Shown one piece after another: positions 1-64,000 of a DNA stretch of 64,000 bases. The stretch is taken from the NCBI GenBank assembly GCA_020735665.1, contig CP085928.1:744001-808000 (forward strand). The letters run 5' to 3'. A model generated the notes under the pieces. It did no database searches and was not told the DNA's origin. It saw only the letters and a program-made list of their open reading frames with translations. Within the stretch, counting starts at the first letter, position 1; every line of letters starts with the position of its first letter. The stretch comes from Lachnospiraceae bacterium GAM79 (GTDB lineage Bacteria > Bacillota > Clostridia > Lachnospirales > Lachnospiraceae). Made by a program: the position numbers and the translations under genes.

Positions 1-847
1 CAAGCAGGAGATCCATGTTATTGATTTCAAGAAGCTGGTTACAGTGGAATGAATGTTCATTCAGGTAGTTATCAACATGGGTTCTGGTTACATTTGCTTC
101 TTCTAACATCATAAGCGTAGAGTGACGGAAGATATCTCGGATATGTTCTTCAGTTAGAGATTCGGAATCCGAAACAGATTGCTGTACATTCATAAGCGGA
201 ATCAGGTTTCCTATGATAGAACCGGAAAATACCGGATAGCCGGCAGCCTTCGTCTGTGTATCGGCTGTTTCTTCGTCCGTTTCCGGATCGGCTTCCGTCT
301 CCCGGTATGGGAAATTGTCGATATAATCACTATTTGCCACGAAAATATCATGGATGGAGCGGACATGGGAATAAGTGATATTTTTAGGCAGTTCTGTTTC
401 ACAAATCAGACCGATGTCGATTTCCTCATTTTTTAAGAGCCGGATCGTATTTTTGGTAGAGTGGCAGTCGATGCTGACCTTGATATTCGGATTATCCTTG
501 ATAAAGGGTTTCAGGTAGTCCAACAGGATATGCTTGCAGAGAGAGGTGCTGACACCGATACGGATATGACCGATTCCAAGTTCGTTATATTTTTTCAGAC
601 TTTCTTCGCCCTTTATAATGTTATCCAGAGCACGTTCGATATAATCGTACAGGATCGTCCCTTCTTCGGTCAGAGCAACTCCTCTGGAATTGCGGACGAA
701 AAGTGCGATTCCCATATTTTCTTCCAGATTACTGATCGCCTTGCTGACAGCAGGCTGGCTGATATAGAGCTGGTTTGCGGCACGGCTGATGCTGCCGGTC
801 TTAGCAACCATATAAAACACATTATAATAATTCAGATTATTAATCAT
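1..847 (-). CDS. LysR-family transcriptional regulator (partial, C-terminus off the left edge)
   Basis: The minus strand reads without a stop from an ATG at 847 (preceded by CAGGAGGAA) to the window edge, giving 282 residues. Residues 1-60 form a typical LysR winged helix (SRAANQLYISQPAVSKAI, then LFVRNSRGVALTEEG), followed by a linker helix and the start of the effector-binding domain (about 93 on: GHIRIGVSTSLCKHILLDYL). The region just before the cut ends NNMDLLL, a common LysR landmark near residue 230 of relatives, so about 50-80 residues are missing. Odd feature: an acidic, Thr-rich insertion at about 182-232 between the two effector sub-domains. The gene is divergent from leuC, so it is the obvious candidate local regulator of the leu operon. 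The effector is not known. Confidence 0.93.
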   Translation of the reverse strand, partial: MINNLNYYNVFYMVAKTGSISRAANQLYISQPAVSKAISNLEENMGIALFVRNSRGVALTEEGTILYDYIERALDNIIKGEESLKKYNELGIGHIRIGVSTSLCKHILLDYLKPFIKDNPNIKVSIDCHSTKNTIRLLKNEEIDIGLICETELPKNITYSHVRSIHDIFVANSDYIDNFPYRETEADPETDEETADTQTKAAGYPVFSGSIIGNLIPLMNVQQSVSDSESLTEEHIRDIFRHSTLMMLEEANVTRTHVDNYLNEHSFHCNQLLEINNMDLLL

Positions 848-883
848 GGCGTTCCTCCTGATAAGATTTGTATATTTAAAATT

Positions 884-1054
884 ATTTAATCTGAACTTTG
901 ATTAACTTCTTTGATTTGCCAAAGCAGGGACATTTGAGTCCGCCGGTACTTGATGGTGCATATGCAGCATCTTAGTACCGTTGCAGGACGAAACGAGCGG
1001 AAGCGTTCCCTGTTTGGTAAAGTCAAAGATAGTTAAATAGAGTTCAGATTAAAT
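884..1054. repeat. Long inverted-repeat element, copy A (between lysR and leuC)
   Basis: Outer arms starting ATTTAATCTGAACT (884-897) and ending AGTTCAGATTAAAT (1041-1054) are complementary over about 50 nt with a few mismatches, running in to CCAAAGCAGGGAC / GTTCCCTGTTTGG. The enclosed core holds TCCGCCGGTACTTGATGGTGC and GCATCTTAGTACCGTTGCAG, which form a nested hairpin, then AGCGGAAGCG, a mini-hairpin with a GGAA (GNRA) loop. The core is shared with copies near 2.6 kb, 22.9 kb and 43.2 kb. It fills much of the 362-bp gap between lysR and leuC. I cannot tell from sequence whether it acts as RNA or DNA. Confidence 0.85.
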
Positions 1055-1082
1055 ATCATTATAAATATAAGTTATATAATGT

Positions 1083-1103
1083 ATTACTATTATATATTGT
1101 AAT
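1083..1103. promoter_or_regulatory. Candidate LysR operator, ATTAC-N11-GTAAT
   Basis: A perfect 5-bp dyad, ATTAC (1083-1087) and GTAAT (1099-1103), separated by 11 A/T bases. This is the T-N11-A type palindrome bound by LysR proteins, in the divergent lysR-leuC region. It overlaps the -35 box of the candidate leuC promoter. A second short palindrome, TATAAGTTATA, lies just upstream. Assignment to the adjacent LysR protein is inference. Confidence 0.5.
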
Positions 1104-1126
1104 TATACCATCCAGTGTGGTAAAAT
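1097..1126 (+). promoter_or_regulatory. Candidate leuC promoter
   Basis: TTGTAA (1097-1102), an 18-nt spacer and TAAAAT (1121-1126) fit a sigma-A promoter. They lie downstream of repeat A and about 85 nt before the leuC start. The -35 box is inside the ATTAC-N11-GTAAT dyad, consistent with LysR control. Predicted from sequence only. Confidence 0.45.
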
Positions 1127-1209
1127 CAATAAAAATATTCAATAACAAAATGCGTGAAATAGCGACAGTTATTTACAAAATAAGATTTTGGATCAGGAGG
1201 ACAAAGCAC

Positions 1210-2475
1210 ATGGGTATGACAATGACTCAGAAGATTTTAGCTGCACATGCAGGACTTGACAGCGTGGAAGCCGGACAGTTGATCGAGGCAGATTTGGACC
1301 TTGTACTTGGAAATGATGTTACAACACCTGTAGCAATTCATGAGATGGACAAATTCAATAAGAAAGAAGTATTTGATAAGAATAAGATTGCACTTGTAAT
1401 GGATCACTTTACACCAAATAAGGATATCAAGAGTGCAGAGCACTGTAAATGCGTCAGAGAGTTCTCGGCAGAGAACCAGATCAAGAATTTCTTTGATGTA
1501 GGTTCTATGGGTATTGAGCACGCTCTGTTGCCGGAGCAGGGACTGATCGTTGCAGGCGAGACCTGTATTGGTGCAGATTCTCATACATGTACATATGGTG
1601 CACTTGGTGCATTTTCAACCGGTGTTGGAAGTACCGATATGGCAGCCGGTATGGTGACAGGCAAAGCATGGTTTAAAGTACCATCTGCGATCAAGTTCAA
1701 TATTGTAGGAGAGAAAGCGCCTTGGGTCAGTGGTAAGGATGTTATCCTTCATATCATTGGTATGATCGGTGTGGACGGTGCATTATACAAATCAATGGAA
1801 TTTGTTGGTGATGGTATTAAGAATCTGACAATGGATGATCGTTTTACTATCGCAAATATGGCGATCGAAGCAGGTGCCAAGAACGGAATCTTCCCGGTGG
1901 ATGAATTAACAGAAGCATACATGAAGGAACATTCCACAAAGGCTTACAAGAAGTATGAAGCAGATGCTGATGCGGTTTATGATGAAGAGTATACGATTGA
2001 TCTTTCCACACTTCGTCCAACAGTTGCATTCCCACATCTGCCGGAGAATACAAAGACAATTGATGAAGTTGGCGATATCAAGATCGATCAGGTTGTAATT
2101 GGCTCCTGTACAAATGGACGTATTTCCGATATGCGTATTGCAGCAGATATTATCAAGGGCAGACAGGTAGCACCTGGCGTTCGTGTCATCGTGATTCCCG
2201 GAACACAGGAAGTATACTTACAGTGTATCGAAGAAGGACTTATGACGATATTTGTAAAGGCTGGGGCTGTAGTTTCTACGCCTACCTGTGGACCATGTCT
2301 TGGTGGACATATGGGTGTTATGGCTGCAGGTGAGAGAGCCGTATCCACAACAAACCGTAACTTTGTAGGACGTATGGGTCATGTTGATTCAGAAGTATAT
2401 CTGGCAAGCCCGGCTGTTGCAGCAGCATCAGCGATCACAGGCAAGATCAGCAGTCCGGAAGAACTTGGATTATAA
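1210..2475 (+). CDS. leuC: 3-isopropylmalate dehydratase large subunit
   Basis: This aconitase-family enzyme subunit of 421 residues isomerises 2- to 3-isopropylmalate in leucine synthesis, together with LeuD. The [4Fe-4S] ligand motifs are visible: [13 protein letters not shown] near residue 125-137, then SCTNGR and [12 protein letters not shown] in the C-terminal half. An in-frame ATG exists at 1117, but the ATG at 1210 is preceded at ideal spacing by CAGGAGG and begins the normal N-terminus ([17 protein letters not shown]). The length fits the short LeuC type used with a separate small subunit. It heads the leuCDB-ilvDB-serCA-asd run and is followed by repeat B before leuD. Confidence 0.97.
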
Positions 2476-2493
2476 AGATAACATTAGAATAGT

Positions 2494-2697
2494 AAGTTTG
2501 GGTTATTAATAGCGTTATATATGTTGCATCAGAGTTGTTTAGCATTACCAATCAGGGGAATACGAAGTCGCCGGTCCTTAGATGGTGCGTAGCGGCATCT
2601 TAGTACCGTTGCAGACTGAGTTAAGCGGGAGCGACCCCAGATTGGTATGCTGGAACAGCTCAATGCAGATGTGTTATATATTAATAACCCAAACTTC
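2494..2697. repeat. Long inverted-repeat element, copy B (between leuC and leuD)
   Basis: Arms of about 70 nt pair AAGTTTGGGTTATTAAT (from 2494) with ATTAATAACCCAAACTT (to 2696). They continue through GCATTACCAATCAGGGG versus CCCCAGATTGGTATGC with scattered mismatches. The core (about 2565-2640) contains GTCGCCGGTCCTTAGATGG, then GCATCTTAGTACCGTTGCAG and AGCGGGAGCG, a small stem with a GGGA (GNRA) loop. The core matches copy A but the outer arms do not. It occupies almost the whole 244-bp leuC-leuD gap, so it would be transcribed inside the operon. The leuD ribosome site begins just after the right arm. Confidence 0.88.
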
Positions 2698-2719
2698 ATA
2701 AAAAAAAAGGAGACAGACT

Positions 2720-3205
2720 ATGAAAGCATATGGTACAGTACACAAATATGGTGACAACGTAGATACAGATGTTATTATCCCTGCAAGATATCTGAATTCA
2801 TCAGATCCTGCGGAGCTTGCAAAACACTGTATGGAAGATATAGATAAGGAATTTGTAAACAACGTAAAAGCAGGAGATATTATCGTGGCAAAGAAGAACT
2901 TTGGCTGTGGTTCCTCCAGAGAGCATGCACCGATTGCGATCAAGGCATCCGGTGTAAGCTGTGTTATCGCAGATACATTTGCAAGAATTTTCTATCGTAA
3001 CTCGATCAATATCGGACTTCCGATCATTGAGTGTCCGGAAGCAGCAGAAGGTATCGAGAACGGTGATGAAGTAGAGATCGATTTTGACAGTGGTATCATC
3101 TACGACAAGACAAAGGATACCCGGTATAAGGGTCAGGCATTCCCTCCATTCATGCAGGAGATCATTAAGAATGAAGGCCTGATTAACTACATTAATAACA
3201 AGTAA
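2720..3205 (+). CDS. leuD: 3-isopropylmalate dehydratase small subunit
   Basis: The swivelling small subunit (161 residues) completes the isopropylmalate isomerase active site with LeuC. The family signature [17 protein letters not shown] is at about residues 60-76, and [16 protein letters not shown] lies near the N-terminus. The length matches the short LeuD type. The start is set by AAAAGGAGACAGACT just upstream of the ATG. Palindromic elements flank it on both sides: repeat B before it and the tandem hairpin units after it. This is unusual spacing for two subunits that must be made together. Confidence 0.97.
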
Positions 3206-3479
3206 TGCACATTTGAATAACTCTATGCTATGCAAGCGTGCTTGCATATAGCATAGGAGTTATTCAAATGTATAGTGCGCAGCACAAACCGAGCCGAGAG
3301 GCGAGGTTGCATTACTTGGTAAAGAAAAGGCATATGCCAATAACTCTATGCTATGCAAGCGTGCTTGCATATAGCATAGGAGTTATTCAAATGTGTAGTG
3401 CGCAGCACAAACCGAGCCGAAAGGCGAGGTTGCATTACTTGGTGTGCATTACTCGGTGAAAGAAAGGCAGGAATAAAAG
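3206..3479 (+). repeat. Tandem pair of structured hairpin units between leuD and leuB
   Basis: Two nearly identical 105-bp units (3216-3320 and 3339-3443, period 123 bp) fill the gap. Each contains an almost perfect hairpin: CATTTGAATAACTC in the first unit, then TATGCTATGCAAGC, pairing with GCTTGCATATAGCATAGGAGTTATTCAAATG split over the right side. Next come GTGCGCAGCAC and AACC-GA-GCC-GAGA-GGC-GA-GGTT, an internal stem with tandem G-A mismatches and a GNRA loop. The second copy changes the loop GAGA to GAAA, which is still GNRA. A third partial copy of the tail (GCATTACTCGGT) precedes the leuB ribosome site. These units would be transcribed within the leu mRNA. Confidence 0.9.
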
Positions 3480-4565
3480 ATGAAATGTAATTTGGCAGTG
3501 ATCAAGGGTGACGGTATTGGCCCTGAGATCGTAACAGAAGCAATGAAGGTTCTGGATAAAGTCGGTGAAGTATATGGTCATACATTTGATTATGAGCAGA
3601 TACTGATGGGTGGATGCTCAATCGATGCAACCGGAGTACCGCTTACAGATGAGGCAGTAGCAGTAGCAAAATCAAAGGATGCCGTATTGTTAGGCTCCAT
3701 TGGTGGAAATACTTCAACCTCACCATGGTATAAGCTCCCTCCAAACTTAAGACCGGAAGCAGGACTTCTTAAGATCCGTAAGGAGCTTGGTTTATTCGCG
3801 AACTTAAGACCGGCAAATCTTTATGAGGAGTTAAAGAGTGCCTGTCCGTTAAAGGAAGAGATCGCAGATCGTGGATTTGACATGATGATTATGCGTGAAC
3901 TGACAGGTGGTCTGTATTTTGGAGCAAGAAGTACAGAGGAGATCGATGGTGTGTTAACTGCACATGATAATCTTGTATATAATGAAAACGAGATCCGTCG
4001 TATTGCGATCAAGGGCTTTGATATCGCAATGAAGAGAAGAAAGAAAGTTACATCTGTAGATAAGGCAAATGTTCTGGATTCCTCCAGATTATGGAGAAAG
4101 ATCGTAGAAGAAGTGGCAAAGGACTATCCGGAAGTAAGCTATGAACATATGTTAGTTGATAACTGTGCAATGCAGCTTGTAAAAGATCCTGCACAGTTTG
4201 ATGTTGTATTAACAGAGAATATGTTCGGTGACATCCTTTCCGATGAGGCATCCATGATCACAGGTTCGATCGGTATGCTTCCGTCTGCATCCTTAAATGA
4301 GACGAAGTTTGGTATGTATGAGCCAAGCGGCGGATCAGCACCGGATATTGCAGGACAGAACAAGGCCAATCCTATCGCAACGATCCTGTCGGCAGCTATG
4401 ATGCTTCGCTTCACATTTGACTTGGATAAGGAAGCAGATGCAGTAGAGCAGGCTGTAAAACAGGTACTGGTAGATGGTTACAGAACATGTGATATTATTT
4501 CAGATGGAATGACACCGGTAAGCTGTTCTGAAATGGGAGATTTAATTGCAGAACGCATAAAATAA
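3480..4565 (+). CDS. leuB: 3-isopropylmalate dehydrogenase
   Basis: This NAD-dependent enzyme (361 residues) oxidatively decarboxylates 3-isopropylmalate to the ketoacid precursor of leucine. It opens with the beta-decarboxylating dehydrogenase N-terminus AVIKGDGIGPEIVTEAMKVL. It carries the substrate-binding Arg region ELTGGLYFGARS and the NAD-binding signature EPSGGSAPDIAGQNKANP near residue 280. The length is standard. AAAGGCAGGAATAAAAG precedes the ATG. It closes the leuCDB group, and ilvD starts 15 nt after its stop, so the two are co-transcribed. Confidence 0.97.
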   Translation: MKCNLAVIKGDGIGPEIVTEAMKVLDKVGEVYGHTFDYEQILMGGCSIDATGVPLTDEAVAVAKSKDAVLLGSIGGNTSTSPWYKLPPNLRPEAGLLKIRKELGLFANLRPANLYEELKSACPLKEEIADRGFDMMIMRELTGGLYFGARSTEEIDGVLTAHDNLVYNENEIRRIAIKGFDIAMKRRKKVTSVDKANVLDSSRLWRKIVEEVAKDYPEVSYEHMLVDNCAMQLVKDPAQFDVVLTENMFGDILSDEASMITGSIGMLPSASLNETKFGMYEPSGGSAPDIAGQNKANPIATILSAAMMLRFTFDLDKEADAVEQAVKQVLVDGYRTCDIISDGMTPVSCSEMGDLIAERIK

Positions 4566-4580
4566 AGGAGAGTATAGAAG

Positions 4581-6257
4581 ATGAAGAGTGATAATGTAAA
4601 AGTCGGAATGCAGCAGGCACCACATCGTTCCCTGTTTAATGCACTCGGTATGACAAAGGAAGAAATGGAACGTCCGCTGGTAGGTATCGTATGTTCTTAC
4701 AATGAGATCGTTCCGGGACATATGAATCTGGATAAGATCGCACAGGCAGTTAAGATGGGAGTTGCCATGGCTGGTGGTACACCTGTCATGTTCCCTGCAA
4801 TCGCAGTATGTGATGGTATCGCTATGGGACATATCGGTATGAAATATTCATTAGTAACCAGAGATCTGATCGCTGATTCTACAGAAGCAATGGCAACTGC
4901 ACATCAGTTTGATGCACTGGTTATGATCCCAAACTGTGATAAGAATGTTCCCGGTCTGTTAATGGCTGCAGCAAGAGTAAATGTACCTACCGTATTTGTA
5001 TCCGGTGGTCCTATGCTTGCAGGTCATGTAAAAGGTCATAAGACCAGTCTTTCCAGTATGTTTGAGGCTGTTGGTTCTTATTCGGCAGGCACCATGACAG
5101 CAGAAGATGTAAATGAATTTGAATGTAAGGCATGTCCTACCTGCGGTTCCTGTTCCGGTATGTATACAGCAAATTCCATGAACTGCTTAACAGAAGCACT
5201 TGGTATGGGACTTCCTGGAAACGGAACCATCCCTGCTGTATATTCTGAGCGTTTAAAGCTTGCAAAGCATGCAGGTATGGCTGTTATGGATATGTACAGA
5301 AAGAATATCAGACCAAGAGATATCATTACAAAAGAAGCAATCATCAATGCCTTAACCGTTGATATGGCACTTGGCTGTTCTACCAACTCCATGCTTCATA
5401 TTCCGGCTATCGCACATGAGATCGGATTTGACTTTGATATTTCCTATGCAAATGAGATCAGTGCCAAGACACCAAACTTATGTCATCTGGCTCCTGCAGG
5501 TCCTACTTATATGGAAGATCTGAATGAAGCCGGTGGCGTATACGCTGTTATGAATGAATTAAAATCCGCAGGTCTGTTAAATGAAGACTGTATGACAGTA
5601 ACCGGTAAGACGATCGGTGAAGCTGTTGACGGCGTAGCAAATAAGAATCCGGAAGTTATCCGTACACTGGATAATCCATATAGTAAGACCGGTGGTCTTG
5701 CAGTATTAAAGGGAAATCTTGCACCGGACGGTTCTGTTGTAAAGCGTTCCGCTGTTGTACCTGAGATGATGGTGCATGAAGGACCTGCAAGAGTATTTGA
5801 CTGTGAAGAAGATGCGATTGCAGCGATCAAGGGCGGTAAGATCGTACCCGGTGATGTCGTTGTTATTCGTTATGAAGGACCGAAAGGAGGCCCTGGTATG
5901 CGTGAGATGTTAAATCCTACATCAGCGATCGCAGGTATGGGACTTGGATCATCAGTAGCCCTGATCACAGACGGAAGATTCTCAGGAGCCAGCCGTGGTG
6001 CATCCATCGGACATGTTTCACCGGAAGCAGCCGTTGGTGGTCCGATCGCACTGGTAGAAGAGGGAGATATCATCAAGATCGATATTAACAATACAACGAT
6101 CACGTTGGATGTACCGGATGATGTGCTTGCACAGAGAAAGGCTGCATGGAAGCCAAGAACACCAAAGGTAACAACCGGTTATCTTGCGAGATATGCCGCT
6201 ATGGTAACATCAGGAAACCGTGGAGCAATCTTAGAGGTACCAAAGGCTGATAAGTAG
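4581..6257 (+). CDS. ilvD: Dihydroxy-acid dehydratase
   Basis: An iron-sulfur enzyme (558 residues) shared by the isoleucine, valine and leucine pathways. It dehydrates 2,3-dihydroxy acids to 2-keto acids. Visible signatures are [16 protein letters not shown] (about residue 115), [18 protein letters not shown] (about 185), which includes Fe-S cysteines, and [12 protein letters not shown] with DGRFSG in the C-terminal half. The length is typical. AAAGGAG lies before the ATG, and the spacing to leuB and ilvB is tight (15 and 25 nt). No ilvC is present in this window. Confidence 0.97.
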
Positions 6258-6282
6258 AGAGTATTAAAGGAGCAAAAGGAAA

Positions 6283-7965
6283 ATGGCAAAGAAGATATCA
6301 GGTTCTGAGATAGTAATTGAATGTTTAAAAGAACAGGGTGTTGATATTGTGTTCGGGTATCCGGGGGGCGCGATTTTAAATGTCTATGATGCCTTATATA
6401 AGCATCAGGAAGAGATCACGCATGTACTTACATCGCATGAGCAGGGGGCAGCACATGCCGCTGACGGATATGCAAGAGCGACAGGTAAGGTCGGTGTCTG
6501 TATGGCTACATCCGGTCCCGGTGCAACAAACCTTGTAACGGGAATTGCAACTGCATATATGGATTCCGTTCCGATGGTTGCGATCACCGCAAATGTCGGA
6601 GTAAATATGCTCGGTAAAGACAGCTTTCAGGAGATTGACATTGCAGGTGTTGTAATGCCGATCACAAAGCACAGCTTTATCGTAAAAAATGTAGAAGACC
6701 TGGCACCGACGATCCGTCGTGCATTTAAGATCGCAAAGAGTGGAAGACCGGGTCCTGTTCTTGTTGATATCACAAAGGATGTTACAGCTGCAGAGACAGA
6801 GTATACATATGAAGAACCTGCAGTGATCGAACGTAAGACAGATACGATCCGGGAAGAAGACGTAAATAAAGTGATTGAGATGATCAAGGTATCCAGAAGA
6901 CCATATATCATGGCAGGCGGCGGAGTGATCATTTCAGGAGCTTCCGAAGAATTAAAAGAATTTGCCGAGAAGGTAGATGCACCTGTATGTGACACACTTA
7001 TGGGAAAGGGTGCATATGATGGTACAAGCGAGCGTTATACCGGCATGATCGGAATGCACGGAACCAAGGTATCGAATCTTGGAGTATCCAGATCTGATCT
7101 TGTGATCGTGGTAGGAGCACGTTTCTCCGACCGTGTAATCGGAAATGCTTCCAAGTTCGCACCAAATGCAAAGATCATCCATATTGATATCGATGCAGCC
7201 GAGATTGATAAGAATATTCCGGCAAATGCAAGCATTGTGGGTGATGCAAAAGAAGTTCTGACGATATTAAACAGTAAACTTCCAACTCAGTCAAATCGTT
7301 CCTGGATGGCAGAAATCAAGGATTTAACAGAGAAAAATCCGGTTACATACGACATGGATCACTTAAATGGACCGGCAACTATCAAAAAAATCTATGAAAT
7401 TACCGAAGGAAATGCTATAATCACTACTGATGTAGGTCAGCACCAGATGTGGGCGGCACAGAATTACACTTATAAGGAGCCAAGAACCTTCCTTTCATCA
7501 GGAGGACTTGGTACTATGGGATATGGCGTCGGTGCAGCTATCGGTGCAAAATATGGCAGACCGGATAAGACTGTAGTAAATATCGCAGGAGATGGATGCT
7601 TCCGTATGAACATGAACGAGATCGCAACAGCGGCTCGTTATAAAGTACCGATCATTCAGGTGGTATTAAATAACCACGTTCTCGGAATGGTAAGACAGTG
7701 GCAGAATCTGTTCTACGGACAGCGGTATTCGAATACAGTATTAGATGATTCTGTTGATTTTGTAGCAGTATCAAAAGCACTTGGGGCAAATGCAAGTAAG
7801 ATCACATCGATTGAAGAGTTTGAAACAGAGTTTAAGAAGGCATTGACAGCAGATGGTCCGACCGTACTGGATGTTATGATCGATTCCGATGATAAGGTAT
7901 GGCCTATGGTAGCTCCGGGTGCTGCAATCGACACCTGTTTCACAGACAAAGATCTTGATAATTAA
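6283..7965 (+). CDS. ilvB: Acetolactate synthase, large (catalytic) subunit
   Basis: A thiamine-diphosphate enzyme (560 residues) that condenses pyruvate with pyruvate or 2-ketobutyrate, the first common step of branched-chain synthesis. The N-terminal ThDP domain has the activating Glu in LTSHEQGAAHAADGYARA. The C-terminal ThDP/Mg motif runs GDGCFRMNMNEIATA to VVLNN near residue 437-465. FAD-domain features lie between. AAAGGAGCAAAAGGAAA precedes the ATG. No small regulatory subunit (ilvN) follows; the next gene is serC 33 nt downstream. Feedback control must come from an ilvN elsewhere or be absent. Confidence 0.96.
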   Translation: MAKKISGSEIVIECLKEQGVDIVFGYPGGAILNVYDALYKHQEEITHVLTSHEQGAAHAADGYARATGKVGVCMATSGPGATNLVTGIATAYMDSVPMVAITANVGVNMLGKDSFQEIDIAGVVMPITKHSFIVKNVEDLAPTIRRAFKIAKSGRPGPVLVDITKDVTAAETEYTYEEPAVIERKTDTIREEDVNKVIEMIKVSRRPYIMAGGGVIISGASEELKEFAEKVDAPVCDTLMGKGAYDGTSERYTGMIGMHGTKVSNLGVSRSDLVIVVGARFSDRVIGNASKFAPNAKIIHIDIDAAEIDKNIPANASIVGDAKEVLTILNSKLPTQSNRSWMAEIKDLTEKNPVTYDMDHLNGPATIKKIYEITEGNAIITTDVGQHQMWAAQNYTYKEPRTFLSSGGLGTMGYGVGAAIGAKYGRPDKTVVNIAGDGCFRMNMNEIATAARYKVPIIQVVLNNHVLGMVRQWQNLFYGQRYSNTVLDDSVDFVAVSKALGANASKITSIEEFETEFKKALTADGPTVLDVMIDSDDKVWPMVAPGAAIDTCFTDKDLDN

Positions 7966-7998
7966 AAATAACAATATTAAAAAAGAAGGAGATAAAAA

Positions 7999-9081
7999 AT
8001 GGCAAGAGTATTTAACTTTTCAGCAGGTCCATCCATGCTTCCTGAATCTGTATTAAGAGAAGCAGCAGAAGAAATGCTTGACTACAGAGGAACAGGCATG
8101 AGTGTTATGGAGATGAGTCATCGATCGAAAGCATTCGATACGATCATCAAAGAGGCAGAACAGGATCTTCGTGATATCATGGAAATCCCTGATAATTACA
8201 AAGTATTATTCTTACAGGGTGGTGCTTCCCAGCAGTTCGCTGCAATTCCTATGAACCTTATGAAGAATGGTGTAGCTGATTACATTATCACAGGTCAGTG
8301 GGCAAAGAAAGCATACGAAGAAGCTAAAAAATATGGAAAGGTAAATGCTGTTGCTTCATCAGCAGATAAGACATTCTCATATATTCCGGATTGTTCTGAT
8401 CTTCCGATTGATGAGGATGCAGATTATGTATATATCTGTCATAACAATACAATCTATGGAACTACATATCACAAGCTTCCAAATACAAAGGGCAAGATCC
8501 TGGTAGCAGATATGTCATCTGACATTCTGTCCCAGCCGGTCAATGTATCTGACTATGGTATGATCTACTTTGGTGTACAGAAGAATGTAGGCCCGGCCGG
8601 TGTAGTAGTTGCTATCATCCGTGAAGATCTGATCCGTGATGACGTTATGCCATTCACACCAACCATGTTAAAGTATAAGACACAGGCAGATGCTGATTCT
8701 CTTTACAATACACCACCATGCTACGGTATCTATATCTGTGGCAAGGTATTCAAATGGGTAAAAGAGATGGGTGGCCTTGCAGCTATGAAAGAGCACAATG
8801 AGAAGAAGGCAGCAATCCTTTATAATTTCTTAGACAGCTCTAAGATGTTCAAGGGAACTGTAGTAAAAGAGGATCGTTCTTTAATGAATGTTCCGTTTGT
8901 TACAGGTGATGAAGAATTAGATGCCAAGTTCGTAAAGGCTGCAACAGAAGCCGGTTTTGTAAACCTGAAGGGACACAGAACTGTTGGTGGTATGAGAGCA
9001 TCCATCTACAATGCAATGCCAATCGAGGGTGTTGAGAAGTTAGTAGAATTCATGAAGGATTTCGAAGAGAAGAATTCATAA
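7999..9081 (+). CDS. serC: Phosphoserine aminotransferase
   Basis: A class V PLP aminotransferase (360 residues) that makes 3-phosphoserine from 3-phosphohydroxypyruvate and glutamate. The N-terminus VFNFSAGPSMLPESVLREA is diagnostic. LFLQGGASQQFAAIP binds the cofactor phosphate. The PLP lysine is in YFGVQKNVGPAG near residue 197. HRTVGGMRASIYNAMP near the C-terminus is the family signature. GAAGGAGATAAAAA precedes the start. It directly follows ilvB and is 16 nt upstream of serA, so serine synthesis is embedded in the branched-chain transcription unit. Confidence 0.97.
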   Translation: MARVFNFSAGPSMLPESVLREAAEEMLDYRGTGMSVMEMSHRSKAFDTIIKEAEQDLRDIMEIPDNYKVLFLQGGASQQFAAIPMNLMKNGVADYIITGQWAKKAYEEAKKYGKVNAVASSADKTFSYIPDCSDLPIDEDADYVYICHNNTIYGTTYHKLPNTKGKILVADMSSDILSQPVNVSDYGMIYFGVQKNVGPAGVVVAIIREDLIRDDVMPFTPTMLKYKTQADADSLYNTPPCYGIYICGKVFKWVKEMGGLAAMKEHNEKKAAILYNFLDSSKMFKGTVVKEDRSLMNVPFVTGDEELDAKFVKAATEAGFVNLKGHRTVGGMRASIYNAMPIEGVEKLVEFMKDFEEKNS

Positions 9082-9097
9082 TAAAGGAGAATTTAAA

Positions 9098-10261
9098 ATG
9101 GCAGTTAAAGTGAATTGTTTAAATCCGATCGCTGCATGTGGCATGGAGCTGTTACCGGATACATATGAAATAACGGATAATTATGCAGACGCAGATGCAG
9201 TTCTGGTAAGAAGCGCATCCATGCATGATCTGGAGCTTTCAGATAAACTCCTGTGTGTTGCAAGAGCAGGTGCAGGTGTAAATAATATTCCGCTTGATAA
9301 ATGCGCAGAAAAGGGTGTTGTAGTATTCAACACACCTGGTGCAAATGCAAATGGTGTTAAGGAACTGGTTGTAGCAGGTCTGCTTCTTGCTTCCCGTGAT
9401 CTGATGGGCGGATACAACTGGGTAAAGGACAATGCTTCTGATGAGAACCTTGCAAAAGCAGTTGAGAAGCAGAAGAAGCAGTATGCAGGTAATGAGATTG
9501 CCGGCAAGAAGCTCGGTGTTATCGGTCTTGGTGCGATCGGTGCCAAGGTAGCAAATATCGCAGTCAGACTTGGAATGGAAGTATATGGTTATGATCCGTT
9601 TGTATCAGTTGATGCAGCATGGGGCTTATCCAAATACATCAAACATATTACAAATGTAGAAGATATCTATAAAGAATGTGATTATATCACAATCCATGTT
9701 CCTGCACTTCCTGCAACAAAGGGAATGTTGAATGCAGATGCATTTGCAATGATGAAGGATGGTGTCAGAATCCTGAACTTTGCAAGAGATGTTCTTGTGA
9801 ATGATGAAGATATCAAGGCAGCACTTGCAAGTGGCAAGGTAGCAAAATATGTAACAGATTTCCCAAATCCGGCAATCGCAGGTACAGAAAATGTAATCGC
9901 ATTACCACACCTTGGTGCCTCCACAGAAGAATCTGAAGATAACTGTGCGATCATGGCATGCAAGGAGATCAAGGACTTTATGGAGAATGGTAATATCAAG
10001 AACTCCGTAAACTATCCAAATGTAAATATGGGTGTATGCGGTGACACTGCCAGAGTTACGATCTGCCATAAGAATATTCCTAACATGCTGACACAGTTTA
10101 CCGGAGTATTTGCAAAGCAGGGTGGAAATGTATCAGGAATGATCAGTCAGGCAAAGGGTGAATATGCATATTCAATCCTTGATATTGATAAGGTTCCTAC
10201 AGAAGACGATATCAATGCATTACTTGCAATTGATGGCGTTATCAAAGTTCGTGCGATCTAA
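9098..10261 (+). CDS. serA: D-3-phosphoglycerate dehydrogenase
   Basis: Catalyses the first step of serine synthesis (3-phosphoglycerate to 3-phosphohydroxypyruvate). The protein is 387 residues. The N-terminal substrate domain has the Arg of LVRSASMHD. The Rossmann fold carries GVIGLGAIGAKVANIA (about 145-160). Catalytic residues are visible around NFARDVLVND and LPHLGASTEESE. The last 70 residues form an ACT domain (ARVTICHKNIPNMLTQFTGV), the probable serine sensor. This is the short SerA type without the intervening ASB domain. AAAGGAG precedes the ATG; asd follows after 26 nt. Confidence 0.96.
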   Translation: MAVKVNCLNPIAACGMELLPDTYEITDNYADADAVLVRSASMHDLELSDKLLCVARAGAGVNNIPLDKCAEKGVVVFNTPGANANGVKELVVAGLLLASRDLMGGYNWVKDNASDENLAKAVEKQKKQYAGNEIAGKKLGVIGLGAIGAKVANIAVRLGMEVYGYDPFVSVDAAWGLSKYIKHITNVEDIYKECDYITIHVPALPATKGMLNADAFAMMKDGVRILNFARDVLVNDEDIKAALASGKVAKYVTDFPNPAIAGTENVIALPHLGASTEESEDNCAIMACKEIKDFMENGNIKNSVNYPNVNMGVCGDTARVTICHKNIPNMLTQFTGVFAKQGGNVSGMISQAKGEYAYSILDIDKVPTEDDINALLAIDGVIKVRAI

Positions 10262-10287
10262 GAAAAAAGATTAGGAGATTAGTAAAA

Positions 10288-11373
10288 ATGAGTGATAAAC
10301 TGAAAGTCGGTATTCTTGGTGCTACCGGTATGGTAGGACAGAGATTTATAGCATTATTAGAGAATCATCCATGGTTTGAGGTTGTAACAGTGGCTGCAAG
10401 CCCAAGAAGTGCCGGAAAGACATATGAAGAGGCAGTCGGCGACAGATGGAAGATGGATACTCCGATGCCGGAGGGCGTTAAGAAGCTCATCGTTCATAAT
10501 GTAAATGAAGTAGAACAGGTTGCTGCAACTGTAGATTTCGTATTCAGTGCAGTTGATATGTCAAAGGAAGAGATCAAGGCGATCGAAGAAGCATATGCAA
10601 AGACAGAGACTCCTGTAGTATCCAACAACTCAGCACACCGATGGACACCGGATGTTCCTATGGTAGTACCTGAGATCAATCCGGAGCATATGAAGGTCAT
10701 TGATTTCCAGAAGAAGAGACTTGGAACAACCAGAGGCTTTGTAGCAGTAAAACCAAACTGCTCCATCCAGTCTTATGCGCCGGTTCTTACAGCATGGAAA
10801 GAGTTTGAACCATATGAGGTAGTTGCTACCACATATCAGGCAATTTCAGGTGCAGGTAAGACATTTAAGGACTGGCCGGAAATGGTTGGAAATATCATTC
10901 CATATATCGGTGGAGAAGAAGAAAAGTCAGAGAAGGAACCACTTCGTATCTGGGGTAAGATCGAGGATGGTGTGATCGTTCCTGCAACAACACCGGTTAT
11001 CACATGTCAGTGTATCCGTGTCCCTGTATTAAACGGACACACAGCAGCTGTATTTGTTAAGTTCAAGAAGAATCCTACAAAGGAACAGTTGATCGAAAAA
11101 CTGGTATCCTATAAGGGCGTTCCTCAGGAACTTGAGCTTCCGAGCGCACCAAAGCAGTTTATCCAGTATCTGGAAGAAGACAATCGTCCACAGGTATCAA
11201 TGGATGTTGACTTTGAACACGGTATGGGAATCAGCGTTGGCCGTCTTCGTGAAGACACTGTATATGACTGGAAGTTTGTTGGTTTATCCCATAATACAGT
11301 CAGAGGTGCAGCAGGTGGTGCTGTTCTTTGCGCAGAGCTGTTGAAGGCACAGGGATATATTACAAAGAAATAA
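10288..11373 (+). CDS. asd: Aspartate-semialdehyde dehydrogenase (archaeal/fungal-type)
   Basis: NADPH-dependent reduction of aspartyl phosphate to aspartate semialdehyde, the branch point to lysine, threonine and methionine. The 361-residue protein starts with the Rossmann motif GILGATGMVGQRF. It has the catalytic Cys in KPNCSIQSY (near residue 155) and the substrate region GRLREDTVYDWKFVGLSHN. Its length and the AASPRSAGKTYEEAVGDRW segment fit the subgroup found in archaea, fungi and many Clostridia rather than the enterobacterial form. It is the last gene of the long biosynthetic run; a terminator-like hairpin lies about 80 nt downstream. Confidence 0.94.
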   Translation: MSDKLKVGILGATGMVGQRFIALLENHPWFEVVTVAASPRSAGKTYEEAVGDRWKMDTPMPEGVKKLIVHNVNEVEQVAATVDFVFSAVDMSKEEIKAIEEAYAKTETPVVSNNSAHRWTPDVPMVVPEINPEHMKVIDFQKKRLGTTRGFVAVKPNCSIQSYAPVLTAWKEFEPYEVVATTYQAISGAGKTFKDWPEMVGNIIPYIGGEEEKSEKEPLRIWGKIEDGVIVPATTPVITCQCIRVPVLNGHTAAVFVKFKKNPTKEQLIEKLVSYKGVPQELELPSAPKQFIQYLEEDNRPQVSMDVDFEHGMGISVGRLREDTVYDWKFVGLSHNTVRGAAGGAVLCAELLKAQGYITKK

Positions 11374-11453
11374 ATATATGATGGAAGATATCGCATAAGT
11401 AACTGTTAGCGAATAACAGAGATGTAGATATGTATCATATAAAGAAATAGAAT

Positions 11454-11497
11454 AGGCATGGAATATGACGTTTTAGTTGTATTCCATGCCTGTTTGC
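11454..11497 (+). terminator. Putative terminator after asd
   Basis: AGGCATGGAATA (11454-11465) pairs perfectly with TATTCCATGCCT (11480-11491) and is followed by a weak T-tract (GTTTGCATT). It lies about 80 nt after the asd stop and before the glycan genes, so it likely ends the amino-acid operon. The short U-tail makes it less certain than others in the window. Confidence 0.6.
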
Positions 11498-11583
11498 ATT
11501 AAAATGATAAATGAATTAAAAGAAAGGAATGGATCATTAAGTGACTTAGAGATCATATAGTGTTCCATAAATAGTATATAGTA

Positions 11584-12378
11584 ATGCGACATTCGACGAA
11601 TCACACATTTGTTGTCTGTGCTTATAAAGAGTCACCATATCTGGAAGAATGTATCCGGTCATTGGTAGCACAGACTGTAAGATCAAATATCGAAATCTAT
11701 ACATCAACGCCTAATGAACATATCAGAAATATTGGTGAGAAATATCATATTCCTGTATATGTAAACGAAGAAGCGGGACAGGGAATACAGGCAGACTGGA
11801 ATTATGCATATAATCATGCAAAGACAGATTATGTAACTGTTGCTCATCAGGATGATGTGTATGAACCGGAGTATGTCCGCGCTTTCTTAAAATGTATAAA
11901 GACATATGATGATTGGAGCATATACTATACTGATTATACACCGATCAAGCATGGGGACAGTAGCAAGCGGGATGTAAACAGTAAAATCCGAAGGCTTCTT
12001 CGTTTTCCTGTAAAGAATCGTAGAAAGGCGAATAAAATCTGGCGGAAGAAATTAACTCTCTGTCTGGGTAATTCAATCGTATGTCCGCTTGTTACATATA
12101 ACAAGAAACGACTTGGTGATACTGTGTTTACATCGGAATATGGGTTTAATCTCGACTGGGATACCTTCTACAAGCTGGCATGCCAGCCGGGAAGGTTCTT
12201 ATATATGGATATGGTACTCGGTCATTACCGCGTCCATGATGGCGCCACCAGTAAGGACTTTATAGAGAACCATAACCGCGAGATCGAAGACCAGAGCATG
12301 TTCGAGAAGTTCTGGCCGAAATGGGTTGTGAAGGTGATCATGGTGTTCTACCGGCTGGCGTATAGGACGTATGATTAG
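11584..12378 (+). CDS. Glycosyltransferase, GT2-like
   Basis: A 264-residue GT-A fold transferase. The N-terminus FVVCAYKESPYLEECIRSLV is the GT2 nucleotide-sugar entry. VTVAHQDDVYEPEYV (about 78-92) provides the metal-binding DxD-like Asp pair. A conserved NLDWDTFYKLA and YRVHDGATSKD lie in the C-terminal half. There is no membrane segment, so it is probably a cytosolic enzyme acting on lipid-linked glycans. The start is uncertain: ATG 11584 has no good ribosome site, and no better in-frame start is obvious. It opens the surface-glycan island. The donor sugar is unknown. Confidence 0.85.
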   Translation: MRHSTNHTFVVCAYKESPYLEECIRSLVAQTVRSNIEIYTSTPNEHIRNIGEKYHIPVYVNEEAGQGIQADWNYAYNHAKTDYVTVAHQDDVYEPEYVRAFLKCIKTYDDWSIYYTDYTPIKHGDSSKRDVNSKIRRLLRFPVKNRRKANKIWRKKLTLCLGNSIVCPLVTYNKKRLGDTVFTSEYGFNLDWDTFYKLACQPGRFLYMDMVLGHYRVHDGATSKDFIENHNREIEDQSMFEKFWPKWVVKVIMVFYRLAYRTYD

Positions 12379-12447
12379 CAGAAAGATAAGAGTAAGTATA
12401 ATTGGAAATTATCATATAAAATCTATGAAAGTGAACATAAGAAAAGT

Positions 12448-13395
12448 ATGAGAGATATATTATATATTGTTGTACCTTGCTATAACGAGGAAGCAGTTAT
12501 TGATGAAACAACAAAAAGATTAACAGAAAAATTGAAAAATTTAATTATAACAGAGCGCATATCGGAAAAAAGCCGCATTTTATATGTAAATGATGGTTCT
12601 AAAGATAATACATGGACTATTATTGAGCGATTGTATAACGAAAACGAATTTGTTACCGGATTAACGCTATCCAGAAACAGAGGACATCAGAATGCATTGT
12701 TAGCAGGTCTGTTCGAGGCAAAAGAGTATGCGGACATGATTATATCAATGGATGCAGATTTGCAGGATGATATAGATGTTATTGATAAATTTGTAGATGA
12801 ATATTATAACGGTTCTCAGATAGTTTATGGAGTTAGAAAATCCAGAAAGACGGATACTTTTTTTAAACGGACGACGGCGATAGCTTTTTATAAATTGATG
12901 CGTATGATGGGAGTTGAATTAGTTTATAATCATGCTGATTATCGATTGATGAGCAAGAGGGCAGTAGAGGAACTGGAGCAATATAAAGAAGTAAATTTAT
13001 TTTTACGTGGACTTGTACCATTGATTGGCTTTAAAAGTTCTGTTGTGGAATATGACAGAGGTAAGAGATATGCAGGGGAGAGCAAATATCCTTTAAAGAA
13101 AATGATCTTTTTTGCAATAGATGGCATAACATCAACGAGTGTAAAACCTATAAGAATGATTACAGCCCTTGGATTTATAACAGCATTTATTAGTGTAATA
13201 TTTTTGATTTATGTTATAATAGGACATTTAGTTGGACATACTGTATTAGGATGGACGACCATTATTGTATTAGTTTGTCTGTTTGGAGGTATGCAGATTA
13301 TGTGCATTGGAATAGTTGGGGAGTATGTAGGAAAAATATATCTTGAAACGAAGAAAAGGCCGAGATATATTGTTGAGGAGAAAAAGCTAAAATAA
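12448..13395 (+). CDS. Polyprenyl-phosphate glycosyltransferase, GtrB/DPM1-like
   Basis: A 315-residue GT2 enzyme that likely moves a sugar from a nucleotide donor to undecaprenyl phosphate on the cytosolic face. The catalytic domain has VVPCYNEEAVIDETTKRL, VNDGSKDNTW, LSRNRGHQNALLAG and SMDADLQDD (the DxD region, about residue 100). HADYRLMSKRA near residue 170 is typical of GtrB/ArnC-like proteins. Two membrane segments close the protein (ALGFITAFISVIFLIYVIIG and TIIVLVCLFGGMQIMCIGIV). The product could feed the GT-C enzyme encoded on the other strand nearby. The DNA is markedly AT-richer than the asd region. No strong ribosome site is seen. Confidence 0.92.
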   Translation: MRDILYIVVPCYNEEAVIDETTKRLTEKLKNLIITERISEKSRILYVNDGSKDNTWTIIERLYNENEFVTGLTLSRNRGHQNALLAGLFEAKEYADMIISMDADLQDDIDVIDKFVDEYYNGSQIVYGVRKSRKTDTFFKRTTAIAFYKLMRMMGVELVYNHADYRLMSKRAVEELEQYKEVNLFLRGLVPLIGFKSSVVEYDRGKRYAGESKYPLKKMIFFAIDGITSTSVKPIRMITALGFITAFISVIFLIYVIIGHLVGHTVLGWTTIIVLVCLFGGMQIMCIGIVGEYVGKIYLETKKRPRYIVEEKKLK

Positions 13396-13406
13396 AGACA
13401 ATAAAT

Positions 13407-13449
13407 AAAAAACACTAAGGCTTTATTAGATTAAAACCTTAGTGTTTTT
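13407..13449. terminator. Bidirectional terminator between convergent glycan genes
   Basis: AAAACACTAAGG (from 13409) and CCTTAGTGTTTTT (to 13449) form a 12-bp stem with A and T tracts on either side. The hairpin can therefore terminate transcription from both the GtrB-like gene and the opposing methyltransferase gene. Confidence 0.85.
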
Positions 13450-13456
13450 GTATATA

Positions 13457-14332
13457 TTAATTCCATATCCTTAGGACACCTGTACGGACATATGGTTCTG
13501 AGAAGTAAAAATCGTAATAGTATAGCATATAACCATTCGATGAGCAGATATTCCAGTTGTGAAATAGTTCCCTAAAATATTTTTCATGCCATGCACAGTG
13601 ATAGACGCATAGTGCAAGTTGAATTGATTGTTTAGAAGAGAAAAGAAATGATCCGCCTTTGATAATGTCTGGTTCGCTTCCTTCGGCGTCGATTTTAATG
13701 AATAAATTTTCATTTTCAAGATGTTTTTCTTTTATAAAATCATCAAGGGAAATGTGTGTATCATCAGAATAGGATGAAACAAATTTTTTAATTATGACAA
13801 CTTTATCTTTGTAGTTTTTGTATGTTTTTTCCAGTGCCTGAATCCATTCATTAGAGCATTCAAAAATGTATACTTTCTTTACAGCGTCGATATAATCAAT
13901 AGGGAAAAAACCTTCAGCACCACCAATATCAAGAATTACACTATCTTTTTGAGGATGAAATTCTTCTGTTGTATATCGATGTGGTGATTGCGTGTCCTGC
14001 TCAAGTAGGATATTTTTAAAATAGCGTGCAGCACGGTATTTATTTGTAAATGCAGGTTTTAAATAAATATCAAAATTATGATAATTTGTAAAATATAAAT
14101 TACTTGTCTTATCTTTTTTGATAGAAATATCAGAAGATTTGTATTGCTCTGTAAATTTATATGGAAATACATTTACTTTATTATCGTTTAAATATTTAGC
14201 TATTTTCATGTAGTCAGGGTTATCTTGTCTGGCTAGGTAATTGATTATTTTTTTCTTTTTTAATCGGCCGGATAATTCACATAAAATAAATTCCAAATCG
14301 TTTTGAGCTAGTTTATATGGTAATCTTTGCAT
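13457..14332 (-). CDS. FkbM-family-like SAM-dependent methyltransferase
   Basis: A 291-residue protein with a C-terminal Rossmann-type methyltransferase domain. SAM-binding motif I is VILDIGGAEGFFPIDYID (about 132-149). The ribose-binding acidic residue is in VYIFECSNEWI. The FkbM-type motif FIKIDAEGSEPDIIKGG is near residue 210. The first 120 residues are Lys-rich and unassigned. FkbM-like enzymes often O-methylate sugars in surface polysaccharide loci, which suits this neighbourhood. AAAAGGAGTAATACATT precedes the ATG. It lies 6 nt downstream of the GT-C gene and is probably co-transcribed with it and the flippase. Confidence 0.85.
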   Translation of the reverse strand: MQRLPYKLAQNDLEFILCELSGRLKKKKIINYLARQDNPDYMKIAKYLNDNKVNVFPYKFTEQYKSSDISIKKDKTSNLYFTNYHNFDIYLKPAFTNKYRAARYFKNILLEQDTQSPHRYTTEEFHPQKDSVILDIGGAEGFFPIDYIDAVKKVYIFECSNEWIQALEKTYKNYKDKVVIIKKFVSSYSDDTHISLDDFIKEKHLENENLFIKIDAEGSEPDIIKGGSFLFSSKQSIQLALCVYHCAWHEKYFRELFHNWNICSSNGYMLYYYDFYFSEPYVRTGVLRIWN

Positions 14333-14338
14333 AATGTA

Positions 14339-16324
14339 TTACTCCTTTTCAAAGGTTATTTCATATACGTTAAATTCTGCACCGAAGTCAACTGCATCGG
14401 TAATAAGATTTAAGTATTTAATATTATTATCTTTAGACAAATAATTTAGATAACTATCGAGATAGAGAAGTTTTTTGTTTCCTAAGTTTAAGTTATGCAA
14501 GCGTTTATTAAGTATGATTGAACGTGTATTAACTTCATTGTAATTGTATGTAGACATATCAGAATAACTAGCACTGTCATTTGCATCTTCAGAACTATCA
14601 AGGAATTGTGTAGTATCAATAAATAAGTATGTTTTTTTCGTCTGATCAATTGACGACAATAAATTTGACTGATTAAAAAAAGATGAATTGGACATATATA
14701 TAAAACTATCACATTTATATATTAATGGTGCGTATATTGTCATATGCCAACGACTTGGAGAAACAATTATTATATTTGAGTTTGTTGACAGATTTTCAAT
14801 ATAGTCGATATTTTTAGTTGTTGGAAAGAAATAAGAACATTGTTTTGTAGCAAGTATGATATTTATTGATAAAATTAAAGCTATAACAATTGAAAATAAG
14901 GTCATGTATATTTTTGCGTTGTGAAATAGTTTGTTAAATAATGAAAAAGTAATGTAAACAAATAAAATGCTTATTATAGGATAAACAATAAAAAGATAAC
15001 GTGTAGTGAAATTGGACATTAATGATATATCAACGCGATAACTGCAGATAACAACAATAAATATAAATGTAATTATAATTGATAGTACAAACCAATTAAT
15101 TTTTTTAAACAGAGAAACGATTGTTTTTTCTTTCAGAAAGGTTTTGAAACGTTTCTTCAGTTTTATGAAAAACGTTTCTTTTCTAAATAGAAAACTAAAA
15201 GAAAAGAATAAAATGATTAATACTAATAAAACTACAGGAAAATAGAGCATAATACCTTTACTGTATGGAGAGACGATGGAAAATCCAAATATATCTACAA
15301 AAACCATATATATACAGGTGAAAAAGTAGTATTTAAAAATAATCTGGTCATAATTTTCAATATCATCAGTTGTAAATGCCTTATAGGATGTGTCAGTATC
15401 ATCTACAAGATCTGATGCGTCATTATTATTAGTAAAAGCTTGAGCAGTGGATGTAGTATATTTTCCCTCATCACGGAATTTGAATGTCTGAACTCCGAGC
15501 ATATGATCAAGTGTAGCGGGGAAGATAGCAATAGAAAGAGCAACTCCAAGGATCATGAATCCTGCATATTTAGCCAAGACATGCCATTCCTTTTTAACCA
15601 TCCAACATATACACATAATGGCAGTAAGCATAAATGCATATGGAAGGAAGAAATGATGTGTTAAGGCTCCCAGACACGTAAATATTGCTAACTTGATATA
15701 AGTTGAGATTTTTTTTCTGGAAGCGGTATCATAGTATAATTTGGCGTTATAATAAGCGAGAATAACGGCAAACATTGTAACCATAGTATACATACGGATA
15801 AATATCACCATAGACAAAGTTCCGACATTAAATGTGTTAAAAATAACACCTAATATTCCAACATATCTGGATTTGGACATGATTAATAAAAGCCTATAAA
15901 GAAATATAGACATAATAATATAGCACACAATATTAATAATAAAGCCTAATGCGGGAATGTATTGGTCAACAAAAAAAGATGATAAAAAGTGTAATGCAAA
16001 GAAGTAAAGAGGTGGGTGCATATCACAAGCCATATTATAATATACAGAACCAAATGAAAAACGTTCTCCTTTCTGAACAGTTAAATAATTTTTAAGCACT
16101 TCACCGGAAAGCCATTCATTACAGTTTTTATCATAATTATCATCATCAGATGAATATATATATGGTTCATAATAACTATTTGCAAGTCCAAAACTCCATT
16201 CTTCGTCAGAATGCGTTCCCTGTTTTTCTACAAAAAAACCATAACTAAATCTACAAATTCCAGCAAGAATAACTAAACATAATATGATATATACTGTTTT
16301 GTTAGAGTTAAAAAACTTTTTCAT
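14339..16324 (-). CDS. GT-C family membrane glycosyltransferase (PMT/ArnT-like)
   Basis: A 661-residue polytopic membrane protein. After the first membrane helix, an extracellular loop contains HSDEEWSFGL (Asp40-Glu41), the position of the catalytic Asp in PMT/ArnT-type GT-C enzymes. MHPPLYFFALHFL (about 102-114) matches their conserved HPPLY motif. About ten further hydrophobic segments follow, then a soluble C-terminal domain of about 170 residues. Such enzymes transfer sugars from polyprenyl-phosphate carriers on the outer face, so the GtrB-like gene across the terminator is a plausible donor maker. AGGAGGATTAC precedes the ATG. The gene is very AT-rich. Donor and acceptor are unknown. Confidence 0.85.
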   Translation of the reverse strand: MKKFFNSNKTVYIILCLVILAGICRFSYGFFVEKQGTHSDEEWSFGLANSYYEPYIYSSDDDNYDKNCNEWLSGEVLKNYLTVQKGERFSFGSVYYNMACDMHPPLYFFALHFLSSFFVDQYIPALGFIINIVCYIIMSIFLYRLLLIMSKSRYVGILGVIFNTFNVGTLSMVIFIRMYTMVTMFAVILAYYNAKLYYDTASRKKISTYIKLAIFTCLGALTHHFFLPYAFMLTAIMCICWMVKKEWHVLAKYAGFMILGVALSIAIFPATLDHMLGVQTFKFRDEGKYTTSTAQAFTNNNDASDLVDDTDTSYKAFTTDDIENYDQIIFKYYFFTCIYMVFVDIFGFSIVSPYSKGIMLYFPVVLLVLIILFFSFSFLFRKETFFIKLKKRFKTFLKEKTIVSLFKKINWFVLSIIITFIFIVVICSYRVDISLMSNFTTRYLFIVYPIISILFVYITFSLFNKLFHNAKIYMTLFSIVIALILSINIILATKQCSYFFPTTKNIDYIENLSTNSNIIIVSPSRWHMTIYAPLIYKCDSFIYMSNSSFFNQSNLLSSIDQTKKTYLFIDTTQFLDSSEDANDSASYSDMSTYNYNEVNTRSIILNKRLHNLNLGNKKLLYLDSYLNYLSKDNNIKYLNLITDAVDFGAEFNVYEITFEKE

Positions 16325-16380
16325 GTAATCCTCCTATGATAAACGAATAACATAAATTTAACATATTTGAAAAGAGAATG

Positions 16381-17796
16381 CTATATGTGTGTATTCGTTT
16401 TATTTAATATTTGTATTAACATTTTTCTATATAAAATAAAAATAATGAGGGCTATTGATAAAACATATAGTATAAATGCAAACATAGGTTTAAATTTTAA
16501 ATAAAATAGGAAGATGACTATAGAAAGGATGATAAATAAATAACGTTTCCAGGTATATTTAATAGAATTTTTCAGTTTGTAGCATAATACAGTTTCGGAA
16601 ATTACATACCAAATTATAAATGTACATAAACTGGAAAATGCAATATAGGTTATATGGGATGAGGATAAACATATAAATAAATCAAGGCAGGAACATAAAA
16701 TGAGTGCAATAGAATTGATTGTTGTATATGCCCTGCTGCATTTTAATACTTTAAAGAAGTTGCAACTTACCAATAAAAGCAATGATCGGAAAATAATTGT
16801 ACAATATAATATAGAAAGTATAGAGATACAATTTTTATATAAAGGCAGAAAATGTTCAATAAACATTTTCATAATATAAAAAGATGATAAAAGAAGAATA
16901 GTTACTATACACAGAATATTACTGGATATATTATAATATTTTAAATACTTTTTTGAGTCGATACGGGAAAGATACGGATAAATTAAATTTGATATTATAG
17001 AAACAATCATATATATGCCGGAAATTAGTGTAGCAGAAAAAGAGTACATTGCAAAATCTGTACTTGAATAAAAAATATTAACGAAGATACAATCAACGTT
17101 TAGTATTAGTAGTCCGATATGCTCGGATACCATAAATGCTATTCCTTTTTTTAAAAGAACAAATATATTTGCTTTTGAAGGTATTGTGTATTTGCCAAAT
17201 ACTAAGGTGCGATTTTGACATAACGAAAGAGTTGAACTAAACATAATAATGGCTGTTGATATAATTAAAGTATAAATATATGTTGTTTTAGAGAAAACAG
17301 CCATTGATATTATCATTAAAAGAGTCAGACAATAGTGCGATATTAATAATACCGCATCTTTGGTAAAATTTTTTGTAAATTGATTTATACTAGAAAAATA
17401 GCATCTAATATTGATTATAGGAATATTGAATGCTATAAATACAAATGTAATATATTGTTTATATGATAAGTGACTTTTTGATATAAATAAAATGGCAGAC
17501 AAAAATATATAGGATAAAATTGTAATTATAATGAGTAAACGATTGTAATATCGGAAATGTTCCTCAGGTAAGGCATCAAAATTCAGACTACCATATTTGA
17601 TGTAAATTCCATGAATTAATCCAAAAGATAACAGCCCAGAATAAGATGAATACAGTAAAAATGTACGATAAAGGGAATAATCATCTATATTCATTATTTT
17701 TGGAAGAAAAAGGCAGGTTAATACATTAACTAAAATTGTAGAAATGTTTGTAAGAACAACTGCAATAACATTTTTTTTATCTGAAGCTTTAATCAT
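16381..17796 (-). CDS. Polysaccharide flippase, Wzx/MATE-like
   Basis: A 471-residue membrane protein with roughly 12-14 hydrophobic segments distributed along its length. The N-terminus (NVIAVVLTNISTILVNVLTC) and the layout match oligosaccharide exporters of the Wzx/polysaccharide-biosynthesis family, which flip undecaprenyl-linked repeat units. It is the first gene of the minus-strand group flippase - GT-C - FkbM. The DNA is strongly AT-rich, as for the neighbours, suggesting different ancestry from the flanking amino-acid genes. A sigma-A promoter lies about 36 nt upstream. Substrate is unknown. Confidence 0.85.
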   Translation of the reverse strand: MIKASDKKNVIAVVLTNISTILVNVLTCLFLPKIMNIDDYSLYRTFLLYSSYSGLLSFGLIHGIYIKYGSLNFDALPEEHFRYYNRLLIIITILSYIFLSAILFISKSHLSYKQYITFVFIAFNIPIINIRCYFSSINQFTKNFTKDAVLLISHYCLTLLMIISMAVFSKTTYIYTLIISTAIIMFSSTLSLCQNRTLVFGKYTIPSKANIFVLLKKGIAFMVSEHIGLLILNVDCIFVNIFYSSTDFAMYSFSATLISGIYMIVSIISNLIYPYLSRIDSKKYLKYYNISSNILCIVTILLLSSFYIMKMFIEHFLPLYKNCISILSILYCTIIFRSLLLLVSCNFFKVLKCSRAYTTINSIALILCSCLDLFICLSSSHITYIAFSSLCTFIIWYVISETVLCYKLKNSIKYTWKRYLFIILSIVIFLFYLKFKPMFAFILYVLSIALIIFILYRKMLIQILNKTNTHI

Positions 17797-17831
17797 AATT
17801 ATTTCCTTGATTATATGTATTGTTACAATTT

Positions 17832-17859
17832 ATTTTAGCAGAAAAGACAAGAATAGCAA
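17832..17859 (-). promoter_or_regulatory. Candidate promoter for the flippase operon
   Basis: On the minus strand, TTGCTA (17859-17854), a 16-nt spacer and TAAAAT (17837-17832) form a good sigma-A promoter immediately upstream of the flippase gene. It is divergent from the kinase promoter. Confidence 0.6.
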
Positions 17860-17867
17860 TATAATTC

Positions 17868-17896
17868 TTGCTACCATCATACAATTGTGCTAAAAT
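17868..17896 (+). promoter_or_regulatory. Candidate promoter for the P-loop kinase gene
   Basis: TTGCTA (17868-17873), a 17-nt spacer and TAAAAT (17891-17896). It lies about 40 nt before the ATG at 17936 and uses the same hexamers as the divergent flippase promoter. Confidence 0.6.
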
Positions 17897-17935
17897 CAAA
17901 CAGGATTGAGATAATGAGAAAATGGAGGCACACAC

Positions 17936-18502
17936 ATGAAGAAATTAATTTTAGTTACATCACCACCAGCCTGTGGAAAGACATTTATTTCCAAACAGGT
18001 GGCAAAGGCACTGCCTAATTGTGTATATCTTGATAAGGACACATTAATTGTTCTTTCAAAGCAGATCTTTGTAGTAGCTGGTGAGGAATATAACCGTTCA
18101 TCCGATTTCTTCCAGAAGAATATCCGCGACTACGAATATTATTGTGTACTGGATCTTGCATTTGAAGCACTGGAATACAATGATACAGTTCTTATAAATG
18201 CACCATTCACGGATGAGATCAGAGATGATGAATATCTTGACAATCTCCGCGCAAAGCTTGCAGAAAAAGGTGCAGAGCTCTTTGTAATCTGGGTAAATAC
18301 CAGAAAAGATGTCTGTCACGAAAGAATGATCAAGCGTGCATCAGACAGAGATACATGGAAGTTGGAGCACTGGGATGAGTATATCAACAGCCAGAACTTC
18401 AATCCACCGACAAATATCAAAGAACTCTTTATATTTGAGAATTCTTCCGATGAAGAGTTTAAAGCATCTATAGAAAAGGTTGTTAAGGCAATCAGAGGTT
18501 GA
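17936..18502 (+). CDS. P-loop NTPase, small kinase-like (AAA_33-like)
   Basis: A 188-residue protein with a Walker A motif in LVTSPPACGKTFISKQV (residues 7-23). The Walker-B-like strand TVLINAPF is mid-protein. An Arg-rich lid segment is present (NTRKDVCHERMIKRASDRD). This architecture matches small nucleoside/metabolite kinases and zeta-like P-loop proteins. The substrate is unknown, and no toxin-antitoxin partner gene is adjacent, so I do not call it a toxin. ATGGAGGCACACAC provides the ribosome site. It is flanked by its own promoter and a terminator, so it is monocistronic. Confidence 0.8.
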   Translation: MKKLILVTSPPACGKTFISKQVAKALPNCVYLDKDTLIVLSKQIFVVAGEEYNRSSDFFQKNIRDYEYYCVLDLAFEALEYNDTVLINAPFTDEIRDDEYLDNLRAKLAEKGAELFVIWVNTRKDVCHERMIKRASDRDTWKLEHWDEYINSQNFNPPTNIKELFIFENSSDEEFKASIEKVVKAIRG

Positions 18503-18516
18503 TAGGGATTTTGAGT

Positions 18517-18556
18517 ATTGCAACAGGAATCAGCGATGTTTTCTGTTGCAATATTT
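18517..18556 (+). terminator. Terminator after the P-loop kinase gene
   Basis: ATTGCAACAG (18517-18526) pairs with CTGTTGCAAT (18543-18552) over 10 bp, followed by ATTTATAT. It lies 15 nt after the gene's stop. Confidence 0.75.
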
Positions 18557-18653
18557 ATATAGAAGAGCAGTTGATTACGAGATCTTCAGATTGATTACAT
18601 TTGTATAAAATTCATATTGAAGACAGATAAACAGAAATCAGGAGGAACAGGAC

Positions 18654-19889
18654 ATGGCGGTTATCAGAAGCTTTAAAGCATTCAGACCAAGACCGGATAT
18701 CTGCGACAGAGTGGCAGCATTGCCATATGATGTATATAACAGAAAAGAAGCCTGCGAGGAAGTGCGTCGGGAGCCGATGTCATTCTTAAAGGTAGATCGC
18801 GCAGAGACATCATTTGATGACAGTGTAGATACCTATGCACCGGAAGTATATAAGAAGGCTGGGGATCTTCTGCATGAGATGATGGAGGATGGCACTTATA
18901 TCGAAGAAGAAAAGCCGGTTTACTACATATATGAATTGATTATGGACGGACGTCATCAGACAGGTTTAGTTGCCTGTGCATCGATCGATGACTATATGAA
19001 TAACGTGATCAAGAAACATGAGAACACCAGAGAAGACAAAGAACAGGATCGTATCCGCCATGTAGAAGCCTGCGGTGCGCAGACCGGACCGATCTTCCTT
19101 GCCTATCGTTCGATTGATATCGTAAATCAGATCATTGACCGGGTAAAGTCAGGAGAGAAGCTGTATGGCTTTACTTCCCCTGATGGTATTACACATAATG
19201 TATGGATCATTAATGATGCAAATGATATCCGGACAATTCAGGATGCGTTTGCCGGTATCAATGAGATCTACATAGCAGACGGACATCATCGTTCTGCTTC
19301 CGCTGTAAAAGCAGGACTGCATATGAGAGAGAAGCATCCGGATTATACCGGAGAGGAAGAATTCAATTATTTCCTGTCGGTTCTGTTCCCGCATGATCAG
19401 TTGATGATCCTTCCGTATAATCGTGTTGTAAATGATCTGAACGGCATGACGGATGAAGAATTTTTAAAGAAGCTTGAAGATAAATTTGAAATAGAAGCCT
19501 GCAGCAAAGCTGTATCACCGGAGAAGAAGGGCAGCTTTGGTATGTATATGGATGGCAGCTGGTATAAATTAACGGTGAAGGACGGCGTGGTTCCGGAGGA
19601 TGTCGTCGGTTGTCTGGATGTATCTGTGCTTCAGGAAAATGTTCTGGCACCGATGCTTGGAATCGGCGATCCGAGAACGGACAAACGGATTCAGTTTGTC
19701 GGTGGTATTCGCGGACTGTCCGAGCTGGAACGATTGGTAGACGGCGGAAAGAAGGTAGCATTTTCCATGTATCCGACATCGATCACGGAGTTATTCGATA
19801 TCGCAGATGCAGGCAAACTGATGCCACCGAAGTCAACATGGTTTGAACCAAAGCTTCGAAGCGGAATCTTTATCCACAAGATAGTATAA
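18654..19889 (+). CDS. DUF1015 family protein
   Basis: A 411-residue protein starting VIRSFKAFRPRPDICDRVAALPYDV, the standard DUF1015 opening, with the family's hallmark IADGHHRSASAVKAG near residue 205. Function is not established. In related genomes, as I recall them, DUF1015 genes commonly sit beside serA/serC. Here serA is 8.4 kb upstream, separated by the glycan island and the kinase, so the original neighbourhood may have been split. CAGGAGGAACAGGAC precedes the ATG. The next gene starts 27 nt downstream, forming a DUF1015 / GlgB-like / MscS run. Confidence 0.9.
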   Translation: MAVIRSFKAFRPRPDICDRVAALPYDVYNRKEACEEVRREPMSFLKVDRAETSFDDSVDTYAPEVYKKAGDLLHEMMEDGTYIEEEKPVYYIYELIMDGRHQTGLVACASIDDYMNNVIKKHENTREDKEQDRIRHVEACGAQTGPIFLAYRSIDIVNQIIDRVKSGEKLYGFTSPDGITHNVWIINDANDIRTIQDAFAGINEIYIADGHHRSASAVKAGLHMREKHPDYTGEEEFNYFLSVLFPHDQLMILPYNRVVNDLNGMTDEEFLKKLEDKFEIEACSKAVSPEKKGSFGMYMDGSWYKLTVKDGVVPEDVVGCLDVSVLQENVLAPMLGIGDPRTDKRIQFVGGIRGLSELERLVDGGKKVAFSMYPTSITELFDIADAGKLMPPKSTWFEPKLRSGIFIHKIV

Positions 19890-19916
19890 ACAGAGTACAC
19901 AAGAGGAGAATGGGTT

Positions 19917-21830
19917 ATGACAAAGAACACAGAGATTTTCGTTCTGAATCAGGATGAGGTTATGGCGATTACGGGGGCGAGACATGGGGATCCACATCAT
20001 ATACTGGGGATGCATGCCTGCCTGGCTGATGTATATGTAAATGCATTTCTGCCGGATGCGGCAGAGGTTTATGTAGTGGATGAAAAGGATCAGACAGAAT
20101 ATCCGATGCACGTGGAATACGCCGATGGATTTTTTACTGTAAAGCTTGAGAATAAAAAGCCGTTTGCATATCAGTTGAAGATTGTTCGGAAGGTATGGGA
20201 TGCAGACGGAGAAGAAGCAGATGAAGCGATCCTGATAAAGGATGCATACAGCTTTTCTTATTCTGCGGATCTTGAAAAAGTAATGCAGGTGGTAAACGGA
20301 GAGGATGACATCGAATCAGGCTTCCGTATCAAAGAGTTATTTGGTGCAAGAAAGATGAACTTTGATGGCACAGAGGGCGTGGCGTTCTGTATTCAGGTTC
20401 CGGGCTGCGTCAGAGCCAGTGTGGTTGGTGATTTCAATAACTGGGACGGCAGAGTGAATCCGATGCGGAAGATTGACTACACGGATTTATTTGAGCTCTT
20501 TATTCCTTATGATATTGACCGGACCAGATACAAATTTGAAGTATTATATGAAAATGGTGCAACAGACATTTTCTCAGATCCATATGCAACGGCATTTGAA
20601 CCGGTTCCGGGTAATGCGTCCTTATTTACAGAGTTAACCTATGACTGGACGGATGCCGCGTATATGGCTGACCGAAAGAAGAAGGATATCAGCATGGAAC
20701 CTGTGAATATTTATGAGGTCCATATGCAGACATTTAAGACAGGTAAAGATGGAGAACGGATTTCTTACCGGACATTTGCAAAAGAGATTGCGGCCTATGC
20801 AAAGAGTATGAAATATAATTATGTCGAGCTTATGCCGATCATGGAATACGCGGAGGATGATACATGGGGATATGATACAACGGGTATCTATGCGCCGACA
20901 TCCAGATTTGGAACGCCTGTGGATTTTATGGAAATGGTTGATTATCTTCATGCAAAAGGCATCGGTGTGATCCTTGATATGGTATCGGTTATGGATATTG
21001 ATTGCATGACTTATTGGTTGGAGATGTATCATCTGGATGGTATCCGTCTGGATAATAAAGAGTTGATCCGTTCCTTCCGTAAGGTGACAGGAGACAGATA
21101 CGCAGATGTTATGGTAGATCTTACATGGAATACCACAGGGGTTGCAAAGCTTACGGAGTATATGAAGACTGCACCGGATCGCAGAGAGAATTTTGTAGAC
21201 TATGTATCTGCTGTGACCGGGTTTATTTCAGAAGATGAAGAAGTGAATGCATTATCACATGATCAGGTGGCATATGGTCAGGGCAGCTTCATAGAGAAGA
21301 TGCCGGGCGGCTATGAAGACAAATATGCGGATCTTCGTACATTTTATGGCTTGAATATGTTCCTCCCAGGTAAAAAACTGATGTTTATGGGACAGGAGCT
21401 TGGAATGTTTGGCGGCTTTGATGGCTATCATGTTATTGACTGGAGTGTTCTGGAGTTTGAAGCAAATAAATATCTTCAGAAGTATGTAAAGGATCTGAAT
21501 GCCTTATATCTTACAGAGCCGGCATTTTATGAAGCGGACAAGCTTCCGTTTGTATTTGCGGGAGAACAGGAGCCGCATACTGTATGCTTCACAAGAACAG
21601 ACAGCAGGGGTTCTGCCTGTTATGTAGTTGCTAACTTTGGAACCTCAGATCAGAAGAACTATGTATTACAGACAGGAGCTCCGGGAACTTATAAAGAGAT
21701 ATTCTCCAGTGATGCTGCAAAGTATGGTGGAGAGGGAAATAACAACAAACAGCAGAAGGTGACGAAGGATGGTGATATCGAGATCGTTCTTCCGGCACTT
21801 TCAATCACAGTATTGAAGAAGGTGAAATGA
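19917..21830 (+). CDS. GlgB-like protein lacking key catalytic features (probable pseudoenzyme)
   Basis: This 637-residue protein keeps the branching-enzyme layout: an N-terminal domain (ARHGDPHHILGMH), a CBM48-type module (VVGDFNNWDGRVNPM), a barrel start (NIYEVHMQTFK; YNYVELMPIMEY; TWGYDTTGIYAPTSRFG) and a late-barrel motif (ALSHDQVAYGQGSFIEKMPG). Key differences: the segment between barrel strand 3 (VILDMVSVM, normally DWVPAHF) and the nucleophile region (YHLDGIRLDN) is about 40-45 residues shorter than in GlgB. The acid/base motif AEEST is replaced by VDLTWN near residue 400, so the catalytic Glu is missing. The nucleophile Asp (379) and stabiliser Asp (449) remain. It may bind glucan or regulate rather than branch. 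GAGGAG precedes the ATG. Confidence 0.85.
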   Translation: MTKNTEIFVLNQDEVMAITGARHGDPHHILGMHACLADVYVNAFLPDAAEVYVVDEKDQTEYPMHVEYADGFFTVKLENKKPFAYQLKIVRKVWDADGEEADEAILIKDAYSFSYSADLEKVMQVVNGEDDIESGFRIKELFGARKMNFDGTEGVAFCIQVPGCVRASVVGDFNNWDGRVNPMRKIDYTDLFELFIPYDIDRTRYKFEVLYENGATDIFSDPYATAFEPVPGNASLFTELTYDWTDAAYMADRKKKDISMEPVNIYEVHMQTFKTGKDGERISYRTFAKEIAAYAKSMKYNYVELMPIMEYAEDDTWGYDTTGIYAPTSRFGTPVDFMEMVDYLHAKGIGVILDMVSVMDIDCMTYWLEMYHLDGIRLDNKELIRSFRKVTGDRYADVMVDLTWNTTGVAKLTEYMKTAPDRRENFVDYVSAVTGFISEDEEVNALSHDQVAYGQGSFIEKMPGGYEDKYADLRTFYGLNMFLPGKKLMFMGQELGMFGGFDGYHVIDWSVLEFEANKYLQKYVKDLNALYLTEPAFYEADKLPFVFAGEQEPHTVCFTRTDSRGSACYVVANFGTSDQKNYVLQTGAPGTYKEIFSSDAAKYGGEGNNNKQQKVTKDGDIEIVLPALSITVLKKVK

Positions 21831-21834
21831 TTAA

Positions 21835-22770
21835 GTGATAGGTATAGCATTGACAGAGAATCTGGCAGATACGACTGAGTCAGCATCAGAAGCGGCATCG
21901 GAGATCGTACAGGATGCAGAACAAAAAGCGGGATTGCTCAGACAGTATATGACAGATCTGCTTGACTGGTGCATGTCAAAGGTTGGTAGTCTGGTAGTGG
22001 CAGTCATTTTTATGGTGATCGGATTTCGGGTTGTGAAATGGATCATCAAGCTGATAAAGAGAACCTTTGAGCGTTCCAATATGGATGTCAGCGTTGCCGG
22101 ATTTTTACTGTCTGCCATCCGTATTCTGATGAACTTTATAATATTGATAACAGCGGCATCCATTGTCGGTTTTCAGGTTACTTCATTTGTTACATTGCTT
22201 GGAACGGCGGGTGTGACGATCGGTCTTGCGCTGCAGGGCAGCCTGTCCAATCTTGCCGGTGGTGTGTTGATCCTGATATTGAAACCATTTCATGTAGGCG
22301 ACTATATCATCGAGAATAATACCAAATGTGAAGGTGAGGTTGTATCGATCGATATATTCTATACAAAGCTTAAGACGATCGATAATCGTTCCGTAGTCAT
22401 ACCAAATGGAAGTATATCGAATACATCACTTGTGAATGTCACTTTACATGATAAGAGGCGGGCAGAGATCAAGATAGGAGTCGGTTACGATGAAGATCTG
22501 GACAAGGTAAAGCGTGTGGTACTGGATGCGGTAAAGACAGTTCCGGGATATCTGGCGGACGAAGCTGTGGATTTCTTCATTGATGAATTTGCCGACAGCA
22601 GCATTATGATATGTGTTCGATTCTATGCGAAGATCGACCGGTACTGGGATTCCGTCTGGGCAGCCAGATGGAATATCAAAAAAGCATTTGATGAAAATGA
22701 TATCGTTATTCCATACAATAAACTGGATGTCAACCTCGATTCTTGCAAAAAAACAGATAATCGAGTATAA
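21835..22770 (+). CDS. Small-conductance mechanosensitive channel (MscS family)
   Basis: A 311-residue membrane protein. Three hydrophobic segments are visible (about 45-70, 83-108 and 118-145). The third has the Gly/Ala-rich pore helix GTAGVTIGLALQGSLSNLAGG, the MscS signature, followed by the beta domain (FHVGDYIIENN; VVIPNGSISNTSLVN). It releases solutes on hypo-osmotic shock. The start is GTG at 21835 with AAGGTGAAA upstream, 4 nt after the GlgB-like stop, so the two are translationally linked. Repeat element C follows the stop. Confidence 0.92.
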   Translation: MIGIALTENLADTTESASEAASEIVQDAEQKAGLLRQYMTDLLDWCMSKVGSLVVAVIFMVIGFRVVKWIIKLIKRTFERSNMDVSVAGFLLSAIRILMNFIILITAASIVGFQVTSFVTLLGTAGVTIGLALQGSLSNLAGGVLILILKPFHVGDYIIENNTKCEGEVVSIDIFYTKLKTIDNRSVVIPNGSISNTSLVNVTLHDKRRAEIKIGVGYDEDLDKVKRVVLDAVKTVPGYLADEAVDFFIDEFADSSIMICVRFYAKIDRYWDSVWAARWNIKKAFDENDIVIPYNKLDVNLDSCKKTDNRV

Positions 22771-22794
22771 TAATCGGTTGTGATATGAAAACTA

Positions 22795-23005
22795 GATAAT
22801 TGTGTGATATTTTATCTTATTCGTGTTTAATGACTTACCAATACAGAGGCATTTGAGGTCGCCGGTCGTCACATTTCGTACTTAGTGAGTGCTTGCACGA
22901 AATTAGTACGAAAGTGCACCCTTGTGGTGTAGATGGCGCATATAAGCGTCCTCTGATTGGTAATGTCTATTGAACGCGAATATAGTAAAATATCACACAA
23001 TTATC
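22795..23005. repeat. Long inverted-repeat element, copy C (between mscS-like and cobW genes)
   Basis: Arms of about 57 nt: GATAATTGTGTGATATTTTA (from 22795) pairs with TAAAATATCACACAATTATC (to 23005). They continue inward to TTACCAATACAGAGGC versus CCTCTGATTGGTAATG. The core begins CATTTGAGGTCGCCGGTC, as in copies A and B, but the central hairpin is longer (TTTCGTACT ... TTAGTACGAAA, about 40 nt), followed by GGTGTAGATGGCGCATATAAGCG. It fills most of the 267-bp gap and ends 33 nt before the cobW start, so it is either in the cobW leader or between transcripts. Confidence 0.85.
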
Positions 23006-23037
23006 CGTACATTTAATAGATTAGGAGTGATTTAGAA

Positions 23038-24210
23038 ATGACAAAGATTGATATTATTTCCGGTTTCTTAGGTGCCGGAAAAACAACTCTGATCAAAAAG
23101 CTGATCGAAGAAGGCTTTAAGGGCGAGAAGCTTGTGTTGATTGAGAATGAATTTGGTGAGATCGGTATCGATGGCGGATTTTTAAAGGATGCAGGAGTAC
23201 AGATCACTGAGATGAATTCCGGTTGTATCTGCTGCTCTTTAGTCGGGGATTTTGGTACAGCTTTAAAGAAGGTTATTACAGAATATGCACCGGACAGAAT
23301 CATCATCGAGCCATCAGGTGTCGGTAAGCTTTCAGATGTCATCAAGGCTGTGAAAGATGTCGCAGAAGAAGTAGAAGTACAGCTTGACAGCTATACAACA
23401 GTTGCAGATGTATCGAAGTGTAAGATATACATGAAGAACTTTGGTGAATTCTTCAATAATCAGATCGAGAGTGCAAATACGATCGTATTGAGCAGGACAC
23501 AGACAGCTTCTCAGGATAAGATCGAGAAGGCAGTTGCCATGATTCGCGAGCACAATGCAGAAGCTACGATCATCACAACTCCATGGGATGATATTGATGG
23601 TTCCAAGATCAAAGAAGCTATGCAGAATCATAAATCTGTTAAGGATGCTTTATTTGAGGATGAAGATGAGCATGAGCATCATCACCATCATCACGCCCAT
23701 GATGACGAATGTGGTTGTGGCTGTCATGACCATGATCATGAACATCATCATCACGACCATGACGATGAATGTGGCTGTGACGATCATGACCACGATCACG
23801 AACATCATCATCACGACCATGACGATGAATGCGGCTGTGGCTGTCATGATCACGAGCATGAACATCATCACGACCATGATGATGAATGCGGTTGTGGCTG
23901 TCATGACCACGATCATCACCATCACCACCATGCGGATGAAGTGTTTACGAGCTGGGGCAAGGAGACTCCGCATAAGTTTAATGAAGATAAATTAAGAGAG
24001 ACTCTGGACGAGCTTGCTAACACAGAGGAATATGGTATTATCCTTCGTGCAAAGGGTATCGTTCCAAGTGATGGTACAGACTGGTTATACTTTGATCTTG
24101 TACCGGGTGAGTATGAGATCCGTAAGGGAAATCCGGATATCACAGGTAAGTTATGTGTGATCGGAAGCAAACTGGCAGAAGACAAGCTTGCAGAGCTGTT
24201 TGAGGTATAG
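23038..24210 (+). CDS. CobW/COG0523-type GTPase with a His/Cys-rich metal-binding region
   Basis: A 390-residue G3E-family GTPase, a likely metallochaperone. Walker A is GFLGAGKTTLIKKL (9-22). The COG0523 metal motif SGCICCSLV is at about 62-70, and IIEPSGVGKLSDVI follows. Residues about 205-300 are four tandem units of about 20 residues built from His-Asp clusters around DECGCGC, encoded by 57-60 bp repeats; one unit has lost a Cys pair. A C-terminal CobW domain follows. The extreme metal-binding capacity fits zinc or nickel handling. The metal is inferred, and no Zur box was recognised. A second CobW-like gene starts 6 nt downstream. Confidence 0.93.
   Translation: MTKIDIISGFLGAGKTTLIKKLIEEGFKGEKLVLIENEFGEIGIDGGFLKDAGVQITEMNSGCICCSLVGDFGTALKKVITEYAPDRIIIEPSGVGKLSDVIKAVKDVAEEVEVQLDSYTTVADVSKCKIYMKNFGEFFNNQIESANTIVLSRTQTASQDKIEKAVAMIREHNAEATIITTPWDDIDGSKIKEAMQNHKSVKDALFEDEDEHEHHHHHHAHDDECGCGCHDHDHEHHHHDHDDECGCDDHDHDHEHHHHDHDDECGCGCHDHEHEHHHDHDDECGCGCHDHDHHHHHHADEVFTSWGKETPHKFNEDKLRETLDELANTEEYGIILRAKGIVPSDGTDWLYFDLVPGEYEIRKGNPDITGKLCVIGSKLAEDKLAELFEV
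23695..23935 (+). repeat. In-frame tandem repeats encoding His/Asp/Cys units in cobW
   Basis: Four direct repeats of about 60, 60, 57 and 60 bp, each starting near GACCATGACGATGAATG. They encode a HDDECGC-plus-HDHDHEHHHH type unit. Synonymous differences between units show that the array is not a very recent expansion. Unit number is a likely site of strain variation. Confidence 0.85.
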
Positions 24211-24216
24211 GAGAAA

Positions 24217-25182
24217 ATGATGGCAAGACAACAGGAAACAGAGATTCCGGTTTATGTATTTATGGGCTTCCTTGATAGTGGTAAAACTACATTTGTGAAG
24301 GAGACATTATTAGACCGGGAATTCACCGGAGGCGCCAAGACCCTGCTTCTTGTATGCGAAGACGGTGAAGAAGAATACGATGAGAAAGACCTGAAAAAGA
24401 AAAATATTTTTCTGGAATTCATAGAAGAAGATCAGTTGAACACAGAGCACCTGTTAGATCTGCAGGACAAATATCAGCCGGAGCAGGTTATGATCGAATA
24501 CAATGGTATGTGGAAGCTGGATAAGATCTTTGATATCCGTGTGCCGAAGGGATGGACCGTTGTCCAGGTATTATCCTTTGTAAATGCTGAGACATATGAT
24601 GTATATCAGCAGAATATGAAAGCAACTATGATGGATCAGGTTAACAGTGCGGATATGGTAGTATTTAACCGTTGTGATGAGAATTCCAAACGTGCAGAAT
24701 GGCGCAGAGGGATCAAGGCAGTCAACAGACGGGCACAGATCATCTTTGAGATGAAGGATGGTTCGATCGCACCGGATGTGAATGACGAAGAAGATCTGCC
24801 ATATGATGTAAAGGCTGACGTGATCGAGCTGAACGATGAGGATTTCGGTATCTGGTATGTGGATGCCTCCGATCAGCCGGATCGTTATGTTGGTAAGAAG
24901 ATCCACTTCCGTGGCATGGTATTCAAGCCGAAACAGTATGGTAAGAATGCATTTGTACCGGGACGTTTTGCTATGACTTGCTGTGTAGAGGATATTACAT
25001 TTGTAGGCTTCAAATGCTATTACGATGGCTCTAAGAATCTGGTTGACAGACAGTGGGTAGATGTAACAGCAACGATCAAGAAAGAATACTATCCTGATTT
25101 TGAGGGAGATGGTCCGGTTCTCTATGCAGAGAAGGTTGTGCTGACCGGTCCGCCGGAAGAAGAGGTTGTATACTTCAGTTAA
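24217..25182 (+). CDS. CobW-like P-loop protein fused to a TIGR03943/DUF1980-like C-terminal domain
   Basis: The 321-residue protein has Walker A GFLDSGKTTFVKETLL (about 17-32) and later PGW-VVQVLSFVNAETYDVY and VVFNRCD, the guanine-specificity strand. It lacks the CxCC metal motif of canonical COG0523 proteins: the equivalent region reads VCEDGEEEYDEKD. From about residue 225 it resembles the C-terminal half of TIGR03943/YcgQ-type proteins (KIHFRGMVFKP; GRFAMTCCVEDITFVGF; DRQWVDVTATI), with a CC pair. Those proteins in bacilli are linked to zinc homeostasis with CobW GTPases, so fusion of the two parts is meaningful. It forms an operon with the upstream cobW. ATAGGAGAAAATG provides the ribosome site. 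Confidence 0.8.
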   Translation: MMARQQETEIPVYVFMGFLDSGKTTFVKETLLDREFTGGAKTLLLVCEDGEEEYDEKDLKKKNIFLEFIEEDQLNTEHLLDLQDKYQPEQVMIEYNGMWKLDKIFDIRVPKGWTVVQVLSFVNAETYDVYQQNMKATMMDQVNSADMVVFNRCDENSKRAEWRRGIKAVNRRAQIIFEMKDGSIAPDVNDEEDLPYDVKADVIELNDEDFGIWYVDASDQPDRYVGKKIHFRGMVFKPKQYGKNAFVPGRFAMTCCVEDITFVGFKCYYDGSKNLVDRQWVDVTATIKKEYYPDFEGDGPVLYAEKVVLTGPPEEEVVYFS

Positions 25183-25254
25183 AGGAATAAAGTAAAAAGA
25201 ATAAAATGCATTTGACTTTTTGAGTAGATACAAGTAGTATAAATGCAGGCGTAT

Positions 25255-25284
25255 AAAAAGCTGCCGTCAGGCAGCTTTTTATAT
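25255..25284 (+). terminator. Terminator after the cobW pair
   Basis: AAAAAGCTGCC (from 25256) pairs with GGCAGCTTTTT (to 25280) around a short loop, followed by ATATT. This is a strong intrinsic terminator about 75 nt after the stop. Confidence 0.88.
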
Positions 25285-25342
25285 TCAGGTCTGACTTGCT
25301 CCCGTGGAGAGACGGCAGGGATGTCGAAAGGAGCAGATGCAG

Positions 25343-26926
25343 ATGTACAGTAAAGTAACAAGTGGTGGAGTCCTTGGCGTAGAAGGACTTCTGATCCAGG
25401 TAGAAACAGACATTAATGATGGTTTACCAATGTTTAATATGGTAGGCTTTTTGTCTGCGTGCGTAAAAGAGGCCGGAGAACGAGTGAGAACAGCCCTTAA
25501 GAATTCCGGCTTTCAGATACCTCCTAAAAGGATTACGATCAATCTATCACCGGCAGATATCCGTAAGGAAGGAACTGCCTATGATCTTCCTATTGCCATA
25601 GGAATTATGGTATCTATGGGGATTATTCCGTCTGAAAGAACAGAAAATATTTTAATCTTAGGCGAACTGGGGCTTGACGGCAGAGTAAATGCTGTGTCAG
25701 GAATACTCCCGGTTGTTCATCATGCAGTAAAACAAGGTATCACACGCTGTCTGGTTCCTGCCGATAATGCTGAAGAAGCAGCATTGATCCGCAATATGGA
25801 GGTTATACCGATTCATACTCTATGTGAAGCGGAAGCATATCTGAATGACAGGATTGCGATCGAACCGGCGTATGTGGATGTTGAAGCCCTGCTTGATCAG
25901 GAAGAAAATGATGAGACAGGAGATTTTGCGGATATTAAAGGGCAGGAGATATTAAAACGAGGAATGGAGATTGCGGCTGCCGGTATGCATAATATACTGA
26001 TGACAGGCCCTGCCGGTTCAGGGAAATCCATGATCGCCAAATGTCTGCCGACCATTCTTCCCAGACTTTCGTTTGAGGAAAGTATCGAGATAACAAAGAT
26101 TTACAGTGTGGCAGGTCTTTTGAAAAAGAATCAGTCGATCATTACCGGACGCCCATTTCGTTCTCCGCATCATACGGTATCGGCCATTGCTCTTGCCGGG
26201 GGTGGAACGATCCCAAAACCGGGTGAGATCAGTCTCAGTCATAATGGGGTGTTGTTCTTGGATGAATTGCCGGAATTTAACCGGAATGCTCTCGAGGTTA
26301 TGCGGCAGCCGTTAGAGGATCGGGAGGTTACGATTGCAAGGATTCATGGCAAATATGTATATCCTGCGGGCTTTATGCTGGTAGCAGCCAGAAATCCATG
26401 TCCCTGTGGTATGTATCCGGATCTGAATAAATGCACCTGTTCGTACAGACAGATCCGGCAATATAATGCAAAGATCAGCAGACCGTTATTAGATCGAATC
26501 GATATCAATGTAAACGTACAAAAAGTTGCTTACGAAGACCTTCTCGGAACGAAAAAAGCAGAGACATCAGCACAAATTCGAAAGCGTGTGCTGGCTGCAC
26601 AGAAGATACAAAGGGAACGCTATAGATCAGAGAGCTTTCATTTTAATTCACAGTTAGACGGCAGACGCACACAGAAGTATATCAAGTTGGGATCGACGGA
26701 AGAGGCGATGATCCGTGATGTATTTGAGGAGACAGATCTGTCGGCGAGAGGATATAACAGAGTGCTTAAGATAGCGAGAACTATCGCGGATCTTGATGGA
26801 AGTCCCGAGATCAGGGAGATACATCTGAAAGAGGCCTTGTTTTTCCGATATCAGAATCTTCTTGAGGATGGTGAGACGGGAAGAAACAGATCTTACGGAA
26901 AGGGGGCTTTCGGATATGGATCTTGA
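25343..26926 (+). CDS. YifB/ComM-family Mg-chelatase-like AAA+ ATPase
   Basis: A 527-residue ATPase; ComM homologues are helicases that promote branch migration during natural transformation. An N-terminal Lon-like domain (MYSKVTSGGVLGVEGLLIQV; DINDGLPMFNMVGF) is followed by the AAA+ core with Walker A GPAGSGKSMIAKCLP, Walker B LFLDELPEFNRNALEVMRQP and a Zn-like knot NPCPCGMYPDLNKCTCS. A GTG at 25304 is in frame, but AAGGAG at 25328-25333 fits ATG 25343, and the family's N-terminus starts there. It overlaps dprA by 11 nt, the usual clostridial yifB-dprA coupling. Confidence 0.93.
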   Translation: MYSKVTSGGVLGVEGLLIQVETDINDGLPMFNMVGFLSACVKEAGERVRTALKNSGFQIPPKRITINLSPADIRKEGTAYDLPIAIGIMVSMGIIPSERTENILILGELGLDGRVNAVSGILPVVHHAVKQGITRCLVPADNAEEAALIRNMEVIPIHTLCEAEAYLNDRIAIEPAYVDVEALLDQEENDETGDFADIKGQEILKRGMEIAAAGMHNILMTGPAGSGKSMIAKCLPTILPRLSFEESIEITKIYSVAGLLKKNQSIITGRPFRSPHHTVSAIALAGGGTIPKPGEISLSHNGVLFLDELPEFNRNALEVMRQPLEDREVTIARIHGKYVYPAGFMLVAARNPCPCGMYPDLNKCTCSYRQIRQYNAKISRPLLDRIDINVNVQKVAYEDLLGTKKAETSAQIRKRVLAAQKIQRERYRSESFHFNSQLDGRRTQKYIKLGSTEEAMIRDVFEETDLSARGYNRVLKIARTIADLDGSPEIREIHLKEALFFRYQNLLEDGETGRNRSYGKGAFGYGS

Positions 26927-28016
26927 CTTACTCCATTTATGGCTTGGGATGTTCCCTGATATAACGAATATGACCATGGGAAAGATCCTTGCGTATTTTG
27001 GCGGGCTGCAGGAGCTGTGGGAAGCACCTGACCGGGAGATTCAGGGAGCTTTGACAGAGATACAGGGAAGCAAGATTTTGGAACTTCGGGATGAGAAGAA
27101 GATAATAGCATATAAAAACAGACTAAAAGAGAGAAATATTACATATATATATCCCGGACACCCTTATTTTCCGGAAGAATTACTTAACATTCCGGATTGC
27201 CCAAGGCTGTTATATGCCAGAGGCAGGGTGGAAGAGCTTGCATTAAATCGTCCGGGTATTGCTGTTGTAGGAGCCAGAAAGGCTTCCGCATATGGAAAGG
27301 AGATCGCGAGGTCATTTGTTTCTAAGCTTGCGTCATATCAGACCAATATCATCAGCGGGTTGGCTGCCGGTATTGATGGAACGGCACAGCGGGCGGCGGT
27401 AGAAATAGAAAATGGATTTACCATTGCGGTACTTGGATGCGGGATCAATATCTGTTATCCGAGAGAGAATTATGATTTGTATGAATGCATTGAAAGAAGC
27501 GGTGTGATCTTGTCGGAATATGGGCTGGATGTGGAACCGGCAAAATGGCGGTTCCCACTTAGAAACAGGATCATCAGTGGCTTGGCAAAAGGGGTTCTGG
27601 TTGTGGAAGCGCAGAAAAAAAGCGGTTCACTGATAACGGCAGATCAGGCACTTGAACAGGGACGGGAAGTATATGCGGTTCCCGGACGGATCGGAGACAG
27701 GAACAGTGAAGGCTGTAATCAACTGATTCGGCAGGGGGCAATGCTTGTAACAGATGCAGCGGATATAATAGACGAACTGGGACTCTGTAAAAAAGAAGAA
27801 ATTGCACAAAAGAAAGACATGGTATGCAGGGAACAGCTTGATTTACCGGAGCAGGAGATCTTTGCCTGTTTGGGTAGGGATGTTGTATATATAGAAGACA
27901 TCTGTTCGCGGGTTGATCAGCCTCCGGCACTTGTTCTGAGCACTCTGTTTGACATGGAGAAAAAGGGATATATCAGGCAGCCGATGCGTTATTATTTTAC
28001 TGCTGTTTTTTCATAG
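26916..28016 (+). CDS. dprA: DNA-processing protein A
   Basis: DprA/Smf (366 residues) loads RecA on incoming single-stranded DNA during transformation. The extended Rossmann fold shows VVGARKASAYGKEIARSF, IISGLAAGIDGTAQRAA and AVLGCGINICYPREN. A C-terminal winged-helix domain (about 300-366) includes IEDICSRVDQPPALVLSTLF. An N-terminal helical domain covers about 1-70. The start at 26916 is chosen because AAAGGGGG precedes it and the canonical MDLDLLHLWLGMF begins there; an in-frame upstream ATG (26862) lies deep in yifB. A promoter for topA follows the stop. Confidence 0.95.
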   Translation: MDLDLLHLWLGMFPDITNMTMGKILAYFGGLQELWEAPDREIQGALTEIQGSKILELRDEKKIIAYKNRLKERNITYIYPGHPYFPEELLNIPDCPRLLYARGRVEELALNRPGIAVVGARKASAYGKEIARSFVSKLASYQTNIISGLAAGIDGTAQRAAVEIENGFTIAVLGCGINICYPRENYDLYECIERSGVILSEYGLDVEPAKWRFPLRNRIISGLAKGVLVVEAQKKSGSLITADQALEQGREVYAVPGRIGDRNSEGCNQLIRQGAMLVTDAADIIDELGLCKKEEIAQKKDMVCREQLDLPEQEIFACLGRDVVYIEDICSRVDQPPALVLSTLFDMEKKGYIRQPMRYYFTAVFS

Positions 28017-28064
28017 AACAGGAAGCTTGATGCATTTTGATAAAGAAGGTAATAAAATATTCAC

Positions 28065-28093
28065 TTGCATGGCAGGAAAAAATGGTGTATAGT
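28065..28093 (+). promoter_or_regulatory. Candidate topA promoter
   Basis: TTGCAT (28065-28070), a 17-nt spacer and TATAGT (28088-28093) lie 37 nt before the topA start, so topA can be transcribed apart from dprA. Confidence 0.6.
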
Positions 28094-28129
28094 TTGTGTC
28101 GTTTAAACGAACAGGAAAGGAAAGAGTAC

Positions 28130-30205
28130 ATGGCTAAATATCTTGTTATTGTAGAGTCTCCGGCGAAAGCCAAGACGATTAAAAAGTTTTTGGGCAGTAA
28201 TTATGAAGTGATTGCGTCGAATGGTCATGTGCGTGATCTGCCTAAAAGCCAGATGGGCATTGATGTTGATAATGATTTTGAACCGAAATATATAACAATC
28301 AGAGGAAAAGGAGATATACTTGCACAGCTTCGAAAAGAAGTAAAGAAAGCTGACAAAGTGTACCTCGCAACTGACCCCGATCGTGAGGGAGAAGCAATCT
28401 CCTATCATTTATCAAAAGCACTGAAACTGGATGATAAGAAGTACAAGCGGATTACCTTCAATGAAATTACGAAAAATGCAGTAAAGAATTCAATTAAGCA
28501 GGCACGCGATATCGATATGGCACTTGTGGATGCACAGCAAGCGAGACGTGTATTGGACAGACTGGTTGGTTATAAGATCAGTCCGCTTCTCTGGGCAAAG
28601 ATTAAGAGAGGTTTAAGTGCCGGACGTGTACAGTCTGTAGCATTAAAGCTGATCTGTGACAGAGAAAAAGAGATCAATGAATTTATTCCAAAGGAATACT
28701 GGACACTTTCTGCTATGCTGGCACCGGAAAAGGCCAAGAAAAGCATTGAATTCAAATACATGGGAAATGGGAGCGATAAGGAAGAAATATCTTCCAGAGC
28801 GGAACTGGATCATATCATAGAAACGATCGGAAAGCAGTCTTTTAAGATCGCATCGATCAAGGACAGTGAGCGTCATAAGAAAGCGCCACTTCCATTTACA
28901 ACCAGTACGTTGCAGCAGGAAGCTTCCTCCAAGTTGAACTTTGCAACATCCAAAACGATGCGTATCGCACAACAGTTATATGAAGGTGTGGAGATCAAGG
29001 GCAGAGGTTCCATCGGTCTGATCTCTTATCTGAGAACGGATTCTACCAGAATATCAGATGAAGCGGCAGCAGCAGCCAAAGATTATATCATAAAGAATTT
29101 TGGAGAAGATTATACAGCGGGAATACCTCGGGCAGACAAACCGGGTAAGAAGATCCAGGATGCGCATGAAGCAATCCGTCCGACGGATATCACACTGTCA
29201 CCGGCAGCTATCAAGGATCAGTTAAGCAGAGAACAGTTCCGTCTGTATCAGCTGATCTATAACCGCTTCCTTGCAAGCCAGATGGCAGAGGCAGTATACA
29301 GCATTAAGACCGTAAAGGCAGAAGTAGCAGGCTATCGGTTCCAGACCTCAGTATCAAAGATTGCATTTGCAGGATTTACAACGGTTTATAATGTGGACAA
29401 TGAGAAGAGTGAGCATATTGCCGGCATTAAGGATCTGAATGAAGGAGATCTGTTAAAATTAGAAGATTTTGACGAGAAGCAGCATTTTACACAGCCGCCG
29501 GCAAGATATACAGAAGCACTTCTGGTAAGAACCTTAGAGGAGCTTGGCATTGGAAGACCAAGTACTTATGCACCGACGATCTCAACGATATTGAATCGTC
29601 GTTATATCACAAAAGAGAATAAGAAATTATATGTAACAGAACTGGGAGAAGCCGTTAATCAGATTATGGAACAGGCATTTCCGGTTATTATCGACGTGAA
29701 TTTTACAGCGAATCTGGAGTCTCTTCTCGATAAGATCGGTGAGGGTGCTATCGAATGGAAAGTTGTAGTAAGAAACTTCTATCCAGATCTCGATGCGGCG
29801 GTTAAGAAAGCCGAGAGTGAGTTGCAGTCCATTAAGATTGAGGATGAAGTAACGGATGAGGTATGTGACGAGTGCGGACGCAATATGGTCGTTAAGTATG
29901 GTCCACACGGTAAATTCCTTGCATGTCCGGGCTTTCCTGACTGTAAATTTACGAAGCCGTTCTTTGAAAAGACAGGAGTTCCTTGTCCGAAATGTGGTGG
30001 TGACATAGTAATAAAGAAGACCAGAAAGGGCAGAAGATACTATGGATGTATCAATGCTCCTGAATGTGATTTTATGTCATGGGCGAAACCATCAAGGGAA
30101 AAATGTCCGGTATGTGGCAGTTATATGGTTGAAAAGGGTAATAAGTTACTTTGTTCAGCAGAAAACTGTGGATATTCCAGAGATAATACCGAAAAGGGAA
30201 AATAG
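28130..30205 (+). CDS. topA: DNA topoisomerase I (type IA)
   Basis: A 691-residue enzyme that relaxes negative supercoils. The TOPRIM domain opens MAKYLVIVESPAKAKTIKKF and carries DPDREGEAIS. The catalytic Tyr is in SYLRTDSTRISDEA near residue 300. The C-terminus has three four-Cys zinc modules (CDECG...CPGFPDC; CPKCGG...CINAPEC; CPVCGS...CSAENC), as in most TopA proteins. The ATG at 28130 (after GGAAAGGAAAGAGTAC) is chosen over the in-frame upstream start because it begins the invariant N-terminus and follows a clear promoter. Confidence 0.97.
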   Translation: MAKYLVIVESPAKAKTIKKFLGSNYEVIASNGHVRDLPKSQMGIDVDNDFEPKYITIRGKGDILAQLRKEVKKADKVYLATDPDREGEAISYHLSKALKLDDKKYKRITFNEITKNAVKNSIKQARDIDMALVDAQQARRVLDRLVGYKISPLLWAKIKRGLSAGRVQSVALKLICDREKEINEFIPKEYWTLSAMLAPEKAKKSIEFKYMGNGSDKEEISSRAELDHIIETIGKQSFKIASIKDSERHKKAPLPFTTSTLQQEASSKLNFATSKTMRIAQQLYEGVEIKGRGSIGLISYLRTDSTRISDEAAAAAKDYIIKNFGEDYTAGIPRADKPGKKIQDAHEAIRPTDITLSPAAIKDQLSREQFRLYQLIYNRFLASQMAEAVYSIKTVKAEVAGYRFQTSVSKIAFAGFTTVYNVDNEKSEHIAGIKDLNEGDLLKLEDFDEKQHFTQPPARYTEALLVRTLEELGIGRPSTYAPTISTILNRRYITKENKKLYVTELGEAVNQIMEQAFPVIIDVNFTANLESLLDKIGEGAIEWKVVVRNFYPDLDAAVKKAESELQSIKIEDEVTDEVCDECGRNMVVKYGPHGKFLACPGFPDCKFTKPFFEKTGVPCPKCGGDIVIKKTRKGRRYYGCINAPECDFMSWAKPSREKCPVCGSYMVEKGNKLLCSAENCGYSRDNTEKGK

Positions 30206-30293
30206 GCATAAGTGATCGGATGAAGTTGTCCGGCCTGCCATATAAAAAAAGTTGTTTTTAAATATTAAATCTCTCGTTTGACAGGAAAGGCTA

Positions 30294-30322
30294 TTGTTAT
30301 CTCATGACCATTGTGATAGAAT
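30294..30322 (+). promoter_or_regulatory. Candidate codY promoter within a long inverted repeat
   Basis: TTGTTA (30294-30299), a 17-nt spacer and TAGAAT (30317-30322). It sits between the arms AAAAAAAGTTGTTTTT (30244-30259) and AAAAACAACTTTTTT (30348-30362), which are complementary over about 15 nt with a loop of nearly 90 nt. The right arm would be in the codY leader. Confidence 0.5.
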
Positions 30323-30387
30323 GTCAAATAGTGTAGATTTTTTATGCAAAAACAACTTTTTTGTATTTTACATACGGAGGAACAGAA

Positions 30388-31152
30388 ATGAGTGTTCAAT
30401 TATTAGATAAAACACGAAAAATTAACAAATTATTGCACAATAACAACTCGCATAAGGTTGTTTTTAATGATATTTGTGATGTTTTAAGTGATATTTTAAA
30501 ATCAAATGTACTGGTTATCAGTAAAAAAGGTAAGGTTCTGGGAATTAAGAACCGTGAAGATATACCTGAGATCCATGAGCTGATCGAGGATAAGGTTGGT
30601 CTGCTGATCGACAGTATGCTGAATGAGAGACTTCTCCTTGTATTGTCAACAAAGGAAAATGTAAATCTGACTACGCTCGGATTTGACAGTGATAACATAG
30701 AGAAATATCAGGGACTTCTACTTCCAATCGATATAGCAGGAGAACGGCTTGGAACGTTATTTCTGTATAAGCTGGATGCACAGTATGATATTGATGATAT
30801 TATTCTCGGGGAATACGGAACAACGGTTGTAGGACTTGAGATGATGCGGGCTTTAAATGAAGAAAATGCAGAAGAAGATCGTAAGATCGCAATCGTGCGT
30901 TCGGCAATCAGTACTTTATCATTTTCAGAATTACAGGCGATCAAGCACATTTTTTCGGAACTGGATGGAAAAGAAGGAATTCTTGTTGCAAGTAAGGTCG
31001 CAGACCGGGTCGGAATTACCCGTTCCGTAATCGTAAATGCACTTCGAAAGTTTGAGAGTGCGGGTGTTATTGAAGCAAGATCCTCGGGCATGAAGGGAAC
31101 TTACATTAAGGTTCTGAATGATGTTGTATTTGACGAATTAAAAGCCGTATAA
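30388..31152 (+). CDS. codY: GTP- and branched-chain-amino-acid-sensing global repressor CodY
   Basis: A 254-residue regulator. The N-terminal GAF domain binds isoleucine/valine, and the C-terminal winged helix shows ILVASKVADRVGITRSVIVN and FESAGVIEARSSGMKGTYIKVLND. The start MSVQLLDKTRKINKLL is the family's normal one and follows CGGAGGAACAGAA; the in-frame start 27 nt upstream has no ribosome site. In related bacteria CodY represses ilv/leu operons in rich medium, so the leu-ilv run at the start of this window is a plausible target. I found no good match to the AATTTTCWGAAAATT box there. Confidence 0.97.
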   Translation: MSVQLLDKTRKINKLLHNNNSHKVVFNDICDVLSDILKSNVLVISKKGKVLGIKNREDIPEIHELIEDKVGLLIDSMLNERLLLVLSTKENVNLTTLGFDSDNIEKYQGLLLPIDIAGERLGTLFLYKLDAQYDIDDIILGEYGTTVVGLEMMRALNEENAEEDRKIAIVRSAISTLSFSELQAIKHIFSELDGKEGILVASKVADRVGITRSVIVNALRKFESAGVIEARSSGMKGTYIKVLNDVVFDELKAV

Positions 31153-31176
31153 AATTTTGCAAAGGAGAGTAAAGAA

Positions 31177-32289
31177 ATGATATTACCAATCATAACATTA
31201 TTAGTTGGCGTAGCAGTTGTAGGTGTAAGCTTTTTTATTCTGGATAGTCATGATTTTAAAGAGGAAGATGAGATATATAATGAAAGCTCAGAAGAGTTAA
31301 AACGAAAGATTACGGAATTATGTGATTCCCTTCTTGAGCAGAGCAAGACATCATTAGACGAATACAGCGAAGATGTCCGCAAGAAGACAGAAAAGGAACT
31401 GAAGGAACAGCTTGAAAAATGGGCATCCAAGTTGTCTGAAAAGGCAAAGAAAGAAATGATCGATTATATCAATCAGAGCCTTGCGGAAGCCTATGAAGAA
31501 TACAATCCTGATGCAGAAGAGAAGCCTGAAACGGTCACTTATGAAGAACTCCTTGAAATGGAAGTAAAAGAAACCGAAGAAGAGATTGCAAGAGAAAAAG
31601 AGAAACAGATAGAGAAAACGATTTCTGAAGAAAAAACGGAAACAGAACATCCTGAGAAAAATGAGAAGCCGGAAGATATCGAAGAAGAGCCGGATGAGAA
31701 TTCTCTTGGAGCATTAGAGGCAAGCGAGACGGAGACAGTTATTTCCGGAGATGCGGTTGCAAATGGTGATATAACCGAGACTGTACCGGAACAGGATGTT
31801 GAAGAGAACGCGGCAGAAGATGATGCGGAGGAACCAAAGGAAGAAGTAGAGGAAGCTGTTGCAGAAGAAGCTGTTGCTGAGAAAGCCGAGGAAGAAGTGG
31901 CAGAGGAGAAATCCAATGTTGTTGCTTTTAAGAAAGCAGAAGAATCTGCTGTTGAGTCAGAGACAACCGAGACCGCAGAAGAAACGACAGTCGTAGAAGC
32001 AACCGGAACCGAGCCTGTACAGAAGCCAGAACAGCCTGCAGGAGGCAACCGCTCAAGAAAGAAGAACCGCAAGAAGAGCAGAACAAACAGAAATCAGAAT
32101 CGTGTACAGGAGGCAAAGAAAGAAGCTCCTGCGCCGGAAGAGATCTGGGATGATGAGAAGAATATCGATGAAGAGGTGGCAGAGCTTTACAAGCAGGGAT
32201 TTGGGATCATGGAGATTGCAAATCAGCTTGGAATCGGTGTTGGTGAAACCAAGGTGATCATTAAAAATATTGAGAATCAGAAGCAGTAA
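31177..32289 (+). CDS. Membrane-anchored acidic protein with C-terminal helix-turn-helix-like motif (DUF6115/SwrB-like)
   Basis: A 370-residue protein with one N-terminal membrane helix (ILPIITLLVGVAVVGVSFFIL), a coiled-coil-like charged region (about 30-110) and a long Glu/Ala/Thr-rich low-complexity segment (about 110-290). A basic patch (NRSRKKNRKKSRTNRN) leads to a conserved end, EVAELYKQGFGIMEIANQLG, which resembles a small HTH. The ending and the position between codY and rpsB recall Bacillus SwrB (YlxL), the last gene of the fla/che operon before rpsB. Flagellar genes themselves are absent here. Function is inferred only from that context. Confidence 0.7.
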   Translation: MILPIITLLVGVAVVGVSFFILDSHDFKEEDEIYNESSEELKRKITELCDSLLEQSKTSLDEYSEDVRKKTEKELKEQLEKWASKLSEKAKKEMIDYINQSLAEAYEEYNPDAEEKPETVTYEELLEMEVKETEEEIAREKEKQIEKTISEEKTETEHPEKNEKPEDIEEEPDENSLGALEASETETVISGDAVANGDITETVPEQDVEENAAEDDAEEPKEEVEEAVAEEAVAEKAEEEVAEEKSNVVAFKKAEESAVESETTETAEETTVVEATGTEPVQKPEQPAGGNRSRKKNRKKSRTNRNQNRVQEAKKEAPAPEEIWDDEKNIDEEVAELYKQGFGIMEIANQLGIGVGETKVIIKNIENQKQ

Positions 32290-32324
32290 ATGAAATTGTT
32301 TTATACGATAGGAGAAACGGCAGT

Positions 32325-32939
32325 ATGAAGAAAAAATATTTTTTCAGAGGATTAGGCTTTGGACTTATCATCGGTGCGCTTGTCATGATGGTTGGTATCA
32401 AGTCCGGAAGCTTTGCAGATACAAAGAAGAATGATCCGTCAAAAGAAGATGCGGTAGGAGTTGTTGCATCGGAAGAGGCTACTGAATCAGCGAAAACGAC
32501 AGAGACTGCAACGGAAACGACAAAAGAGGATGCAGCTAAGGCAACGACGGAAGTGACGACAGAAGCTACAACAGAGGCGACAAAGGAAACCACAACGGAA
32601 AATACAACCAAGGCAACCACGGAAGCCACAACCGAAAGTACAACCAAGGCAACGACAGAAGCTACAACAGAGGCTACGACAGAAGCAACTACGGAGGCTA
32701 CGACAGAGACAACTACAGAAGAAAAGAAAAAGGGTGGTTCGATCACGATCAGGCCGGGTATGTATGCAGAGGCAATCTCTCAGGCATTATATGATATCGG
32801 AATGGTAGACAGTGTACAGGATTTTTATGATTATCTTGTAAGCTCCGGTAATTCCATGAAACTGATGTGTGGAACTTTCACATTCAAGGGTGATGAAACC
32901 TACGATGAGATGATCACTATTATGAGAGATGGACGATAG
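32325..32939 (+). CDS. Membrane-anchored protein with Thr/Glu repeats and a short MltG(YceG)-like domain
   Basis: A 204-residue protein. The N-terminal signal anchor is KKKYFFRGLGFGLIIGALVMMVG. Residues about 45-135 are tandem TTEAT-type repeats, encoded by ACAACGGAAGC-like 15-18 bp repeats. The last 65 residues (SITIRPGMYAEAISQALYDI; GMVDSVQDFYDYL; GTFTFKGDETYDEMITIM) resemble the LysM-like N-terminal module of endolytic transglycosylase MltG. The catalytic lytic domain (over 200 residues) is absent, so this is not a full MltG. It starts 35 nt after the DUF6115-like gene, with TAGGAGAAACGGCAGT before the ATG. Confidence 0.75.
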   Translation: MKKKYFFRGLGFGLIIGALVMMVGIKSGSFADTKKNDPSKEDAVGVVASEEATESAKTTETATETTKEDAAKATTEVTTEATTEATKETTTENTTKATTEATTESTTKATTEATTEATTEATTEATTETTTEEKKKGGSITIRPGMYAEAISQALYDIGMVDSVQDFYDYLVSSGNSMKLMCGTFTFKGDETYDEMITIMRDGR

Positions 32940-32974
32940 TTATAGCATGAATTAAAACAAAATATGAGATAATG

Positions 32975-33016
32975 AGCATTGCGCTGGAATGTGCTCGCAC
33001 ATACCAGCATAATGCG
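32975..33016 (+). repeat. Palindrome downstream of the MltG-like gene
   Basis: GCATTGCGCTGGAATGTG, loop CTCG, then CACATACCAGCATAATGC: a hairpin of about 17 bp with small bulges. It resembles the stems of the leuD-leuB units in style but not in sequence. It lies between the gene stop and the terminator at 33054. Confidence 0.7.
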
Positions 33017-33053
33017 AAAAAGACATGGAACTGTTAAGTGACATGAGATTATA

Positions 33054-33085
33054 AAAAGAAAGTGCTTGCATGCACTTTCTTTTTG
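33054..33085 (+). terminator. Terminator before rpsB
   Basis: AAAAAGAAAGTGC and GCACTTTCTTTTT form a perfect 13-bp stem around TTGCAT with a T-tract. It ends the codY-side operon. Confidence 0.9.
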
Positions 33086-33110
33086 TGTTATTATCGTTTT
33101 GTGTGTGGGC

Positions 33111-33140
33111 TTGTATATAGCAGGCTCATAAAAATAATAT
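33111..33140 (+). promoter_or_regulatory. Candidate rpsB promoter
   Basis: TTGTAT (33111-33116), an 18-nt spacer and TAATAT (33135-33140), giving a leader of about 85 nt before rpsB. The leader contains GCTCGGGTGACTCGGTGAAAGAG. Its ACTCGGTGAAAGA also occurs just before leuB. Whether the leader binds ribosomal protein S2 cannot be seen here. Confidence 0.5.
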
Positions 33141-33233
33141 ACATGCTGGTTGATTCCTGAAGTGGTGCCTATAGCTCGGGTGACTCGGTGAAAGAGAGAT
33201 CAGCAGAAGAATATAACCATGGAGGTAGAAAAA

Positions 33234-33971
33234 ATGAGCGTTATTTCAATGAAACAGTTATTAGAAGCAGGTGTACATTTCGGACACCAGACAAGAAGAT
33301 GGAACCCTAAGATGAAGCCATACATCTACACAGAGCGTAATGGTATCTACATCATCGACCTTCAGAAGTCAGTAGGAATGGTTGACGATGCTTACAATGC
33401 AATCGGTGACTGCGTAGCAAATGGTGGAAAGATTCTTTTCGTTGGTACAAAGAAGCAGGCTCAGGACTCAATCAAGAGTGAAGCAGAGCGTTGCGGTATG
33501 TACTATGTAAACGAGAGATGGTTAGGCGGTATGCTTACAAACTTCAGCACAATCCAGACAAGAATCGCTACTCTTAAGAAGTACGAAGCTATGGAAGCTG
33601 ACGGAACATTTGATGTTCTTCCTAAGAAGGAAGTAATCCAGATCAAGAAGGAGATGGAGAAGCTTCAGAAGAACCTTGGCGGTATCAAGGAAATGAAGGA
33701 AATTCCTGACATGATCTTCGTTGTAGATCCTAAGAAGGAAAGAATCTGTATCCAGGAAGCTCATTCACTTGGAATCAAGCTTGTAGGTATTGCTGATACG
33801 AACTGTGATCCGGAAGAATTAGATTATGTTATTCCTGGTAACGATGATGCTATCAGAGCTGTAAAGCTTATCGTTTCAAAGATGGCAGATGCAGTTATCG
33901 AAGCTCAGCAGGGTGCTGATGCAACAGATGCTGAAGAAGTTGCAGATGAGGAAGCAGCAGTAGAAGAGTAA
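33234..33971 (+). CDS. rpsB: 30S ribosomal protein S2
   Basis: A 245-residue small-subunit ribosomal protein. It starts [27 protein letters not shown], the invariant S2 N-terminus, with [19 protein letters not shown] and [14 protein letters not shown] further on. The ATG at 33234 follows GGAGGTAGAAAAA; the upstream in-frame ATG at 33219 overlaps that ribosome site and is rejected. The C-terminus has the usual acidic Ala/Glu tail. Codon use is strongly biased, as expected for a highly expressed gene. It is in an operon with tsf. Confidence 0.98.
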
Positions 33972-34012
33972 TATTTTAGAATATAAATACTAGAATTTTG
34001 GAGGTTATTACG

Positions 34013-35083
34013 ATGGCTATTACAGCAAGCATGGTAAAAGAGTTAAGAGAACTCACAGGTGCTGGTATGATGGATTGTAAGAAAGCACTTACAGAGACAA
34101 ACGGTGATATGGATGCCGCTGTGGAAGTACTCAAAAAGAGTGGTGCAGCTAAGGCTGAGAAGAAAGCAGCAAGAATTGCAGCAGAAGGTATCGCTAAGGT
34201 TGCAATTGATGGTAATACAGCAGTAGTTGTTGAAGTTAACTCAGAGACAGACTTCGTTGCAAAGAATGCAATTTTCCAGGAGTTTGTACAGGCAGTTGCA
34301 GATAAGGCACTTACAGTAGATACAGAAAAGGCCGGAGATGGCGAAGACGTTGTTTCAATCCTTGATATGAAGGCTGATCTTGATGATAAGATCCTCAAGA
34401 TCGGTGAGAAGATCTCCATCAGAAGATTTGAGAAGGTTACAGCAGATGTTGTTGCTTCTTATATCCATGGTGGCGGAAGAATCGGTGTTCTTGTAGCCGG
34501 TAACGGTGCTTCAGATGATGCAGCTAAGGAAGCACTTACAAACATCGCAATGCAGATCGCAGCTATGAACCCACAGTATATCTCAAGAGACGAGATCTCA
34601 GCAGATGAGCTTGCTAAGATGAAAGAGATCACAATTGACAGTGCATTAAATGATCCATTCTCACTTCCAAAGCCGGTTCTTTCCAAGTTGATCGAGAAGG
34701 CTGTAGCCGGTGTATGGAGCGCAGAAGATGTAGCTATCTACGAAGAGAAGAAGTCAAACATGAACTTCTTACCTAACTTCCTTTCAAAGGAAGCTAAGGC
34801 TCAGTTAGCAGAGATCGCTTGTGCTGATAAGGAAGAGATCTCAGGCAACAAGATCTTCTCAGGACTTGTTGAAGGACGTATCTCTAAGCAGATGAAGGAA
34901 ATCTGTCTTCTTGATCAGGGATATGTTAAGGCTGAAGATGGCAAGCAGACAGTTGCAGCATACCTGAAGTCTGTAAATCCTGCTCTTAAGATCGCTAAGT
35001 TCGTTCGCTTTGAAGTTGGTGAAGGTATGGAGAAGAAGAACGAAGACTTCGCAGCAGAAGTTGCTAAGCAGATGAATGTATAA
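34013..35083 (+). CDS. tsf: Elongation factor Ts (with an internal insertion)
   Basis: Nucleotide-exchange factor for EF-Tu. The N-terminal UBA-like domain (VKELRELTGAGMMDCKKALTE) is followed by the TDFV motif NSETDFVAKN, AAMNPQYISRDEI and GLVEGRISKQMKEICLLDQ. At 356 residues it is longer than the usual 280-310. The extra roughly 70 residues lie at about 205-280, between the two dimerisation sub-domains (KEITIDSALNDPFSLPKPVL to CADKEEISGNK). The ATG at 34013 follows GGAGGTTATTACG; an in-frame upstream start lacks a ribosome site. A terminator follows. Confidence 0.96.
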   Translation: MAITASMVKELRELTGAGMMDCKKALTETNGDMDAAVEVLKKSGAAKAEKKAARIAAEGIAKVAIDGNTAVVVEVNSETDFVAKNAIFQEFVQAVADKALTVDTEKAGDGEDVVSILDMKADLDDKILKIGEKISIRRFEKVTADVVASYIHGGGRIGVLVAGNGASDDAAKEALTNIAMQIAAMNPQYISRDEISADELAKMKEITIDSALNDPFSLPKPVLSKLIEKAVAGVWSAEDVAIYEEKKSNMNFLPNFLSKEAKAQLAEIACADKEEISGNKIFSGLVEGRISKQMKEICLLDQGYVKAEDGKQTVAAYLKSVNPALKIAKFVRFEVGEGMEKKNEDFAAEVAKQMNV

Positions 35084-35115
35084 TTTTATTTGTTGAATTA
35101 TAATAAAGAATTTCA

Positions 35116-35152
35116 AGCCCTTGAAAACATTATGTTTTCAAGGGCTGTTTTA
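35116..35152 (+). terminator. Terminator after tsf
   Basis: AGCCCTTGAAAACA (35116-35129) and TGTTTTCAAGGGCT (35133-35146) form a perfect 14-bp stem with a 3-nt loop, followed by GTTTTA. It ends the rpsB-tsf operon. Confidence 0.88.
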
Positions 35153-35188
35153 CAAATACGCAAAAAAGAAGCGGAGAAGATAACGATT

Positions 35189-36172
35189 ATGAATGATACA
35201 GGGAATAAGCAGAAAATATTAAGATTACTGGAAATTGTAGCCGGTGCATTTGGTCTGTTTGTTGCTTTGGGCTGGTCTTTCTTTGATATGCTTGTTCGTT
35301 GCAAAGGAAAAAAACGACAGAAGAAAAAGAAATGGTTTCAACTGTCTCATATAAAGAAAAATCATCCAAGAGACAAATACGAAAAGGAATATGAAGAAGG
35401 AAAACTGTGGTGTGCTGAGCAGCAGATGAAGGATTGCTTTATCAGAAGCAGAGATGGACTGTATCTGCATGCTTATTATCTTCCGACAAAAGAAGCGAAA
35501 CGTTTTGTTGTGTTAAGTCATGGATATAAAGGTAGTGGCTTTGGCGATTTTGCATATACAGCACGTTTCCTTCATGAGAATGCGTGTAATTTATTGTTTA
35601 TTGATCAGAGATGCTGCGGTTTGAGCGAGGGTGAATATATTACATTTGGTGCAAAAGAGCAATGGGATGTACAGCAATGGAGTTATTATATTGCTGCAAG
35701 AAACAGAGAGAAGCTCCCAATCTATCTTTATGGAGAATCCATGGGGGCTGCGGCGGTGCTTATGGCTTCAGGACATAAACTGCCGGAAGAAGTGAAAGGC
35801 TTGATTGCAGATTGTGGATTTTGCTCGATGAAGCGTCAGCTTCAGGATATCGCAGCTAACTGGTTCCATTTGGGCTGGGTAGAGCTGCTTTTGTTCCGTG
35901 TAGATCTGTTTTGCAGGATGTTTGGCCGATTTCGTATGAGTGATGCTGACACGATAGAAGCAATGAAGAAAAATAAACGTCCGGTTTTGTTTTTTCATGG
36001 GGAAGCAGATACCTATGTAGTTCCGGAGAATTCTTTATATAATTATGCATTATGCGGTGCTCCCAAAGAACTGGTCATTATACCGGAAGCACGGCATCTT
36101 TGCGCGCCATATGCAGCTCCGGAGCTTTATCGACAAAAGCTGCTTGATTTTTTTGAAAAATATGATAATTAA
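35189..36172 (+). CDS. Alpha/beta hydrolase, membrane-anchored
   Basis: A 327-residue protein with one N-terminal hydrophobic helix (LLEIVAGAFGLFVALGWSFF) and a basic stretch, then an alpha/beta hydrolase fold. The oxyanion strand is VVLSHGYKGSGFGDF. The nucleophile elbow GESMGAAAVLMAS is near residue 180. The acid is probably in FHGEADTYV and the His in ARHLCAP. The ATG at 35189 follows GCGGAGAAGATAACG; the longer in-frame version would begin upstream of the tsf terminator. Substrate is unknown. It is monocistronic, with terminators on both sides. Confidence 0.88.
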   Translation: MNDTGNKQKILRLLEIVAGAFGLFVALGWSFFDMLVRCKGKKRQKKKKWFQLSHIKKNHPRDKYEKEYEEGKLWCAEQQMKDCFIRSRDGLYLHAYYLPTKEAKRFVVLSHGYKGSGFGDFAYTARFLHENACNLLFIDQRCCGLSEGEYITFGAKEQWDVQQWSYYIAARNREKLPIYLYGESMGAAAVLMASGHKLPEEVKGLIADCGFCSMKRQLQDIAANWFHLGWVELLLFRVDLFCRMFGRFRMSDADTIEAMKKNKRPVLFFHGEADTYVVPENSLYNYALCGAPKELVIIPEARHLCAPYAAPELYRQKLLDFFEKYDN

Positions 36173-36196
36173 AATAGAATCACCGGAAGTAACAGG

Positions 36197-36250
36197 ATCC
36201 CTCTTAAGCAGATAAGGTAAATGCCGAATCTGTTTAAGGGGGATTTTTAT
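36197..36250 (+). terminator. Terminator after the alpha/beta hydrolase gene
   Basis: ATCCCTCTTAAGCAGAT pairs with ATCTGTTTAAGGGGGAT (one mismatch and a G-T pair), followed by TTTTAT. Confidence 0.85.
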
Positions 36251-36392
36251 ATCAGGATAATTCTGATCTATAGATTACTTTTAAAGTTTCGGTCAATTTC
36301 ATGTAAAGTGTTTGTTAAGTTGTACAAGGGGTGGAATTCAAAAATGAAATGTGATAAGTTCACAAAAGAATAAAGAATACAGGAGGTTATCC

Positions 36393-37781
36393 ATGATGAT
36401 GAAACAGTATCCCTTAACAGCAGCACAAAAAATGCATGATGACTGGATAAAAAAATATAAAACACAGCAGGTGTCCGGTGTCAGTGTGGTGGCATCTTTA
36501 AAAGCAGAACTGGATTTCGGACTTTTAAAAAAATGTATTCAGTTGGAATATGAGAGATATGGATGTATGCGTATTCGTTTTACGAAACGTGATAAAAATG
36601 GTGATGTGAAACAATATCTTACTGAAAAAGAAACCCGTGATATTCCTTTAAAAGACTTATCAGGAATGCATATGGAAGAAGCAGACAATCTAATGCAGCA
36701 GTGGGCATATGAGACATTTGACGGAGATGATATTCCGCTTTGCGATATAGTGATGGTAAAACTGCCGGATGGATATAATGGTTTCTTCATCCATATGGAT
36801 CATAGATTGATTGATTCCTGTGGACTGGTTGTGATGATCAATGATCTGATGCAGTTATATACGCATTATAAATTCAATACACCATATCCGCAGAAGTTAG
36901 CTGATTTTGAGGAAGTGCTGGTTAAAGATCTGAATCGTGCAAATAATGAAAAACGTTTTGCCAAAGATAAAAAGTTTTGGGATGATCAGCTGGATGCATG
37001 GGGGGAACCCCTTTATTCTGATATCCAGGGTTTAGATGTACTGGAAGCATCAAGAAAGTTACATAGGAATAAAACACTCAGGGCTGCCGATATAGAATTA
37101 GATCAGTTGTTTGTGGCAGTAAAGGATTATCAACTGGAGCCGGAGCCAACGAAAAACCTGATAGATTTTTGTATGAACCATCAGCTTTCAATGACAAATC
37201 TGTTGTTACTTGGTATTCGTACATATCTGTCAAAGATGAATCATGGACAGGAAGATATTACGATAGAAAACTTCATTTCAAGACGGTCTACCCATGATGA
37301 ATGGACCTCTGGTGGTAGTCGGACTATTATGTTTCCATGTAGAACTGTGATTTCGGCAGATACTGATTTCCTGTCGGCAGCATATGAGATTCAGAATATG
37401 CAGAATCGGATCTATATGCACAGTAACTATGATCCGGCGTTGATCAGAGAGGAAATGCAGAAACGATATCATACACCGAAGAATACAGCCTATGAAAGCT
37501 GTTACCTTACTTATCAGCCGATGCCGGTAAAATTGGATAATCCTCATCTGGTACAAATTCCACAGCATGCAAAATGGTTTGCAAATGGTGCAGCTACAAA
37601 GAAAATGTATCTGACAGTATCTCATACAGATAATGGAGGTATGAATTTTTCATATCATTACCAGACCGCACATTTGGCAGAACATGATATGGAATTGTTA
37701 TATTATTATATGATGCGGATATTGTTTAAAGGAATCGCGGAACCTGATATGAGTATCGGAGAAATCATGGAACAGGTATAA
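36393..37781 (+). CDS. Condensation-domain-like acyltransferase
   Basis: A 462-residue stand-alone protein of the CoA-dependent acyltransferase/NRPS condensation superfamily. The N-terminus (YPLTAAQKMHDDWI) resembles the start of condensation domains, and the active-site HxxxD is His137-Asp141 in FFIHMDHRLIDSCGL. This is close to the NRPS HHxxxDG motif, with Ser in place of Gly and Asp before the His. ACAGGAGGTTATCC sets the start at 36393; an earlier in-frame start has no ribosome site. It lies 27 nt upstream of a carrier protein and 0.3 kb upstream of an adenylating enzyme. It probably joins an ACP-bound acyl or aminoacyl group to an acceptor. The product is unknown. Confidence 0.82.
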   Translation: MMMKQYPLTAAQKMHDDWIKKYKTQQVSGVSVVASLKAELDFGLLKKCIQLEYERYGCMRIRFTKRDKNGDVKQYLTEKETRDIPLKDLSGMHMEEADNLMQQWAYETFDGDDIPLCDIVMVKLPDGYNGFFIHMDHRLIDSCGLVVMINDLMQLYTHYKFNTPYPQKLADFEEVLVKDLNRANNEKRFAKDKKFWDDQLDAWGEPLYSDIQGLDVLEASRKLHRNKTLRAADIELDQLFVAVKDYQLEPEPTKNLIDFCMNHQLSMTNLLLLGIRTYLSKMNHGQEDITIENFISRRSTHDEWTSGGSRTIMFPCRTVISADTDFLSAAYEIQNMQNRIYMHSNYDPALIREEMQKRYHTPKNTAYESCYLTYQPMPVKLDNPHLVQIPQHAKWFANGAATKKMYLTVSHTDNGGMNFSYHYQTAHLAEHDMELLYYYMMRILFKGIAEPDMSIGEIMEQV

Positions 37782-37808
37782 AATAAAACATATAAAGGAG
37801 AAATTATT

Positions 37809-38051
37809 ATGACACAGGAAATGCAATTTAAGAAAATCATAGCACAGTATTGTGATGTTAAGCCGGAGGAGATGACAAACGATATGAAGTTCAGAGAAGA
37901 TCTGGGCTTTAGTTCGCTTGATTTTATGTCTTTCTTGGGAGAAATCGAAGACACATTTGACATTGAACTGGAGGAAGATGACGCACTGCATGTATTCACA
38001 ATTGTAGAAGCACTTGATCTGTTAGAGCGATTACAGCAGGAAACTGTATAA
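37809..38051 (+). CDS. Acyl/peptidyl carrier protein
   Basis: An 80-residue acidic carrier protein. The phosphopantetheine site is Ser36 in DLGFSSLDFMSFL, where the more usual text is DSL. The helix II-IV pattern (EIEDTFDIELEEDDALHVFT) is typical. AAAGGAGAAATTATT precedes the ATG. It sits between the condensation-like and adenylating genes, which makes it the likely dedicated carrier of that cluster rather than the housekeeping fatty-acid ACP. No phosphopantetheinyl transferase gene is in the window. Confidence 0.9.
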   Translation: MTQEMQFKKIIAQYCDVKPEEMTNDMKFREDLGFSSLDFMSFLGEIEDTFDIELEEDDALHVFTIVEALDLLERLQQETV

Positions 38052-38105
38052 TCAGAGAATATAAGTATATGATCGCAGTAAGTATGTGCGGAGGTATAAT
38101 AAGAT

Positions 38106-39650
38106 ATGTTGATTCGTGATATTTTGGAAGAAAGCGAAAAAAAGTTTTCAGAAATAAAGGCAGTAAAATGGTTGAAGAAAAAGGAGATCCGTGATAGAAG
38201 CTACCGGGAGCTGATGGAGAATGCCAAGTCTGTCAGAAAAGGATTGTGTGAGGAAAGCTTTCAGGGAAAGCATATAGCATTGATCGGTAGTAGTTCTGTG
38301 GAATGGATAGAAGCTTATCTGGGAATTATAACAGGTCAGGCAGTAGCCGTTCCTCTTGACGCAGGACTTCCGGCAGAGGATCTGATAGATCTTCTGAATC
38401 GTTCAGATGCAGAAGCACTCTTTTTAAGTCCTAAAATTCAGACCTTGTCGGAACGGATACTGGAGGAATGTCCAAAACTGAAAAAAATCTGGATATTACA
38501 GGAAGAAAACATCGAAACAAATCAGAAAAAAGTTGCATCTGTAGCGGAATTAATGATGTCAGGTATAAACGGTACAGATGATTTTGCAGCACCGGATCCG
38601 GAAGATATTGCTACGATTATTTTTACCTCCGGAACTACAGGAAAAAGTAAAGGTGTTATGCTGACACAGAGAAATCTGGCAGAAAATGTAAAATCCGTTA
38701 ATTATACTGCAGAGCCCGGAACCATAGTATTAAGCGTTTTACCGATTCATCATGCATTTTGCCTTGTTATGGATTGGCTCAAGGGTTTTTCCTTTGGAGC
38801 AACGGTATGTATCAATGATTCTCTGTTGCATATGGTAAAAAATATGGGCGTCTTTCATCCTGATATTATGCTGATGGTACCTTTGATGGTAGAAACAATC
38901 TACAAACGTCTTTCGGCAATGAACCCTTTGATCCCAAAGAAAATAGTTGCAGCCAAGGCATTTGGGGGAAAGCTGAAAACAATATTTACAGGTGGAGCAC
39001 ATCTGGATCCGTTTTATATTGAGAAATTTGCAGAATATGGTGTAAATATTTATGAGGGATATGGAATGTCGGAATGTTCGCCTGTTATCAGCAGCAATGT
39101 ACCGGAAGATCATAAGACCGGTTCTATAGGACGACCGCTTTCCAATGTTGAAATTTCTTTTGAGGATGGCGAGATTCTGGTACGGGGCAGCAGCGTTATG
39201 AAGGGTTATTATCAGATGCCGGAAGAGACTGCTGAAGCCTTAAGAGGTGGATGGCTGCATACGGGAGATAAAGGATATCTGGATAAAGACGGATTCTTAT
39301 TTATCAATGGAAGGATAAAGAATCTGATCATTCTTTCAAACGGAGAAAATATATCACCGGAGGAAATAGAAAATAAGCTGGCTCTTGGAAAACTGGTGGG
39401 AGAGGTGATTGTGACAGGAGAGAACAATGGTCTTATTGCAAGAATCTATCCCGATCAGGATGCTGTCTCGGCAAAACGGATGAACGAGGAAGCAATCAGA
39501 TCAGAGCTTCAGGCATTTATCGACAGTTATAATAATACGCAGCCGACCTATCGTCGGATTACGGGGTTGGTTATTCGTAAATATCCATTTATCAAGAGTG
39601 CAACTAAGAAGATAAAAAGGCAGGAAGTTCTGATTGATGAAGCACCTTAA
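38106..39650 (+). CDS. AMP-forming acyl/aminoacyl ligase (ANL superfamily)
   Basis: A 514-residue adenylating enzyme. The P-loop IIFTSGTTGKSKGVMLTQ is at about 175-192. IYEGYGMSECSPVISSN (A5) and GWLHTGDKGYLDKDGFLFI (A7/A8) follow, with the catalytic Lys likely in SATKKIKRQE near the end. It resembles long-chain fatty acyl-CoA/ACP synthetases more than amino-acid adenylation domains, so it may load an acyl group on the neighbouring carrier protein. A ribosome site, GGAGGTATAATAAGAT, precedes the ATG. Its last 4 bases overlap the convergent TetR gene. Confidence 0.9.
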   Translation: MLIRDILEESEKKFSEIKAVKWLKKKEIRDRSYRELMENAKSVRKGLCEESFQGKHIALIGSSSVEWIEAYLGIITGQAVAVPLDAGLPAEDLIDLLNRSDAEALFLSPKIQTLSERILEECPKLKKIWILQEENIETNQKKVASVAELMMSGINGTDDFAAPDPEDIATIIFTSGTTGKSKGVMLTQRNLAENVKSVNYTAEPGTIVLSVLPIHHAFCLVMDWLKGFSFGATVCINDSLLHMVKNMGVFHPDIMLMVPLMVETIYKRLSAMNPLIPKKIVAAKAFGGKLKTIFTGGAHLDPFYIEKFAEYGVNIYEGYGMSECSPVISSNVPEDHKTGSIGRPLSNVEISFEDGEILVRGSSVMKGYYQMPEETAEALRGGWLHTGDKGYLDKDGFLFINGRIKNLIILSNGENISPEEIENKLALGKLVGEVIVTGENNGLIARIYPDQDAVSAKRMNEEAIRSELQAFIDSYNNTQPTYRRITGLVIRKYPFIKSATKKIKRQEVLIDEAP

Positions 39651-40225
39651 GACAGATAAGGAAGTATACCTGTGAGAAATGACTGTGTCAGTATCCCGGC
39701 AATGATTTCTTCGGAACTCTCAAAATTTTCTCTTGTCCATTTATGGAGAACACCCAAGGTACTGCCAATACTGCATGCGATCATATAGGAGACCTCTTCT
39801 TTGGAGTGCATGGAAGGCGTTGTTTTCCGGATGGTATCTGTTACATAGCGGTGGAACATAGTTAAAGCCTTTTCAAAGAATTCATCACCTCTCGGACTCC
39901 GGAGAATATTTGCCAGAAATGGATTCGTTTTGGTATAGTTACAAATTGTCAGAAAGAAAGATTTGCATATATCCTGATTATTTTCAGGATGAAAGTCTTC
40001 CATGAGGGTGAAAATATCCTGGATAGTTTTATCTTCAACAGCAGTTATAAGAGCTGGAATATTTTCGTAGTGGTTATAGAATGTACTGCGAACAATTCCG
40101 GCTCTTTTTATGATGTCTGTCACGGTTATTTTATCTATTTCTTTTTCTTTTAATACCAATAAAAATGCATCACAAATGGTATCTTCAATAAAGCAGTAGC
40201 GTTCATCGGATATTTCATGCAACAT
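39647..40225 (-). CDS. TetR-family transcriptional regulator
   Basis: A 192-residue regulator. The N-terminal HTH is ITVTDIIKRAGIVRSTFYNHY (about 36-56), followed by an unassigned ligand domain. It is transcribed toward the condensation/ACP/ligase genes with a 4-nt overlap at the stops. Being adjacent, it probably controls that cluster in response to a small molecule. AAAGGAGACCACT precedes its ATG. No operator palindrome could be assigned with confidence. Confidence 0.92.
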   Translation of the reverse strand: MLHEISDERYCFIEDTICDAFLLVLKEKEIDKITVTDIIKRAGIVRSTFYNHYENIPALITAVEDKTIQDIFTLMEDFHPENNQDICKSFFLTICNYTKTNPFLANILRSPRGDEFFEKALTMFHRYVTDTIRKTTPSMHSKEEVSYMIACSIGSTLGVLHKWTRENFESSEEIIAGILTQSFLTGILPYLS

Positions 40226-40400
40226 AGTGGTCTCCTTTCTGATGTATATTTATTTTATCACAGTTTTTATATAACCGGGTAAAAATGTAATGAAAATAGT
40301 GCCTTTTTATGTATTTATGTAAAAAAGTTTATAATATCTTTATTTCCCTTACGAAATATGGTAACATATAAAAGTAAATTCGAAAATAGAGGAAAAGCAG

Positions 40401-41219
40401 ATGAAGTACAGATGCGTGGTTTCAGATTTGGACAGAACGATTTTAAGACGGGATGGGATTTCCCATAGAACAAAGGAAGTTCTTGAAAAACTGGCAGATA
40501 GCCACGTTATTTTTATTCCGGCAAGTGGAAGATCTGTTTATTCCATTCCAGAATGCATCCGGGAGATTCGGGGTATCCGGTATGCGATCACATCCAATGG
40601 GGCAGCAATCTATGATTTATCAGATGATCATTCAGTATATAATTTAAAATTACGACCGGAAGTACCGGAGCAGATATTTGATCTGGTTACGGATAAAGAT
40701 GTATTCTTTGAATGTTTTATAGACGGTAGAGGATATACATCTGAGATATATTATGAGAATCCAATGAATTTTGGAGAGTCAGAGGATATCAGTGCTTATG
40801 TAAGAAGCACCAGAACGCCGGTGCCTGATATAAGGCAGTTTATTTTACAGCATAATACGGAGTTGGATTCGATCTCAATTGTAGGACCGACAGAGAAAAA
40901 ATACCGTATTATGCATGAATTAACGCAAAATATCCATACTGTTTATGTAACATCCGGAGCGCCGCGGCTGATCGAGATATCTGATCGTCATTCCGGCAAA
41001 CATAATGGGTTAAAGGAAGTTTTACGATTCCTTGGAATATCAATGGAAGAAACAATTGCTTTCGGCGATGGAGATAATGACAGTGAGATGTTAGCAGAAG
41101 CCGGACTTGGAGTTGCGGTTTTAAATGCGACAGAGCGTTGCAAGGAAGCGGCAGATCTTGTGATCGGTGATTATCTGGATGACAGTGTAGCCGATTTCTT
41201 AGAGAAAACGGTGCTGTGA
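40401..41219 (+). CDS. HAD-superfamily phosphatase, Cof-type
   Basis: A 272-residue HAD-IIB hydrolase. Motif I is VVSDLDRTILRRDG (DxD nucleophile with Arg-Thr), motif II is PASGRS, and motif III/IV is KHNGLKEVLRFLG with FGDGDNDSEML. These enzymes dephosphorylate sugar phosphates or cofactors; the substrate cannot be told. TAGAGGAAAAGCAG precedes the ATG. It stands alone between the divergent TetR gene and the purine permease. Confidence 0.92.
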   Translation: MKYRCVVSDLDRTILRRDGISHRTKEVLEKLADSHVIFIPASGRSVYSIPECIREIRGIRYAITSNGAAIYDLSDDHSVYNLKLRPEVPEQIFDLVTDKDVFFECFIDGRGYTSEIYYENPMNFGESEDISAYVRSTRTPVPDIRQFILQHNTELDSISIVGPTEKKYRIMHELTQNIHTVYVTSGAPRLIEISDRHSGKHNGLKEVLRFLGISMEETIAFGDGDNDSEMLAEAGLGVAVLNATERCKEAADLVIGDYLDDSVADFLEKTVL

Positions 41220-41385
41220 GGTACATTCATAAAAAGTGTTTTGACAGCAGGTACGTTTTCTGAAAGAAACAGTGCTGTAACGGCACACAGAGTTTTGATT
41301 ATAAAGCATGGCGGATATCTGTAATGAGGGGCAGGTAGACAACCAATGCTTTTAATAAGAATAAACAAAAGAAAGGAAGGGAAAT

Positions 41386-42840
41386 ATGGATAAATTTTTC
41401 CACATTTCAGAGCGCGGTTCTAATGTTCGTACAGAGATTATGGCCGGACTCACAACATTTTTTGCCATGGCATACATTGTCCTGGTAAACCCAAATCAGG
41501 TAGCAGCAGATGGTAAGGCTGGATGGCTTGTTGCAGAAGGCGCAAGCGCAGCAGAAGTAGGCAAGGTTTGGAATGCAGTATTTATCGCATCCGTTCTTGT
41601 GGCTGTTATCGGTACACTTCTTATGGCATTCCTTGCCAGAATGCCGTATGCACAGGCATGTGGTATGGGACTGAATTCATTCTTCTGTACCTCATTTGTA
41701 TCCGGTGCATTCTTTGCAGGCTGCAGCGTGATTGAAGGTTATCAGTCAGGTCTTGTTATCATCCTGTTATCAGGTATCGTATTCCTGATCCTGTCTGTAA
41801 CCGGACTTCGTAAGTACATTGCGACAGCCATGCCGGAATGCCTGAAGAAATCAATACCGGCCGGTATCGGTTTGTTCATCGCATTGGTTGGTTTAAAGGG
41901 TTCAGGTCTTGTACAGGCGAATAAGTATACACTGGTACAGATCTTTGATTTCCATGGAGCAATTTCAGGCGCAGAGACACCGGAAGCTGCATGGAAAGCA
42001 GTTATTCCACCGGTTGTAACTATCATCGGTATTATCCTGATCGCAGTTCTTGCAAAGTTAAATGTAAAGGGAAATATCGTAATCGGTATCATTGTTTCCA
42101 CAGTTCTTTATTATGTATTTAATCTGGAGACACCATCTTTTGATGTATCCAGCATCGGTCAGTCTTTCAAAGACTTTGGCGAGATCGGTTTCCTTGGATG
42201 CTTCAAGGCGGATGCATGGAGAAATGCATTTGAAAGCCCATATGTTGGTGGCGTATTCTCAGGTATCATGCTGATCGTAGCATTCTGTCTGGTAGATATG
42301 TTTGATACGATCGGAACCTTATACGGAACCGCATCACAGGCAAATATGTTAGATGAGAATGGTGACCCGATCAACTTAGATAAGAGTATGATGTGCGACT
42401 CTATCGGTACAGCAGCAGGTGCTATTCTTGGTACATCGACATGTACAACCTTCGTTGAGTCAGCATCCGGTATCGCAGCAGGTGGAAGAACAGGTCTTGC
42501 AAGTTTAGTTACGGCAGCCTGCTTCGCAGTATGTCTGTTCTTAAGCCCGATCGCAGGTGTGATTCCAACATGTGCAACAGCTCCGGCACTGATCTTTGTA
42601 GGTGTATTAATGGCTAAGAATTTCGCTAAGATCGATATGGATGATATGCGTTCAGCAGTTCCTGCGTTCCTTACCTTCCTTATGATCCCATTAACTTACT
42701 CTATCTCAAATGGTATCGGTGTAGGATCAATCTCATATGTTTTGATCACCTTATTCACAGGTAACTACAAGAAGAAAGATATCGTTGTAACGATCATCGC
42801 TGCGTTATTCGTTGTGAAGTTTATCTTTGTTACAATGTAG
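41386..42840 (+). CDS. NCS2-family purine permease (guanine/hypoxanthine, AzgA/PbuG-like)
   Basis: A 484-residue membrane transporter with 12-14 helices. Signatures of the AzgA-like branch are EIMAGLTTFFAMAYIVLVNP near the N-terminus, MPYAQACGMGLNSFF, and GTSTCTTFVESASGIAAGGRTG near residue 345. AAAGGAAGGGAAAT precedes the ATG. The 166-nt upstream region was checked for a purine riboswitch and none was recognised. The gene is followed by a 455-bp noncoding stretch with two large palindromes and then tRNA-Arg. Confidence 0.93.
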   Translation: MDKFFHISERGSNVRTEIMAGLTTFFAMAYIVLVNPNQVAADGKAGWLVAEGASAAEVGKVWNAVFIASVLVAVIGTLLMAFLARMPYAQACGMGLNSFFCTSFVSGAFFAGCSVIEGYQSGLVIILLSGIVFLILSVTGLRKYIATAMPECLKKSIPAGIGLFIALVGLKGSGLVQANKYTLVQIFDFHGAISGAETPEAAWKAVIPPVVTIIGIILIAVLAKLNVKGNIVIGIIVSTVLYYVFNLETPSFDVSSIGQSFKDFGEIGFLGCFKADAWRNAFESPYVGGVFSGIMLIVAFCLVDMFDTIGTLYGTASQANMLDENGDPINLDKSMMCDSIGTAAGAILGTSTCTTFVESASGIAAGGRTGLASLVTAACFAVCLFLSPIAGVIPTCATAPALIFVGVLMAKNFAKIDMDDMRSAVPAFLTFLMIPLTYSISNGIGVGSISYVLITLFTGNYKKKDIVVTIIAALFVVKFIFVTM

Positions 42841-42842
42841 GA

Positions 42843-43073
42843 AGGTATCTTATTTCTAATGAAATGGATTCTTATATTATCATGTAAAAGATACATTTCG
42901 TTTTCTGTTCGGTTTGCACGCTCATTAGCCAGCAGTCGCCCAGACTCGTCCTTCGGACTCAGACATGGGCTTGATGCTGGCAGCTAGTGCAAAGCCTCAC
43001 AACGAAAACTGCATGAACATCTTTGTACATGATAATATAAGTAATCATTTCATAAAGAAATAAGGTATTTTAT
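42843..43073. repeat. Long inverted-repeat element E
   Basis: Arms of about 65 nt: GGTATCTTATTTCTAATGAAATGG... pairs with ...CATTTCATAAAGAAATAAGGTATT, including the shared stretch CTTATATTATCATGTA / TACATGATAATATAAG. The centre is a second, shorter inverted repeat: GGTTTGCACGCT ... AGCTAGTGCAAAGCC, then AGCCAGCA...TGCTGGC, GCCCA...TGGGC and GTCCTTCGGAC at the tip. The core differs from copies A-D. Together with element D it accounts for nearly all of the 455 bases between the permease gene and the tRNA. Confidence 0.85.
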
Positions 43074-43119
43074 TTTTGAAACAGGCAATAATTTTTTTGT
43101 TGTTGTGCTGCCAAAGACA

Positions 43120-43273
43120 GAAAACGTCTGCCCTGAAAACTATGTTCTATAAGCAAACCTGTTCGAACGTCGGTCCTTAACGAGTCACCACAGGTGAGGA
43201 GTTTAGTACCGTTACGTGAGAATAGAACGCAAGTGTTTTGCGATAGAACATAGTTTTCAGGGCAGACGTTTTC
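43120..43273. repeat. Long inverted-repeat element D (divergent member of the A-C family)
   Basis: Perfect 31-bp arms: GAAAACGTCTGCCCTGAAAA... (43120-43150) and ...TTTTCAGGGCAGACGTTTTC (43243-43273). The core has CGTCGGTCCTTAACGAGTC, CACCACAGGTG (hairpin) and GAGTTTAGTACCGTTACG. These match the GGTCCTTA / TTAGTACCGTT blocks of copies A and B. It continues with GAACGCAAGTG, a small stem with a GCAA (GNRA) loop. It ends 23 nt from the 3' end of tRNA-Arg and so may be transcribed with it on the minus strand. Confidence 0.88.
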
Positions 43274-43295
43274 GTCCGTTTAACCATAAAAAATA

Positions 43296-43367
43296 TGCAC
43301 CAGAGTGGAATCGAACCACCGCACACGGCTCCGGAGGCCGTTGCTCTATCCACTGAGCTACTGGTGC
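43296..43367 (-). tRNA. tRNA-Arg (anticodon CCG)
   Basis: The minus strand reads a 72-nt cloverleaf. The acceptor is GCACCAG/CTGGTGC with discriminator A. The D arm is GCTCAGTGGATAGAGC. The anticodon stem ACGGC/GCCGT holds loop CTCCGGA (anticodon CCG, reading CGG). The T arm is GGTGGTTCGATTCCACT. The 3' CCA is not encoded. All stems pair fully apart from a G-T. Confidence 0.96.
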
Positions 43368-43510
43368 ATGACTTATATATAATACAATATTTCCCTGAAA
43401 TAATCAAATAGTTTCTTGTATTTCTTAATAGTTTTGGTATGTCCTTGCAAAATCAGTTTTGGAATGGTAGAATTTTGTCGATATAAAATATGAAAAGGAG
43501 CATAGGAAAA

Positions 43511-44242
43511 TTGAGAAATAAAAAAAGCAGTTTTCTTGGTGATACATATATAAAAACCCAAAACGGAGAAATCGTGATCCGGGCAGGAATGAAAGTCGTA
43601 ATCGGATGGATAGTATTTGCATTATTGTGTGTCGGTTATGTATATGCATTTTTTATCAGAGAACCAAAGGCTGAGCCGGGCGCAGATAATACTGTCGAGC
43701 TTGCGATTCCGGAAAATGCATCATATAAGAAAAGCGATGTTTCAGAGATCAATGATCTGGTGAGTAAGTATCTTACAGCAAAAGTAGCCTGTGATCAGGC
43801 AACACTTCAGTCGTTAGTTACAGATCCGACAGAATTTGATGATATGTCAGTGCTGGAAAGTTCTGCCAAATATCTGAAAGGCTTTGAAGATACGACCTGC
43901 TATCTTGCAGATGGCTATGCGGAAGGCGAGTATGTAGTGGTCGAATTGTCCTATATGGATATTGCAGATGTAGAATCAAAACCGCTTGATATTGTGACCT
44001 TCTATATTATAAAGGATAAGGATGGTTCCTATAAGATTGATAATGGGGAACTGTCAAATGCGCAGCTTTCTTATCTGAATAGCTTTAAGGCATCAAAGGA
44101 TATTCAGGATATCTATGTTCATGTAAAGGAAAATACAGAATATCTGTTGGATACCGATAAGACATTCCGGGCATTTTATGATCTGATCAGCAAGCCGGCT
44201 ACAACAGAGAATACTGCAGCTACACCGGAAGATGCACAGTAA
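43511..44242 (+). CDS. Membrane-anchored extracytoplasmic protein of unknown function
   Basis: A protein of about 243 residues with a basic N-terminus, one membrane helix (VVIGWIVFALLCVGYVYAFFI) and an outside domain of about 190 residues with the look of a small NTF2/SnoaL-like fold (SEINDLVSKYLTAKVACDQA; VVVELSYMDI; VTFYIIKDKDGSYKI). That fold call is tentative. The tail is Thr/Ala/Glu-rich. The start is probably TTG 43511, because AAAAGGAG lies 10 nt upstream. An ATG at 43490 is in frame but overlaps that site and has no ribosome site. It is divergent from tRNA-Arg and followed by a terminator. Confidence 0.72.
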   Translation: MRNKKSSFLGDTYIKTQNGEIVIRAGMKVVIGWIVFALLCVGYVYAFFIREPKAEPGADNTVELAIPENASYKKSDVSEINDLVSKYLTAKVACDQATLQSLVTDPTEFDDMSVLESSAKYLKGFEDTTCYLADGYAEGEYVVVELSYMDIADVESKPLDIVTFYIIKDKDGSYKIDNGELSNAQLSYLNSFKASKDIQDIYVHVKENTEYLLDTDKTFRAFYDLISKPATTENTAATPEDAQ

Positions 44243-44315
44243 ATGGAAGGTGTTATCCGGTTTTATAAATAAGAGAAACGGGTTCGGTGTAATTTGGTAG
44301 ATATGAAGTAATGTA

Positions 44316-44371
44316 AAAGTTCCGTAAAAGAATCCTTATGGTATGACAGGATTCCGGTACGGAACTTTTCT
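44316..44371 (+). terminator. Terminator between the unknown gene and lrp
   Basis: AAAAGTTCCGT and ACGGAACTTTT form the base of a stem, with ATCCT/AGGAT pairing further in. T- and A-tracts on the two sides would allow termination in both directions. Confidence 0.78.
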
Positions 44372-44418
44372 GCGTTGTTATTTATATAGAAGTTATAGGT
44401 GGAAGTGCCGTTATCTGC

Positions 44419-44886
44419 TTAAATGGCATTTTCTTCATTTTCAGGAGATACAATACCGATGTCGATTCCACGGGTCTGTACCGGAGTGGAGAATACGATC
44501 TGTGTTTCTGTATTTCCGAATCGCTGTAGCTGTCCGATAAAAGAATCCAGCTCCATCGTACTTGGGAAGCAGACCTTTATCAACATGGAGTAAGCACCGG
44601 TCACGCAATTACATTCCAGCACATTCGGACAAGCATCGATAAAAGGATAAAAAGTCGGTTTCTGTTTCGGATCGAGTGCCATGTGTATAAATGCGGTAAT
44701 GTGATACCCCAGAGCTTCCGGATTGATGCCTGCATGGTATCCGGTGATCACACCTGCCTTTTCCAGCCGGTCGATTCTTGCGGATACCGCAGGAGAGGAG
44801 AGAAATACTTTATTTGCCAGATACTTTAAAGGGGTTCTGGCATTGTGCTGTAATAAATGTAATATTTTCTTATCGATATTATCCAT
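44419..44886 (-). CDS. Lrp/AsnC-family transcriptional regulator
   Basis: A 155-residue regulator. The N-terminal HTH (IDKKILHLLQHNARTPLKYL; SSPAVSARIDRLEKAGVI) is followed by the RAM effector domain (TGAYSMLIKVCFPSTMELDSF), which usually senses amino acids. AAAGGACGTGAATAT precedes the ATG. A strong promoter lies about 100 nt upstream, and between it and the gene is a terminator-like hairpin with a U-tract, so expression may be attenuated. Confidence 0.93.
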   Translation of the reverse strand: MDNIDKKILHLLQHNARTPLKYLANKVFLSSPAVSARIDRLEKAGVITGYHAGINPEALGYHITAFIHMALDPKQKPTFYPFIDACPNVLECNCVTGAYSMLIKVCFPSTMELDSFIGQLQRFGNTETQIVFSTPVQTRGIDIGIVSPENEENAI

Positions 44887-44935
44887 ATATTCACGTCCTT
44901 TATAAAATGTTATAACTTAAGCTTCTAAATTTAAA

Positions 44936-44972
44936 TACAAAAAAAGGTGCGTTTCCGTAGAAACACACCTTT
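44936..44972 (-). terminator. Terminator-like hairpin in the lrp leader
   Basis: Read on the minus strand: AAAGGTGTGTTTC, loop TACG, GAAACGCACCTTT, then TTTTG. This is a strong stem with one mismatch and a run of seven T. It lies only a few bases after the predicted transcription start and about 50 nt before lrp. Confidence 0.75.
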
Positions 44973-44983
44973 GCGTTTGCTTT

Positions 44984-45012
44984 ATTATACGTCGGGAAAA
45001 GAGAAAAAACAA
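44984..45012 (-). promoter_or_regulatory. Strong candidate promoter for lrp
   Basis: On the minus strand, TTGTTT (45012-45007), a 17-nt spacer and a consensus TATAAT (44989-44984). Transcription would begin near 44977, directly before the hairpin. Confidence 0.7.
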
Positions 45013-45038
45013 GCCCCGAAATTGAAAAGTTGTAATTG

Positions 45039-45067
45039 TTTACTTTTAATGGCCAGAATGGTATGAT
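45039..45067 (+). promoter_or_regulatory. Candidate rluF promoter
   Basis: TTTACT (45039-45044), a 17-nt spacer and TATGAT (45062-45067), divergent from the lrp promoter and about 85 nt before rluF. Confidence 0.5.
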
Positions 45068-45152
45068 TAAAAAGATATGGTTATAAAGAAAACAGATAAA
45101 AAAGAGCGGCGAGAAAGCTGTAACAGAGAGACAGAACAGGAAGGGTCATGAT

Positions 45153-45971
45153 ATGGCAGAAGGTATTCGAATCAATAAATATCTGAGCGAAGCTGGTATT
45201 TGTTCCAGACGTGCTGCAGATGAATATATATTAAAGGGCAGGATCACAATAAATGGGAAGCCTGCGGAGATGGGACAGAAGATAGAGGCAAATGACAGGG
45301 TAATGGTTGATGGAAAGCCTGTAAGAAAGCGTGAAGAGACAGTTATTCTTGCATACAATAAACCATTGGGACTGACCTGTACGGCAAGTCATGATGATCC
45401 GGATAACATCTTCGATCATATAAAGTATCCGATCCGATTGCAGTATGTAGGAAGATTAGATAAGGATTCACAGGGATTGCTGCTTCTGACAAACGATGGA
45501 GATCTGTCAAACAGTATCCAGAAGTCAGTCAATAATCATGAGAAGGAATACCGTGTCCGCGTGAATAAGCCGATCACGGATGAATTTTTAACACAGATGG
45601 CGGCAGGTGTTCCGATTCTTGATACGGTGACAAAAAAATGTCGTCTGTATAAGATCGATAATTATTCCTTTAAGATCATAATTACACAGGGGCTGAATCG
45701 CCAGATCCGTCGAATGTGCGAATACTTTGGATACAAGGTCGTAAATCTGAAACGGCTTCGAGTGATCAATATTCGTCTGGGGAATCTGAGACCGGGTGAG
45801 TACCGCCATTTGACAAAGGAAGAAGAAACAGAACTCAGACGTTTAGTGGAACGAAAAGAAGAAGTAAAAACAAAGCGGGAAGAAGCACAGCCGGATAATA
45901 AAAATGAACAGAATGTTGTTGGAAACAAGAGGTATGTCAGTTGGAAAAGAGAGACAGGATCAAAGAATTAG
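45153..45971 (+). CDS. rluF: 23S rRNA pseudouridine synthase, RluF-like
   Basis: A 272-residue enzyme that isomerises a uridine in 23S rRNA (U2604 in E. coli for RluF). An N-terminal S4 domain (IRINKYLSEAGICSRRAADEYI) is followed by the catalytic motif GRLDKDSQGLLLLTNDGDL (catalytic Asp) and NHEKEYRVRV. AGVPILDTVTKKCRLY and QGLNRQIRRMCEYFGYKV favour RluF over RluB. A basic, disordered C-terminal tail overlaps ligA by 31 nt. Orthology to RluF is from remembered motif similarity, so the exact target base is inferred. Confidence 0.9.
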   Translation: MAEGIRINKYLSEAGICSRRAADEYILKGRITINGKPAEMGQKIEANDRVMVDGKPVRKREETVILAYNKPLGLTCTASHDDPDNIFDHIKYPIRLQYVGRLDKDSQGLLLLTNDGDLSNSIQKSVNNHEKEYRVRVNKPITDEFLTQMAAGVPILDTVTKKCRLYKIDNYSFKIIITQGLNRQIRRMCEYFGYKVVNLKRLRVINIRLGNLRPGEYRHLTKEEETELRRLVERKEEVKTKREEAQPDNKNEQNVVGNKRYVSWKRETGSKN

Positions 45972-47902
45972 TTGAAAAACTGAATGAGGCATCAAAGAAA
46001 TATTATCAGGAAGATACCGAGATCATGAGCAATCTGGAATATGATGCCTTGTATGATGAACTGGTAGAACTTGAGAAAGAGACAGGAATCGTAATGTCGA
46101 ACAGTCCGACGGTTCATGTCGGATATGAGATTGTAAGCGAGCTTCCGAAAGAGGTTCATGAGCATCCAATGCTTTCTCTGGATAAGACCAAGAGTGTGGA
46201 AGCACTGGCAGCATGGCTTGGCACACATCAGGGTGTGATCTCATGGAAGTTAGATGGTCTTACCGTTGTCCTTACCTATGAGAATGGTACGCTTGTAAAA
46301 GCAGTAACCAGAGGAAATGGTTTAGAGGGCGAGGTTATAACGAACAACGCAAGAGTATTTGCAAATATTCCGAAAGAGATTCCATATAAGGGTAAGTTGA
46401 CGATCCGTGGAGAGGCAGTTATCAAGTATTCAGATTTTGAGAAGATAAATGAGCAGATCGCAGATGCAGATGCAAAATATAAAAACCCGAGAAACTTATG
46501 CAGCGGCTCTGTCAGACAGCTGAATAACCGAATCACAAAAGAGAGAAACGTGCATTTCTTTGCCTTTAATCTGGTGGATGGAGAAGATGTGGACTTTAAG
46601 AATTCCTTTTCCTATGAATTAGACTGGCTGGAGCAGCAAGGCTTTGATGTCGTAGAGCATTATCTGATCGATGCTGATAAGCTTCCGGAGCGTGTTGCCC
46701 AGTTTGCAGAACAGATCGAGAAGAACGATTTTCCATCGGATGGTCTGGTACTGGTGTTAGAAGATCTTGCATATGGAAAGAGTCTCGGTAGAACAGCGAA
46801 GTTCCCAAGGGACAGTATGGCATTCAAATGGGCGGATGAACAGGCAGTGACCCATCTGCAGTATGTGGAGTGGAGCCCTTCCAGAACGGGACTTATCAAT
46901 CCGGTTGCGGTATTTGATCCGGTGTCCCTTGAAGGAACAACAGTCGGCCGTGCAAGTATCCATAATGTCAGTATCCTTCGGTCGTTGCAGCTTGGGATTG
47001 GAGATGAGATCTCGGTCTATAAGGCAAATATGATCATTCCGCAGATTGCCGAAAATCATACCAGAAGTGGAAATGTACCGATCCCGGAATCCTGTCCTGC
47101 CTGTGGTGGCCTGACAAAGATCGTGACGGAGGGAGAGGGTGTAGATCAGGTAGAGACCCTTTATTGTACCAATGAATTCTGCCCTGCAAAGAAGTTAAAA
47201 TCATTTGCGCATTTTGTATCCAGAAATGCAATGAATATTGACGGCCTCTCAGAAGCCACGATTGATAAATTTATCGAACAGGGATATCTGGATCATTTGG
47301 ATGATCTCTATCACATGAATCGTCATGAAGAAGAGATCGTTGAGTTGGAAGGCTTTGGAGAGAAGTCTTATGCGAAGCTGATCCAGGCTGTTGATACATC
47401 CAGACATACAACGATGAATCGCTTTGTCTATGGCCTTGGAATTCCGGGTGTCGGAGATGCAACAGCGAAGCTGATCTGCAAACATTTTAAAAATAACCTG
47501 GATCAGATCATGCATGCGGATGTAGAAGCATATACAGAGATTGATGGAATCGGAACAGTGATCGCGGAGGAAATTGTAAGATATTTTAAAAATCCGTCGA
47601 ATTGTGCTATTATAGATAAGTTACTTCATGAATTAGAGTTTGAAGCAGAGACCGAGACTGTACCGCAGACACTTGCAGGTATTACCTTTGTAATAACCGG
47701 AAGTCTGGAGCAGTTTGCAAACCGGGATGAGATGAAGCAGTATATCGAAGACCGGGGTGGAAAGGTAGCAGGTTCCGTATCATCAAAGACCGGATATCTG
47801 GTCAATAACGATGTGACCTCTACGTCTTCAAAGAATAAAAAAGCACAGAGTCTGGGAATACCGATTATTTCAGAGACACAGTTTCTGGAACAGTTTTCCT
47901 GA
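45941..47902 (+). CDS. ligA: NAD-dependent DNA ligase
   Basis: A 653-residue ligase that seals nicks in replication and repair. The Ia domain is SKKYYQEDTEIMSNLEYDALYD. The adenylated Lys is in SWKLDGLTVVL, where most LigA have KIDG. TRGNGLEGEVI replaces the usual TRGDGxxGEDV. An OB fold, a four-Cys zinc finger (CPACGG...CTNEFCPAKK), helix-hairpin-helix repeats (GIPGVGDATAKLI; IDGIGTVIAEEI) and a C-terminal BRCT domain (about 575-653) follow. The start is TTG 45941 after AGAGGTATGTCAG, inside rluF. The family variations may mean a second, standard LigA exists elsewhere. Confidence 0.92.
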   Translation: MEKRDRIKELVEKLNEASKKYYQEDTEIMSNLEYDALYDELVELEKETGIVMSNSPTVHVGYEIVSELPKEVHEHPMLSLDKTKSVEALAAWLGTHQGVISWKLDGLTVVLTYENGTLVKAVTRGNGLEGEVITNNARVFANIPKEIPYKGKLTIRGEAVIKYSDFEKINEQIADADAKYKNPRNLCSGSVRQLNNRITKERNVHFFAFNLVDGEDVDFKNSFSYELDWLEQQGFDVVEHYLIDADKLPERVAQFAEQIEKNDFPSDGLVLVLEDLAYGKSLGRTAKFPRDSMAFKWADEQAVTHLQYVEWSPSRTGLINPVAVFDPVSLEGTTVGRASIHNVSILRSLQLGIGDEISVYKANMIIPQIAENHTRSGNVPIPESCPACGGLTKIVTEGEGVDQVETLYCTNEFCPAKKLKSFAHFVSRNAMNIDGLSEATIDKFIEQGYLDHLDDLYHMNRHEEEIVELEGFGEKSYAKLIQAVDTSRHTTMNRFVYGLGIPGVGDATAKLICKHFKNNLDQIMHADVEAYTEIDGIGTVIAEEIVRYFKNPSNCAIIDKLLHELEFEAETETVPQTLAGITFVITGSLEQFANRDEMKQYIEDRGGKVAGSVSSKTGYLVNNDVTSTSSKNKKAQSLGIPIISETQFLEQFS

Positions 47903-47953
47903 GAATATAGAAACAGATAAATGGCAGTTGAAACAGAAAGGACTTGATAGAAA

Positions 47954-48880
47954 ATGCCAATTAGAGTAGACGATGATTTACCCGTAAAGAAAATACTGGA
48001 GGATGAGAATATCTTCGTGATGGGTTCAGACAGAGCCATCCGTCAGGATATCCGTCCGCTTGATATATTGATATTAAATCTGATGCCTTTGAAGCAGGAT
48101 GCAGAATTACAGCTTATGAGAAGCCTGTCAAATACACCGCTCCAGGTGAATATTTCCCTGATCCGTACGATGACATACGAATCAAAGCATGCGCCGAAGG
48201 GACATTTGGAACGGTTCTACACTGATTTTTCCAGCATCAAAGACAGAAAATGGGATGGATTCATCATCACGGGAGCACCAATCGAGAAGATGGAATTTGA
48301 AGATGTGGAATATTGGGATGAATTAAAAGAGATCATGGACTGGTCAGAGAAAAACGTAACATCCACGATCCATATCTGCTGGGGCGCGCAGGCAGGTCTG
48401 TACTATCGGTACGGGGTGCAGAAGCATGAGCTGGATAAGAAATTATCAGGAATCTATATGCATCATACCTTCCACAGAAAGACACCGCTTGTTCGTGGGT
48501 TTGATGATATCTTCTATGTACCGCATTCCAGATATACAGGTGTCGATAAAGATGAGATCGTAAAAAATCCGCATCTGGAGATCGTAGCGGAGTCCGATGA
48601 GGCAGGACCTTATCTGATCATTGGCGATGAAGGAAAGAATATTTTCGTAACAGGACATCCGGAATATGATATTCTGACGCTGGATAAAGAATATAAGCGT
48701 GACCTTGCAAAGGGGCTGAATCCCGATATTCCGGTAAATTATTATCCGGACAACGATCCGAGCAAGACACCGATCAAATCCTGGCGTTGCCATGCCAATA
48801 CTTTATATGCAAATTGGCTGAATTATTATGTCTACCAGATAACCCCATATCTGTGGACAGAGAAGAAAGAAAACAAATAA
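47954..48880 (+). CDS. metA: Homoserine O-acetyltransferase, MetA type
   Basis: A 308-residue enzyme of methionine synthesis. It has a class-I-glutamine-amidotransferase-like fold with catalytic Cys142 in TIHICWGAQAGLYY, and the His/Glu region in TGHPEYDILTLDKEY. Residue 111 is Glu (GAPIE). In characterised MetA proteins Glu111 gives acetyl-CoA specificity and Gly111 gives succinyl-CoA, so acetylation is predicted despite the usual 'succinyltransferase' name. AAAGGACTTGATAGAAA precedes the ATG. No SAM riboswitch is seen in the short ligA-metA gap. Confidence 0.94.
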   Translation: MPIRVDDDLPVKKILEDENIFVMGSDRAIRQDIRPLDILILNLMPLKQDAELQLMRSLSNTPLQVNISLIRTMTYESKHAPKGHLERFYTDFSSIKDRKWDGFIITGAPIEKMEFEDVEYWDELKEIMDWSEKNVTSTIHICWGAQAGLYYRYGVQKHELDKKLSGIYMHHTFHRKTPLVRGFDDIFYVPHSRYTGVDKDEIVKNPHLEIVAESDEAGPYLIIGDEGKNIFVTGHPEYDILTLDKEYKRDLAKGLNPDIPVNYYPDNDPSKTPIKSWRCHANTLYANWLNYYVYQITPYLWTEKKENK

Positions 48881-48986
48881 TATCTCCACAGCTAAAGACA
48901 TTGTTATATTTTGTGATTTTCGTATTGCTTTTCGGGCAGATGGAGATTACACGGAGATTTTACATGATTATATGGAGATGAAACAG

Positions 48987-51317
48987 ATGAAAAAACAAAT
49001 GAGACTATTGCTGTGTTGCCTTATATTTGTATTGATGGCATCCGGTGTGTCATTTACCGCAGAAGCAGCAACACCAAAGAAAACGAAACTGACGCAGGAC
49101 GAGGAAACACATACATTTTCAAATGCAAAGGATGGATCATTCCGGTATGATTATGCTGTAAAGTCTGATTATTACAGAGGCGTGGCGGTCGATGAGAGTA
49201 CAAAGATCCGTTATATGCTGATCGATTACGGTGACAGATTATGGGCAGTTGTAGCAGATGGAGACAGTGAGTGGACCGGTTCCTATGATACTTCTTCTTA
49301 TCTTGCCAATATGTCCATAAGCTTTAAGCCATCTACAACGAAGACGGTACTTCAGATCAAGAAGAATAAGACGGGAAATAAATATCTGGAAAATGGCTTT
49401 TATTATGCAGATGATTATTCGATCCTGACAACCGGATTTTCCATGGATACTTATTATATCAATGGGGCAAAGGCAAAGGGCGTAAAAGAGATCGACGGTG
49501 TTTATTACTTCTTCCAGAAGGGAAAACAGGTGACAAAGACCGGTTGGTACCAATCTGGCAAGACATATGTCTATGTATCAAAGAAGCAGGTGAAATATCG
49601 TTTTAACGGTCTCGTTTGTTATCAGTACAAGGCAAGTGGTAAGAAGCGTGTTACAAACAAGTTTCTTACGATCAATGATGTAGAGTATCGATTTGATAAA
49701 GCCGGGAATCTGGAACAGGGCTTTCAGGAAATAGCCGGAGAGTATTATTATTTTCAGGATGGACGCGCAAGAACCAACTATTATAAAAAAGTTGGAAAAT
49801 ACGGCTATTATTTTGGAGCGGACGGAAAAGCGGTAAGAAATACATGGGTGAAGCATAAGAAGATAGATCGCTATTTTGCGGCAAGTGGTCATAATACCAG
49901 AATCTTCTATGCGGCTGATTATACAAAGGCAGATAAAGCCGGAAGATATATGCTTTATAAGAACAAGAAATGGTCATATGCGGCAGATGGAATCCATAAG
50001 ATCAATGGGGTATATTATTACTTTAAGAAGTCGAAGCTTGGAACAACGTCCTGTTGGTATGATAAGAATGACACAACCTCTTATTATATGAAGAAAGGCA
50101 CGGTTCTTTACAAACGTGTTTACAAAGATAATACATATAGATTTTATCAACTGATAAATAACAAATGGAAGAAAGCAAAGAATATCTGGACTCCTGCAAA
50201 GAAAGGCGAGATTCATTATTATAATGAAGATGGAGTGCTGCAGTACAAGTATTTTACCGAAAAATATAAGACCGGTGCTTATCAGAAAACAATGTGGTGT
50301 CATAACACAGATACAAACAGATGGCAGAAAATGAAGAATATGCTCGTGTCATACAAAACAGATTATTACTATGCCGGTTTGGACGGCAGGCTGTTAACAG
50401 GGGAAGGCTGGCATACGATAGATGACTGGTCAGCAGTGTATACAGATGCTGCAGGCAAAGTGTCCAAGTATATATATTATGATGCGGAGCAGGATTGTTC
50501 TGTCTATAAGCAGGGAATATATCTGAATGAACCTGTGACCGGGCTTGTAACAGTACAGATAAATGGTAAAGATGTATACTATCTGATCGGTGAAAGCGGA
50601 ACCGCAACGACCGGTAGTCAGGAGATCGGTAATTATATCTATGATTTTGATCGTTATGGAAGAGCATATACAAGACGGCTTGAGGGCACACTCTATTGGA
50701 ATACCGATGAATGGATGGCACGAGTGATCAATACATATCTCGGTAAGACAAATATCCCATGTAATGTATTTGCCGATCAGGCATATGCACTTGCCGGCGG
50801 AGATAATCCTATTTTTAAGTTGGCTGTGAAATATACAGATGAGGTGACAGGTGGTATTATTCTGGATCGTATGTATACAGGAACGGAATGGGGCGGTACT
50901 GCGACGATTTCAGCTAAGCTGACACTTTCAGATGGTACGAATTGGTTAGAACCTGATTCGGTTGTACTGAATTCGAATGTAACACCATTTTCATATGATG
51001 CACTTACTCCGGGAGATATGATCATATATTATAAGGGTAAGAATAAAGAAGCCAGCCATGTATCGTTATATCTTGGTAAATTTGAAAATGCACAGGCAGT
51101 AAAGGATTATCTTGTGAAGATAGGAATATCCAAGAAGAAAGCAGAAGCTTGTGTAAAAGACTGGGGTACTTATTATGGAAATGACGGAACCTACTGGTGT
51201 ATCCATGGCGGCATGGGAAAGACGAGTCAGGTGTATATCAGTAACAGCGTCTATTGCATACCAGCTTCTAACAATACAAATACATATGCAAGAAAGATTG
51301 TAAATGTTATTGATTAA
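48987..51317 (+). CDS. Secreted NlpC/P60-like protein with cell-wall-binding repeats
   Basis: A 776-residue exported protein. The signal peptide ends near FTAEAATP. Residues about 130-540 hold many aromatic repeats of the choline/glucan-binding type (GVYYFFQKGKQV; EYYYFQDGRA; YGYYFGADGKAVRN). The C-terminal domain resembles NlpC/P60 papain-like peptidases, with Cys592 in IPCNVFADQAYALAGG and His691 in PGDMIIYY...ASHVSLYLG. A third residue may be in WCIHGGMG. It likely binds the wall and cleaves peptidoglycan stem peptides, although the domain is divergent. The ATG at 48987 (TGGAGATGAAACAG upstream) gives the best signal peptide. A terminator follows. Confidence 0.85.
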   Translation: MKKQMRLLLCCLIFVLMASGVSFTAEAATPKKTKLTQDEETHTFSNAKDGSFRYDYAVKSDYYRGVAVDESTKIRYMLIDYGDRLWAVVADGDSEWTGSYDTSSYLANMSISFKPSTTKTVLQIKKNKTGNKYLENGFYYADDYSILTTGFSMDTYYINGAKAKGVKEIDGVYYFFQKGKQVTKTGWYQSGKTYVYVSKKQVKYRFNGLVCYQYKASGKKRVTNKFLTINDVEYRFDKAGNLEQGFQEIAGEYYYFQDGRARTNYYKKVGKYGYYFGADGKAVRNTWVKHKKIDRYFAASGHNTRIFYAADYTKADKAGRYMLYKNKKWSYAADGIHKINGVYYYFKKSKLGTTSCWYDKNDTTSYYMKKGTVLYKRVYKDNTYRFYQLINNKWKKAKNIWTPAKKGEIHYYNEDGVLQYKYFTEKYKTGAYQKTMWCHNTDTNRWQKMKNMLVSYKTDYYYAGLDGRLLTGEGWHTIDDWSAVYTDAAGKVSKYIYYDAEQDCSVYKQGIYLNEPVTGLVTVQINGKDVYYLIGESGTATTGSQEIGNYIYDFDRYGRAYTRRLEGTLYWNTDEWMARVINTYLGKTNIPCNVFADQAYALAGGDNPIFKLAVKYTDEVTGGIILDRMYTGTEWGGTATISAKLTLSDGTNWLEPDSVVLNSNVTPFSYDALTPGDMIIYYKGKNKEASHVSLYLGKFENAQAVKDYLVKIGISKKKAEACVKDWGTYYGNDGTYWCIHGGMGKTSQVYISNSVYCIPASNNTNTYARKIVNVID

Positions 51318-51348
51318 AGAATATATGTAGTTTTATGTTATATTTTAG

Positions 51349-51426
51349 AAAAAGCATTAGATGACAGATTTGTTGATGTTGTGTATAACAGACAACATCG
51401 GAAGTCTGTATCTAATGCTTTTTATT
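51349..51426. terminator. Bidirectional terminator between the NlpC/P60-like and ABC-F genes
   Basis: AAAAAGCATTAGAT and ATCTAATGCTTTTT pair at the base. ACAGA/TCTGT and GATGTTGT/ACAACATC extend the stem inward. A and T tracts flank both sides. Confidence 0.85.
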
Positions 51427-51466
51427 AGATTGGAATTATAAAGTACAGACAAAAGGGGAGGGACAT

Positions 51467-53398
51467 TTACTCCTCGGAAGATAATTCTTCCCATTGTTCA
51501 TACAATGTGTTCAGCTCTTCTTCTACGGAGTTTCGTTCTTTCGTCAGATCATTTAACAGTGCAACATTTGTTGCATTTTCAGGAACCAGAAATTCTTCAT
51601 CAATTTCAGCCAGATGATTTTCAAGCTGTTCGATCTTGTCTTCCAGTTTTTTCAGATCATTTGCTTTTTTACGAAGTCTTGCCTGTTCGGCTTTGTTTTC
51701 CTTCCAGGAGAGCTTTGCCTGAGATTCCGGCTGCTTTTCTTGAGAGACAGTATCAGAAACCGGTGCAAATGCCTGCTTTCCGGTGGAAGCCGGCTGGACT
51801 CTGTGACTTTCGTAGTAATCATAGTTTCCGATATAATTCGTCAACTTCTTGTCCTTTAATTCGATGATCCTTGTTGCTGTCTGATTGATAAAATATCGAT
51901 CATGAGATACATAAAGGACTGTTCCCGTATAGCTTCGTATCGCTTCTTCAAGGATCTCCTTGGATGTGATATCCAGATGGTTGGTCGGCTCATCGAGAAT
52001 CAGGAAGTTTGCAGATGAGAGCATCATTTTAGCAAGGGATACACGACCTTTTTCGCCACCGCTCAAGTCAGCGATCCGCTTGAATACATCCTCTCCGGTA
52101 AACAGAAAGGCGGCAAGAACATTTCTGATCCTGGTATTGGTCAGGTCAGGGTAGGCGTTGCTGATCTCGTCAAATACAGTATTGTTCATATTCAGGACCT
52201 GATGCTCCTGATCGTAGTAACCGATCTTGACACGGGAGCCTAAGATTACGGTTCCGGCATCCTTTGGAACAAGCTTGTTGATGATCTTTAAGATCGTAGT
52301 CTTACCGGTTCCGTTTCCGCCGATCAGGGCGACATGCTCACCTCGTTTGATCTCCATATTCAGATCGGAGAACAGATTATACTGTTCAAATGCTTTGGAC
52401 AGTCCTTCGATCGTAAGTACATCTTCACCGCTGATAACGGATGGTTCCAGTGTCAGCCGCATCTCGCTGTTTAATTCGGTTGGCTTGTCCAGACGTTCCA
52501 CACGGTCTAACATCTTTTCACGGCTTTCTGCCCGCTTGATCGATTTTTCACGGTTGAACTGCTTGAGCTTTGTAATAACTTCTTCCTGATGTCTGATATC
52601 TGCCTGCTGGTTTAAGTAGGCTTTCATCATATTTGCCCGGATCTCAGCACGTTTTTGAGAGAAGTAGGTATAGTTTCCGTTATATACGGTGCTATGACCA
52701 CGATCGAGTTCTACGACCTTTGATACGATCTTATCCAGAAAATAACGGTCGTGGGAGACGAGGATCACACTTCCCTGATAGCCTGTCAGAAAGGTTTCAA
52801 GCCAGCTGATCGAATCCATATCCAGATGGTTGGTCGGCTCGTCCAAGATGATGATGTCCGGTTTTGTAAGCAGAAGTCTGCCGAGAGAGAGACGGGTTTT
52901 CTGTCCGCCCGATAAGGTATCGGTATGACGATCGAAATCTTCTTTGGAGAAGCCAAGTCCCCTTAATACTCCGGTGATCTCGCTTTCATAGGCGTATCCG
53001 TTTTTATATTCAAATTCATGGGTATAACGATTATAGGTCGAGAGAGCAGCGTTCAGTTCATTACCGGTCAGTGTTGTCATATCCTGTTCCAGTTTGCGGA
53101 TCTTATCCTGAAGCTCGATCACGGGCTTCATGGCATCCTCCATCACGCCGTATACCGTATCGTCATAGAAAATATCCTGATGCTGGGAGAGGTAGCCGAT
53201 CGTACGGTCTTTAGATAACACAATCTGCCCGGAGTCTGCTTCTTCTTCCTGCATAATGATCTTTAATAATGTTGTTTTGCCTGCACCATTGATACCAACA
53301 ATCGCCATTTTCTCCTTATCTTCAAGATGAAAGGATACATTATCGAGAATTACGTTGGTTCCGAATGCTTTACTTATATTTTGACAATCGAGAATCAT
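51467..53398 (-). CDS. ABC-F family ATPase (YdiF-like)
   Basis: A 643-residue protein with two ABC domains and no membrane segments, as in translation-associated ABC-F ATPases. The first Walker A is GINGAGKTTLLKII, with signature TLSGGQKTRLSLGR and Walker B IIILDEPTNHLDMDS. The second is GGNGTGKTTILKI, LSGGEKGRVSLAK and FLILDEPTNHLDITS. The inter-domain linker (about 245-310) is charged and helical. The C-terminal region (about 560-640) is a coiled coil (LEDKIEQLENHLAEIDEEF). It probably acts on the ribosome. Resistance is not implied. CTTGTAGGAGGAATC-like sequence precedes the ATG. Confidence 0.93.
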   Translation of the reverse strand: MILDCQNISKAFGTNVILDNVSFHLEDKEKMAIVGINGAGKTTLLKIIMQEEEADSGQIVLSKDRTIGYLSQHQDIFYDDTVYGVMEDAMKPVIELQDKIRKLEQDMTTLTGNELNAALSTYNRYTHEFEYKNGYAYESEITGVLRGLGFSKEDFDRHTDTLSGGQKTRLSLGRLLLTKPDIIILDEPTNHLDMDSISWLETFLTGYQGSVILVSHDRYFLDKIVSKVVELDRGHSTVYNGNYTYFSQKRAEIRANMMKAYLNQQADIRHQEEVITKLKQFNREKSIKRAESREKMLDRVERLDKPTELNSEMRLTLEPSVISGEDVLTIEGLSKAFEQYNLFSDLNMEIKRGEHVALIGGNGTGKTTILKIINKLVPKDAGTVILGSRVKIGYYDQEHQVLNMNNTVFDEISNAYPDLTNTRIRNVLAAFLFTGEDVFKRIADLSGGEKGRVSLAKMMLSSANFLILDEPTNHLDITSKEILEEAIRSYTGTVLYVSHDRYFINQTATRIIELKDKKLTNYIGNYDYYESHRVQPASTGKQAFAPVSDTVSQEKQPESQAKLSWKENKAEQARLRKKANDLKKLEDKIEQLENHLAEIDEEFLVPENATNVALLNDLTKERNSVEEELNTLYEQWEELSSEE

Positions 53399-53548
53399 AA
53401 GATTCCTCCTACTTATTTTCTTGTATCTTGTCAGATCTCATAACATTATATCGGTGTGTCAGGAAATAAGCAATATCCAATGAAATAGATTTTTAATAAA
53501 CGGGTCCGATTTTCACATAAAATTTAGAAAAAGGTTATGCCATAAAAA

Positions 53549-53578
53549 TTGACTGACAAGGGAATAAAATGGTATCAT
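53549..53578 (+). promoter_or_regulatory. Candidate promoter for the RelA-domain gene
   Basis: TTGACT (53549-53554), an 18-nt spacer and TATCAT (53573-53578), about 60 nt before the ATG at 53638. The gap 53399-53637 holds nothing else that I recognise. Confidence 0.6.
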
Positions 53579-53637
53579 AATAGTGTATTTTTGTGCGTTT
53601 TTTACGGGTGAAAGTTATTTGAAAAGCAGGTGGTTAC

Positions 53638-55425
53638 ATGGAACGTAATAATGAGTCTTTTGCACTGATCAGTGACAAAGATATTCAGGAATTGAATGAT
53701 GTAAGAACGAAGCTGGAACAGACATTGATGACGAAGCTCAGAAATGCCGGAATCTATTTTCACAGCATGTCGAGAGTAAAGACACTGACGTCATTACAGC
53801 GTAAGTTAGATACAGGAAAATATGGCACGGGAAAAGATGATAAGAAGATACAGGATCTGATCGGTATCCGTATTAATTTATTTTATACAGAAGATATCAG
53901 GATCAGTGAAGCACTGCTCGAAGACACCTTTATGGTAGATAATTGGTCAAAGACAGCATGGGAAGAGAACCGGTTTGAAGCCCAGAAGTGCAATGGTGTA
54001 TTTAAGATCCCAAGCAAATATCTGATCAATATATCCGATCAGTTGTGGGAGCAGCCGTTTGACCGGACCTTTGAGGTTCAGCTCAGAACGGTTCTGTTTG
54101 AGGGTTGGCATGAGATCGAGCATGAGATGCGGTATAAGTATAAAATGGATGAAGGCTTCGATGATAACAGAAGCAGTCTGTGGGACGGACAGGAGAAGGA
54201 TGCCCGCATGATGAACAGTATTATCGCAAACCTAGAGCTGTGCGACTGGTCAATCGTGCAGATCTTCGATAATCTGGCCAGAGACCAGTATATCAAGAAA
54301 AACTGGGAAAATGCGATCCGAAGCAAATACCGGTTAAAGATTACACAGGATAAGATCAAGCCTGAGGTCCGTGCATATTTTGATGAACATCCCGAGGTGG
54401 TAGAGAAGTTCTGGGCGGTATCCAAGCAGCAGCTTGTAAATATTCTGCTGAATAAAAAATATCAGAAGGTATTGTCGCCGAATAGGGTAATCTACCTCAT
54501 TAATAAAGAAGTGGTAAATGACGAATTCATATCAGCACAGCTTGACAGAGAACAGTTCGGCAGGGTGTTGAACAAGGAGATCAAGCAGGAGATCCGGCCG
54601 CTGGTATCGGATCTGGTATTTGACCAGACGATACGGATACGGGATGACGGATTTGACCGGGCAAGTGAGATCATATACGAATGGGCGTACCAGCATATCT
54701 CCCTGATATTTGGACAGATGCCAAAAAAAATGGAGTCTGTTTCTTATGAAGTGATGGGGTATAAGTTAAAGGTTGTTGCAGAGAAGGAATATTTTCTAAT
54801 GGATATGCAGACGATCAGCAATGAAGAAGCCGGTATGATCTGGCATGTGGTTGCAGAACTCCGAAAAGAAAGCGATGGATTGTATCTGACCTGCCGTCAT
54901 ATCTGTGAGAATATCTATTCCAGAGAGCGTCGGTATAATCGACCGAAGTTTATGCGGGATATATTTAATCAGGTCGGATTCCTGGATGCGGGTGTATTTA
55001 TGGATGAAGACACCGAAGCGGTTCCGATATCCGCGGGCCAACTTAAAAATCTTCTTTCGCATGATGGTAGAAGCCTTCCGGTGATCCTTGTAGATAAGCC
55101 GGAGCAGATTCCGGATTGGGCGCAGGATTTTGACGGATATACGATCAATGCAGAGGTTCTCTGTAAATCATTAGCCGGTATCTGTCATGTGTTCCTGGGA
55201 GATGAGAGCTGCATCAGCCGGATGCAGGAGATCTATGGAAATGAAAGTATTGATGGTGCAGTGTTCTACTGGGGCAGAGACGACGAAAGCCCTACGATAT
55301 TTACACAGGAAGCTATCCGCAGAGCCTGTTTTGAGGAGGTAAATCACAGCGTCGATGAAGACGAGGAATACGAGAAAGCTTTCCGATATCGACTGCGAGA
55401 ACTGGTCTGTCAGGAATTCCATTAA
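53638..55425 (+). CDS. RelA/SpoT-domain protein with a large non-canonical C-terminal region
   Basis: A 595-residue protein. Residues about 20-170 match the (p)ppGpp synthetase fold: SMSRVKTLTSLQRKL (ATP site), IQDLIGIRINLFY (Asp73) and RTFEVQLRTVLFEGWHEIEHEMRYKY (Glu146). The acceptor-nucleotide strand, normally NGYxSxH, reads CNGVFKIPSKYL, so the guanine-stacking Tyr is not in its usual place. HD hydrolase, TGS and ACT domains are absent. The middle is helical. The last 200 residues include VILVDKPEQIPDWAQDFDGY and VLCKSLAGICHVFLGD, whose 'LaGlaHV' pattern resembles modules I associate with conflict-system proteins; this is only a recollection. It may be an alarmone synthetase, a toxSAS-like enzyme or an effector. 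Confidence 0.75.
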   Translation: MERNNESFALISDKDIQELNDVRTKLEQTLMTKLRNAGIYFHSMSRVKTLTSLQRKLDTGKYGTGKDDKKIQDLIGIRINLFYTEDIRISEALLEDTFMVDNWSKTAWEENRFEAQKCNGVFKIPSKYLINISDQLWEQPFDRTFEVQLRTVLFEGWHEIEHEMRYKYKMDEGFDDNRSSLWDGQEKDARMMNSIIANLELCDWSIVQIFDNLARDQYIKKNWENAIRSKYRLKITQDKIKPEVRAYFDEHPEVVEKFWAVSKQQLVNILLNKKYQKVLSPNRVIYLINKEVVNDEFISAQLDREQFGRVLNKEIKQEIRPLVSDLVFDQTIRIRDDGFDRASEIIYEWAYQHISLIFGQMPKKMESVSYEVMGYKLKVVAEKEYFLMDMQTISNEEAGMIWHVVAELRKESDGLYLTCRHICENIYSRERRYNRPKFMRDIFNQVGFLDAGVFMDEDTEAVPISAGQLKNLLSHDGRSLPVILVDKPEQIPDWAQDFDGYTINAEVLCKSLAGICHVFLGDESCISRMQEIYGNESIDGAVFYWGRDDESPTIFTQEAIRRACFEEVNHSVDEDEEYEKAFRYRLRELVCQEFH

Positions 55426-55503
55426 AAACCGGGTTGCAAAGATCAGAAAATGGATGTATGATTTGAGCGGAACAAATTTGAATGAAGTGGAGACAATATA
55501 CAA

Positions 55504-56142
55504 ATGGAAATCAGAGATATAAATGAAATACGGTCAGCGATTAAGTACATGGACTACAAGCCTGTAATGCTGGCAAAGTTTTATGATATTAAGAGCTTAT
55601 TGTTCAAGGAGATCTTAGAGAACGAAGACTATTACAAGGTTGCCAGCATATTACCGAATCCGGGAAATGACAACAAGATTGTAAAATGTGTCAACATTCT
55701 GGATAAGAAATATATGGCAGGACGTGAAGTTGTAGACTGCACGAAGACACCGGGAGCAATACCGGCCGAAGCAGCAGAGGTTCTGAAAAGCATTCGTGCG
55801 ACGGAAGATCCTGTATCCGTAAAGCTTTCCTTCGGTAAAGAAATGAAAGCTGAGGTATATATGAATATTCCAAGAGGTAACAGCCTTACGATCTCAGATA
55901 TGACGATCACACCGGAGACAGAGCTCACAGTGATGAATCTGTATAATACATATTATACAGAGGGCTTTACACTTGCACTTCACTTTGATGATTTTGCAGT
56001 TGCAATCGAGCCATCTGCTTTAGACGGAATTAAGGGTCAGGGTGATGTATTTGTCTATGTGATGACGAAGAATGCCATTTATAAAGATTTTGGAAGCAGA
56101 TATTTTGATGTAGCTGCGATCCTGAAATATTACAGAGGATAG
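55504..56142 (+). CDS. Conserved hypothetical protein
   Basis: A 212-residue soluble protein I do not recognise. It starts MEIRDINEIRSAIKYMDYKP. It has no signal peptide, membrane helix or Cys cluster, and a likely mixed alpha/beta fold (VYMNIPRGNSLTISDMTITP; FTLALHFDDFAVAIEPSALD). It begins 78 nt after the RelA-domain gene on the same strand, with no clear terminator between, so co-transcription and a linked role are possible. GAAGTGGAGACAATATACAA precedes the ATG. A terminator follows. Confidence 0.8.
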   Translation: MEIRDINEIRSAIKYMDYKPVMLAKFYDIKSLLFKEILENEDYYKVASILPNPGNDNKIVKCVNILDKKYMAGREVVDCTKTPGAIPAEAAEVLKSIRATEDPVSVKLSFGKEMKAEVYMNIPRGNSLTISDMTITPETELTVMNLYNTYYTEGFTLALHFDDFAVAIEPSALDGIKGQGDVFVYVMTKNAIYKDFGSRYFDVAAILKYYRG

Positions 56143-56180
56143 AAAAAGCTGCGGAGCGAGGAGCTTTGCGGACAGAGACA

Positions 56181-56222
56181 AAAAGAGAGCTGGAACCGTG
56201 GTCGGCAACAGCTCTTTTTATT
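56181..56222 (+). terminator. Terminator before apbE
   Basis: AAAAAGAGAGCTG and CAGCTCTTTTT pair around GAACCGTGGTCGGCAA, followed by ATTTA. Confidence 0.82.
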
Positions 56223-56304
56223 TACACGGGTGATGTTCCTGTGAATAAGTTTGCAAAGTGCGTTTAAGCCTGTAGTGGCTGTTATATATGGAGGAATAAA
56301 TGCT

Positions 56305-57405
56305 TTGAAGAATAAACTTGCATTATTATCAGGCATATTGTGTATCGGGCTGGTAATTGCGTTTATCTTTTATACCGGAAAGGATAATCAGAAAAAAGAA
56401 GGGTATACGACGACCGGATTTGCCATGGGAACCGCAGTTACGGTATCGGTCTATTCGGATCAGGGCAGACAGGATGCGGATGCAGTGATTGACTGTGTAA
56501 GCAGACTGGAGCGTGAACAGATCTCATGGCGGATAGAAGGCTCAGAGGTATACCGTGTGAATCATGAATATAAGGCAGGAGAGCCTTATGAGATAAGCTA
56601 TGACCTTGCATATGCGGTCTTACAGGAAAGGAAGGTAAGCGAAGCGGGGGATGATCTGCTGGCACTCACGATCCGACCGTTAGCATCCTGCTGGGGTATC
56701 GAAGACGGAAAGAAGCAAGTACCGGAGACTCAGAAGATAGAAGAAGCCTGTTCGGCAGTTGACGATTCGAAAGTGCATATCGTAGATGAACAGGGGAAAG
56801 AGCTGACACAGGTAAGTGATCTTTCAGAGAATGGAACATGGTATGTGCTGTTTGATGAAGCAGGCTTAAGCCTTGATTTCGGTGCGATGGGAAAAGGTAT
56901 TGCCTGTGACCGGGTGGCAGAAAACCTTGAAGAAAATCAGGTGGAAGGCGCTTGTGTGGCAGTCGGCGGCAGCGTCTTATGCTACGGCACAAAGCCGGAT
57001 GGTTCCGGTTTCCGGATCGGTATTCGAGATCCGAGAGGAACTGAAAATGATATGATGGGAACCATAGAAGTCCGGTCAGACAAGCATCCGGTCTATATAT
57101 CAACATCCGGAGATTATGAGAAGTATTTTATTCAGGATGGAAAACGGTATCATCATATCTTAAATCCAAAGACCGGATACCCGGCAGACACCGGAACGAT
57201 ATCAGCGACAGTGATCTGTGAAAGCGGAGCATTAAGTGATGCCTTATCAACGATGTGTATTCTGCTTCCTGTGGATCAGGCACTTAAGCTTGTAAAAAGC
57301 TTTGACGCAGATGCGATTCTGATTGATGAGGATAAGAATATACATATGACAGAGCAGGCAGGAAAACAGTTCACGATAACAAATGGAGACTATAAAGTAA
57401 AATGA
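56305..57405 (+). CDS. apbE: FAD:protein FMN transferase
   Basis: An exported lipoprotein-like or anchored ApbE of 366 residues. It attaches FMN from FAD to a Thr in flavoproteins such as RnfD and RnfG, encoded 2.4-5 kb downstream. The N-terminal helix is LALLSGILCIGLVIAFIFY. TTGFAMGTAVTVSVYS, LDFGAMGKGIACDRVAENL and KTGYPADTGTISATVI are ApbE landmarks, and ALSDALSTMCILLP lies near the end. The start is taken as TTG 56305, preceded by GGAGGAATAAATGC; another TTG at 56251 lacks a ribosome site. It overlaps the next gene by 4 nt (ATGA). Confidence 0.94.
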   Translation: MKNKLALLSGILCIGLVIAFIFYTGKDNQKKEGYTTTGFAMGTAVTVSVYSDQGRQDADAVIDCVSRLEREQISWRIEGSEVYRVNHEYKAGEPYEISYDLAYAVLQERKVSEAGDDLLALTIRPLASCWGIEDGKKQVPETQKIEEACSAVDDSKVHIVDEQGKELTQVSDLSENGTWYVLFDEAGLSLDFGAMGKGIACDRVAENLEENQVEGACVAVGGSVLCYGTKPDGSGFRIGIRDPRGTENDMMGTIEVRSDKHPVYISTSGDYEKYFIQDGKRYHHILNPKTGYPADTGTISATVICESGALSDALSTMCILLPVDQALKLVKSFDADAILIDEDKNIHMTEQAGKQFTITNGDYKVK

Positions 57406-57767
57406 TAAAAAAAAGAGATATCATTCTGGCACTTATGATGATCCTTTTAGGAATTGTTGGTTATGGAGTTATCCGGCTGGGTCAGAAAAAAGGCAGTCAG
57501 GTTGTTATATATGTAGATCAGAAAGAAATCGGCAGATATGATCTGGATACAGATACCACGAAAGAGATTCAGACCGCAAAAGGAACGAATACGCTGGTGA
57601 TAGAGAATGGCATGGCGTATGTAACAGATGCAGACTGTCCGGATCAGGTATGTATTCGTATGGGGAAGATATCGAAGACCGGAGAGAATATTGTCTGCCT
57701 GCCGCATAAGCTGGTGATTCAGGTGGAAGGTGATGTTGGACAGGAATCAGAATATGATAATCGATAA
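57402..57767 (+). CDS. NusG domain II-containing protein
   Basis: A 121-residue protein with one N-terminal membrane helix (DIILALMMILLGIVGYGVIRL) and an outer domain matching the NusG_II family (VVIYVDQKEIGRYDL; DCPDQVCIRMGKISKTGENI; CLPHKLVIQV). The pair of conserved cysteine regions is typical of this family. It is usually encoded between apbE and Rnf or Gx genes in Clostridia, so a role in maturing or assembling the Rnf complex is plausible but unproven. It is translationally coupled to apbE. Confidence 0.9.
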   Translation: MIKKRDIILALMMILLGIVGYGVIRLGQKKGSQVVIYVDQKEIGRYDLDTDTTKEIQTAKGTNTLVIENGMAYVTDADCPDQVCIRMGKISKTGENIVCLPHKLVIQVEGDVGQESEYDNR

Positions 57768-57811
57768 GATCCGTTCATAGTATAGCAGGAAAGGGATAAT
57801 AGAAAGAAAAG

Positions 57812-58378
57812 ATGGGCCAGAAACAAAAAACTTCCCAAAAAAAATCTACAAATAGAAAGAGACAGAAAAAGACGCACAACAGCGCAGGAATGATAGCACA
57901 GCTTGGAATGTTTATTGCGGTTGCAATGGTGTTTTCATATATCGAATCCTTTATCCGAATCGATATCGCGGTACCGGGAATCAAGATCGGACTTGCCAAT
58001 ATTGTAACTATTGTAGTGCTGTGCAAGCTTGGACTTGCGGATGCGGTTTTGGTATCCGCGCTCCGTATCTTCCTGTCGTCTTTATTATTTGGCAATTTTA
58101 CCGTTATGATATACAGTCTTGCCGGAGCAGCAGTCAGTATGCTGTTTATGTGGATCTCCGTTAAACTCGGATTCTTTTCAACAACGGGAACGAGTATTCT
58201 TGGAGGTGTCGGACATAATGTCGGTCAGCTTATCGTTGCATATCTGGTGATAAAGAATCAAAATATCCTGATATATGCTCCGTTTTTACTGGTCTCCGGA
58301 ACGATCGCGGGAGTTCTGATCGGTCTTGCGGCAGCATTTGTCATACGGGCGGTTGGCGGTCAGATTGGCAAGTTTTAG
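57812..58378 (+). CDS. Gx transporter family protein (heptaprenyl diphosphate synthase component I-like)
   Basis: A 188-residue membrane protein with a basic N-terminal tail (about 25 residues), then about five hydrophobic segments. The family opening MIAQLGMFIAVAMVFSYIES is followed by PGIKIGLANIVTIVVLCKLG and LGGVGHNVGQLIVAYLVIKN. Such S-component-like proteins are encoded next to apbE/NusG-II in many Clostridia. The substrate is unknown (thiamine, quinone-like and isoprenoid-related roles have been suggested by annotation only). It lies in the Rnf preamble operon. Confidence 0.88.
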   Translation: MGQKQKTSQKKSTNRKRQKKTHNSAGMIAQLGMFIAVAMVFSYIESFIRIDIAVPGIKIGLANIVTIVVLCKLGLADAVLVSALRIFLSSLLFGNFTVMIYSLAGAAVSMLFMWISVKLGFFSTTGTSILGGVGHNVGQLIVAYLVIKNQNILIYAPFLLVSGTIAGVLIGLAAAFVIRAVGGQIGKF

Positions 58379-58474
58379 GGTTGTTTTTGACCCTGTGAAG
58401 TATTATTATATGATTAGTTTTTCTCGATAACAGAGAATGAATTGATAAGAATAACGAGAGAAAGAGGTATGCAG

Positions 58475-59800
58475 ATGGGTTTATTAACTTTTTCGGGTGG
58501 TATTCATCCATATGAAGGCAAAGATCTAACAAAAGACAAGCCTGTCAGAGAATATCTTCCAAAGGGAGAGTGTGTTTATCCGCTCAGTCAGCATATAGGT
58601 GCACCGGCTGTTCCGATCGTAAAGCGTGGCGACCGTGTACTGGTAGGACAGAAGATTGCAGAGGCGGGAGGATTTGTTTCGGCAAATATCCATTCTTCAA
58701 TCTCAGGAACGGTAAAAATGATCGAACCGAGGATGACAAATGGCGGTAATAAAGTAAATTCAATCGTAATAGAGAATGACGGTTTATTTGAAACGATTGA
58801 TTTCTCTGAGAATGTGAGAGATCTCTCTACACTCTACAGAGAAGACATCAAGGATATGATCAAGGAGGCAGGTATCGTCGGAATGGGTGGTGCAGGTTTC
58901 CCATCTCATGTAAAGTTGTCGCCGAAAAATGAAGATGATATCGAATATATCATTGTAAACGGTGCGGAGTGTGAACCGTATCTGACATCTGATTACAGAA
59001 GAATGTTAGAGGAGACAGAAAAGCTGATCCTTGGACTTCAGATCTGTGTAAATCTGTTTGATAAAGCAAAGGGAATTATCGCGATCGAAGACAATAAGCC
59101 GGAAGCGATCGCAAAGATCTCCGAGCATCTGGCTGATAACGATAAGATCGAGGTAAAGGTCTTAAAAACCAAATATCCACAGGGCGCGGAACGTCAGTTG
59201 ATTTATGCAACGACAGGAAGATATGTGAATTCCAAGATGCTTCCGGCAGATGCGGGCTGTATCGTACATAATACAGATACGATCGTTTCCATCTATGAAG
59301 CGGTGATCGAGGGTAAGCCACTGTACACCAGAATCGTAACGGTTACAGGTGATGCTATCGTTAATCCATGTAATCTGCTGGTTCATAATGGTACAAGCTG
59401 TCGGGAGATCATAGAAGCAGCAGGCGGTTTTAAGGATGGCAAGCTGCCGGAGAAGATCATTGCGGGTGGACCTATGATGGGTAAAGCGATGTTCTCACTC
59501 GATGTTCCGGCAGTAAAAGGACTGTCGGCACTTCTTTGTATGACACATGATGAGGTTCAGGACTGGGAGCCATCTGCATGTATCCGTTGCGGAAGATGCG
59601 TGGATGTCTGTCCGGGAAGAATTATTCCGTCAGATCTTGCAAAATATGCAGAGCATGGCAATATAGATGCATTCTTAAAACATGATGGTATGGAATGCTG
59701 TGAGTGTGGCTGTTGTTCTTATGTATGTCCTGCCAAGAGACATCTGACACAGACAATAGCAGGAACTAGAAAGAACATTCTGGCAAGTAAGAAGAGGTAG
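58475..59800 (+). CDS. rnfC: Rnf electron transport complex subunit C
   Basis: The peripheral NADH/NAD+-reacting subunit (441 residues) of the Rnf complex. It has an N-terminal barrel-sandwich domain (HIGAPAVPIVKRGDRVLVGQ), the NADH/FMN-binding Nqo1-like region (GIVGMGGAGFPSHVKLSPKN; VNGAECEPYLTSDYR) and two [4Fe-4S] motifs (CIRCGRCVDVCPGRIIP; CCECGCCSYVCPAKRHL). The ATG at 58475 follows AAAGAGGTATGCAG; earlier in-frame starts lack a ribosome site. The ion pumped (Na+ or H+) cannot be told. It is followed 11 nt later by the fused rnfD-rnfG. Confidence 0.95.
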   Translation: MGLLTFSGGIHPYEGKDLTKDKPVREYLPKGECVYPLSQHIGAPAVPIVKRGDRVLVGQKIAEAGGFVSANIHSSISGTVKMIEPRMTNGGNKVNSIVIENDGLFETIDFSENVRDLSTLYREDIKDMIKEAGIVGMGGAGFPSHVKLSPKNEDDIEYIIVNGAECEPYLTSDYRRMLEETEKLILGLQICVNLFDKAKGIIAIEDNKPEAIAKISEHLADNDKIEVKVLKTKYPQGAERQLIYATTGRYVNSKMLPADAGCIVHNTDTIVSIYEAVIEGKPLYTRIVTVTGDAIVNPCNLLVHNGTSCREIIEAAGGFKDGKLPEKIIAGGPMMGKAMFSLDVPAVKGLSALLCMTHDEVQDWEPSACIRCGRCVDVCPGRIIPSDLAKYAEHGNIDAFLKHDGMECCECGCCSYVCPAKRHLTQTIAGTRKNILASKKR

Positions 59801-59811
59801 GAGGTGGAGAC

Positions 59812-61401
59812 ATGGAAGAAACAACATTGAAGATTTCCGCATCTCCGCACGTCAGAGATCGGAAAACGACATCATCCCTGATGCTGGACGTAATCATTGC
59901 GTTACTGCCGGCGAGTGTGTTTGGTGTATATAATTTTGGAACAAAAGCATTTGTGCTGATCTTAACCTGTATAGCATCCTGTATCTTTTTTGAATGGGGT
60001 GTGGAAATGCTCCTGCACAGGAATAGTACTGTAAAAGATTTCAGTGCAGTCGTAACAGGCCTGCTTCTGGCATTGAATCTTTCACCGGAGGTTCCGGTAT
60101 GGATGGCGATACTCGGAAGCGCATTTGCTATTATTATAGTGAAGCAGTTATTTGGTGGTCTGGGTCAGAACTTTATGAATCCGGCACTTGGAGCCAGATG
60201 TTTCCTGTTAATATCATTTGCGGGAAAGATGACTACATTTACATATGATGGAGTCACAACAGCGACCCCACTTGCGATATTAAAGAGTGGCGGAACAGTA
60301 GATGTATTAGATATGTTTATCGGAAGAATCGCAGGTACGATCGGTGAGACATCTGCAATCTGTCTGTTGGTCGGTGGTTTATATCTGATTATTCGTAAGG
60401 TGATCAGCCCGATCATCCCATTCGTTTATATCGGAACATTTTCTGTATTTATATTCCTGTATTCCCTTGCTTCCGGTATGGGCTTTGAGCCATTATATCT
60501 GGCAGCGCACCTTTGCGGTGGTGGTCTGATGTTAGGTGCTTTCTTTATGGCGACCGATTATGTGACCTCACCTATTACGAAGAAGGGCAAGGTTGTATTT
60601 GGTATTATCCTTGGACTCCTGACCTTCCTGTTCCGAATCTATGGCGGATCGGCAGAAGGTGTATCCTATGCGATCATTATTTCGAACCTTCTTGTTCCGT
60701 TGATCGAACGGTTTACACAACCGAAGTCATTTGGTAAGGGTGCTGAGCTTCAGAAGGAAGAAGGCGGCTCGGTAGCAGACGGTAAGAAGATGGATAAGAA
60801 GTCTATCGTGATCGCAACGGTAGCGATCCTTGTCATTACACTTGTTGCCGGCGGTGTGCTCGCATATGTACAGCAGATCACAAAGAAGCCGATCGAGCAG
60901 GCAGAACAGCAGGCAAAGGAGGACGCATACCGGGAAGTATTTACAGAGGCGGATAACTTCCGGACGGTAGATGGCTTCGACAGTGAGACTGCAGCTACAT
61001 GGCTTTCGGATAAAGGCTATAAGGCAGATATAGATGAGGCAGTAATTGCCTGTGATAAAGACGGAAATGCACTTGGTTATGTATTTGTTATTACATCCCA
61101 TGAGGCATATGGCGGAGATCTTCAGCTTGCCCTTGGTGTGGCAGAGGATGGAACTACAAACGGTATCTCCTTCCTGTCATTAAGTGAGACAGCAGGCCTT
61201 GGTATGCAGGCAGATACAGATGAGTTTAAATCACAGTTTGCAGGAAAAAATGTAGCACAGTTTAAATATACAAAATCCGGTGCAGCATCGGATGAGGAGA
61301 TCGATGCATTAAGTGGTGCGACGATCACGACAAATGCAGTTACAAATGCAGTAAATGCAGGACTTTCCTATGCAGATTATCTGAAAGGAGGAGCAAACTA
61401 A
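59812..61401 (+). CDS. Fused Rnf subunits D and G
   Basis: A 529-residue fusion. Residues 1-310 are RnfD: nine or ten membrane helices, with SPHVRDRKTTSSLMLDVIIA at the start, NFMNPALGARCFLL, and the covalent-FMN Thr in DGVTTATPLAIL. A short hydrophilic linker (about 310-330) leads to RnfG: a membrane helix (VIATVAILVITLVAGGVLAY), an outside domain and the FMN attachment site LSGATITTNAVTNAVNAG near 505. The two are separate genes in most Rnf operons. Here the frame is open throughout with no stop or ribosome site between. AGGAGGTGGAGAC precedes the ATG. ApbE upstream is the predicted flavinyl transferase for both Thr residues. Confidence 0.94.
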   Translation: MEETTLKISASPHVRDRKTTSSLMLDVIIALLPASVFGVYNFGTKAFVLILTCIASCIFFEWGVEMLLHRNSTVKDFSAVVTGLLLALNLSPEVPVWMAILGSAFAIIIVKQLFGGLGQNFMNPALGARCFLLISFAGKMTTFTYDGVTTATPLAILKSGGTVDVLDMFIGRIAGTIGETSAICLLVGGLYLIIRKVISPIIPFVYIGTFSVFIFLYSLASGMGFEPLYLAAHLCGGGLMLGAFFMATDYVTSPITKKGKVVFGIILGLLTFLFRIYGGSAEGVSYAIIISNLLVPLIERFTQPKSFGKGAELQKEEGGSVADGKKMDKKSIVIATVAILVITLVAGGVLAYVQQITKKPIEQAEQQAKEDAYREVFTEADNFRTVDGFDSETAATWLSDKGYKADIDEAVIACDKDGNALGYVFVITSHEAYGGDLQLALGVAEDGTTNGISFLSLSETAGLGMQADTDEFKSQFAGKNVAQFKYTKSGAASDEEIDALSGATITTNAVTNAVNAGLSYADYLKGGAN

Positions 61402-62804
61402 TGGGTAAATGTACAGAACGTTTATACAATGGTATCGTGAAAGAAAATCCAACCTTTGTACAGATGCTTGGTATGTGTCCGACACTTGCGGTTACATCAT
61501 CAGCGATCAACGGGGCAGGTATGGGACTTTCTACGACCTGTATTCTGGTATTAAGCAATGCGTTTATCTCACTACTTCGTAAGGTGATACCGGAAAAGGT
61601 CAGAATACCATCTTATATTGTTATCATTGCTTCCTTTGTAACGGTTATTCAGTTTTTAATGCAGGCATATCTGCCGTCCTTAAATGACAGTCTTGGAATC
61701 TATATTCCACTGATCGTAGTAAACTGTATTATTCTTGGACGTGCAGAGAGTTATGCTTCTAAGAATAAAGTCCTTCCGTCAATTTTTGATGGACTTGGAA
61801 TGGGACTTGGATTTACGATCGGTCTTACTCTGATCGGCATGTTCCGTGAGCTGATCGGAAAAGGTTGTGTATTTGGATTTCAGATTATCGGAGAAGGCAA
61901 TCTCCTTCAGAAGACATCAGGAGCAGGAAAAGCAATCGGAGATGTGCTTGCAGCATATACGCCGATCACAATCTTTGTACTTGCACCGGGAGCATTCTTT
62001 GTACTTGCTTTTATCATCGCAACGATCAACAAGAGAAATGCGAAGAAGGCAGCAAAGGCACTTGCAAATGGAGATGAGATCCCTGTAAGCTGTAAGCCGG
62101 AAGCCTGCATGGGATGTGCAAACATCATGTGTGCCGGAAGAAAGGCTGCAATGCAGGATACTCAGGCTAATGCACAGACAAATGCCGGCAAGGCATCCGT
62201 CGCACAGACGCCGACAGCACCGGTACCACAGTCGAAAAAGGTTGTGATCCCGGATAAGATAGCAAAGAAGCCGGTAGAGCGGGAAGAAGGACAGCAGGCA
62301 CAGCAGGCACAACCAGTGCAGTCGGTACCATCAGCGCAGCAACCGGTTCAGGAGATGCAGTCGGCACCGGTCGTACAGCAGACTGCTACTCAGAGTACAA
62401 TGCAGCCGCAGATGGCAGCTTCATCAGAGCCTGAGATGACAGTTCCGGTATCACAGGAGCCACAGATACAGGCAGCACAACCAGCGCAGCAGCCGGTTCA
62501 GGAGAAAACAGCGTCAACTGTACAGCAGACTCCGGTTCAGGTGGCGAAAGAGATGTCTGACAGACCGAGAATCCACATCCCGGTAAATCTGAACAGAGTA
62601 CCACATGCAGTTGTACTCTCAGAGACAGACAATCCGGTTTCAGAGTCAGAGAAGGCGGAAGCCGTATCGGAAGAATCCGATACGGTGGACACATCAAAGC
62701 TTGTAAGACCGGATGTTGCAAGTGCAGATCAGGTAAACAAATATCAGGAATTTGATGAAAAATCTGCAGATAAAAAGAATAAGAAAAGGGGAGGTAGAAA
62801 ATAA
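61401..62804 (+). CDS. rnfE: Rnf subunit E with a long Cys-containing low-complexity C-terminal extension
   Basis: Residues 1-210 are standard RnfE: six membrane helices, with NPTFVQMLGMCPTLAVTSSA and VNCIILGRAESYASKN, including the Cys residues that bind the intramembrane Fe-S centre with RnfA. A further 255 residues follow. First comes a four-Cys motif (Cys231, 236, 239, 244 in CKPEACMGCANIMC), then about 150 residues of Gln/Pro/Ala/Val repeats (QQAQQAQPVQS; AQPAQQPVQE). A charged conserved-looking end follows (DRPRIHIPVNLNRVPHAVVL) with a basic tail. Normal RnfE is about 200 residues. It overlaps rnfDG and rnfA by one base each (TAATG). Confidence 0.93.
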   Translation: MGKCTERLYNGIVKENPTFVQMLGMCPTLAVTSSAINGAGMGLSTTCILVLSNAFISLLRKVIPEKVRIPSYIVIIASFVTVIQFLMQAYLPSLNDSLGIYIPLIVVNCIILGRAESYASKNKVLPSIFDGLGMGLGFTIGLTLIGMFRELIGKGCVFGFQIIGEGNLLQKTSGAGKAIGDVLAAYTPITIFVLAPGAFFVLAFIIATINKRNAKKAAKALANGDEIPVSCKPEACMGCANIMCAGRKAAMQDTQANAQTNAGKASVAQTPTAPVPQSKKVVIPDKIAKKPVEREEGQQAQQAQPVQSVPSAQQPVQEMQSAPVVQQTATQSTMQPQMAASSEPEMTVPVSQEPQIQAAQPAQQPVQEKTASTVQQTPVQVAKEMSDRPRIHIPVNLNRVPHAVVLSETDNPVSESEKAEAVSEESDTVDTSKLVRPDVASADQVNKYQEFDEKSADKKNKKRGGRK

Positions 62805-63376
62805 TGCATATTTTATTATTGGCAGTTGGAGCAGCCCTCGTAAATAATGTAATATTAAGCCAGTTCCTTGGACTGTGTCCTTTCCTTGGTGTATCAAAGA
62901 GTGTAAACACAGCGACCGGTATGGGCGGAGCCGTTATATTTGTTATGACGATCGCTTCAGCAGTAACGAGTATTGTTTATTATGGAATCCTTTCTCCGTT
63001 GGGATTGGATTATCTGAATACGATTGTGTTCATTCTTGTAATAGCGGCATTGGTACAGTTTGTAGAGATGTTCTTAAAGAAGAATATGAAGTCTTTATAC
63101 GAGTCACTCGGAGTATACCTTCCATTGATCACAACAAACTGTGCAGTTCTTGGTATCGCACTTTCGAATGTGCAGAATGAATATACGATTTTTGAGAGTA
63201 TTGTAAATGGCTTTGGTTCAGCAGTAGGTTTTGCGATCTCAATTACGATCCTTGCAGGTATCCGTGAGAAACTGGAATACAGTGATATTCCGGAAGCGTT
63301 TAAGGGTACTCCGATCGTTCTGATCACATCAGGTCTGATGGCAATAGCGTTCTTTGGCTTTGCCGGATTGATATAA
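62804..63376 (+). CDS. rnfA: Rnf electron transport complex subunit A
   Basis: A 190-residue membrane subunit with six helices, the mirror-image partner of RnfE. Landmarks are VNNVILSQFLGLCPFLGVS (Cys ligand near residue 26) and YLPLITTNCAVLGIAL (second Cys), which together with RnfE cysteines hold the membrane Fe-S centre. The length is standard. AGGGGAGGTAGAAAATA precedes the ATG. It is translationally coupled to rnfE; rnfB starts 12 nt after its stop. Confidence 0.96.
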   Translation: MHILLLAVGAALVNNVILSQFLGLCPFLGVSKSVNTATGMGGAVIFVMTIASAVTSIVYYGILSPLGLDYLNTIVFILVIAALVQFVEMFLKKNMKSLYESLGVYLPLITTNCAVLGIALSNVQNEYTIFESIVNGFGSAVGFAISITILAGIREKLEYSDIPEAFKGTPIVLITSGLMAIAFFGFAGLI

Positions 63377-63388
63377 GGAGGGATCGTT

Positions 63389-64000
63389 ATGGATATTACA
63401 ACAATTCTGATCGCAGTTGCAGTTGTAGCAGGCGTTGGTATTATCATTGGTGTTCTGCTTGGTGTAGCTGGTGAAAAGTTTAAAGTTCCGGTAGATGAGA
63501 AGGCAGTTATGGTGCGGGAACTTCTTCCCGGAAATAACTGTGGTGGATGCGGATATCCCGGCTGTGATGGTCTTGCAGCAGCCATTGCAAAGGGTGAGAT
63601 GCCGCCATCTGCATGTCCGGTTGGAGGAACCGCCGTTGCAGAGGCAATCAGTGCAGCACTCGGCGTAGAGAATACAGCAAGCACCAAGTATGTAGCCTTT
63701 GTCAAATGCGCAGGTGACTGTGAGAAGGCAAAGGATGTTTATGATTACGTTGGACCAAAGACCTGTGTTCTTGCACAGAACAGTCCGAATAACGGACCAA
63801 AGGGCTGTACATATGGCTGTACAGGATATGGTTCCTGCAAGGCTGTTTGTGAATTCGGTGCGATTGATATTATAGATGGCATTGCAGTTGTAAATGAGGA
63901 AAAATGTAAAGCGTGCGGAAAGTGTGTAGATGTCTGTCCAAGACATCTGATCGAGCTGGTTCCGTATGATGCCCCTCATCGTGTCAGATGTAATTCAAAG
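63389..64000 (+). CDS. rnfB: Rnf electron transport complex subunit B (partial, runs off the right edge)
   Basis: The first 204 residues of RnfB, the ferredoxin-accepting subunit. An N-terminal membrane helix (ILIAVAVVAGVGIIIGVLLG) is followed by the DUF/Fe-S domain with NNCGGCGYPGCDGLA (about 49-63) and the extra Cys in SACPVGG. A ferredoxin-like region includes CTYGCTGYGSCKAVCEFGAI and CKACGKCVDVCPRHLIELVP. ATAAGGAGGGATCGTT precedes the ATG. The remaining part (a further ferredoxin module in clostridial RnfB) lies outside the window. Confidence 0.96.
   Translation, partial: MDITTILIAVAVVAGVGIIIGVLLGVAGEKFKVPVDEKAVMVRELLPGNNCGGCGYPGCDGLAAAIAKGEMPPSACPVGGTAVAEAISAALGVENTASTKYVAFVKCAGDCEKAKDVYDYVGPKTCVLAQNSPNNGPKGCTYGCTGYGSCKAVCEFGAIDIIDGIAVVNEEKCKACGKCVDVCPRHLIELVPYDAPHRVRCNSK

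Follow-up and report, generated by a model that had tools for sequence, protein, structure and literature searches.

Four long palindromes lie in a 64,000-nt stretch of the genome of Lachnospiraceae bacterium GAM79 (designated G000; the whole of this stretch is referred to as the window), and they raise the question of what such structures are and of how arms that are specific to each copy remain complementary. Palindromes are present at all four places (copies A, B, C and D), and their RNA folding energies lie 9.7 to 12.5 s.d. below those of 200 dinucleotide shuffles each, with 0 of the 200 shuffles per copy folding as well as the real palindrome. A pure chance origin is ruled out by this control together with that of random positions (see below). 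The features are as follows; the names leuC and leuD, like those of ntpA, ntpB and ntpD (V-type ATPase subunits) further on, are presumptive, being taken from recognition of the sequences rather than from a family search.

871–1069, forward strand: copy A, subtype 1, whole palindrome with arms, upstream of leuC
940–987, forward strand: copy A, core hairpin P2
997–1004, forward strand: copy A, mini-hairpin P3 with GGAA loop
2494–2696, forward strand: copy B, subtype 1, whole palindrome, between leuC and leuD
2567–2616, forward strand: copy B, core hairpin P2 (CGGTCCTTAG...CTTAGTACCG)
2625–2632, forward strand: copy B, mini-hairpin P3 with GGGA loop
22795–23005, forward strand: copy C, a larger variant in decay that retains its arms but not the 3′ half of P2 and P3
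22874–22913, forward strand: copy C, extra CTTAG-type hairpin module, also found in other large variants
43116–43276, forward strand: copy D, subtype 2, whole palindrome, adjoining tRNA-Arg and containing 31-nt perfect arms
43167–43217, forward strand: copy D, core hairpin P2
43227–43234, forward strand: copy D, mini-hairpin P3 with GCAA loop

Watson-Crick pairs occupy 53 of 63 arm columns in copy A, 50 of 65 in copy B and 38 of 41 in copy D (31 nt perfect), and the 37-nt arms of copy C are 86% complementary. These values, with shuffle z-scores of −9.7 to −12.5, bear out the description of complementary arms around each place that a first-pass annotation had given. One inner-arm type is, as also described there, common to copies A–C; copy D represents a second subtype (both by eye). 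The outer arms are unrelated between copies among the matches listed, except in neighbouring second copies and in one recent pair (2486802 and 2488795, 2 kb apart). The core proper, made up of CGCCGG or CGTCGG, then TTAGTACCGTT, then a GNRA mini-hairpin (GGAA, GGGA, GCAA), is common to copies A, B and D. It had been ascribed to all four copies, which does not hold for copy C, as the latter has neither TTAGTACCGTT nor the GNRA mini-hairpin and matches the covariance model described below with E = 0.77. Compared by eye with a relative at 2807940, copy C is without the 3′ half of P2 and P3, and it looks like a larger, internally deleted relative. Other repeats are present in the window. Just before copy D, positions 42859–43053 form another long-armed palindrome with a different core (31-nt arms, 87% complementary, z −11.4), which is absent among the covariance-model matches in G000. 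Two 117-bp units of 94% identity, each with a long hairpin, occupy 3204–3443 just after the leuD-like ORF, and degenerate 12-bp repeats are found at 32484–32745 within the ORF at 32325–32939.

The core folds as a three-way junction of ~105 nt in which the arms provide stem P1, P2 is a long hairpin and P3 a hairpin of 2 bp. The consensus of P2 is CGGYNCUUA...UUAGUACCG, with a U-U mismatch held inside CUUAG/CUUAG, and an extra CTTAG-type hairpin occurs in some larger variants. Two alignments were used to follow base-pair changes, namely a sequence-only alignment of 22 G000 sequences (A1; L020 and L022 left out) and an alignment fitted to the model (A2; 39 matches from 35 loci, 30 genomes and 27 genera). 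In A1, 92.4% of cells are paired and 125 are changed on both sides, compared with 41.6 on shuffling and 9–24 in slid controls; further pair types show no excess (35 versus 38.6 shuffled). The corresponding values for A2 are 92.7% paired and 289 cells changed on both sides, versus 82.2 shuffled and 45–63 in slid controls. An excess of G-U over A-C in the core stems (34:20, p = 0.08; 14:6, p = 0.12) is not significant. In A2, P3 is capped by GNRA in 39/39 sequences (GAAA 12, GAGA 9, GGGA 8, GCAA 6, GGAA 4), the third loop position being a purine in 39/39. Loops were read in 93 of 95 G000 copies, giving 88 GNRA and 2 GTCA, where the third position alone is informative as the script favours G..A loops. 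Covariation within G000 and over 27 genera, along with the GNRA caps, thus upholds the earlier suggestion of a structured RNA. Kept pairing, on which the argument for selection on structure had partly relied, is by itself no proof of such selection, as illustrated by a perfect-palindrome core in a sister genome (see below). A known Rfam family as the identity of the core is ruled out, as Rfam 15 gave no match over the window at gathering scores, none at E up to 5 for five own-genome loci and none at E up to 1 for nine loci from other genera.

To what extent the family is repeated was determined in G000. A pattern search of this genome returned 24 places versus 4 for the reversed pattern, all 24 located in long palindromes (by eye). 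With E up to 1 as the limit, the covariance model, built from 22 G000 copies, yields 111 places; 97 reach an E of 2e-7 or better, which corresponds to ~96 distinct copies. The 97 matches were used and the 14 weaker ones left out; two lack flanks, giving 95, among which the place 391187/391196, read on both strands, is counted twice. The arm score exceeds 15 in 90 of the 95 matches, and with a second arm scoring 90/95 lie above 15.4, a value reached by the top 1% of 300 random positions; median arm reach is 46 nt (from 8 nt inside the model match) and median identity 84%. Elements span mostly ~150–280 bp, are dispersed and carry no transposase inside, in keeping with MITEs, which are shorter than 500 bp. 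Neighbouring matches less than 450 bp apart (n = 18) are arranged 12 minus-plus, 4 minus-minus, 2 plus-plus and 0 plus-minus. Examples of the back-to-back pairs are 1417837−/1418110+, 1531042−/1531300+ and 1668567−/1668797+, and minus-plus pairs appear alike in a second genome, G020 (by eye), where a GTAG is found near the right foot of some units. A search beside copies gave no convincing protein partner, the recurring families looking like common paralogues (ABC ATPase type at 14 loci, by eye). CGTCCGT was seen on the right side alone (5 of 90 flanks, versus 0 on the left).

Beyond G000, 299 Lachnospiraceae genomes, one for each genus, were scanned with the model, and 114 of them have the core. 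Among 40 genomes including G000 it is found in 13, all in the family f1 (Lachnospiraceae), and in a class sample in 10 of 391, all 10 likewise Lachnospiraceae; as the best 13 and best 10 candidates per genome were scored in the family and class surveys, respectively, per-genome counts are lower bounds. G020 holds at least 98 copies (98 candidates scored). Modelling the copies, searching Lachnospiraceae and testing covariation, as had been proposed, gave a widespread core with covariation above that of shuffles, and the prospect that the core might be confined to one strain and devoid of covariation is contradicted by 114/299 genomes and by covariation across 27 genera. A pattern scan of IMG/VR returned 20 stretches, and with an E limit of 0.01 the model recognises a single one of these (5.4e-5), so that there is little sign of phage carriage of the core. 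No description of the palindrome family was found in the open-access literature.

Gene contexts, as called by a simple ORF caller, bear on whether the copies are retained mainly since the hairpin and junction terminate, process or stabilise host transcripts, mobility being incidental. The 95 G000 matches include 47 in convergent, 40 in co-directional and 8 in divergent position, an excess of convergent sites that would suit such a role, except that it is not visible in G020 (4/28), G222 (2/12), G071 (0/6), G004 (1/9) or G002 (1/6), nor in a pooled sample drawn from 24 further genomes or loci sets (2/27). In G000, a same-strand gene follows 13 of the 16 subtype 1 copies versus 18 of the 76 of subtype 2 (p = 2.5e-5; 3 unclassified copies left out), again in favour of host use, whereas no clear preference for one strand is seen among the co-directional copies as a whole (24 on the gene strand, 16 on the opposite one). 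Around leuC, 80 records of related species gave 16 matches in 8 records, and all 16, which are not independent of one another, run on the leuC strand; the excess of G-T over A-C in G000 arms (131:83) points in the same direction. A record titled Bacteroides sp. (L274) has a leuC that is 92% identical to the Lachnospiraceae one here; the label looks wrong. Given also that sister genomes are without the element, or have a replacement, at the same place, a mainly host-serving RNA is an unlikely reason for the retention of the copies.

The sister genomes are G002 and G004, which are ~96% identical where compared and nonetheless differ in the presence or absence of copies. At site 1, between ntpB and ntpD, an outer palindrome is present in the two genomes alike, with one arm in the 3′ end of ntpB and the other an inverted copy thereof; in G000 the same conserved gene end is present and the inverted copy is not. 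The inner elements at this site are wholly different between G002 and G004 in sequence and orientation, a difference that simple insertion does not explain. At site 2, before ntpA, G002 has an element and G004 a short hairpin without the core, with the adjacent tens of bases also different, and the change is unpolarised. At site 3, G004 is ~300 bp longer than G002, apparently right after a stop codon, and G002 has the empty site; the stretch is likewise short in G003 (86 bp, versus 404 in the query) and in G000 (162 bp, versus 417), and it is for site 3 only that a direction of change is argued. At site 4, G002 is ~410 bp longer than G004, with the 6-bp repeat CCGCCT at both ends and tandem repeats inside (by eye). 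By eye, an insertion rich in tandem repeats lies at ~2780–3190 of L093 (G002), with several ~20-bp units holding GCGTCCGT. Two other elements are common to both genomes. Between leuC and leuD, where G000 carries copy B, a coreless hairpin is seen by eye in G004. In one G004 core the mismatches are replaced by a perfect palindrome, and G002 keeps the consensus there. The conjecture of a fold-back mobile repeat that copies flanking DNA into its arms is thus borne out at one place, by the inverted gene end of G002 and G004 that is absent from G000.

Units with defined ends occur in two further genomes, G222 and G071, in which end patterns gave 79 and 90 matches, respectively, and reversed patterns 0. 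Core-bearing units of G222 measure 264–280 bp and have the ends CACGGTAAACGCATG; 10-bp target repeats agreeing at 8/10 or more accompany 11 of 14 distinct units (3 of these 14 being without the core), versus 0 of 182 control pairs. The 13 core-bearing units of G071 measure 254–297 bp and have ends like GTTACTTTTCATGGGGTGGGG, and 8-bp target repeats agreeing at 7/8 or more are found for 6 of 20 units (5 of 13 with the core), versus 1 of 380 control pairs. Units that have lost the core are present in both genomes, and in L250 (G071) the unit at 1501–1681 is without P2, its remaining core apparently inverted relative to the arms (by eye). In these two other genera, MITEs whose ends differ from each other thus carry the core as cargo. 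A 2.3-kb unit of G071 with the same ends as the core units encodes an IS66-family transposase (PF03050, 1.5e-17, 64.4 bits, cut-off 23.1); it has no core match at E up to 10 and no target repeat, and its second ORF has no Pfam match. The one long unit examined in G222, with 3.2 kb between its TIRs, contains ordinary genes as judged by eye. Outside such units no rule emerged, TIR with TSD being found in 3 of 95 G000 copies (control 0/281) and in 5 of 78 copies of several genera versus 5/308 in the control, the clear ones being the included single G222 and G071 copies.

As regards the mover, IS66 matches occur in G002, G003, G012 and G071 among 12 genomes tried, and none was found in G000, G001, G004, G015, G020, G222, G151 or G227; an absence from 8 of 12 genomes, G000, G004, G020 and G222 among them, disfavours IS66 as the general mover. 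G000 was searched for three families and has no IS66, no reverse transcriptase and a Y1 transposase as a 30-position fragment only. The statement that no transposase or known riboswitch motif explains the copies accordingly stands as far as Rfam and, within G000, IS66 and reverse transcriptase are concerned, and falls short in that the core sits inside MITEs elsewhere. Likewise, of the known families of which the copies might have proved to be pieces, Rfam provides no match, while carriage of the core in MITEs with TIR and target duplications in G222 and G071 bears out part of the IS/MITE prospect. Alternatively, an HUH or other transposase could recognise the fold in its single-stranded DNA form, in a REP/RAYT-like manner. 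The units of G020 have conserved sequence outside the arms and no convincing TIR, Y1_Tnp occurs in several genomes (three matches in G020), and GCGAAAGC is an unusually stable DNA mini-hairpin, all of which would suit this alternative. However, Y1_Tnp is present in 7 of 8 genomes without the core and 8 of 10 with it, and this independence over 18 genomes disfavours RAYT (Y1) as the general mover; G003 and G015 carry the core without Y1_Tnp, and G000 has the fragment alone. Moreover, the invariable purine at the third loop position (39/39) is the GNRA rule of RNA, and TIR and TSD in G071 and G222 point to other enzymes there. Recognition as single-stranded DNA is consequently improbable. A reverse transcriptase that copies the RNA with snap-back priming would also produce inverted arms, and an arm that continues as the inverted end of the neighbouring gene would fit such copying. 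RVT_1 is, however, absent from G000, G003, G012 and G015, all of which have copies; 6 of 10 core-bearing genomes have a match, as do 7 of 8 in which the core is missing. With 0 RVT_1 matches an RT-borne element is disfavoured in G000, and we give very little credence to a retro-element as the source of the family.

Units of common ends allow the two arms to be compared where they vary. A variable 8-base arm segment of G071 is readable in 12 of the 13 core units, and is exactly complementary in 9 of these, in 8 variants; one of the remaining units agrees over its 8 shared bases and two differ at one base. Diversity at core positions of G071 is mostly zero, while the spacers in the same units vary. 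In G222, where 11 bases were compared, 8 of 11 readable copies match exactly (two more exact by eye) and the others differ at 1–3, and in a partly overlapping set of units 4 of 10 readable are exact over the 11 bases, the others again differing at 1–3. Two G222 copies were misread by the script and one gave no reading. For G020, 15 of 24 readable units are exact over 10 bases, 6 have one difference and 3 have 4–5, with 8 of 32 unread. Template switching, which is described in PMC8794818 as creating and mending perfect stems, fits the two-sided arm states and the perfect-palindrome core. One-sided arm differences fit slow ordinary compensation as well as template switching, and slightly reduced our confidence both in a mobile palindrome with a selected core and in the fork-switching proposal given below. 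If template switching creates and mends stems, the palindromes and matched arms may be its by-product, devoid of function, with cores alike only through recent common descent, as the perfect-palindrome change in one G004 core might suggest. This is quite improbable, since core mismatches, junction and GNRA rule are kept over 27 genera despite much sequence change, and since the core is near-invariant in G071 alongside variable spacers. Because of the GNRA rule and of near-invariance inside otherwise variable MITEs, we infer that selection maintains the core in the form of a folded RNA.

Conservation and covariation of structure, high copy number, presence or absence in sister genomes and carriage in two MITE families are established, and the explanation that we consider reasonably probable is that of a non-autonomous mobile palindrome of Lachnospiraceae that carries a selected folded-RNA module and whose arms are kept complementary with the help of template switching. 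The core would be a conserved ~105-nt folded module (P1, P2 and the GNRA-capped P3) carried by short mobile palindromes. Replication template switching would help to keep the arms complementary, given the perfect-palindrome core, the inverted gene-end copy and varying arm segments mostly matched by the other arm, and may at least once have lengthened them with an inverted copy of neighbouring DNA. The G000 copies are probably old insertions, of which the mover is lost or is not found among IS66, Y1 and RT. A bolder proposal is that the core is a new RNA module on different transposon kinds, the fold of which makes the replication fork switch template and copy neighbouring DNA inverted into the copy-specific arms, so that the outer ends would be made anew from each landing site; as a whole, we hold this to be doubtful. 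Under the mobile palindrome that we favour, a guess by analogy with Correia and BOX repeats is that the core might have a role in processing or protecting element-containing transcripts, and should it do so, many genes in common gut bacteria might be influenced. In any case, a structured RNA-like module without a match in Rfam 15 is present in 114 of 299 Lachnospiraceae genera, and the copies form a natural series in which one may ask whether stems persist through selection on RNA structure or through repair by template switching, a distinction that PMC8794818 brings up.

Several known systems are comparable. Correia elements (CREE/nemis) of Neisseria occur in high copy number between genes and are, like the palindromes here, short non-autonomous repeats. 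RNase III cleaves transcripts that contain them, and does so at the terminal inverted repeats (PMC10969869). The conserved part here is, in contrast, an internal three-way-junction core, with copy-specific arms, and the core is found in MITEs with different ends. BOX elements are of modular build and, to our knowledge, have a different sequence and fold, no long copy-specific arms and no carriage in MITEs with different ends. In Streptococcus pneumoniae, BOX elements lie between genes, may contain RNA motifs and are found in clusters with other small repeats (PMC10969869; see also PMC3049150). REP/RAYT systems likewise consist of palindromes dispersed in high copy, REPs being short hairpins with a 5′ GTAG/GTGG tetranucleotide (PMC6006769), whereas the palindromes here are ~150–280 bp with a branched core that Y1 does not track in 18 genomes. 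Finally, IS66-family MITEs are comparable in that the core units of G071 share their ends with a unit encoding an IS66-family transposase and in part have 8-bp target repeats, but the IS66-bearing unit is without the core, the units of G222 have other ends and a 10-bp repeat, and those of G000 are without such ends.
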